From positions 1 through 29,602 of the IMG/VR virus record IMGVR_UViG_3300045747_000047: DNA of 29,602 bases; one strand, written 5' to 3'. This document shows, one piece after another, positions 1 to 29,602 of the stretch (its first letter is position 1; each line of letters begins with the position of its first letter). The stretch is from a virus. Both the position numbers and the translations under genes were made by a program. Under the pieces are notes generated by a model. The model did no database searches. It had not been told where the DNA came from and was given only the letters and a program-made list of their open reading frames with translations.

Positions 1-187
1 CCGGCCCCCAATAATCTCTAAAATAAAGCACCTTGGCGCGGTCCAGCGTCATGCCCGCGATGTCCTCTGCGGGGTAGGCGCGCTTAGAGATCCCGTAGCG
101 GGTCTCGCCGCCAGGATCTTGCGGGTCATTTACATACCCACCCTCTAGCCCGACAGTGCGCTGGAAGGCTGCGTCGAAGTCAGTCAC
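1..187 (-). CDS. Endolysin, GH108 family, N-terminal part (cut by window edge)
   Basis: Reading leftward from a GTG at 187 gives 62 uninterrupted codons that run off the window. Residues 14-29 (LEGGYVNDPQDPGGET) followed by RYGIS and YFRDYW match the N-terminal signature of glycoside hydrolase family 108 lysozymes, which cleave the glycan of peptidoglycan at the end of infection. In this family the Glu of the EGGY motif (residue 15 here) is the catalytic acid. The GTG overlaps the TGA of the preceding small membrane-protein gene as GTGA, so the two are probably translationally coupled as a holin-endolysin pair. No signal peptide is visible, which fits holin-dependent release. The C-terminal peptidoglycan-binding part expected in this family lies outside the window. 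Confidence 0.88.
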   Translation of the reverse strand, partial: MTDFDAAFQRTVGLEGGYVNDPQDPGGETRYGISKRAYPAEDIAGMTLDRAKVLYFRDYWGP

Positions 188-390
188 TTCAGCCCCACAT
201 GCGAAAGAGCCCAGGATGCCAAGCCACCCATTGCGGAGGCTATCGCCATGCCAACCCAAAAGCCCCCCTTGCTTTTATTGGCAAGCTCTAGAAGAGACTT
301 CATGTCTGCCTGTAGCTCTCCGACTTGAGACTCAAGCGCTTCTACTTGCGCTGTCAGACGGCCGAACTGTTGCGGGTCAATGTCAGACAT
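184..390 (-). CDS. Small membrane protein, holin candidate
   Basis: The product has 68 residues. Residues 8-38 are polar with heptad-like Leu/Val spacing and look like a short coiled coil. Residues 43-63 form one hydrophobic, Gly/Ala-rich membrane segment, and the tail is short. This layout (cytoplasmic helix, then one transmembrane helix) resembles small phage holins and XhlA-type proteins. Three consecutive ATGs lie at 396, 393 and 390; the third is preferred because AAGGA then sits about 5 nt upstream. The stop overlaps the GTG of the GH108 endolysin, and this position after the tailspike is the main support for a lysis role. A spanin-like or other membrane role is possible. Confidence 0.65.
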   Translation of the reverse strand: MSDIDPQQFGRLTAQVEALESQVGELQADMKSLLELANKSKGGFWVGMAIASAMGGLASWALSHVGLK

Positions 391-398
391 CATCATCC

Positions 399-2384
399 TT
401 AAATTTGATAGCGAACGGTCAACGCTGAAATGCCTTTATTGCCTGCCGCAGTGAATGCGGCAAATGCGTTGTTCAGCGTGATAACCCCTGTACCAGATAC
501 AACAGTGACCGGGCTAAATTTCTCAGTTCCGCTATCTCTGCAGATTCCGACAAAGGTGCGGTTTGTAGTGGGCCAGAGCGTTGCAGGCATGCCAGTAACA
601 GTTGCCGCCGTGGTGTTGCTGACTCCAACCAGATCAGGAAGATTCAGCGTCACATCACGCCCCTGCACCGTGTAGGTGACAGTGGCAGTCGGGACAGTCG
701 TGCAGCCGGTCAAGCTTCCAGTAAAGCTACCCGTATCGCCGCTTGCGTAAGATGCGCCGTTATAAGTGGAATTGATAACAGTTGAGTAGCTGACACTAGG
801 CCGAACAAGATTGATTAGGTATGCGTTCTTGAGCGTCAGCAGATCGCAGCTAATGTTTGTCTTGTCGGTGCCAGCCGCAGCCCAATAATCCTCGATGCTG
901 ACAATCCGGGCGTTACCGATGGCGATAGATGGCCCGTCGCTCACACCAAGTATGTGCCCGCCTTTCAGGTAGAAAGCTAGTCCAAGAGGGCCAGTTGAGT
1001 ATTCGACTCGGATGCAAGAGCCGTAGTTGCTTTCAAACCAGCAGTCACGGAAGCTAATCATTCCGTAGCCGACTTCAGCAATGCAATCCTTGCGGATCAC
1101 CACTGCGCCAGTTTTTGCAGAAATCGCAGTGTGCGTTCCAGACCCTGCACTTGACGCAGTGATTGCAGCGCCGCCAACTGTCGCAGATAGCGTGATAGAG
1201 TTGGTTGCAGTAGAAGCTACATAGTAGATTTGCTCTACAGCAAAACCAGTTGGCAGAGCGCCGCTTGTCGTGATTGACACCGGATCATTAACAGACAAGC
1301 CGTTAGCGGTCCATCCGACAGTGGATGACCCGTTCGTAAACGTCACAGCCGCAGTGGGTGAAATGGTCCCGCAGGTTTCCGTGTCGCAGGTGTCCCAAAC
1401 TGCTTGACCGCAGCCGCCGATGTCATAGGCAAACGATGAACATCCGGCCGTAACGACCCGATCAAACTTGAAGGAATTGCAGTAAGCGCCAGCGCCAGAA
1501 TGCGTGGTTTGCTGGCCCACAGTGCAATTGCCGATGGTGCAGTTGTGAACTTCGCTGACTAGCGAGTTACGCCACAGAATGCCCGTGACAAAGGCATCGA
1601 CGTCTAAGTCTTCAAGCTGTACATTTGCAATCCCATCAAAAAACAGGCCCACCGCCATGGTCTTTGTCAGCCCGTAAAACGTCATAGAACTGATGGACAG
1701 TTGCAGAGCAGATGCAGGGTTTGCCACTCCACCATTGGTAAACGTGAACAGGTTTCCGGTGGCCCCTGACTTCTGCTTGATCGTGGTCTGATTGCGGGCC
1801 GCACCGAAAAGCCGCACGCCTTGAGTCAGTCGCGTGCCAGACACAGTGACCGAGACGTTAGAAACGATGTAGGTTCCTTTAGGCAAGAACCCAGGTGAGC
1901 CGACCGTGTAGCAGTAGTTGAGGAAGTTCTGAACCGCTACGGTGTCGTCTGTAGTGCCGTCACCCACTGCGCCAAAGTCTTTGACCGAGACGGACTCCCG
2001 CAGCTTTGTCTGCAGCGTTGTGGCAGTTGCTCCAGTGCCGCTTTGGATGAACCCGACCAGGCTAGAACCTGAATACGCAGCCAGGTTGGTCGTGAAGTTT
2101 GCGGCGTCCGCGCCTACGGCTGTGATGTTGTCATCGTCCGTCAACGTCACGCCTGCGCTGGTCTTCACGATGATGCGATAGGCGCTCGTCCCCAACCAGA
2201 TGGACGCACGACCGCCGCTGTCCAAGACAACAGGGTTAGCATTCGGGGTTCCGCCGCCTTGGGTGGTATAGGTGGCAAGCGGTGTAAGGGTGCCCGCAGC
2301 GTAGGTGTAGACTAGCCCTCCGCTCAGAGGCACCCCAGAGTTGTCTTCAGCCTGGAAGCGTCCTGCGGTGAAAAGGTATGCCAT
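399..2384 (-). CDS. Tailspike protein, head-binding domain plus pectate-lyase beta-helix
   Basis: This 661-residue product is a receptor-binding tailspike. Residues 1 to about 100 hold a head-binding-like domain (GGLVYTYAAGT, NPVVLDSGGRASIWL). Residues 133-147 carry the motif SVKDFGAVGDGTTDD, the usual entry into a right-handed parallel beta-helix of the pectate-lyase superfamily, followed by beta-rich, Gly/Asn/Thr-rich coils to about residue 560 and a separate C-terminal beta domain. Such proteins bind and often cleave surface polysaccharide, but the sugar cannot be read from the sequence. The ATG at 2384 is chosen over a GTG at 2423 because the stretch 2404-2426 forms a terminator-type hairpin. 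The place after the ejection genes equals that of P22 gene 9. Confidence 0.85.
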   Translation of the reverse strand: MAYLFTAGRFQAEDNSGVPLSGGLVYTYAAGTLTPLATYTTQGGGTPNANPVVLDSGGRASIWLGTSAYRIIVKTSAGVTLTDDDNITAVGADAANFTTNLAAYSGSSLVGFIQSGTGATATTLQTKLRESVSVKDFGAVGDGTTDDTVAVQNFLNYCYTVGSPGFLPKGTYIVSNVSVTVSGTRLTQGVRLFGAARNQTTIKQKSGATGNLFTFTNGGVANPASALQLSISSMTFYGLTKTMAVGLFFDGIANVQLEDLDVDAFVTGILWRNSLVSEVHNCTIGNCTVGQQTTHSGAGAYCNSFKFDRVVTAGCSSFAYDIGGCGQAVWDTCDTETCGTISPTAAVTFTNGSSTVGWTANGLSVNDPVSITTSGALPTGFAVEQIYYVASTATNSITLSATVGGAAITASSAGSGTHTAISAKTGAVVIRKDCIAEVGYGMISFRDCWFESNYGSCIRVEYSTGPLGLAFYLKGGHILGVSDGPSIAIGNARIVSIEDYWAAAGTDKTNISCDLLTLKNAYLINLVRPSVSYSTVINSTYNGASYASGDTGSFTGSLTGCTTVPTATVTYTVQGRDVTLNLPDLVGVSNTTAATVTGMPATLWPTTNRTFVGICRDSGTEKFSPVTVVSGTGVITLNNAFAAFTAAGNKGISALTVRYQI

Positions 2385-2403
2385 GTGCTTTCTCTCGGAA
2401 ATG

Positions 2404-2426
2404 AAAAAAGCGCCCGTAGGCACTTT
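2404..2426 (-). terminator. Intrinsic terminator or leader hairpin before the distal tailspike
   Basis: On the minus strand AAAGTGCC and GGCGCTTT pair (8 bp including one G-U) around the tetraloop TACG, followed directly by six T. This is a rho-independent terminator layout. It lies between the ejection gene ending at 2457 and the tailspike ATG at 2384. Positions 2398-2421 match 15846-15869, before the coat gene, at 22 of 24 bases. A role as a 5' stabilising hairpin of a processed mRNA is an alternative. Confidence 0.72.
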
Positions 2427-2456
2427 GCTGTGATGTTCGGAATCGACCCGATATTT

Positions 2457-4613
2457 CTAGGGTGGTGCGTTGCGGCGGTTATCCTCGCGTGCCTGTGCGG
2501 GGAGCGCTAGAGACATCAAAGGGTTTACTCTTGCGCCCTGCGCCGGTTGCGCAAATGTCTGAAGCGCGTTTCGAGGAGCAATGATCTGCCGCTGCTGCAA
2601 GCCCTGAATCACGCCACTGATTGCATCGCGCCCGATGGGCAATTTTTGGGCAATTCGCTCCAGGGTATCCAATCCGCGCCCCAGCACCAGAGCGCCGCTG
2701 TTGCTGTTGTTGACAGCAGCCCCCGCTGGCTGGCTCTGCATGTACTTTGCAGCATCTCCGATGTCCCGCATCTGCTGGATTTCTTCTCGGCTGAAGAACG
2801 CAGGCAACTTGTCCTGAATGTCTCGGAAGGCATCGCGGTAGGTCTTGCCGCCAAACTTTATGATGTCAGCATCGCCGCCTGTCGCTTTGTCGCGCAGGTA
2901 GCGAACTAGGGTCTGCCGCATAGACTGTGCGGCCTCTGGGCTCAGTTCGTTGCGCAGCGCCTGCACATCAGCCACGGTTGCACCCTTGCCGATCACGTAG
3001 CGCTGGATGAACTGATCGGGCTCCACGCCATCGGCCACGGCGCTCAATGCAGGGTTGGCCTCAATCCTAGCCATAAGCTCACGGTGCGCTGATCTTGCGC
3101 GCTGGAATCCTGCGATAGCTTCCCGTCCAGCCTGCTGACCTGGTGGCGTGACAACGCCAAGTGGAACAGGCAGATTGCCGGGGTTGGTTGCGATCACTTC
3201 CGCATTGTCTAGAGCGCTGCGCACGATTCCCAAACCGTGCCGCAATGTGCCGTCAGCGCCAGCCCCTCTGATGCGTTCACCTAGAGCTCGCACAAGCTGC
3301 TGCTGATAGTCAACCGTCAGCGGAGTTGCCCCGGTCGTCAGGTCGTTCAGCACCTTGTCGATTTCTGGCGGAAGTTTGCCGGCTAAGTCTTGCTGCAGCC
3401 TGCGCGCTGCCACTTGAGCAGCGGCAGGTCCATTCAAAACTACGCTTCTACCTTCACTGTCACGCGCCGCCGCGTAGAGCGCGTCACGGCTAGCGCCAGC
3501 GCTCTGCAGGTTTCTGTCCAGAGAATTGATGACCCGAGAGCCTGTTTCGGCCATGCTCGGCGCGTTGGCCGCTCCAGCATCGTCCAAGCCTTGGAGCAAG
3601 GTGGAGACATTCCTGTTTTCAAGTTCCGGCAGAGCCTGCAACGATGGGTCCGTACTGTTTGCGCCAGTCTTTGCTAGGTTCTTTTCCCGCGTGATCTGTC
3701 CTGGGTTTTGCGTCAGTTGGCCGACCGTTGGGGTGGTGCCTGTGCGCTGGAACACAAGCATTCGACGCAAGGCACCAGCGTTAAGCGGCTGGCCGTTGCT
3801 CAATGCCGCTGCCGCCTCCTCCCGCATGTTTTGGCGGATGCCCTCGGGGACGCTTGACCAGTCAATGCCAGACCTTTGCAGAGTCAGGCTAATCTGCTGA
3901 TCTGCGCGCTGAAGCTCAACGGCCCGTGGGGTCAACATCCGAGCAAGAGCATTCCCCGCCGACCTGACGCCGCGTTCGATCTTGTCTGCGCCAAGCCCGC
4001 CTGCCACGCCGCCAGCAAGGGACGCGGTCAGTTGTTCTGCATCGCTGCCGCCAGCCTCGCGGACGCTGCCACCGGCAACACCAGATCCAACCGCCCCAGC
4101 GCCTTGCACAACCGGCCTCGCTGCAAAACTATTCAACACGTTGCGGGTTATGCCCTGCGCGCCATCGGCAAGCATGTTTGCGCCGCGTGACACGCCGCCA
4201 GCGCCGAGCAAGAGCGTGCCAGCATCTGTTGCGACACGTTCGTTTGCGTTGCGCGGTTCAGGAACCCCAGCCGATGTCATCAGCGCATTGAGCGCCGGCA
4301 TGGTTTGTTGAAACCGTGGCCCATTGCCTTTGCCGGCCACCAGATCCGCCCCAGCGTTGTAAAAGCCCCCAATCGCATCGGCACCCATAGCCGGCAAAGC
4401 CGCCGCAGCATTGACAACCGACCGCCCAACTAGACCGGCTTGCCGTGGGATGTCGCGGATCACATCCCCAAGAGACTGAGACGCTTCGCGGGGCTGTGTC
4501 GTCTCAGATTGGCGCGCAGCTTTGTATGCAGCCGCAACCGTGTCGAACTCTGGCGTACCCTTGCGCGCCTCGTTCTTAACGATCCAATCCGCGTACTCTG
4601 CTGCCGTTGCCAT
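2457..4613 (-). CDS. Internal virion / DNA ejection protein (largest of three)
   Basis: The product has 718 residues, rich in Ala, Gly, Gln and Arg. The N-terminus (ATAAEYADWIVKNEARKGTP) is a short helical motif seen in many phage ejection proteins. Residues about 50-220 contain Gly/Ala-rich amphipathic and hydrophobic stretches that could insert in membranes, and the rest is predicted helical. No lysozyme or transglycosylase motif was found. It is third of three consecutive genes (6682 to 2457) before the tailspike, the same place as P22 genes 7-20-16, whose products leave the capsid to form a channel through the periplasm. Its ATG overlaps the preceding TAA by one base (TAATG). The functional call rests on composition and synteny; sequence identity to gp16 is not asserted. 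Confidence 0.7.
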   Translation of the reverse strand: MATAAEYADWIVKNEARKGTPEFDTVAAAYKAARQSETTQPREASQSLGDVIRDIPRQAGLVGRSVVNAAAALPAMGADAIGGFYNAGADLVAGKGNGPRFQQTMPALNALMTSAGVPEPRNANERVATDAGTLLLGAGGVSRGANMLADGAQGITRNVLNSFAARPVVQGAGAVGSGVAGGSVREAGGSDAEQLTASLAGGVAGGLGADKIERGVRSAGNALARMLTPRAVELQRADQQISLTLQRSGIDWSSVPEGIRQNMREEAAAALSNGQPLNAGALRRMLVFQRTGTTPTVGQLTQNPGQITREKNLAKTGANSTDPSLQALPELENRNVSTLLQGLDDAGAANAPSMAETGSRVINSLDRNLQSAGASRDALYAAARDSEGRSVVLNGPAAAQVAARRLQQDLAGKLPPEIDKVLNDLTTGATPLTVDYQQQLVRALGERIRGAGADGTLRHGLGIVRSALDNAEVIATNPGNLPVPLGVVTPPGQQAGREAIAGFQRARSAHRELMARIEANPALSAVADGVEPDQFIQRYVIGKGATVADVQALRNELSPEAAQSMRQTLVRYLRDKATGGDADIIKFGGKTYRDAFRDIQDKLPAFFSREEIQQMRDIGDAAKYMQSQPAGAAVNNSNSGALVLGRGLDTLERIAQKLPIGRDAISGVIQGLQQRQIIAPRNALQTFAQPAQGARVNPLMSLALPAQAREDNRRNAPP

Positions 4614-5998
4614 TATTTGCGCCCGCTTAGGATTGCGTCTGCTGCACTGAAAATGTCAGACTGAGATGAATTTACGCCTACAAAGTCTGTATTTCCTCCG
4701 GTCGCCTTGGGGCGTTTCTTTTCTGGAACTTCGGCAAGCATGGTTTGCTCTGCAAGCTTGCGCTGTTTGGCTTTGTCCGCCTTTGTCACCGCGTCGTCGC
4801 CATGCTGCGGGAAATAATGCTCGTCTGCATCTTGGTATTCTTGGGGACCGATAACTGCGCCGGATTCCTTGCGAAGTTGCCCAGCAATCCACTGATACTT
4901 TGCGGTTTCGTAGCGCTGCTGCGCTTGGCTTTGCGTGACGTTTGTTAGCGTACCTGCTGCTCTGGAAACCTTGTCTCCGATAAATGGCACCATGCCGCCG
5001 ACAGCCATAGCTGTTCCCTTGATGGCTCCTCTCATGTCTGCAGTCTTTCCGACTTCATCCAGCACATTGGCCGCTTGCTGCATCTTGCTGCCAAACATCA
5101 GCGCCTTTGACTGCCCCTCTGTCAGATCCTTTTCTTTCGCACCGAGCGGTGCGCCGCCCATCATGACTGGCGTTGCGGTAGCCGAGCCAGGCGCAACCAC
5201 AACGGCACGCTCTGCGTCGTAGACTGGCCTTCCCGCAAGATTCCTCTCTTGAGCCAGCCTAGCTCCAGCAAGCTCACGTTCTCGCTTGTCGGTGAGTTGC
5301 TGGCCTTGCAGCGTTGCGCCGACAGATGCCACGCTGTTCGGGTCTTGGGTGTTTTGCGTGGTGTTTGTAACCGTTACTTTGCCGGTGATCGGGTCCACGG
5401 CTTCATTCTGAGTAAACCCCCCGTAGTTCTTTGTCTGCAGGTGAGGTGCAAGCAGTTCTTTTGACTTCGTAGGGTCAAGCTCCGACATCAGAAGGTTTAG
5501 CTTCCAATTTGGATCTGTCTTTATCATTCTCTGATAAGCCGACGCCACTTGCATCGGCACTTTTCCTGCCGTGACGTAGGAGCTCAACATCTGGTCTGCA
5601 GTGTCAGGGTCTAGCGAAATGATCTGGCGTATGTTGTTCAGTCGCTGCGCGTCAAGCGTTGACTGCTCATCCTTGCCAGCCTTTGCCGCAGACTCTCGAG
5701 CCGCAGCGCGGGTCTGCGCGCTCTTGTCCAGCCCCTGAATAAACGCGCCGCCAGCCTGCCCGAATCGGGCCTGAATCTGCGCAAGGCTCGCGGGGTCTTG
5801 CGGGTTGAACTGCCCTCCCTGCACGTAGTCTCGCAACCCGTTGCGGTCTTGATCCGCTTGCTGCGCCTGCATCAACGCCAGCCGGTTTTGCTGCAACTGC
5901 ATCTGCCTCTGAGCTTGCGAGTCATACTGCGCCTGATAGTCAGCAGTCGACCGAGCCGGCTCTGCGAACTGACCATAGATTCCAGCGTCAATCGGCAT
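4613..5998 (-). CDS. Internal virion / DNA ejection protein
   Basis: The product has 461 residues. Residues 20-50 are very Gln-rich (QAQRQMQLQQNRLALMQAQQ), followed by a helical, charged body. A recognisable block near residues 365-400 (YETAKYQWIAGQLRKESGA, then EHYFPQHGD) recurs in phage proteins annotated as ejection or DNA-transfer proteins. A short Gly/Ala/Met hydrophobic stretch near residues 325-345 could contact membrane. The start is supported by AAGGA about 7 nt upstream, which overlaps the end of the preceding gene. The context is the middle of three ejection-type genes, so it is probably packaged inside the capsid and released with the DNA. Confidence 0.72.
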   Translation of the reverse strand: MPIDAGIYGQFAEPARSTADYQAQYDSQAQRQMQLQQNRLALMQAQQADQDRNGLRDYVQGGQFNPQDPASLAQIQARFGQAGGAFIQGLDKSAQTRAAARESAAKAGKDEQSTLDAQRLNNIRQIISLDPDTADQMLSSYVTAGKVPMQVASAYQRMIKTDPNWKLNLLMSELDPTKSKELLAPHLQTKNYGGFTQNEAVDPITGKVTVTNTTQNTQDPNSVASVGATLQGQQLTDKRERELAGARLAQERNLAGRPVYDAERAVVVAPGSATATPVMMGGAPLGAKEKDLTEGQSKALMFGSKMQQAANVLDEVGKTADMRGAIKGTAMAVGGMVPFIGDKVSRAAGTLTNVTQSQAQQRYETAKYQWIAGQLRKESGAVIGPQEYQDADEHYFPQHGDDAVTKADKAKQRKLAEQTMLAEVPEKKRPKATGGNTDFVGVNSSQSDIFSAADAILSGRK

Positions 5999-6007
5999 GG
6001 TCAGTCC

Positions 6008-6682
6008 TTAGCCTGGGTAAGCAAGAGAGTTGTAGTCACCCGTGTAGTTCTTGAACGGGTCCGCAACCTGCCCGCCAGAGCTACCACTATTGAACCATCC
6101 ATTGTTCTGCCCGTAGCTCGCCAGCGCATTCGCAGCGTTGCCCCAGTTCCGCCCGTTGTACAGCGATGCACCAGCCTGCGCGTTGCCGAGCCCAATCTGG
6201 TTCTGAGACACGTTGTTGCCGTAGTTCTGGCCAGCCATCTGGTTGTTGTTCGCGCCCACTTGGCCAAACCCCGCGAGGTTCGACAGCCGGTTGTAGCTCT
6301 GATCGAGCTTGGTTCCCGCGTAGTCCTGCCCGTAGCGCATCAACTCTTTAGCCGCCGCACCGCTGCCCGTCAGACCCCGAGCTGCGTTGCTGCTGTTGAG
6401 CGCGTTGGTGCCCTGATCCAATTCGAACTGATAGCCAGGCTGTGAGGTGATCCCGGATGGGTTCTGCAGCAGGTTTTGAATCTGCGTCAAAGCAGAGTTG
6501 CGAGCATCCAGCGCTGGGGCGTTGTCGGCCCGCGCCGTATCGTAGATGTAGCGCTGCGTCTCGTTGGCTTGGTTGGCCGAGTCACGCTGTGCGTTCACTG
6601 CCTTGCGCGAAGAATCTGCGCCGATCAGCGAGCCGACAATGTTCCCAATGACACCACCGCCAGAATCACCTAGGAAACTCAT
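6008..6682 (-). CDS. DNA transfer / ejection protein, P22 gp7-like position
   Basis: The product has 224 residues. It starts with a Gly/Ile-rich hydrophobic segment (residues 7-22), then a helical region (residues 27-80) and the block PGYQFELDQGTNALN...GLTGSGAAAKEL (about residues 82-114), which is typical of phage DNA-transfer proteins. The C-terminal half is a low-complexity Asn/Gly/Gln region. P22-type phages inject such small proteins with the genome. It is the first of three ejection-type genes and its ATG overlaps the TGA of the GNAT gene as ATGA. The family call is firm and the exact P22 counterpart (gp14 or gp7) is not. Confidence 0.75.
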   Translation of the reverse strand: MSFLGDSGGGVIGNIVGSLIGADSSRKAVNAQRDSANQANETQRYIYDTARADNAPALDARNSALTQIQNLLQNPSGITSQPGYQFELDQGTNALNSSNAARGLTGSGAAAKELMRYGQDYAGTKLDQSYNRLSNLAGFGQVGANNNQMAGQNYGNNVSQNQIGLGNAQAGASLYNGRNWGNAANALASYGQNNGWFNSGSSGGQVADPFKNYTGDYNSLAYPG

Positions 6683-7020
6683 GTTTTTACCCCCGCAACC
6701 TTAAACGCACGAAGCACAAACTCCCGCTGCTGTGTCTCGCTCTTGAGCAGCGTCGTTTCTGTGCCGAAACTGAGAATTTCCCGGATGAGCCGACGTGATG
6801 CCCACCGTCCGCGCCACTCAGGCACGATGCCGATGTGAACCTTGCCGTCCTTCAGGAAAGCGGCGCCGATGGGCTCTCCACCCGACTTGATGCAGAACAT
6901 GAACCAAGGGGCGCACGATGCCTGCCACTGATCCCGCGTGAACCACTGCAACCGCTCCCGATACGCCAGCCAGCCAGCCTCAATGGCCTGCTCGCGGGCG
7001 TATACGTCAAGCCAGATCAC
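6679..7020 (-). CDS. GNAT-fold acetyltransferase-like protein within the tail module
   Basis: The 113-residue product has a GNAT core: a strand (PIGAAFLKDGK, residues 50-60), a second strand (VHIGIVPEW, 61-69) and the acyl-CoA loop and helix RGRWASRRLI (70-79), equal to motif A R-G-x-x-x-S. GNAT enzymes move acyl groups from acyl-CoA to amines; the substrate is unknown. The start is a GTG that overlaps the TGA of the preceding gene (GTGA), and the stop overlaps the next ATG (ATGA), so it is fully embedded in the late operon. It lacks the last conserved motif of longer GNATs and could be a structural derivative without activity. Confidence 0.72.
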   Translation of the reverse strand: MIWLDVYAREQAIEAGWLAYRERLQWFTRDQWQASCAPWFMFCIKSGGEPIGAAFLKDGKVHIGIVPEWRGRWASRRLIREILSFGTETTLLKSETQQREFVLRAFKVAGVKT

Positions 7021-7352
7021 GCAGAGACTTCCCGCCCGCTGACCCGAAGCACCACAGAAGACGCTGCACCAGCCAGCGCAGAGATGAACCCGCTAGCCTC
7101 CAGCGTGTGCCCAACAACACCGGGGAACGTGTAGGTGCTGTTAGCGCCGATGCTGGCAGTCTCGATCAGGTTTGCGGCACCTGCAGTTCCACCGCTGGGC
7201 ACCAGCCGCACCGTGAGCGACACCGCTGCGCCCGTGGTGTTCGTGCCCGTGCACTTGTCCACGATGGTGCGCACGCCAGTGGCTGTGTAGTAGGTGGTCT
7301 CTGCGTTGGCCGCGAACTGTGCGGTAACGAGGGGCTTGCTGGTGACTGTCAT
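7017..7352 (-). CDS. Small beta-rich virion-like protein, function unknown
   Basis: The 111-residue product is made of alternating hydrophobic and Thr/Ser/Ala-rich stretches typical of a beta sandwich (for example VSLTVRLVPSGG at about 44-55 and SSVVLRVSGRE near the end). No cysteine pairs, signal peptide or membrane segment are seen. AGGA stands 6 nt before the ATG. It lies between the LamG-fold protein and the GNAT gene in the tail module, so a minor tail or decoration role is likely by context only. I recognise it as a type of short phage protein without known function. Confidence 0.62.
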   Translation of the reverse strand: MTVTSKPLVTAQFAANAETTYYTATGVRTIVDKCTGTNTTGAAVSLTVRLVPSGGTAGAANLIETASIGANSTYTFPGVVGHTLEASGFISALAGAASSVVLRVSGREVSA

Positions 7353-7361
7353 TCTGCTTTC

Positions 7362-8054
7362 CTATAAATCAGGGAACTGACTAGATGGGACCGTGTATGC
7401 GCCTGTGTATCTGCAAGCCGCCGTGATCCTTACATCATCAACTTGTCCATCAAGTGCAAACCCTCCAACCGCCCCAATCTGCAATAGCTTGGAGCCCGCT
7501 GCAAACGCATACGCCTGCACCCACGTTGCCGCTAGCGTGCCGTTATAAAGTAGGTAGTAATTGTTTCCGCTGCGGCTTAGTGCAACATGCGCAAAAGTGC
7601 CAATAGGGAACGATGACGCGGAAATGTGCGTGTCATTTCCGCTGCCGATGAAATTAAATGCAAACACACACCCACTCGGCCCATCTATGCCCAGCGTCAC
7701 TTCTGTCGCTCCGGCCAACGATAGCCGTAGAAATGCGGCGTACGGAGTGCTCACTGCATTGTTGAGTTTTCCCCAGCACTCAATTGTGAAGTTTCCGCCA
7801 GAGGTCACATCCATTGCTGAAGATGCACCCAAAGACACTACATTGGTTCCGCCGCCGCCTGGAGAAGTCCCGTTTATGGAAACTGCAAACCCGCCGAACT
7901 TGCCAGGCGCGGAAAAAGTCGTCCCAGTGTTGGTGACCGCGTTGCCTTTAACGTCTACATAGTCGTTATTGAAATGCAGGAGAGCCCGCACAGATCCGAA
8001 AAATGGATCGGTCGCCGCCGCCATCTTCAAGAACCCAGGCCCCTGAGTAAACAT
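7362..8054 (-). CDS. LamG / concanavalin-A-like lectin domain virion protein
   Basis: The product has 230 residues and consists almost wholly of one laminin-G-type (LamG, ConA-like) domain. Visible landmarks are ALLHFNNDYVD (residues about 25-35), NFTIECWGKL (about 88-97), FAHVALSRSGNNYYLLYNG (about 151-169) and the closing QVDDVRITAACRYTG (about 205-219). The fold commonly binds carbohydrate. In a tail gene cluster it may add a receptor-binding or capsid-adhesive surface. The ATG overlaps the TAA of the preceding gene by one base (TAATG). An alternative start is the internal Met at residue 11. The ligand cannot be deduced. Confidence 0.82.
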   Translation of the reverse strand: MFTQGPGFLKMAAATDPFFGSVRALLHFNNDYVDVKGNAVTNTGTTFSAPGKFGGFAVSINGTSPGGGGTNVVSLGASSAMDVTSGGNFTIECWGKLNNAVSTPYAAFLRLSLAGATEVTLGIDGPSGCVFAFNFIGSGNDTHISASSFPIGTFAHVALSRSGNNYYLLYNGTLAATWVQAYAFAAGSKLLQIGAVGGFALDGQVDDVRITAACRYTGAYTVPSSQFPDL

Positions 8055-8719
8055 TAGGCCACCGCCAGCATTGCGTTGCCGACTAGGATGTCTTCATCCG
8101 CGAAGTACATCGCAGTCACTAAGTCTCTGCCGCTGGCTGTCGTCGTCAGTGTCGGAGCCGTGCCGCCAGACCATTTGAACTTAGAGCCCCACGTCAGAGT
8201 GCGTGAGCCCGTGCCGTCCTGCTTGATCTTGAAGTTGAGAATGACGCCGTTCTGCAGGTTTAGCGGGTTAGCCATCGTCCGATTCCCGCCGAGCGTCACG
8301 GTAAAGTGATTGCTCTGCGCCGCATCAGGCGTGATCGTTGCCGCGTCAGTCAGCACTACAGGCGTGACGACTTGCGAGCCTGCAAAGACGTTTCCGCCAT
8401 ACAGTTGTGCCAGATCGGTGCGCGTCCGAGGCATCTGCCCAAGATCGTCGCTGACTGCGTAGAGCGCAGCGCGCAACTCTTCTAAACCGCCTCCGGGGAT
8501 CTGCCCGTATTCGTTGACAGAAGAGAAGAATGCCGCTTTCAGTTCCTCGATCCCTGCGTCTGCGTACTCAGACAGCGCCAGATCATTGTTCGTAGGCGCA
8601 GAAGATCCACCAGCTCTAAGCCACAGATCCCGAAGGAAGACGTTAGCCGCAAACGTCAGCCGGCCATCCGCCGTCACCCACGGGGTATTCGGTGCGCTGA
8701 ACTGAGCAATCTCAGTCAT
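8054..8719 (-). CDS. Virion-associated protein, possible tail needle or tail-tip protein
   Basis: The 221-residue product has three parts: an N-terminal segment (APNTPWVTADGRLTFAANVF, residues 9-28) found in small phage tail adaptor or fibre proteins, two tandem 22-residue helical repeats (residues 55-76 and 77-98, each containing G-I/L-E-E-L-K/R-A-A), and a C-terminal beta-rich domain (about 115-221). It directly follows the gp10-like gene, where P22 encodes the needle gp26. Needles of P22 relatives are about this length and some end in a beta knob. That comparison is inference from position and architecture. Start by ATGA overlap at the other end of gp10 (8716-8719). Confidence 0.6.
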   Translation of the reverse strand: MTEIAQFSAPNTPWVTADGRLTFAANVFLRDLWLRAGGSSAPTNNDLALSEYADAGIEELKAAFFSSVNEYGQIPGGGLEELRAALYAVSDDLGQMPRTRTDLAQLYGGNVFAGSQVVTPVVLTDAATITPDAAQSNHFTVTLGGNRTMANPLNLQNGVILNFKIKQDGTGSRTLTWGSKFKWSGGTAPTLTTTASGRDLVTAMYFADEDILVGNAMLAVA

Positions 8720-10098
8720 CTAGCTTGGCCGTCGATGATGCTGAACGGGGCGTCAGCCGAGAAATCCACGCGCCACACACGATCCCGAGCCTGGCCCAGC
8801 CGCGTCCACTGCAAGCGCGGCGCGTAGTTGCCCAGCGCGCCCACCGTTCGGCTAATGGGCGTCCCGTAGGTGAAGCCGCCGTTGTCAGAGTAGGACAGAT
8901 CCGCAGATGGCGTGCCGCTTGCAGCTACTCCCGTGGAGCAATCAAGGATGAACTCTGCATAGTAGATCCGGTCCCGTGCCGGAGATACGTTGTCGGGGCT
9001 GATCCGCGAGCGCTTGATCGGCGTGCCGTTGAATGTGTAAGCCGTTGGGCTCATTGTGTACACGTTGCCCGCGCTGTCGCCCACCAGATGCTGATTGAAT
9101 GCAAAAGCGTGTGTGCTAGAGCGGTGCTGCGTGAACTGGCCCAAGCCATCAAGGTCGCAGCGTTCGTGCCATGAGTCTGTTGAAACTTCATAGCACCAAG
9201 TGCTAGCCAGCCCAGGCGCGTTGACGCAGTAGAACGTCTGCCCGTTCTGCTGGTACACAAACGCCGTGGCGCTTGTGAGGTCCGTAGAGCCCTGCAGAGC
9301 CTCTTCGACTGCGATGGTGCTCACACGCTTGACCTGATACCCGCCTGTCTTGTAGACGATCCCTGAGCCGTTGGCGTCCCGGCCAATCCACATCAATCCG
9401 TTGTCCACCTTGACGGCGCTGAATGATGCGATGCACCCAACCTCAAGCAGCGCGCCGTTGTTGCGCGCAAAAACGACATCACCGCCAGCAACGAACCAAA
9501 CTTCCGTGCTTTTTTCTCCGATCAGCCAAATCTCTCGATGATCTACCAATTGAGCAACTATCTTGTCGGGGTTGCTCTGCGCAAGAAAAGTGTCCAGCGC
9601 GCCAATAGTTCCAGCGTCGTCGATCTTCGAATAATAGAATTGTTGAGTCCCAGGCTGGACAAAAATGAAGTATCCGTCCAGATACGCAACGCGGTTAGAT
9701 CCGAGCCAGCCAGCCGCAGTGATCTGCGTGAAAGCATTGGTCGCCAGAGTCAGGATGTAGCCGTTAGGCCCCGTGACGACGACTAGCTGCGTCTGCCCCT
9801 GCGCGAAGTCCACTGGACCCGTTGACGGAGACACCGTGCCGAGAGCCGTAGCAACGCCAGCACTAGTCAGCTCGTACAGAGTAGATCCAGCCACCACAAA
9901 CAACCGCCCCGCAGCCTCGCACATGCCACGGATAGGCGAGCCGAGAGCGCTAAACAGCGTCAGGCCAGGCACGCTCTGCAGGATGAACGGAGCCTTTGAC
10001 GGCGTCTCCATACCGACTAGGTACAGGTTTACCGATCTCTGCTGGCTGGCCTTGCGGTTGGCTAGTTGGTAGCTGGGACCGACGAAGGGGAGCGGCAT
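8716..10098 (-). CDS. P22 gp10-like packaged-DNA stabilisation / tail hub protein
   Basis: The 460-residue product matches the phage stabilisation protein family typified by P22 gp10 (472 residues), the hexameric tail nozzle that closes the portal after packaging. Landmarks are the N-terminus PLPFVGPSYQLANRKASQQR and SVNLYL, PGLTLF, the central block DKIVAQLVDHREIWLIGE (about 178-195), TEVWF, and the C-terminal YYAEFILDCSTG and RVWRVDFSADAPFSI. The repeated short strands fit a beta-propeller-like body. Its stop overlaps the next ATG (ATGA). In P22 gp4, gp10 and gp26 are consecutive; here a tailspike and a related protein sit between the gp4-like gene and this one. Confidence 0.87.
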   Translation of the reverse strand: MPLPFVGPSYQLANRKASQQRSVNLYLVGMETPSKAPFILQSVPGLTLFSALGSPIRGMCEAAGRLFVVAGSTLYELTSAGVATALGTVSPSTGPVDFAQGQTQLVVVTGPNGYILTLATNAFTQITAAGWLGSNRVAYLDGYFIFVQPGTQQFYYSKIDDAGTIGALDTFLAQSNPDKIVAQLVDHREIWLIGEKSTEVWFVAGGDVVFARNNGALLEVGCIASFSAVKVDNGLMWIGRDANGSGIVYKTGGYQVKRVSTIAVEEALQGSTDLTSATAFVYQQNGQTFYCVNAPGLASTWCYEVSTDSWHERCDLDGLGQFTQHRSSTHAFAFNQHLVGDSAGNVYTMSPTAYTFNGTPIKRSRISPDNVSPARDRIYYAEFILDCSTGVAASGTPSADLSYSDNGGFTYGTPISRTVGALGNYAPRLQWTRLGQARDRVWRVDFSADAPFSIIDGQAR

Positions 10099-10106
10099 TG
10101 CCTAGA

Positions 10107-10913
10107 TCAGCCTTCAAGCGTAACGTTGTAATTGACAAGCTGCACGCCAGTGTCTGCCACAGTCAAACTATCAATCACAAAGGTGAAGAAGTTGTCTACA
10201 GCGGAGTTGTATGTAAGCTCAGTGGCAAACGCCGTGCCAATGTTTGAACCGTTGGCAAGGTTAAAAAATCCAGATTGCACCTTTGTGGCACTGAGTGCAG
10301 TAAATGAACCTATTGCGTTTACTGCAGATGCTGCAACCCATGCGCCAGCAATGTTGTTATCAAGAACCCTGGTGTCTGCAGTTGATTTTGCAGTGCCAAA
10401 TCCACCGCCAATCCTGGCAGTGCCTGCGCTTCCAGAAATTGTTCTATTCAACAAAGCTTCTACCGTAATCTTTGAACCCGCTACCATCATTCCTGCGGGA
10501 ACTTTGATGTCCGGCTGTGTGCTGATAACTTGAATCGCTCCACCAGAATTGAATGACGCCGCTGGAGTGGTTACGCTTCCCGGCACACCATAAAGCCTTA
10601 CTCGGCCATTAGCTGGCCTCCAACTAGTGCCATCGCTCCACCAGTAAGAACGACCACCAACACCGACATCAGTGACAACCATTTGCGTTCCGACAGATAC
10701 CGACGTTGCTGCTGGTCTGCCGGACCAGACACCTACATAGATGTAGCGCAGGTTCTGCTGCTCTACAGGCGTCAGCGGCTGGAAAGATGTTCCAGGGTTG
10801 ACAGTAAACGTAGCCCTTCCCTGAGCCACGAGCGCGGCCTCGGTAGCGTTGTCCAGCGTGACCGTTGCGCCGTTTGCAATCGCTGCATAAGGCTGAAGAA
10901 GGGTGACTGTCAT
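10107..10913 (-). CDS. Virion protein with N-terminal MTxTL module, function unknown
   Basis: The product has 268 residues. The first 55 residues are nearly a copy of those of the neighbouring tailspike at 10938-12848 (40 of 55 identical by eye) and distantly resemble the 132-residue protein at 13615-14013. After this module comes a segment with WSDGTSWRP (about 91-99), common in phage fibre-like proteins, and a beta-rich C-terminal domain (about 115-268) resembling tail appendage jelly-rolls. GGGG stands 6 nt before the ATG. A shared N-terminal anchor with different C-terminal ends suggests an appendage fixed to the same site on the virion, but this is inference. Confidence 0.68.
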   Translation of the reverse strand: MTVTLLQPYAAIANGATVTLDNATEAALVAQGRATFTVNPGTSFQPLTPVEQQNLRYIYVGVWSGRPAATSVSVGTQMVVTDVGVGGRSYWWSDGTSWRPANGRVRLYGVPGSVTTPAASFNSGGAIQVISTQPDIKVPAGMMVAGSKITVEALLNRTISGSAGTARIGGGFGTAKSTADTRVLDNNIAGAWVAASAVNAIGSFTALSATKVQSGFFNLANGSNIGTAFATELTYNSAVDNFFTFVIDSLTVADTGVQLVNYNVTLEG

Positions 10914-10937
10914 TTGATACCCCGGATGGGTTGCTTA

Positions 10938-12848
10938 TTAAACCGTGATTCCGTTGGATCCAAGCACCTGCCAGAATCCTGATGTTCCGTCGTACTGCGC
11001 CCGCAGGCTCACAGCCTGCCCAAGAGCAAGCACAATGCTCGTCTTTGCTGCTTGCCGGTTAAAGGTCTGCCCCGTAAAACAGTTGATCGTGAGAGTCACG
11101 CCCACAGTAGTGCTGCAGTTGGCGACCTCCAGAGGCGATCCGGTGTAGGTGTTTGCGGTTCCGCCTACACCGAATCCGACTTGGTCAAGGGTCCAGACAG
11201 CATTAGCCGTGCCGGTAAACGCCAAGCACCCTTGATATGCACCGTAAAGCGCAAGCGTGGTCGCCGTGCTGACCTGTGTGCGCTGGCCGATTGGGACAAA
11301 CGGGTAGACGAACTGCTGACCGGGAGAATTGACGCCAGCCATGCCAACGACACTGCTACCGCTGCCAAGCGTCAATCCAAATGTGCCGGTAAGGTCTCTG
11401 AAAAACCCCTGCGGACCGCTGTTGACGTTTACACCAGTTGCTTTGCCGCTGTATCGGCTCAGAAAATTTGTTGCTGCCGTCCCGTCAAAGTCAGTTGTTA
11501 TACCTTCAATGCAGTGGAATGACCCCTGTGAATTGCGAACGCATAGAGACGATGCTTGCCCTACGTCCTGACCAGAGAAGATGAAGTTGATCTGCAGATC
11601 CGCACTTGCGTTCTGCACCTCAATCATGTTTGTCCCTATGCCCTCTGCGTCAATCCCGTAAAAACAACTAGATTGAATTTGGGAGGCATTGAAACCGCCA
11701 TACCCTACTATCTCAAGCGGCGCATATCCGTACCTGACTAGGTTGACAGCAGTGTTTCCCGTTGCTGTCTTTGCAATTCCCTGCATGAAGTCGGACAACT
11801 GAATCACGTTGCCGATTTGCGAGATAACAAAATACGTGATTCGCTGGCCGAATCCGTTGACCGTAGCGTCCACCGTCACCGGCATGTCAAGCGGGAACAG
11901 CGTGCCGTCAGGCACTGTGATGTTTGCAGAGCCGTTCGCCATCGTGGCCGCGACTGTGATTTTTACTCCGCCAGAGTTCGCCTGCGCACCAGTTACGACC
12001 AAATCATTGTAGGCGCACCCTTGAGCCGCGTTAAAGACAATGTTGCGCTGAAGAGGTCCGCCACCCTCGCACAAAATGTTGTCTATCCGGCTGTTTCCGC
12101 CGTTGTAGTACGTCGTGGAAGAACTACCGCCGAACCAGAAATTGCCCTGCGCCGAGGAGCCAATTGAACAGATGATGTCCCGAGCTTTGGACAGGTTGAA
12201 GTTGTCCAGATACATTCCCCAAGCTGCGGGAAGCTTGAAGTAAAGGTCCGAGAAATCTGCATAGAACAAACCGCAGATTGATCTAGTACCACGATACAAA
12301 CCGCCAGCACGGACGCCGTATCTGCCACCATCGACAGCAAGGCTTTTAACCCCTGTGCGAGTGACGGATCCAGCGTAAAGCCCGTTAAAAGTGGACGCAA
12401 TAACGTCTGCTTCCATCGCAAACGCATCGACCGTGGCAGATTGCTTGATGATGGTGCCGCCAGTCAGGATGCGCCCTGCCGTCATGTTGTACCCGGAACC
12501 TTGGTACACAACACCATTGCGAAGGGGGAGCGCAAGGCCTGAGGTGCTTATGTCATACATAACAGGTAGAAGCTGTACTGTGCCGCCACCATTTGCAGTT
12601 GCTGCGTTTACTGCATCAATAATGCCGCCGTATGTTGCCGTTTTTGGTGCAAACGTAGGACCTACTGAATATGCGCTTGACTTTAAAGCTTGCTGCTCAA
12701 CAGCGGTAAGTGGCTGAAAGGCAGATCCGCTGTTAAGCACGAACTTCGCCCGCCCCTGCGCCACAAGTGCGGTTTCCGTTGCATTGTCAAGCGCGACAGT
12801 GCTGCCATTCGTATATGTTGCGTATGGCTGAAGCAGCGTAATCGTCAT
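10938..12848 (-). CDS. Tailspike-like protein with pectate-lyase-type beta-helix
   Basis: The product has 636 residues. Residues 1-55 are the MTxTL module shared with the next protein downstream. From about residue 65 it reads as a parallel beta-helix: GIIDAVNAATANGGGTVQLL (about 74-93), NGVVYQGSGYNM, then repeated short strands separated by Gly/Asn turns up to about residue 500, and a compact C-terminal domain ending FWQVLGSNGITV. Beta-helix tail proteins often degrade or bind O-antigen or capsule. It begins immediately after the stop of the gp4-like gene (TGA then ATG, no gap). A beta-helix protein placed before gp10 is not the P22 order and suggests an acquired second receptor-binding gene. 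Confidence 0.75.
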   Translation of the reverse strand: MTITLLQPYATYTNGSTVALDNATETALVAQGRAKFVLNSGSAFQPLTAVEQQALKSSAYSVGPTFAPKTATYGGIIDAVNAATANGGGTVQLLPVMYDISTSGLALPLRNGVVYQGSGYNMTAGRILTGGTIIKQSATVDAFAMEADVIASTFNGLYAGSVTRTGVKSLAVDGGRYGVRAGGLYRGTRSICGLFYADFSDLYFKLPAAWGMYLDNFNLSKARDIICSIGSSAQGNFWFGGSSSTTYYNGGNSRIDNILCEGGGPLQRNIVFNAAQGCAYNDLVVTGAQANSGGVKITVAATMANGSANITVPDGTLFPLDMPVTVDATVNGFGQRITYFVISQIGNVIQLSDFMQGIAKTATGNTAVNLVRYGYAPLEIVGYGGFNASQIQSSCFYGIDAEGIGTNMIEVQNASADLQINFIFSGQDVGQASSLCVRNSQGSFHCIEGITTDFDGTAATNFLSRYSGKATGVNVNSGPQGFFRDLTGTFGLTLGSGSSVVGMAGVNSPGQQFVYPFVPIGQRTQVSTATTLALYGAYQGCLAFTGTANAVWTLDQVGFGVGGTANTYTGSPLEVANCSTTVGVTLTINCFTGQTFNRQAAKTSIVLALGQAVSLRAQYDGTSGFWQVLGSNGITV

Positions 12849-13550
12849 TCAATAGCCCGAAAGGAACCCGGCAAGCCCGCTAGGCGCGCCGATAAGGGAT
12901 GAATCGAACTCCGCAGCCGTCTGCGTCCAGTTCGCCTTGCGAATGTCAGACTTCGACTCCGCTGCCATCTTGACAAGCGACGGCGACGGCTCTTTGCCGT
13001 ACTCAGGGCACAACTCCATTGCCAGATTCGCTCTCAGCGCACGGTTGTATCCAGGCGGGAACGTCAAAGTGGTCGCCAAGCTTGCAAACTCAGAGATCAC
13101 TCGGTCATCCGTCATCGTCACCACGTTGGCACTGTTCGGCACAGGCCAGAAGATCAGCGTCCCGAGCGGCGCGGTGTTGACGTAGACGTAAAAGCGAGTG
13201 ATCGGCTGCTGAATCGTCTTCAGAGTGATCTGTGAATACTCTTCGTATGAGGTTTCGGCAATCGGGAAGCTGACGCCTTGATAGACCTGATACATCGAAG
13301 TGATACGCACCGGCCGGTCAAAGTTGAACTGCCCTCCAGTGCCTACCGTGTAGGTGTCCTGACCCGCTACCAGCGTGCCAGTGCTAGCCGTGGTCCCGTA
13401 CAGCATCAAGCCGTCAAGGTTCCACGCCTGAATCATGTCGTTTAGCGTAGTGAGGGCGTTAGCGGCCTGCTCACCAGACGCGGTTTGGCCTTCGCCCAAG
13501 ATGTTTGCAAGCCGAAGCGAGCCTGAAATCAGATCCTGAACGGTTGCCAT
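12849..13550 (-). CDS. Tail accessory factor, P22 gp4-like
   Basis: The 233-residue product begins with the helical pattern TVQDLISGSLRLANILGEGQ, then ALTTLNDMIQAWNLDGLML (about 32-50), and later has GYNRALRANLAMELCPEYG (about 183-201) followed by a basic helix. This matches the alpha-helical layout of P22 gp4-type head-completion proteins, the first ring below the portal, in a longer version with a central beta insertion (about 55-160). In relatives of P22 this gene follows coat and precedes gp10. The start has GGTGA a few bases upstream, directly after a strong terminator hairpin. Similarity to gp4 is judged by pattern only. Confidence 0.68.
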   Translation of the reverse strand: MATVQDLISGSLRLANILGEGQTASGEQAANALTTLNDMIQAWNLDGLMLYGTTASTGTLVAGQDTYTVGTGGQFNFDRPVRITSMYQVYQGVSFPIAETSYEEYSQITLKTIQQPITRFYVYVNTAPLGTLIFWPVPNSANVVTMTDDRVISEFASLATTLTFPPGYNRALRANLAMELCPEYGKEPSPSLVKMAAESKSDIRKANWTQTAAEFDSSLIGAPSGLAGFLSGY

Positions 13551-13560
13551 TCATTCACCC

Positions 13561-13594
13561 AAAAAAAAGGGCCAGCCCCACACGGGACCGGCCC
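13561..13594 (-). terminator. Strong intrinsic terminator upstream of the gp4-like gene
   Basis: On the minus strand GGGCCGGTCCC pairs with GGGGCTGGCCC (11 bp with two G-U pairs) around a GTGT loop and is followed by eight T. This is the strongest rho-independent terminator in the window. It lies between the 132-residue protein gene (stop at 13615) and the gp4-like start at 13550, so all distal tail genes must be transcribed through it or from a new promoter; none is obvious in the 10 nt that follow. Confidence 0.85.
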
Positions 13595-13614
13595 CAATAC
13601 CCCAGGAGGAAGGG

Positions 13615-14013
13615 TTAGACAGTGGTCGGAGAAACAATGCTGTTGAAGACGATCCAATCAATCAGGGTCGTCGCGGTCGCGTTGGCCGTGCCGTAGATCG
13701 TGAACGATCCAGCAGCAGGCACAACACGCTCAACGCGCAGCAGCGTGGTATCCGCAGTGGCCTGCGCAACGTAGGCAACCACCTTTGAGCCCGCCGTCAC
13801 GAACGAGTTCGTGATGACGACCGAAGATGCGCCAGCAGCGATAGCCGCCTTGCCGGTCAGCGCGCCGACAGTCTGCGCGCCGGTGCTGGTTGCGGTGGCC
13901 AAAGCGGTGGCACCGTAGCCCTGAGCGATCAGAGCGGCTTCGGTGGAGTCCGGCAGGGTAACCGTAGTGCCAGCCGCAATGCTTCCGTAGGAGCGTGAGA
14001 GAGTAATGGTCAT
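13615..14013 (-). CDS. Small virion-like protein with MTxTL N-terminus
   Basis: The 132-residue product is rich in Ala, Thr, Val and Ser and looks like an all-beta structural protein. Residues 1-35 resemble the N-terminal module of the proteins at 10107-10913 and 10938-12848 (20 of 35 identical to the former). AGGA stands 8 nt before the ATG at 14013. It lies downstream of coat, separated from it by the plus-strand homing endonuclease, and upstream of the gp4-like gene; a head decoration or minor structural role is possible. No catalytic or metal-binding motif is seen. Confidence 0.65.
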   Translation of the reverse strand: MTITLSRSYGSIAAGTTVTLPDSTEAALIAQGYGATALATATSTGAQTVGALTGKAAIAAGASSVVITNSFVTAGSKVVAYVAQATADTTLLRVERVVPAAGSFTIYGTANATATTLIDWIVFNSIVSPTTV

Positions 14014-14034
14014 GGTGAAATCCTATAAAATGAA

Positions 14035-14057
14035 CCCGCTGGCCTAGCTTTAGCGGG
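14035..14057 (-). terminator. Weak terminator-like hairpin between coat region and small virion gene
   Basis: On the minus strand CCCGCT pairs with AGCGGG (6 bp) around an 11-nt loop, followed by TTCATTTTAT. The T-tract is interrupted, so this is a weak terminator candidate. It could end transcripts coming from coat and the endonuclease region, or simply be a structured leader before the ATG at 14013. Confidence 0.35.
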
Positions 14058-14122
14058 CGAAAAGGTGAATCATCCCCACCCTGACCAGCACCCCAGGGAT
14101 GCAAGCCATTGATGAGGCTTCA

Positions 14123-14608
14123 ATGAACGAACTGACAGCGGATCGTCTCCGCACCCTTCTGCACTACAACCCGGATACGGGCGTTTTTTCGCGCCGATTT
14201 AGCGTTGGCGGAAGCCTTGCTGGCTCTGTCGCTGGCAGCAGACAACCAGACGGCCGAATCCTGCTTAGCGTTGATGGCAAGAACATCAGAGCGCACCGCC
14301 TTGTATGGCTGTACGTTCATGGGTTCTGGCCTTTTGGCGACGTTGACCACATCAACGGCAACCCGTCTGACAACGGGCTTTGCAACCTGCGTGACGTGCC
14401 GCATGCGATCAACCTCCAAAACCGCATCCGCGCGCCTAACAACAACGGCTTGGGCTTGATAGGTGTCACGCCGAACCATCACAGGTTCATGGCCCAAATC
14501 AAGGTTGACGGCAAAAGGGTTTATATCGGTACCTTCGACACCCCGGAGGAGGCTCACGCCGCTTACCTTGAAGTTAAGCGCAAGCATCATCCAGGGTGCA
14601 CTATCTAG
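14123..14608 (+). CDS. HNH homing endonuclease with AP2 DNA-binding domain
   Basis: This 161-residue protein is the only supported gene on the plus strand. Residues 57-66 (AHRLVWLYVH) and 73-90 (DVDHINGNPSDNGLCNLR) form the HNH nuclease core, with His76 as the likely catalytic base and Asn88 in the second Asn position. Residues about 112-155 (GVTPNHHRFMAQIKVDGKRV, then YIGTFDTPEEAHAAYL) are an AP2-type DNA-binding domain, a classic pairing in phage free-standing homing endonucleases. The ATG at 14123 has GAGG 5 nt upstream; an earlier in-frame ATG at 14099 lacks this. It converges on coat with 3 nt between the stops. It probably cuts endonuclease-free relatives at this locus and spreads by repair. 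Confidence 0.9.
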   Translation: MNELTADRLRTLLHYNPDTGVFSRRFSVGGSLAGSVAGSRQPDGRILLSVDGKNIRAHRLVWLYVHGFWPFGDVDHINGNPSDNGLCNLRDVPHAINLQNRIRAPNNNGLGLIGVTPNHHRFMAQIKVDGKRVYIGTFDTPEEAHAAYLEVKRKHHPGCTI

Positions 14609-14611
14609 GTA

Positions 14612-15832
14612 TTAAGCCAGATAGATACGATTCGACAATTCGGGGTATGTGGCAGCCCACCCGAATAGAATATCGAATCTAAAGATACTATTATCATTAA
14701 CCCCATCGTAGAACTGCACAACGCGCATGTTCATGCCCTTGTACGAAGCGCTCGACGAGTCGATCACACCCTTGCCAGCCGGCGGGGTCCACAGCGGCAC
14801 GGTAGCCAGCGTGAAAGCGTCCCGATGGAACGCAAACGACTGCTGGTATGCCGTCGAAGCTGCACCGTAGATGGTGTAAGCCGCGCTGGAGGTTGACGGC
14901 GTGCAGTTCTGGAATGCACCCGACACCACCATTGCAGGGCTGATCGGGATTGCCGTAGCAGCCGCAGCTACGTCAGCCGTCACCACGAACTGCATCAGCA
15001 CGCCCGTGCTCTGACGAGATTGCGGGTTGACCGCAAACACGCCAGGGAACGAGATCACGGTGCCCTTTGTCAGCGTGCCGCCAGCGACAGCCGTCACAGT
15101 GATGCTGGAGCCGGATTGGCCCGTCATCGCCGCGTTGGTAGCCGTAGCCGCGCCGTTTGTGTGCGCAGGGCAGTTCTGATCCATGGCAAACGTCATGCCG
15201 AGCGAATCAACCACCAGGCCCTTGCTGTACTGGCTGGCAATCGTCGGCTGACTATTGAACAGACCAGACAGGCCGGACACCAGAGAGGCATTGAGAGCCG
15301 GACCCGCAACCATCATGCGTTGCTTATCACGCGGTGCTGCAAACTCGTCCAGCTTGCGGTTTGCGTCCGTGAAGATTTGCACCGAAGCAATCGACGTTGC
15401 CGGAGTCGCGCCACCAGCACCAGAAGATATGTTCGTCGCGTTCGCGGTGTTGAAGTACGCAACCTGCAGACCCTGACGGTCGATTTCGTTGGCAATCGTC
15501 GCCATCGCGGCCTGGAGCTTCTGCTCGAGGCTTTGCAGCGACAAGGTGCGCTCAACGCTCAGGAACGACATGTCAGTGCCGCCCTGAGAGAGCGTCAGCG
15601 CGGTCGTCGATTCCACAGTGGACTGCGGCACCGCCACGCGGCCGGCGCGGTAGGTGTAGCGCGGAGGGCGCTTGATGTTGATCGTGGTGCCAGGGCTGTA
15701 GCCCCGCGACTGGTTGCCGTCGAACTCGTCCTGCCAATCGCGATTGACGCCGCCAGCAAAGCCGAGCATGTTCTCAAGAATCGCCAAACCTTCTTTGGCG
15801 AGAATCGTACAGGTAGCAAGTGTGTTTGCCAT
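14612..15832 (-). CDS. Major capsid (coat) protein, P22 gp5-like
   Basis: The 406-residue product matches the P22 coat protein family (P22 gp5 is 430 residues, HK97 fold). Landmarks are MANTLATCTILAKEGLAILE, the E-loop-like RDWQDEFDGNQSRGYSPGTT and INIKRPPRYTYRAG (about 31-63), VERTLSLQSLEQKL, and the C-terminal FAFHRDAFTLATVPLWTP (about 334-351) and FDILFGWAATYPEL. It follows the scaffold gene, as in P22. GGGG lies 8 nt before the ATG, and a terminator-type hairpin lies 20 nt upstream. The last roughly 30 codons use many A/T-ending codons, unlike the rest of the gene, next to the homing endonuclease. Confidence 0.92.
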   Translation of the reverse strand: MANTLATCTILAKEGLAILENMLGFAGGVNRDWQDEFDGNQSRGYSPGTTINIKRPPRYTYRAGRVAVPQSTVESTTALTLSQGGTDMSFLSVERTLSLQSLEQKLQAAMATIANEIDRQGLQVAYFNTANATNISSGAGGATPATSIASVQIFTDANRKLDEFAAPRDKQRMMVAGPALNASLVSGLSGLFNSQPTIASQYSKGLVVDSLGMTFAMDQNCPAHTNGAATATNAAMTGQSGSSITVTAVAGGTLTKGTVISFPGVFAVNPQSRQSTGVLMQFVVTADVAAAATAIPISPAMVVSGAFQNCTPSTSSAAYTIYGAASTAYQQSFAFHRDAFTLATVPLWTPPAGKGVIDSSSASYKGMNMRVVQFYDGVNDNSIFRFDILFGWAATYPELSNRIYLA

Positions 15833-15851
15833 GATTGAATCCCCAGAAATG

Positions 15852-15873
15852 AAAAAACCGCCCGAAGGCGGTT
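15852..15873 (-). terminator. Intrinsic terminator or leader hairpin between scaffold and coat
   Basis: On the minus strand AACCGCC pairs perfectly with GGCGGTT (7 bp) around a TTCG tetraloop, a very stable hairpin, followed by a run of T. The T-run ends exactly 20 nt before the coat ATG. The flank TTTTTTCATTTC is identical to the one before the distal tailspike gene. It may cut down read-through or stabilise a processed coat mRNA. Confidence 0.8.
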
Positions 15874-15894
15874 CGTATTGGTGAGGTCAGAGAG

Positions 15895-16653
15895 CTATCT
15901 AGCCCAGCGTGCGCCCTGTGCTTTGCGCAGCGCCATGTACTCATCCATGCTCATAGACGCAGGATCTTTCGTGGCCGCTCCGCCCGCGATGGGCTTTGCT
16001 GGTGTCGGTGCTCTGCTGACCGGCTTTTCGATTGGCTTGACGCTCATCTGCGCTTCAATGCGCGCCATGCGTCTGCCAAGTTGTGCAGGCGTAAGCCCCT
16101 GAAGTTCGGCTGCCAGGTCGGGGTTCTTCCCGAGGTAGTGCAACAGCGCTGCAGGATCTTCGGAGTCGAGAATTGCGTCACCGATGTCGGTGGGCTTGCC
16201 GCGCTGGTCGAAAAGCGGTCCGGCTTCTTCGGCAACGGCTTTGACAGCCTCGCCAAACTCACCCTTAAACCGCTTTTCACCCTCGCGGGCGATCTCGTTT
16301 GCCTTGTCCGTGACCCGCTCAACCTTGGCGATCTCTTTCGCCAGCTCGTAAGGGTCTACTTGCTTTGCTTGCTGCTCAGGCTGTCCGCTCGTCTGAGACT
16401 CAATAGCCGCAATCCGCTGTTCAAGGGCCTGCCGTTGGGCGCGCTCTTGGTACAGGTCTGCGGTGCGCTTGTCGATGCGCCGCTGCATCCGCTTGATGGC
16501 CTTATCGCCGTCATCCTCGGATGACTCAGGCTCTTGCGTTTGCTGCTGCTCGACTTCCTGCTTGGCGACTTCAGGAGCATCTTTCGCCGGTTCAGCCGTC
16601 TGATTTAGAGTCTCGACGACAGGGGAGACTTGGGTTTCTTCAGTCATGGTCAT
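15895..16653 (-). CDS. Scaffolding protein
   Basis: The 252-residue product is highly charged and helical. It has a Gln/Glu-rich acidic N-terminus (QEVEQQQTQEPESSEDDGDK), a coiled-coil stretch (about 53-95, KRMQRRIDKRTADLYQER onward), more helices, and a basic end (RKAQGARWAR). The composition, length near P22 gp8 (303 residues) and its place between the portal region and coat identify it as the assembly scaffold that guides procapsid formation and leaves before or during packaging; the basic C-terminus fits the coat-binding end of P22 scaffold. ATG at 16653 is chosen; a TTG at 16668 or the ATG at 16647 are possible, since no clear ribosome site decides. Confidence 0.85.
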   Translation of the reverse strand: MTMTEETQVSPVVETLNQTAEPAKDAPEVAKQEVEQQQTQEPESSEDDGDKAIKRMQRRIDKRTADLYQERAQRQALEQRIAAIESQTSGQPEQQAKQVDPYELAKEIAKVERVTDKANEIAREGEKRFKGEFGEAVKAVAEEAGPLFDQRGKPTDIGDAILDSEDPAALLHYLGKNPDLAAELQGLTPAQLGRRMARIEAQMSVKPIEKPVSRAPTPAKPIAGGAATKDPASMSMDEYMALRKAQGARWAR

Positions 16654-16681
16654 GCGGCTGGCCCGCAAGTGCGTTGGGAAC

Positions 16682-17821
16682 TTAAAGCACCGCCATCAGT
16701 GCAGCGATGTATGCAATATCGAAGTCTTCGAGATCCTGCTGTGCGCGAGCCTCTTGCTCTAGCGCGGCCTGCAGTGCAATCTGCTGTCTCGCAATCTCCT
16801 GCGCATCGATCTGCGCGTTGAGCTTTGCGATGTACTGTCTAGCCAGAGCATTTGCCGCTCTAGCCTCGTCAATCGAATCCTGCAACACAGAAACGTAGTG
16901 CTCTGCCAGCGGATCAGGCTTAACCTTGATCGGCTGCGGTGCTGGGACATCATCTTGGATGATCCCCTGCTCGATGCGCCGCTTGCGCTTCTGAGCCTCT
17001 GTCTCGCCTCGTGCGGGCTGTGCAAACCTGCTGCCAGGCGTGACGATGAAAACCGCTTGCCCGCTTGCCGCTAGCTCAGCATTTGAGCCAGCCAGCGTGT
17101 ATGAGCCCGCATCTCCCGCCAGCGCATAGGCCACAGGCCCGATGCTGGTATAGGTGAAAGTCCCCGCATTCCCGGCCAGCGCATAAGCACCCGCACTGCC
17201 CGAGAGCTTGCGAGCCAGCAGCAGCGTTCCAGACTGCCCCGTGGCTGCGTAGGCACCAGCAGAGCCAGAAAGCGCCCTAGAGGTCTTTAGAGTGGCTGCA
17301 ATGCCACTTACGGCATACGAACCAGCCGCGCCGCTCAGGCTGTATGCAACGGCCCCAGCGCCAGGCGTGTAGGTGAGCGTTGCCGCTACACCCGACAGCG
17401 CATAGGTGCCGTTAGCACCAGCCAACTTCCGTGCCAGCGACAGCACGCCAGCGTTGCCCGTGACGGCATAAGCACCAGCGCTGCCAGGTAGCGTGTGGCC
17501 TACCTTGAATGTCCCGGACTGGCCCGTCAGGCTGTAGGCTGCCGCAGCCCCGCTAAGGAGCCGTCCTACCTTGAATGCTCCGGCGTTGCCGGTCGCTGCG
17601 TAGCTGCCAGATGCGCCAGATAGCGCGTATGAGACCGCCCCGCCACCTGAAAATGTCCAAGTGCTTAGGCCTAGAACACCATCAACAGGCTGCGCAGTTG
17701 CGCTTGCTGCAGTGCTGAACTGCTGATTGTTTATGCCATCGACAAGAGCCGATGTGCCCGGCGTTGCCGGCGTTGCAAAGCTGTCGTGAAAGACGACGCC
17801 ATCAATCAGCGTCGAGGCCAT
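16682..17821 (-). CDS. Virion-like protein with 22-residue Gly/Ala/Tyr repeats and C-terminal coiled coil
   Basis: The 379-residue product has three parts. Residues 1-60 form a beta-rich lead (STLIDGVVFHDSF). Residues 61-250 are tandem repeats of about 22 residues with the pattern G-x-x-G-x-Y-x-x-x-G-x-x-G-x-x followed by a short basic turn (for example SGSAGAYALAGNAGTF), likely a repetitive beta structure. Residues 270-365 are charged and helical (QKRKRRIEQG, then Ala/Gln/Glu-rich heptads), ending in a hydrophobic tail. The ATG abuts the preceding TAA directly. It sits between portal and scaffold, where P22 has no gene, and may be a capsid-surface or head fibre protein. Copy number of the repeat may differ between relatives. 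Confidence 0.72.
   Translation of the reverse strand: MASTLIDGVVFHDSFATPATPGTSALVDGINNQQFSTAASATAQPVDGVLGLSTWTFSGGGAVSYALSGASGSYAATGNAGAFKVGRLLSGAAAAYSLTGQSGTFKVGHTLPGSAGAYAVTGNAGVLSLARKLAGANGTYALSGVAATLTYTPGAGAVAYSLSGAAGSYAVSGIAATLKTSRALSGSAGAYAATGQSGTLLLARKLSGSAGAYALAGNAGTFTYTSIGPVAYALAGDAGSYTLAGSNAELAASGQAVFIVTPGSRFAQPARGETEAQKRKRRIEQGIIQDDVPAPQPIKVKPDPLAEHYVSVLQDSIDEARAANALARQYIAKLNAQIDAQEIARQQIALQAALEQEARAQQDLEDFDIAYIAALMAVL
17072..17641 (-). repeat. In-frame tandem repeats, about 66 bp period
   Basis: These bases encode residues 61-250 of the repeat protein. Units such as SGAAAAYSLTGQSGTFKVGHTL would exceed the quoting limit, so only the core is given: each unit carries GxxGxYxLxG and a following xxLxxxRxL. 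At least eight units can be followed, with two units carrying a longer linker (TYTPGAGAV and TYTSIGPV). DNA copies are diverged, so it is an old repeat. Confidence 0.75.
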
Positions 17822-18493
17822 TTAGTTGTACTCAAACCACGCCCCGTTAATCAAAAGCTTGCGGTTTGCTGTCGTCACTGCAAATGTAGACCAGACAACA
17901 AGGCCTTCGCCAGCAACCAAGACAAGCTCATCGTCTTCCTCTGTCGGGTTCCATTCGTCGGTCTGCGCCGACCAGTGACCGCCACCGCCGGTCACAAGGT
18001 CCATGGTGTTCCCGACAAAGCTGAACACAGCAGCGCCCAGCGTCACGGTAAGGCCTGTTGATGCAGTGGCAATCAGGCCCTGTGCGGCTGCGTCAGCAGT
18101 TTTGCGCCTTGCTGGCGTCGTGGTCGTGGCAGACAGCGTGCCAGTGAACGTGATGCGGTTGACGTTGATTAGCGGTGCGATCAGATCGACAGCCAGTGTC
18201 GTGCTGAAGTTGTGTTTAAACGTCATCCGGTCAATCGCCATTTTGACCGTGCTAGTCAATGGATTGATGATGAACATAAATCCGGTCGTGGTGCCTGTAT
18301 GGACTGCGGCAGGGATTGCCTGAGCAGGGATGACAAACTTATGCTGTCCTACCAGATCACGCTCTGTGCTGGGGATGAAGAAATACTCTTCGACCGTGTT
18401 CGCGCCAACAACGCTTTCCTTGGTGCGGATCTTCTTCCCGGTGTTTCCTGTGTCCAGCGGCAGGATGACGACTTGGTCTGTCTTGGCTGCCAT
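17822..18493 (-). CDS. Virion-like protein of unknown function, portal-scaffold interval
   Basis: The 223-residue product is beta-rich and soluble, with strands such as DQVVILPLDTGN (6-17), FMFIINPLTSTVKMAIDRM and NRKLLINGAWFEYN at the end. No catalytic motif, cysteine cluster or membrane segment is visible. The stop (TAA) directly abuts the ATG of the repeat protein, and the start is 2 nt after the previous stop, so it is in the same transcript. By position and composition it may be a minor head protein. I do not recognise a named family. Confidence 0.65.
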   Translation of the reverse strand: MAAKTDQVVILPLDTGNTGKKIRTKESVVGANTVEEYFFIPSTERDLVGQHKFVIPAQAIPAAVHTGTTTGFMFIINPLTSTVKMAIDRMTFKHNFSTTLAVDLIAPLINVNRITFTGTLSATTTTPARRKTADAAAQGLIATASTGLTVTLGAAVFSFVGNTMDLVTGGGGHWSAQTDEWNPTEEDDELVLVAGEGLVVWSTFAVTTANRKLLINGAWFEYN

Positions 18494-18495
18494 AT

Positions 18496-18909
18496 TTATG
18501 TCTCGCTGAACACGCCGTTTACCGCATCGGGCGTGAACGTGAACGTATCTCCGTTCGCGCCATTCATCACGATGCTGGACCCGTTGTCCCAGTATCCGAT
18601 CATCAGGTTGACCGTCTTGTCAACCAGCAGCACATAGCGAAACGTGAACCCGCCACCGCTTGCCGTCCATGTCGTCGGTGCCGTGAGGATCAACTTTGCG
18701 GTGCCCGTCGTCTCAGTGAAACTCGTCGTAGTGACGTTGGTACCGCCAGCCGTATATCCGCCACTGGTCGCCAGATCCGAGGTGCCAGCCGTGAACGTGG
18801 TGGCACTCGGAGCGGTGTTTGTCAGTGCAAACGCCCACTGATCCGTGGCGCAGTTGATCGTGTTGTCCTTGGCAACAACGCTGCCAGCGATCTTGTTATA
18901 GGTTGCCAT
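18496..18909 (-). CDS. Small virion-like protein, phage beta-protein family of unknown function
   Basis: The 137-residue product starts MATYNKIAGSVV and shows ALTNTAPSATTF (28-39), GGYTAGGTNVT (50-60), TASGGGFTFRYVLL (81-94) and a W-D-N-G-S turn (106-110). This succession is familiar from a widespread family of short phage structural proteins that are usually left unnamed. It overlaps the 3' end of the portal gene by 14 nt, with AGAGG 6 nt before its ATG. A minor head or decoration role is likely but not shown. Confidence 0.7.
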   Translation of the reverse strand: MATYNKIAGSVVAKDNTINCATDQWAFALTNTAPSATTFTAGTSDLATSGGYTAGGTNVTTTSFTETTGTAKLILTAPTTWTASGGGFTFRYVLLVDKTVNLMIGYWDNGSSIVMNGANGDTFTFTPDAVNGVFSET

Positions 18910-21172
18910 CGCTCACCTCTTGCGGTTGCAACTCTTCGCTGATGTCGCCCTGATACACCGCGCCACTCGGTGCCGTAATGCTCATGCGCTTGCGCTTGGG
19001 AGGGTTCATCGCACTCACAAGCTGGCCCAAGAGCGCCACAGCATCTGGTGCTGGCTTGGCTTCCTTTGGCTCTTTGTCGAAGTCTGCGTTGACATCAGCA
19101 GCAAGCCCAGGCGGAGGCATCATCTTTGCCACCAGCATTTGGATCATGCCTTTAAGTTCCTCGACCTCGTGCTTGGTCTCGTTGTTCATTGCGGCAATCC
19201 GCTCCTGAGACTCTAGGCGGGCTTGCTCCATCTCCTGCTTGGACTGAAACTCTGCCATCGCGCGCTGCGCTTCCATCTTGGCAATCTCAAGCTTGTTTTG
19301 CCCCTCGGCCTGCTTGACAGCAATTGGGGACTGAGCCTCTTGCAGCGCTTGCTGTAGCTGCTGGATCTCCTGCGCGGCCTGCTGCAGAGCCTGCTGCACT
19401 TGAGGCGGGAGCGGCTGCTTGCCTTCGTCTTCAGGCTTCTCCAGCAACTGAGGCGGGATAGTCTTCTCAAGCCTGTCCGCGATCTCATCCGCACCAGGCC
19501 AATCCATCGCACGCACGATCTTGTCTCCAGCGGCCTGCCACAGCATCGGATAGTTCTGCCCTAGCTGCAGCATCGCATCAACAGCCTCTGCACGCTGCGT
19601 GGTGTAGCTGGGGCCGACGCCGATGGTCACATCGTACTTACCGACCGTCAGATCGTTTAGCACGGTCTTGATCGCGCCCTTGTCGTCCATTTCAGGCTGC
19701 GGCAATGGCTGGTTCACTGGGACCATGTCCATCTTCTCGTCCTTGCCGAGAATGCGCATGATCCGTGGCGTGTCATACACCTTCGGGATCATGTTCACGA
19801 TGCACCGTCCAGCGTGCCTCAGAGTGCGGGCCATGTTGTCCGCAAAGTGCATGTTCGCCGTGTCGCCCTCACGCTGCCGTGCAGTGATGGCGCGCCCGGA
19901 AGTCTCGTTGCCCTTTGCGCCCAGCGAGGCGTCAAAGATCCCCGTCGTTGCCTTGATGTTGTCGCTGGCGTGCATCGCCATCGCAAGAACACCAGTGGGC
20001 ACATCGGCCATCTGCTGACGCTGTGGAGCGCCCGCTAGGTTGCCGTCGACCGTGACGGGGTCATACTCGAGGAACGGGAATGAGCGCCGGTTAGCCTGCT
20101 GCCATGACTTCTTGGCAGTCTCAAACTGGCCGACAGCGCCGACAAATGGAGTCTTTGGACGAAGCGCAACCTCTTCTGTCGCACTCGTCATCCAGAAGTT
20201 GTACATGCGCTGCGGGTCACGCGCCCACCGCACCATGCCATTGCGCCGAATTCTGCCGTTTACTACGTGCTCATCCCCATAAACCGTGAAAACGGGTATC
20301 CACTTACACGGGATCTCTGTTTCCTCGAGCACATCCACGCCCGTGATCTTGTACCAGCAGACAGTGCGCCGCTCAGACTTGCGCGACATCGGCTTTCCGT
20401 CAGATCCGACGCTGATCTCTTGGCCTGGCTGTAGCTCGTCCTCGAATACGTCCTGCCCGTCAACCGTGCGCACAAGGGTGGCCGACTCGACCTTCACCTT
20501 GTAATACTCAGCCACGCGAATGGAGTCATCCGACATCCAGATGACTGCGGTGTCGCCGCTACCGACAACAAGGCTCTCGGCGCTCGTTGCCTTGGCCTTC
20601 GGGTACATCGAATCGAACTCCTCGCGGCTGATTAGCTCAGTCACGAAGCACCAGTTCATGTCCGAGCCATCAGGCTCCACGCTCCACGGGTCAATGTAGA
20701 CCGTGAACGGGTTTTGAATGCGCCTGAGCTTGATGTCCTGGTCGAAGCTCGCTTCGTCGGTGTACTCAGTTCCGAGGCGGAAGTACCCAAACCCGCCGAT
20801 GGTCGCGTGGCTTACAGCCGTGTCATAGCACGCATCGGCGTTGCTGTTGTACTCAATGTACTTAATCGCGCCCTGGATCACTTCGGCAATCTCAGGGTCT
20901 GCATCGCTGTCAACCGGATGCACCTTGATCGAAGGTCTGTTCTGCCTCTGATCGTTGACGACTTGGTGCACGAACGCCGGCAACTTGTTGATCGTCAGAC
21001 ACGGCCGCTGCTCCACTTGCGTGCGCATGCGCCTGTCGTCAGCATCCCATTGCTCACCAGCGAGGAAGGCATGGTCAATCGCCGCTTCCTTGCGGTTTTC
21101 GCTGTCGTGCTTAATGACGGCTGCCAACCGATCCCTGGCTTCCTTCAGCAGGGAATCGGTGTCTTTTGCCAT
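18896..21172 (-). CDS. Portal protein, P22 gp1-like
   Basis: The 758-residue product matches the P22-type portal family (P22 gp1 is 725 residues), the dodecameric ring through which DNA enters and leaves. Landmarks are AFLAGEQWDADDRRMR (about 34-49), GRPCLTINKLPAFVHQVVND-like region at about 54-74, QRQNRPSIKVHPVD, the IQNPFTVYIDPW block and NFWMTSATEEVALRPKTPF. Residues about 590-690 are Gln/Glu/Ala-rich coiled coil, which would correspond to the long C-terminal barrel that P22-like portals send into the capsid. It begins 3 nt after the GNAT gene. Confidence is high from length, motifs and place after terminase. Confidence 0.92.
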   Translation of the reverse strand: MAKDTDSLLKEARDRLAAVIKHDSENRKEAAIDHAFLAGEQWDADDRRMRTQVEQRPCLTINKLPAFVHQVVNDQRQNRPSIKVHPVDSDADPEIAEVIQGAIKYIEYNSNADACYDTAVSHATIGGFGYFRLGTEYTDEASFDQDIKLRRIQNPFTVYIDPWSVEPDGSDMNWCFVTELISREEFDSMYPKAKATSAESLVVGSGDTAVIWMSDDSIRVAEYYKVKVESATLVRTVDGQDVFEDELQPGQEISVGSDGKPMSRKSERRTVCWYKITGVDVLEETEIPCKWIPVFTVYGDEHVVNGRIRRNGMVRWARDPQRMYNFWMTSATEEVALRPKTPFVGAVGQFETAKKSWQQANRRSFPFLEYDPVTVDGNLAGAPQRQQMADVPTGVLAMAMHASDNIKATTGIFDASLGAKGNETSGRAITARQREGDTANMHFADNMARTLRHAGRCIVNMIPKVYDTPRIMRILGKDEKMDMVPVNQPLPQPEMDDKGAIKTVLNDLTVGKYDVTIGVGPSYTTQRAEAVDAMLQLGQNYPMLWQAAGDKIVRAMDWPGADEIADRLEKTIPPQLLEKPEDEGKQPLPPQVQQALQQAAQEIQQLQQALQEAQSPIAVKQAEGQNKLEIAKMEAQRAMAEFQSKQEMEQARLESQERIAAMNNETKHEVEELKGMIQMLVAKMMPPPGLAADVNADFDKEPKEAKPAPDAVALLGQLVSAMNPPKRKRMSITAPSGAVYQGDISEELQPQEVSDGNL

Positions 21173-21175
21173 CGT

Positions 21176-21496
21176 TTATTGCTTCGGTGCTCTCACCATG
21201 ACTCGCGGGCTGACCTGTATGTCAACAAACCCATGATTGCGATACCAGTTGCCGAGATCCCATTGACTCTTTTCAGAGTCGTAAGGCTCGACAACCACCA
21301 GCAGCGCTAACGCTGCCTTGTCTGCTTCCTCGGCCACCTGCTGTAGAAGCGCTGTGCCGTGCCCCTGGCCTCTGTCGCTGCGCTTGACCTGCATGCTGGT
21401 GATCTCGCGTAGCTTGCCGCGCATGTTGGACGGCACTGCGTAGCTGTAGCTGACCACGCATGACGCGGGGCCTAGAGCGTGGCGTCCGTTCTTCAT
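21176..21496 (-). CDS. GNAT-family N-acetyltransferase between terminase and portal
   Basis: The 106-residue product carries the GNAT acetyl-CoA motif A: LREITSMQVKRSDRGQGHGT, where Arg42-Gly43-Gln44-Gly45-His46-Gly47 is the R/Q-x-x-G-x-G/A loop, then a helix (ALLQQVAEEADK), a strand (LALLVVVEPYD) and the closing YRNHGFV (about 88-94). This is a compact but complete core. The ATG at 21496 overlaps the terL stop as ATGA and is preferred over an upstream start at 21556 inside terL. The substrate is unknown. It is a second, unrelated-looking GNAT besides the one at 6679-7020. Confidence 0.83.
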   Translation of the reverse strand: MKNGRHALGPASCVVSYSYAVPSNMRGKLREITSMQVKRSDRGQGHGTALLQQVAEEADKAALALLVVVEPYDSEKSQWDLGNWYRNHGFVDIQVSPRVMVRAPKQ

Positions 21497-22725
21497 GACA
21501 TCCAAGAGCCGCCGAACTCTTCTTCCTCTTCGACGGGCGCTTCGGGCTTCTTCCACGCCTTCCGTGCGCCCTCGCAGGCATAGCGCAGAGCGTCGATTAC
21601 GTGGTTGTCCTTGTCTGCCAGCTTCGGAAGCACTTGGCCCGTCAGCGTGTCAGTCTCGTAGCTGTACAGTGTCAACTCATCGACCAAGTGCTTGCACCGA
21701 GGATGCACAACGATGTCGAATGACTTCAGGAACTCGACGCCCTCTTCGACAGACTTCGCACCCTTGATCGCGGCATTGATCTTCGGATAGCCGTGCTTGC
21801 GCATGTAGCTGATCGTCTCTGGCCTGGCACTGTCTGCCGTGATGAACCACTTGCGCGAGTCAGGCACACGGTCAAACAGATCAGGCAGTAGATCAATCTC
21901 GCATCCCACCATGTAAGCCTCGTGATCGACGTAGAGTTTTTTGCCCTTGATGTAGCAGCGGATCAGGACGCTAGGGTCAACGCTGAAGCCCCAATCTGCG
22001 CCTAGCCTGAACGTGGCCGTCTCGTCAGTCTCAAACTCTTCGATGGCCCAGTTGCGGAACACGCGGGCTTCGCTGTTGCGCTGGTACTCACCCAGCCACA
22101 CATGCGCGAACTTGTCAGGGTCGCGCCTCTGGTCATATTCCAGTTCGGTGCGCAGGACATCGGGCAGCCAGGGGTTGTCTCGGTAGTTGGCTTTGACGAC
22201 AACTGCGCCAGGAGGTGGCGTCTCGCCGCGAAGCAGCGTATCTACAGGATCTGTAGCTAGATCAGGGTTCCAGCTAAACCACAACTCTGAATCCGGCTTG
22301 CGGATCGTCGGGCGCAGCAGATCAAGCGACCGTTGGCTAAGGCTCTGCGCCTCTTCCACCCAAGCTACGTCATAGCCCTCAAGAGACTTGATCGTGTCAG
22401 CCGTGTGGTTCTGCATCCCTTGGAAGATGATGCGACCACCAAGGGCAGACCGGATCTCGTCGTGCTTGATGTCGAACATGTCCGACTGACCAAGCTCTTC
22501 GATCTTCAGTTCAAGAAGCTTCTTGACCGACTGATTCAGAGACTTCTGAACCTCACGCACGCAAACGATGTCGGTGCGCCCGCCAATGCTGCGTGCAATC
22601 ACCATCTCTGCAAAGAAATGGCTCTTGCCGGAGCCTCGACCACCCCAAGCAGCTTTGTATCGTGCAGGCGCAAGAAGCGGCTTAAACGCCCTTGGAACCG
22701 GCCTGCGTGGCTTCTGCTGTATCAA
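21493..22725 (-). CDS. terL: Terminase large subunit
   Basis: The 410-residue product is the packaging motor. The ATPase domain has Walker A GGRGSGKS (28-35), Walker B VAWVEE (120-125) and a coupling-type SWNPD (151-155). The RNase-H-like nuclease has acidic residues at Asp244 (LGADWGF), Asp298 (TADSARPE) and Asp378 (NHVIDALRYA). It belongs to the Terminase_3-like group used by many headful phages. The only upstream start in frame is a TTG at 22725, because the codon before it is TAG; it overlaps terS by 44 nt. The acidic C-terminal tail (VEEEEEFGG) is unusual but harmless-looking. Confidence 0.94.
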   Translation of the reverse strand: MIQQKPRRPVPRAFKPLLAPARYKAAWGGRGSGKSHFFAEMVIARSIGGRTDIVCVREVQKSLNQSVKKLLELKIEELGQSDMFDIKHDEIRSALGGRIIFQGMQNHTADTIKSLEGYDVAWVEEAQSLSQRSLDLLRPTIRKPDSELWFSWNPDLATDPVDTLLRGETPPPGAVVVKANYRDNPWLPDVLRTELEYDQRRDPDKFAHVWLGEYQRNSEARVFRNWAIEEFETDETATFRLGADWGFSVDPSVLIRCYIKGKKLYVDHEAYMVGCEIDLLPDLFDRVPDSRKWFITADSARPETISYMRKHGYPKINAAIKGAKSVEEGVEFLKSFDIVVHPRCKHLVDELTLYSYETDTLTGQVLPKLADKDNHVIDALRYACEGARKAWKKPEAPVEEEEEFGGSWMS

Positions 22726-23137
22726 CTACGTCCCACGTCATCTGGCGAACGCCAACGGTGCCGCTATGGGCCAGATCAAGCTTGTCGCCGTACTTCTTGG
22801 GCAGCATCTTTGCCAAGATCCACTTACGCGCATCAATCTGCAGGCGAGAGCGTTCGACCATGTCGCCTTCGACTTCCTCGATGCCGCCGTCAGCCTTGCG
22901 CGTGATCTTCACGCCAATGCGCGCTTCGTCAGCAAGATCAATGATCTGCTCCGCGTGCTTTTCGTAGCCTATTTCCCTGGCTCGCGCGTAATTCGCAGAA
23001 AAGCCATGAACGTCATCCAGCGCCCAAGATCGCACCGTTGATTCCGCAGGCATGTCTGCATCTTTGCAGATAGCGTTCAGGCTTTCGCCTTCTGCCAGCC
23101 TTGCACAGATGATGTCTGCTTTCTCCTGCGAAAACAT
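22682..23137 (-). CDS. terS: Terminase small subunit
   Basis: The product has 151 residues from the ATG at 23137 (a TTG at 23179 would add 14). Residues 1-40 form the helix-turn-helix typical of TerS: EKADIICARLAEGESLNAIC then MPAESTVRSWAL, which recognises the packaging site. The middle is helical and oligomerising (ARAREIGYEKHAEQIIDLAD), and RLQIDARKWILAKMLPKKYG (about 98-117) is a well-known TerS block. GAGAGG precedes the ATG by 11 nt. It is the first gene after the proposed late promoter and directly precedes terL. Confidence 0.9.
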   Translation of the reverse strand: MFSQEKADIICARLAEGESLNAICKDADMPAESTVRSWALDDVHGFSANYARAREIGYEKHAEQIIDLADEARIGVKITRKADGGIEEVEGDMVERSRLQIDARKWILAKMLPKKYGDKLDLAHSGTVGVRQMTWDVVDTAEATQAGSKGV

Positions 23138-23186
23138 GGCAAATCGCGCCTCTCGGCTGTCATGAGGAAAGCGCCTCAAGTCGCAA

Positions 23187-23209
23187 AGATAGATATGTTC
23201 AGACTATCT
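23187..23209. promoter_or_regulatory. Inverted repeat with a -10-like copy in the late leader
   Basis: AGATAG and CTATCT form a 6-bp inverted repeat with an 11-nt spacer. On the minus strand the right arm includes TAGATA (23210-23205), a second -10-like hexamer 8 nt after the promoter -10. With a start near 23212 this falls at about +3 to +8, where lambda-type Q-dependent promoters keep a sigma-dependent pause element. It could otherwise be a repressor operator. No experiment supports either. Confidence 0.35.
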
Positions 23210-23218
23210 AATTTCTTC

Positions 23219-23247
23219 AATCTAGGCCCGTTTCTGTCCGCTGTCAA
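23219..23247 (-). promoter_or_regulatory. Sigma70-type promoter for the late operon
   Basis: On the minus strand the -35 box TTGACA (23247-23242) is a perfect consensus, the spacer is 17 nt, and the -10 box TAGATT (23224-23219) matches 4 of 6. Start of transcription is expected near 23212, giving a leader of about 75 nt before terS. It begins only about 10 nt after the stop of the preceding gene and lies just downstream of the Q-like gene, the same order as lambda Q and pR'. Confidence 0.65.
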
Positions 23248-23256
23248 GTGATCGGG

Positions 23257-23484
23257 CTACACATCGCGCTTAACAAATGATTTAGCCCCATAAACCCATG
23301 CTTCAGTCGTGATGTCGCATCCAGCCGGCAGCGCATGTGGGGCGTCAATGTTGCCAAAGATTTCATCTTCTTCAACGCCAGGCCGCGCGTTCCCGTAAAC
23401 GTCGCGGCATTGATAAACCGCAAGCATCCTTGACGCGCCGCCTCCTGTGGCAAACCAAAGTGCGTTTTGCTTTACAAGTGCCAT
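23257..23484 (-). CDS. Hypothetical protein, 75 aa, between Q-like gene and late promoter
   Basis: The 75-residue product has no family I recognise. It reads as a normal soluble protein (YQCRDVYGNARPGVEEDEIF, then DITTEAWVYGAKSFVKRDV) with two cysteines and no membrane segment. The ATG lies 3 nt after the TAA of the Q-like gene. A competing frame (23244-23453) covers much of the same stretch but has an Arg/Leu/Met-rich shadow composition and no coupling, so this frame is preferred. It ends 10 nt before the -35 box of the late promoter. Confidence 0.58.
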   Translation of the reverse strand: MALVKQNALWFATGGGASRMLAVYQCRDVYGNARPGVEEDEIFGNIDAPHALPAGCDITTEAWVYGAKSFVKRDV

Positions 23485-23487
23485 TTT

Positions 23488-23895
23488 TTAGACCATCCCA
23501 CAGTCAGCCATCGACTCAAACGGATGAAGTTGCCCCTCCGATTTGGCCCGGTTCGCTGCCATGAGTGTAGCCTCGCGCAGCGTTTCATAGAACGCAGTGC
23601 GCCCGATTCCGTACCGCTTGAACACCTCTGGATTGTTGTCCCAAGCCGTTCCGCAGACGTAATAGGCGTAGAGGATGCCGCTGCGCTTGTCGTCCATCCT
23701 CATGACGACCGATTGAATGGCGCGTGACTGCGGGCTCAGGCGGATCTCGGATACCGGCCGTGACTCGCTGGGCATCGGAAGCATTGCCCATGCGCCTGTG
23801 ATCCTCAACCTGGCCCAGAACTGCGGCCTGCGAGCCCACGCGCCCCATTCGTGGAGGATGGACTGACAGTTGGTGTAGTGGTTGTCTCGCTTCAC
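23488..23895 (-). CDS. Candidate Q-type late antitermination protein
   Basis: The 135-residue product resembles the lambdoid Q family of the P22 gp23 / PF06530 type: an N-terminal LHEWGAWAR block (14-22) like the L-x-x-W-G-A-W-A of that family, a central segment ending in YAYYVCGTAW (76-85), and a helix-turn-helix-like FKRYGIGRTAFYETLREA (92-109). Q proteins bind DNA at the late promoter and turn RNA polymerase into a terminator-resistant form. The GTG start overlaps the preceding TGA (GTGA). Its place just before the late promoter and terS supports the call. An alternative is a RinA/ArpU-like late transcription activator, which would act at the same step. Confidence 0.62.
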   Translation of the reverse strand: MKRDNHYTNCQSILHEWGAWARRPQFWARLRITGAWAMLPMPSESRPVSEIRLSPQSRAIQSVVMRMDDKRSGILYAYYVCGTAWDNNPEVFKRYGIGRTAFYETLREATLMAANRAKSEGQLHPFESMADCGMV

Positions 23896-24128
23896 TCGGC
23901 ATCCTTTGTGAACGTGTACCGCTTTGGCCGTCTGATAGTCACTGTCTTGGCTTCATTGCCAGACCAGTCAGCGTCATAGTCCTTGCCGAACGAGTCAAAT
24001 TTCAGGCTGTTGAGGATCTTCAAGCTGTCAACCAACACAGCGGCAAATGCTGGTGGCATAGGCTCAGGCAGTCCACGCCACTTGCGCCACATCGGATATC
24101 GACAAAGTTTGTTGTCTAGCCAGTTCAT
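23892..24128 (-). CDS. Hypothetical protein, 78 aa
   Basis: The 78-residue product has no recognised domain. The N-terminus (NWLDNKLCRYPMWRKWRGLP) is basic and Trp-rich, the middle (AFAAVLVDSLKILNSL) is a hydrophobic helix that is too polar at its ends for a sure membrane segment, and the C-terminus is charged. It is held by two overlaps: ATGA with the nuclease gene before it and GTGA with the Q-like gene after it. That packing is the main evidence that it is real. Confidence 0.6.
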   Translation of the reverse strand: MNWLDNKLCRYPMWRKWRGLPEPMPPAFAAVLVDSLKILNSLKFDSFGKDYDADWSGNEAKTVTIRRPKRYTFTKDAE

Positions 24129-24424
24129 GCCGCCTCCATCACACGCAAGACCCGCATCGCGCCCTCGACATCAGTGACCGTGGCTACAGGGCCACCGCGC
24201 CAAGAGTCCAGGAAGTCTCGCTGTAGGGCTGTGTAGTCGGCTGCACGGGGGTTCTTCTTGCCTACCGTGCGCTTGACTTCTACCAGCGCTGTCTTCTTGG
24301 CAAACCCGACGCAGAGGTCAACGGGCAGGCCAATGATCCAGACGCTTGCGCCGGCTGCGCGTAAGGCTTCGACTATTTCCTTTTGATTTTCGTCTACACG
24401 GGCCGCAAAACGGTTAATGCTCAT
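24125..24424 (-). CDS. PD-(D/E)XK nuclease, VRR-NUC-like
   Basis: The 99-residue product starts at the ATG at 24424, with AAGGA 6 nt upstream. The pattern is that of small VRR-NUC or Holliday-resolvase-like phage nucleases: a helix with Glu15 (DENQKEIVEALRAAGASVW), Asp36 (LPVDLCVGF), the catalytic strand ALVEVKR with Glu49 and Lys51, and a final YTALQRDFLDSW followed by a strand and helix (ATVTDVEGAMRVL). Such enzymes cut branched or flap DNA in replication and recombination. It lies directly after the replication genes and the GGGAC array. Confidence 0.75.
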   Translation of the reverse strand: MSINRFAARVDENQKEIVEALRAAGASVWIIGLPVDLCVGFAKKTALVEVKRTVGKKNPRAADYTALQRDFLDSWRGGPVATVTDVEGAMRVLRVMEAA

Positions 24425-24603
24425 TTGCTTTCCTTGGCAAGCAACCCAGCAAACGGGACGGGACACACGGGACAAAGGGAACGGGACAGAAAACGGGACG
24501 GGACATGTCCCGTTTCCCTAAGGGCCATGTCCCATGTCCCATTGTCCCGTTTTGGTGTCCCATCTGTCCCGTTTTGGCTGATTTCAGACATTTTGTGTCC
24601 CAC
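24421..24603 (-). CDS. Possible 60-aa small ORF running through the GGGAC array
   Basis: This frame fits the gap exactly. Its GTG lies 2 nt after the helicase stop, GAGGAG stands about 9 nt upstream of the GTG, and its TGA overlaps the ATG of the nuclease gene as ATGA, the same packing as elsewhere in the operon. The product is odd: the repeats read as NGTDGTPKRDNGTWD, then mirrored Ser/Arg/Pro/Cys-rich SRSLCPVCPVPF. No family is recognised. The stretch may instead be non-coding DNA whose repeats happen to leave a frame open. An alternative start is the ATG five codons in. Confidence 0.4.
   Translation of the reverse strand: MGHKMSEISQNGTDGTPKRDNGTWDMALRETGHVPSRFLSRSLCPVCPVPFAGLLAKESK
24455..24601. 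repeat. Array of 13 GGGAC/GTCCC pentamers with a central 14-bp palindrome
   Basis: On the plus strand GGGAC starts at 24455, 24460, 24469, 24483, 24495 and 24500, and GTCCC starts at 24507, 24529, 24536, 24544, 24557, 24566 and 24597. The change of orientation is at CGGGACATGTCCCG (24499-24512), a perfect palindrome. Several copies share longer flanks (AAAACGGGAC or GTCCCGTTTT). Minus-strand RNA could fold AACGGGAC with GTCCCGTT (loop 7 nt) followed by TTTT. Position next to the replication helicase suggests an origin or a regulator binding array; this is inference. Confidence 0.82.
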
Positions 24604-24605
24604 TT

Positions 24606-25739
24606 TTAGATGCTCCTCAAAACCAAAATATGCTTGTCTGCGACCTCAATGAACCCTGATTTGATGGCCCAAGCGCGAGCGCGGAAGTACGCTTTGCGGC
24701 GCACTTCTGGGTCTGTGGACTCCATCGTTTCGTAAAAGACATGGCGAACCTCCTTCTCTAGAGCGCCGTTCTGGCAGCAGTTAAGGAACTCTGCATTCCT
24801 GCCGCTGCGACCAGAAGCGACCTCAAGCTGTCGGGCTTGGTCAAGCTCTGGGCCTTCTGCGACATATCGAGCGGCAAGGGATGTGATTTCGTCTCCGTCT
24901 TCGTCGTGGCCTAAAACATGCTTTCTGAGACCAAATGCAGCATCTGGAGGAAGCTCACCATCCTTCTGCTTAAACCATGTCAGGGTGGCGAGCATCTCTT
25001 TCTCATCGCGGAAGACGCCGATAAGAAAGTCTGTGTTGCCGAGCATCGTGCTCGATCCACGAGGACGCTCTGTGGCGCTGTGTCCGCTGTGGTGAACAAC
25101 TAAAACAAAGCACTTCCACAGCGCTCTAAAAGCGTTTCCGAGGCCCCTGAGGTATGCCGGTACGTCTGTGGCGCTGTTTTCGTCGCCGTCAAATGTCTGG
25201 CTGAGGGTGTCAACAAAAACGGCAGTCGGAACAACGCCAGCGGTCTTTGCGGCCTCAACAACCGTCTGGCAGTTCTGCGAAAGATTTACGGCTACAGGCA
25301 CAACGTGGAACTCAATGGCCCCCCAATGAAGGCCCCGCTCCATGTGCCAGGCTTTGATCCGACGCCACAGACCCGTCCCACCTTCGGCTGCGATGTAGAT
25401 GACGGGGCCTTTGGTGGTCTTGAATCCAAGCCAACGCATGCCGTGGGCGATGTGCAGGGCAAGATCAAGCGCGACAAATGACTTGAAGGTGCCAGATGCC
25501 CCGAACATCATCCCAACGCTGTCGGCGGGGATCAAAGTCTTGACGGACCATGACACGGCCTGGCTGGCCTGCTCGAGTTGTGCGAGACTTAGGAACGGCA
25601 GTTGATATGCCGCCGCCTTAGCTTCGTTTTCATTCTTGTGGATGCGGATGACCTTGCCGAGAATTTCATCGGCACCGCCCATTCTCTGCACTAAGGCATC
25701 AACAGCATCACCCAAGTCATCTGTAGGTATCGCCATCAC
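24606..25739 (-). CDS. RepA-like RecA-fold ATPase / replicative helicase
   Basis: The 377-residue product is a AAA_25/RepA-type hexameric helicase. Walker A is GASGTFKS (80-87), a strand with IYIAAEGG follows (115-121), Walker B is AVFVDTL (173-179), and the sensor region LVVHHSGH (213-220) and PRGSS (226-230) are typical of RSF1010 RepA-like proteins. The C-terminal 75 residues (RRKAYFRARAWAIKSGFIEV) look like a winged-helix DNA-binding tail. It should unwind the replication fork. GTG at 25739 overlaps the CHC2 gene stop (GTGA); the ATG directly after it at 25736 is equally possible. It follows a CHC2 zinc-finger gene, its likely partner. Confidence 0.83.
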   Translation of the reverse strand: MMAIPTDDLGDAVDALVQRMGGADEILGKVIRIHKNENEAKAAAYQLPFLSLAQLEQASQAVSWSVKTLIPADSVGMMFGASGTFKSFVALDLALHIAHGMRWLGFKTTKGPVIYIAAEGGTGLWRRIKAWHMERGLHWGAIEFHVVPVAVNLSQNCQTVVEAAKTAGVVPTAVFVDTLSQTFDGDENSATDVPAYLRGLGNAFRALWKCFVLVVHHSGHSATERPRGSSTMLGNTDFLIGVFRDEKEMLATLTWFKQKDGELPPDAAFGLRKHVLGHDEDGDEITSLAARYVAEGPELDQARQLEVASGRSGRNAEFLNCCQNGALEKEVRHVFYETMESTDPEVRRKAYFRARAWAIKSGFIEVADKHILVLRSI

Positions 25740-26170
25740 GATCTGGCCTCACTGGCTAAGTAGCTGATGCGCCCGAAGGCTTTGGACAGCCGCTCGCGGT
25801 CCTTCTCTTCAACAGGCGTGCCGTGGGATAGATTTGCCGCAACGATTGCCACAAATAGGGCCTCAGACTCAAGCATTTCGAGCGCTTGACCCTTGGATAG
25901 CAGGGACACCCGCTTAGGGGCTGCATGGCCCATTCCGTAGCCTTGGCGCGGTGGGAACAGCGCCTCCATGTCCAAGCCGATGCGGCTTAGTACGTCATGG
26001 ATGCCGCAACCGGCAAAGCATTTGATGAGCACGCGCCCATCGGATAGAGACTTGATCGACAAGCTAGGGCTGCGGTCTTCGTGTGCTGGACACTTCGCAG
26101 ACCACTGGTCCCCGCCTCGAGCGTGAACGCCGTCTAGCTTTGACAGGATGAGTTCGGTGTTGGCGTTCAT
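25736..26170 (-). CDS. CHC2 zinc-finger protein, primase-type, no catalytic domain
   Basis: The 144-residue product has a DnaG-like CHC2 zinc ribbon: Cys27-x2-His30 (KCPAHEDRSPSLSI) and Cys51-x3-Cys55 (LIKCFAGCGIHDVL), which in primases reads the template start site. The protein ends about 90 residues later in a helical region with no TOPRIM motif, so it has the DNA-reading part of a primase without its polymerase part. ATGA overlap with the previous gene sets the start, and its stop overlaps the RepA-like helicase start. In many phages such a protein is fused to or adjacent to the helicase. Confidence 0.83.
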   Translation of the reverse strand: MNANTELILSKLDGVHARGGDQWSAKCPAHEDRSPSLSIKSLSDGRVLIKCFAGCGIHDVLSRIGLDMEALFPPRQGYGMGHAAPKRVSLLSKGQALEMLESEALFVAIVAANLSHGTPVEEKDRERLSKAFGRISYLASEARS

Positions 26171-26382
26171 GCTCCCCCCTCAAACTCATCATCCCGAGCC
26201 AGCATCCAAAGGAACTTCTCCATTGCTTCCCGGCTGTCAAAAGCCCGACCTTCCGCGAACCACTGCCGGCCGAGCACATCGCCTATCGGCTTGTCCTTGA
26301 CCTTCGCAGCAAGCGCAGCCATAGCCGCAACGAACGGGTGCCCTTTGCACCAGGCCATCGGGTGAGAGGGGTTGGGGTTCAT
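26167..26382 (-). CDS. Hypothetical protein, 71 aa
   Basis: The 71-residue product is not recognised. It begins NPNPSHPMAWCKGHPFVAAM and has a helical middle (AALAAKVKDKPIGDVL) and an acidic end (LARDDEFEGG). The ATG at 26382 overlaps the previous stop as ATGA and is chosen over an ATG at 26418, which would overlap the upstream gene by 40 nt. The downstream stop overlaps the CHC2 gene start as ATGA. It is probably an early accessory protein. Confidence 0.6.
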   Translation of the reverse strand: MNPNPSHPMAWCKGHPFVAAMAALAAKVKDKPIGDVLGRQWFAEGRAFDSREAMEKFLWMLARDDEFEGGA

Positions 26383-26927
26383 ACCGCACCCCACACCGTG
26401 CGTGCCCAGCTTGAGCACTCACGCGCACTGATGACGCTAGGGATAGGGTCGCCTGGGGCAACCTGATGGCGAGAATAGGTAGGCGAGCTAGGGCAGATTG
26501 TCACGATGGTCTGCGCCGTCACCACAGCCTCAACCGGCATCTGATACCGCTTCTCTTTCCAGTGCGGGCTGACGACCTTCAAGACCCGAGCAGACTTCGG
26601 GATCGGCTTAGGCTTCTTCACCCGATCCTTCTGCAGCCGGCCGCAGCCAGGGCAATCCGGAGTGCGTTCCTCAGGCCCACGGACGTATGTGGCTGCGGCT
26701 TCGGGAGTCGAGAAGAAGCGCGCTTCGTACTTGCGCCCGACTTCCTTGTGGATCTGGTGAGCCAACAACATCCGATAGAACATCCGCGCGATCGCCCTGC
26801 AGTCGCTTTGGATGATTGCCAGCGCCTCGGCCTGAGTCGCGCCACCTGGGCGGGAGCAAAGCTCTTGAACACGGCTGCGCGGCCCTTCGGCCATAAGTTT
26901 GAGATGCCAACGGGTAAGACCGCTCAT
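26379..26927 (-). CDS. Hypothetical protein, 182 aa, with one CPGCG knuckle
   Basis: The 182-residue product starts at an ATG (26927) overlapping the preceding TGA as ATGA; a frame extension to 27035 inside the upstream gene is rejected. The N-terminal 90 residues are helical (ALAIIQSDCRAIARMFYRML), followed by DCPGCGRLQKDR (a single Cys-x2-Cys knuckle, about 107-110), a Lys/Pro stretch (KKPKPIPKSARVLKV) and a C-terminus that contains two more cysteines. It may bind nucleic acid or zinc. No family is assigned. Confidence 0.65.
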   Translation of the reverse strand: MSGLTRWHLKLMAEGPRSRVQELCSRPGGATQAEALAIIQSDCRAIARMFYRMLLAHQIHKEVGRKYEARFFSTPEAAATYVRGPEERTPDCPGCGRLQKDRVKKPKPIPKSARVLKVVSPHWKEKRYQMPVEAVVTAQTIVTICPSSPTYSRHQVAPGDPIPSVISARECSSWARTVWGAV

Positions 26928-27109
26928 TTGATGTCCTTTGGGTTGATACAGGCTGCGCACAGCCAATCTCGGATGCCCCTGTGGAAGACGCGCTTGCGTC
27001 CGAGGGCGCTTTTCTTCTGGCCGCACTTGCTGCACAGGAATGCGATGTGATGGCCCATGCCTACGGGGACGAACCGCACGTCGGGGGTGCTGCGGGTGGT
27101 GTCACTCAT
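26924..27109 (-). CDS. Small zinc-ribbon-like protein, 61 aa
   Basis: The 61-residue basic product contains two Cys-x2-Cys pairs, CSKC (26-29, in AFLCSKCGQKKS) and CAAC (51-54, in WLCAACINPKD), with 21 residues between them: the geometry of a treble-clef or zinc-ribbon finger. His20-His21 and His44 are nearby. Such small proteins are frequent in early phage operons, where they bind DNA or host proteins. ATGA overlaps at both ends support the frame and start. The target is unknown. Confidence 0.72.
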   Translation of the reverse strand: MSDTTRSTPDVRFVPVGMGHHIAFLCSKCGQKKSALGRKRVFHRGIRDWLCAACINPKDIK

Positions 27110-27441
27110 GTGTCCTCCCGAAGGGGGATGATTACCTTAACAACACCCTGCGAAGCTAGGGGGGTGGCGCTCTGAGTGTGGTTTACCGCACAGAAGTCTA
27201 GACTTCCCGCCCCGCACACTAATGCCGGGGAAGAATCATCCGCAGAAACCTCGACGACCGAAAAAAGAGCCGTGAAGCGGCGGTTTTCGCATTGCCAGGT
27301 GCCGTTGACAATCTGCGCTGCTGGCGTCATGTCACCCTTTGTTTGCCTTGTATTTCGCTCGCAACCCGAGCAAATTCCAAGGGTTGCGCCCGTGATCCTT
27401 CGATAGCCTGGGCATGTTGCTTGGTCGTCAAGGGTTGGCAT
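27106..27441 (-). CDS. Hypothetical Cys-containing early protein, 111 aa
   Basis: The 111-residue product begins PTLDDQATCPGYRRITGATL and continues GICSGCERNTRQ. The Cys10 and the CSGC pair (24-27) could form an incomplete zinc site, with Cys51 in the following WQCENRRF and two later cysteines as further candidates. The ATG at 27441 is 2 nt after the methyltransferase stop (TGA-GC-ATG), and the stop overlaps the next start as ATGA. A longer frame reaching to 27621 inside the methyltransferase gene is not used. No function is assigned. Confidence 0.62.
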   Translation of the reverse strand: MPTLDDQATCPGYRRITGATLGICSGCERNTRQTKGDMTPAAQIVNGTWQCENRRFTALFSVVEVSADDSSPALVCGAGSLDFCAVNHTQSATPLASQGVVKVIIPLREDT

Positions 27442-27443
27442 GC

Positions 27444-28316
27444 TCAGGCAAACAGGTCTGCGTTCTTCTGCGTGGCCGCAGCAAGGTTGGCAACGGACTG
27501 CTGAAAATAGCTTGCCTTCAGTTCCGCGCCGACAAACTTGCGTCCCATTTCTAGTGCGATGTAGCCCTCGCTGCCGATGCCCATGAACGGCGACAGCACC
27601 ACATCGCCGGGATTGCTCCAAAGCATCACACCGCGCCGGATGACATCAAGCTGCAGGGGGCAAATATGGCGCTCGTCGTCATGCTCTCTGGCACTCATGT
27701 ACTGAAGGGTATCGCTGGCGTTGATATCCATCCAGACAGGAGATGCCACACGCTGCCACAAGCTCACAGGAAACTCTTCATTCGTGTGCGTGACATGCTC
27801 TTCAACCTCTCCAAGTTTGCGAACCGTGATGAGGTAGTCAGGGATTCCCATGCGGGTCATTTCGCTACGCTCACGGATGCTCTTGTGCAGCAGTCCCAGC
27901 GCCTTGGTGCGGGTCATCGCTGTCACAGGGTCTTTCCAGATCGTCGTCTTGCTGTGGAAGACAAAACCGTGCCGCTGAAACGCACGCAGCAAGTCTCCTG
28001 GGAAGTCTTTTAAACCGATGTAGCCGTCGCGCTCTTTGCTGGCTGGCATGTCCATGCAATGAAAGCTAATGTTCCGGCCAGGCTTGATGACTCGATGCAG
28101 TTCTGCGATAAGAAAGTCAAGATGCTCAAAGAACTCTTCATCGTTGCGCACGTTACCCATGTCTCGCGGGCTGTTGCTGTAGGTGTATAGGCTGGCAAAC
28201 GGAGGGGAAAAGATGCTGTATCCCACTGAGTTGTCTGGCAGTCCTTTGAGGACTTCCACGCAGTCTCCGTGGTATGCGGCATATTTGTCGGTGACGACTT
28301 GATCGATGCAGTTCAT
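27444..28316 (-). CDS. DNA methyltransferase, beta class (N4-cytosine or N6-adenine)
   Basis: The 290-residue product has motif IV SPPF (37-40) before motif I FMGIGS (244-249), with YIALEMGRKFVGAEL (motif II region) at the end; this order defines the beta class of amino-methyltransferases. It transfers methyl from S-adenosylmethionine to the exocyclic amino group of a base in a short DNA site. SPP(Y/F) is more frequent in N4-cytosine enzymes, DPPY in N6-adenine enzymes, so N4-cytosine is favoured. The target region lies about 95-230. No restriction partner is present, so it most likely protects phage DNA. ATGA overlap with the helicase gene. Confidence 0.87.
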   Translation of the reverse strand: MNCIDQVVTDKYAAYHGDCVEVLKGLPDNSVGYSIFSPPFASLYTYSNSPRDMGNVRNDEEFFEHLDFLIAELHRVIKPGRNISFHCMDMPASKERDGYIGLKDFPGDLLRAFQRHGFVFHSKTTIWKDPVTAMTRTKALGLLHKSIRERSEMTRMGIPDYLITVRKLGEVEEHVTHTNEEFPVSLWQRVASPVWMDINASDTLQYMSAREHDDERHICPLQLDVIRRGVMLWSNPGDVVLSPFMGIGSEGYIALEMGRKFVGAELKASYFQQSVANLAAATQKNADLFA

Positions 28317-29602
28317 GAGTTCCCCAAGAATCCAGGCACCTTGACGCGGTGCGCTGCGTTGTGAATGTTTGTCTGCCGCGTGCTGCCAGTCACGGACTGC
28401 ATCACGGCGTCTCTGGTTTCAGCGCTCAGGCTCTCGGCCATCTGTATGGCGTCTCTCTCTTTGCGCCTGAGGTTGGCCACCACTGCTCCCTCGGCTTCTG
28501 ATGCAAAGACATGGACGTGAACATCGCGCTTCTGGCCGAAACGCCAGCAACGGCGAACGGCTTGGTAGTAGCTCTCGAATGAGTCAGTCACGCCGACAAA
28601 CGCCATCCTTGCCGAGTGCTGCCAGTTCAAACCAAACCCGCAGATGCTAGGCTTGCTGACCAAGACCCTGAACTTGCCGGCTGCAAAATCTGCGAGCCGT
28701 TGCTCTTTGACTTCGGCACTGTCGGCACCAGCGATCTGCACGGCACCGTTGATGGCCTTTGTGAGCGCATCGCCCTCGGCGTTCAGATCGCACCAGACCA
28801 CCCATGGCTCGCCCGCGTCGGCGTTCACGATGTCGGCGCACTCTCGTACACGATCGCCAACGCTCAGACGGCGCGCATCGCGGCGCTCGCTCAGGGTCAT
28901 GGCCTCGGTAGCGAACAGGGCACCGTTCGTCGGCATCTCAGTGCTGACCGTATGCTCGTGCATGTGCAGTGGCGGCAGTTCGTACATTCCACCATCAAAA
29001 CCAAGGTCCGACGGGCGGCGCACAAGCGCACCCCACTGGCATACCCAACGCCAGAATATATTTCTTGCATGGCCCTTCAGCCGCCAGACGGATGTGTCGC
29101 CGCCGTCGTGTGTAAAGTACTCGGCCAGCATCTCGGCCCGCGTGCAGACGCCCAAGAACTCTGCATGCGTGCCAAGCTCAGTCCAGTCGTTCGGGGCCGG
29201 CGTTGCTGTAGCGCATAGCTTAAATGGAGTCTCGCGGAATGCTGTCAGCAGAGTCTTCAGGGTCTTGGTATCGTGGTGCTTGATGCACGATGACTCGTCA
29301 AGCACGACAGCGCCGAACTGTTCAGGGTTGAATCGGTGCAGCCGGTCATAGTTCGTGATGACGATGCCGCTGTGCGGCTCTGACCCATCCCGACAGTGGG
29401 TTACCTCTATGCCGATCTCTGCGCCTTCCTGCGCTGTCTGCGCGGCCACAGCAAGAGGTGCAAGAATCAACACGGAGCGTTTCGTATGCTTGCGCACCGC
29501 ATCTGCCCATGCAAGCTGCATCCGGCTTTTGCCGAGCCCAGTATCAGCAAATATCGCTGATCTACCCCTGCGGAGAGACCAAGCGACTAAAGCCGACTGA
29601 TG
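28313..29602 (-). CDS. SF2 / SNF2-like helicase, 5' end beyond window
   Basis: The frame is open to the right edge, so 429 residues are visible and the start lies outside. The first visible 28 residues contain Walker A ADTGLGKSRMQL, upstream of the internal ATG at 29521, so that ATG is not the start. Further motifs: II (VVLDESSCIKH), III (CATATPAPND) and VI (YYQAVRRCWRFGQ), with strand ILVLVSKPS-type motif V region near FRVLVSKPSICGFGLNW. These define an SF2 helicase of the SNF2/DEAD-like phage group, an ATP-driven DNA translocase in replication or recombination. Its stop overlaps the methyltransferase start as ATGA. Confidence 0.88.
   Translation of the reverse strand, partial: HQSALVAWSLRRGRSAIFADTGLGKSRMQLAWADAVRKHTKRSVLILAPLAVAAQTAQEGAEIGIEVTHCRDGSEPHSGIVITNYDRLHRFNPEQFGAVVLDESSCIKHHDTKTLKTLLTAFRETPFKLCATATPAPNDWTELGTHAEFLGVCTRAEMLAEYFTHDGGDTSVWRLKGHARNIFWRWVCQWGALVRRPSDLGFDGGMYELPPLHMHEHTVSTEMPTNGALFATEAMTLSERRDARRLSVGDRVRECADIVNADAGEPWVVWCDLNAEGDALTKAINGAVQIAGADSAEVKEQRLADFAAGKFRVLVSKPSICGFGLNWQHSARMAFVGVTDSFESYYQAVRRCWRFGQKRDVHVHVFASEAEGAVVANLRRKERDAIQMAESLSAETRDAVMQSVTGSTRQTNIHNAAHRVKVPGFLGNS

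Follow-up and report, generated by a model that had tools for sequence, protein, structure and literature searches.

A dense array of GGGAC repeats in a 29,602-nucleotide virus sequence (IMG/VR record IMGVR_UViG_3300045747_000047, 'the window') very likely represents an iteron-type replication origin that is bound by the C-terminal domain (CTD) of the helicase encoded next to it. We place the probability of this reading near 0.85. Arrays recur at the same position beside related helicase genes, their repeats are specific to each lineage, and the repeat letters covary with a residue in the recognition helix of the helicase. These comparative results are shown directly. Physical binding and origin firing are inferred.

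In the proposed mechanism, the array would act as an origin immediately past the 3' end of the gene that encodes its own initiator. This initiator would be a RepA-like hexameric helicase whose C-terminal winged helix reads GGGACA iterons, in either orientation, through its recognition helix. The helicase and the primase encoded by the upstream gene would be gathered on the array, nearby DNA would open, and the helicase would be loaded. In many relatives a CCCC-TWWA-GGGG hairpin may provide an exposed priming site. Both the melting site and the hairpin function are inferred. That replication starts at the array is likewise an inference, drawn from the nature of the proposed reader, the presence of a single cluster per genome, the occurrence of these systems on phage-plasmids and the precedents described below. 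The original prediction for this locus had left three roles open: an iteron origin, an operator array or a structured RNA. The first is now strongly favored, with origin firing still inferred.

Organization of the array

The array spans positions 24455-24601 and contains 13 GGGAC/GTCCC sites. Six GGGAC copies (starting at 24455, 24460, 24469, 24483, 24495 and 24500) are followed by seven GTCCC copies (24507, 24529, 24536, 24544, 24557, 24566 and 24597), such that all copies in one half converge on those in the other. A perfect palindrome, ACGGGACATGTCCCGT, lies at the orientation switch (24498-24513). The original prediction of six copies facing seven within 147 bp is confirmed at every position; the palindrome that it described as 14 bp long is real and extends to 16 bp. 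The repeat unit is approximately 8 bp rather than 5 bp, with the form ACGGGACA, and occurs in seven exact copies.

The pentamer is not enriched across the window as a whole (51 found versus 52 expected). No other 147-bp stretch of the window holds more than two, and order-3 Markov simulation of 200 windows never places more than four within 147 bp. Together with the comparative tests below, these values uphold the earlier claim that the density exceeds what codon use explains. No second repeat cluster is found in the window. GC skew follows a smooth slope across the window, without the inflection at 24.5 kb that had been suggested as a check, but this measure is uninformative on a linear contig of only 29.6 kb.

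All genes flanking the array are encoded on the minus strand, in the order CHC2 primase-like gene, helicase gene, array and a gene for a 99-amino acid protein. The array follows the helicase gene, as had been proposed. It begins about 5 bp past the stop codon and takes up most of the 181 bp that separate the helicase gene from the next gene. It is intergenic and does not lie inside the initiator gene.

The helicase and its neighbors

The gene at 24606-25739 (minus strand) encodes a 377-amino acid RepA-like hexameric helicase of the RecA/SF4 type, as judged by Pfam, profile matching and an AF2 model. Its only Pfam match is AAA_25 (PF13481, E = 1e-30). The best PDB profile match is RSF1010 RepA (1g8y, E = 2e-15), and comparison of the core fold agrees. 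No SF3 helicase domain is found by Pfam, profile or fold comparisons.

Residues 315-373 (24621-24797, minus strand) form a C-terminal winged-helix domain, which is the proposed iteron binder. The AF2 model of this domain has helices and two strands in winged-helix order, with a mean pLDDT of 90.5. Residues 344-360, PEVRRKAYFRARAWAIK (24660-24710, minus strand), are predicted to form a helix directly ahead of the wing, where the recognition helix is expected, and this helix contains the covarying residue K349. VIA-align gives Z scores of 8-9 to many kinds of winged helices, including ORC subunits, BlaI and MecI. Structures of P4 alpha, RepC and SaPI Rep are missing from the VIA-align list, which proves nothing, and Foldseek searches with the winged helix return only weak, generic matches.

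The upstream gene (25736-26170, minus strand) encodes a CHC2 zinc-ribbon primase-like protein, the primase half of a split primase-helicase. It matches PHROG 6088 (DNA primase, E = 3.7e-12), and its Pfam match to Zn_ribbon_DnaG (E = 7.5e-5) is slightly below the cut-off. The primase part is variable among relatives. It may be a Prim-Pol, Toprim or PriCT_2 domain, often fused to the helicase, or it may be encoded by a separate gene.

The 99-amino acid protein encoded past the array (24125-24424, minus strand) shows weak endonuclease similarity (PHROG 93, E = 8e-5) and has no Pfam match, so the original assignment of a nuclease gene to this position holds only weakly. As a constant partner of the array this gene is rejected. 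Since its homologs follow the helicase and array in only five other loci among the 242 fetched, it probably lies outside the system. The VRR-NUC gene located behind the array of Rhizobium phage RHph_X2_25 gives no alignment to the window's protein.

Two features elsewhere in the window were also observed. A lone plus-strand open reading frame (ORF; 14099-14608) resembling HNH endonucleases sits amid minus-strand structural genes, beside the presumed capsid gene. Three minus-strand ORFs in the tail region (10107-10913, 10938-12848 and 13615-14013) begin with a near-identical module (MT[IV]TL...LDNATEAALVAQG...), and may have arisen by duplication of an N-terminal domain.

Recurrence of arrays beside related helicases

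Arrays like that in the window were sought in two directions. In the forward test, IMG/VR was scanned with only the 14-bp core of the palindrome. Dense GGGAC arrays occur at a minimum of 57 loci, including the window. The window's helicase family adjoins the array in 33 of these loci (median distance, 7 bp) and is the one protein family found there. In 32 of the 33 cases the array starts no more than about 60 bp from the 3' end of the helicase gene or overlaps it; the overlaps are exceptions (L005, L034 and L039) in which ORFs read through the array. The helicases recovered in this way are conserved in their core and in a C-terminal motif, WRxxFY...EAKKKAFQRAxxxL. A single-protein search for close relatives found none. 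Pattern searches relied on two narrower alignments, because a 16-sequence alignment was too diverse.

In the first stage of the reverse test, cultured phages with related helicases were chosen regardless of their repeats. Most carry an array with an internal hairpin at the same place, built from a different repeat. Examples include CGTGACA in Rhizobium phages 16-3 and RHph_X2_25, GCGGAGAT in RHph_N65, CGGTACA in Idiomarinaceae phage 1N2-2, GTATAA in Roseobacter phage CRP-831 and GGGGACA in Salicola phage CGphi29. No array is seen in Caulobacter phage RW, Microcystis phage Mae-JY30 or two metagenomic phages.

In the second stage, helicases were gathered by helicase sequence alone from bacterial genomes and IMG/VR, yielding 193 non-redundant loci that derive mostly from Alphaproteobacteria and metagenomic phages. 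Arrays were called by a simple count: within a fixed 400-bp frame spanning the stop codon, some 6-mer had to be present in six or more copies. This threshold is met at the 3' ends of 127 helicase genes (66%). It is met by only 68 of 2542 other 400-bp windows and, within these loci, by 12 of the 614 3' ends of other genes. Absence of the array from relatives with the same replication genes was one of three conditions set for refuting the original prediction. Two thirds of independent relatives have one, and where the equivalent gap carries an array its position is kept while the repeat is often different.

The repeats of these loci are lineage-specific and include CGGGACA, CGTGACA, CGGACA, CGTTAC, CGTCACA, CGCAACA and GCGGAAGT, among others. 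GGGAC itself can therefore be rejected as the conserved signal: the letters vary by lineage while the position is constant. Because relatives often have a different repeat, a search limited to GGGAC would have missed most of these systems. The cognate repeat of each locus occurs 23 times per kb in the array versus 0.6 times per kb elsewhere in the same loci, which is a roughly 40-fold difference in density. In 120 of the 127 loci, no 200-bp stretch outside the array holds more than three cognate copies. The convergent arrangement seen in the window is not general, and the orientations of repeats in relatives are mixed (for example, >>><<>><< or >>>>>><><<).

The remaining 66 helicases lack an array by the 6-mer count, yet 43 of them still match the CTD profile. 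Some may have longer or more degenerate repeats or arrays located elsewhere, and others may use a different mode of loading. Each of these explanations is merely possible.

Covariation between repeats and the recognition helix

Mutual information was calculated between repeats of the form XXXXAC and aligned winged-helix domains from 73 usable systems, after close relatives sharing a repeat had been collapsed. Among the CTD columns, column 56 of the alignment, which corresponds to K349 in the window, ranks first in mutual information z score at each of the two middle positions of the repeat, and its signal is not reached in any of 20,000 shuffles. Column 56 is K or R in all systems with CGGGAC (23/23) or CCGGAC (13/13) repeats, Q in all six with CGTGAC, M or V in all three with CGTAAC, and T in three of four with CGTCAC.

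Phylogenetic contrasts were drawn, on supported branches only, from a helicase core tree that excluded the CTD. Nine contrasts are independent, of which on average 8.0 agree with the rule and 0.0 disagree (p ~0.008). No such trend appears in tree contrasts for the other CTD columns examined, which were not all columns.

The nearest relatives of the window also obey the rule, with GGG accompanied by K or R (L295-L297), GTG by Q (L299, L301 and L303) and GGC by M (L294). The last of these is the closest relative found. Its helicase core is 73% identical, and it has both the helicase and the downstream nuclease-like gene in common with the window (24125-25739). However, its iteron, AAACGGCACA, differs from that of the window, and M replaces K at the covarying position. 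This pair may capture a recent switch in specificity, although the event is inferred from sequence alone. Outside the covariation set, a Methylobacterium currus plasmid protein (NRATF) and the L235 protein (KRATW) both accompany CGCAACA repeats.

The covariation gives strong support to the conclusion that the array is read by the winged helix of the helicase, but there is no binding experiment and physical contact is inferred. Furthermore, covariation speaks for recognition and not for origin function. Identical covariation would be expected if the same binding served regulation or partition.

A hairpin within many arrays

A hairpin of the CC..T(N)(N)A..GG type, CCCC-(TTTA/TATA/TAAA)-GGGG, is present in 40 of the 127 arrays versus 21 of 2542 control windows (0.8%). 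Its loop is nearly always TTTA, TAAA or TATA. The strict form is missing from the window, which retains only a remnant, CCC-TTA-GGG (24516-24524, minus strand), at what is a long hairpin in many relatives. Central hairpins with a C-rich arm also occur in arrays that have very different iterons, such as L083, L024, L122 and L133. The loop appears more conserved than the repeats, and could conceivably be a priming signal.

Relationship to known replication systems

The RepA-like helicase is also found on five circular phage-plasmids (from Methylobacterium, Caenibius and Klebsiella), two of which encode ParA as well. In each, the densest cluster of short repeats is located directly 3' of the helicase gene and has its own repeat. 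The whole record was covered for pMRAD08 and 65-95% of the sequence for the other four.

The closest parallels in overall layout come from staphylococcal elements. Like the helicase in the window, the Rep protein of staphylococcal pathogenicity islands (SaPIs) has a C-terminal DNA-binding domain, and the iterons of the SaPI origin lie directly 3' of its gene (PMC7581432). SaPI Rep belongs to another helicase type. In SCCmec, the CTD of Cch2 on its own binds short direct repeats that lie immediately past the 3' end of the helicase gene, whereas nearby inverted repeats are dispensable for binding, and the origin is putative (PMC7581432). Cch2 is a 3'-to-5' helicase that has been likened to MCM-type helicases. 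The window's helicase differs in superfamily from both proteins, with AAA_25 as its only Pfam match and RSF1010 RepA as its best PDB profile match. Two further distinctions are that the iterons of RepA-like helicases vary between lineages with a one-residue code, unlike those of SaPIs, and that RepA-like systems have 6-17 iterons versus three in SCCmec and occur in different phyla.

RSF1010 has a single origin, oriV, that combines iterons with stem-loop priming sites and is served by the helicase RepA together with RepB' and RepC (PMC4234260). A RepA-family hexameric helicase is common to both systems, and RepA is the closest solved helicase to that of the window. However, RSF1010 uses a separate protein, RepC, to read its iterons and another, RepB', to prime at ssi hairpins. 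In the RepA-like phage systems the proposed iteron reader is part of the helicase polypeptide, which in many relatives includes the primase as well. This primase is of the Prim-Pol, Toprim or CHC2 type.

The alpha protein of phage P4 is similar in that a single initiator unites a primase and a helicase with a winged helix that recognizes short iterons (PMC4234260). P4 alpha has an SF3 helicase and acts with a second, distant repeat region (crr), whereas the window has neither an SF3 helicase domain nor a second repeat cluster. Proteins with Prim-pol, helicase and C-terminal winged-helix domains are also known from pRN1 (ORF904) and Bordetella phage BIP-1, where the origin is just 3' of the replication gene and includes a stem-loop (PMC4234260). 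These helicases are of the SF3 type, and the authors report only a stem-loop, with no iterons, at the origin. Lambda-type origins similarly tie an iteron array to an initiator gene. Their array resides inside gene O and their helicase is a separate DnaB, in contrast to the intergenic array of the window.

Alternative explanations

The strongest rival holds that the array is an operator and that no replication starts there. On this view, repeats bound by the helicase, or by some other regulator of the phage, would serve for autoregulation of the operon or for a switch in early transcription. The array does separate two genes of the same direction, a position from which a regulator could operate, and autoregulation by the helicase would also yield covariation with the CTD. 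However, a scan of 24300-24800 for promoters comes back empty. Outside the array, cognate repeats show no clustering, as the 120 loci with few outside copies attest, and arrays are found 3' of the helicase gene whatever gene comes next. Moreover, the proposed reader is a helicase, and the same layout is an origin or origin-like in SaPIs and SCCmec (PMC7581432). We consider an operator unlikely.

A second rival, a centromere-like partition site or pac-like packaging site of a phage or phage-plasmid, fares worse. It would fit the single cluster per genome and the presence of ParA in some circular relatives. But the repeat covaries with the helicase rather than with ParA or a terminase, most of the loci read have no ParA, and a packaging site has no reason to trail a helicase gene across diverse phages. 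This explanation is very improbable.

There is similarly little to recommend a structured RNA, or a transcription terminator or attenuator, formed by the inverted repeats. A single strand of the array folds at -54 kcal/mol as DNA (z = -8.2), but this stability is trivial because the repeats are opposed. One terminator-like site is found versus 0.9 expected, and the terminator and promoter scans reveal nothing above chance that would account for the array. The mixed orientations in relatives do not form one large palindrome. No Rfam family scores above threshold; the sole match, mir-641, is at chance level (23.8 versus a gathering score of 100). An RNA would also leave the covariation with a DNA-binding helix unexplained. 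Finally, although the pentamer has its expected frequency over the whole window, a non-functional repeat expansion or codon-driven coincidence is all but excluded by a density far beyond simulation and by comparative tests in which the same site recurs with lineage-specific letters and a matched protein residue.

Implications of a proposed origin-reading helicase

Origins are unknown for most phages. If the iteron-origin reading is correct, the origin of any phage with a RepA-like helicase could be read from its sequence, and a single helix of the helicase would allow a fair prediction of the letters of that origin. The dozens of naturally matched protein-DNA pairs would be useful for studying how origin specificity evolves. 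They raise the questions of why specificity diversifies, with competition between phages, satellites or resident phage-plasmids as candidate causes, and of how an SF4 helicase can be its own origin-binding initiator. The reading would also link RSF1010-type helicases to the layout of SaPI and SCCmec.

A bolder interpretation, toward which the evidence leans by a modest margin, is that these loci represent a large and hitherto undescribed family of replicons in phages and phage-plasmids. Their RepA-like helicase, with its own origin-reading winged helix, would switch origin specificity by a one-residue code. Residues K/R, Q, T and M/V would match the middle iteron letters GG, TG, TC and TA, respectively. 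Many members share the CCCC-TWWA-GGGG hairpin, for which a priming function is no more than a possibility. If this is true, related phages would fail to recognize each other's origins, in a manner reminiscent of plasmid incompatibility groups. A search of the open-access literature turned up no account of iteron arrays beside RepA-like helicases of phages, which is not proof of novelty.

GGGAC arrays without the helicase

Some GGGAC arrays occur without a RepA-like helicase. Five are inside genes that resemble phage replication-initiation proteins, O-like and others (L003 4112-4468, L063 181-341, L070 728-815, L079 870-1022 and L090 399-518), with O-like genes in L003, L079 and L090. Two of the five are directly followed by dnaB, which is the arrangement of the lambda origin. 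Unrelated initiators may thus have converged on the same repeat.

Other clusters are of a different character. Ten very GC-rich loci (L012, L022, L032, L036, L047, L050, L052, L055, L068 and L120) have 17-36 copies of GGGACA in each cluster, and the total for a locus reaches about 100. The copies are distributed across genes whose function is unknown, and none of the ten loci has the RepA-like helicase. These clusters may have a different role. In L074 (6124-6365), five copies of a tandem 22-bp unit, GGGACATGTCCCGGGACAAATC, are located in an ORF without family matches.
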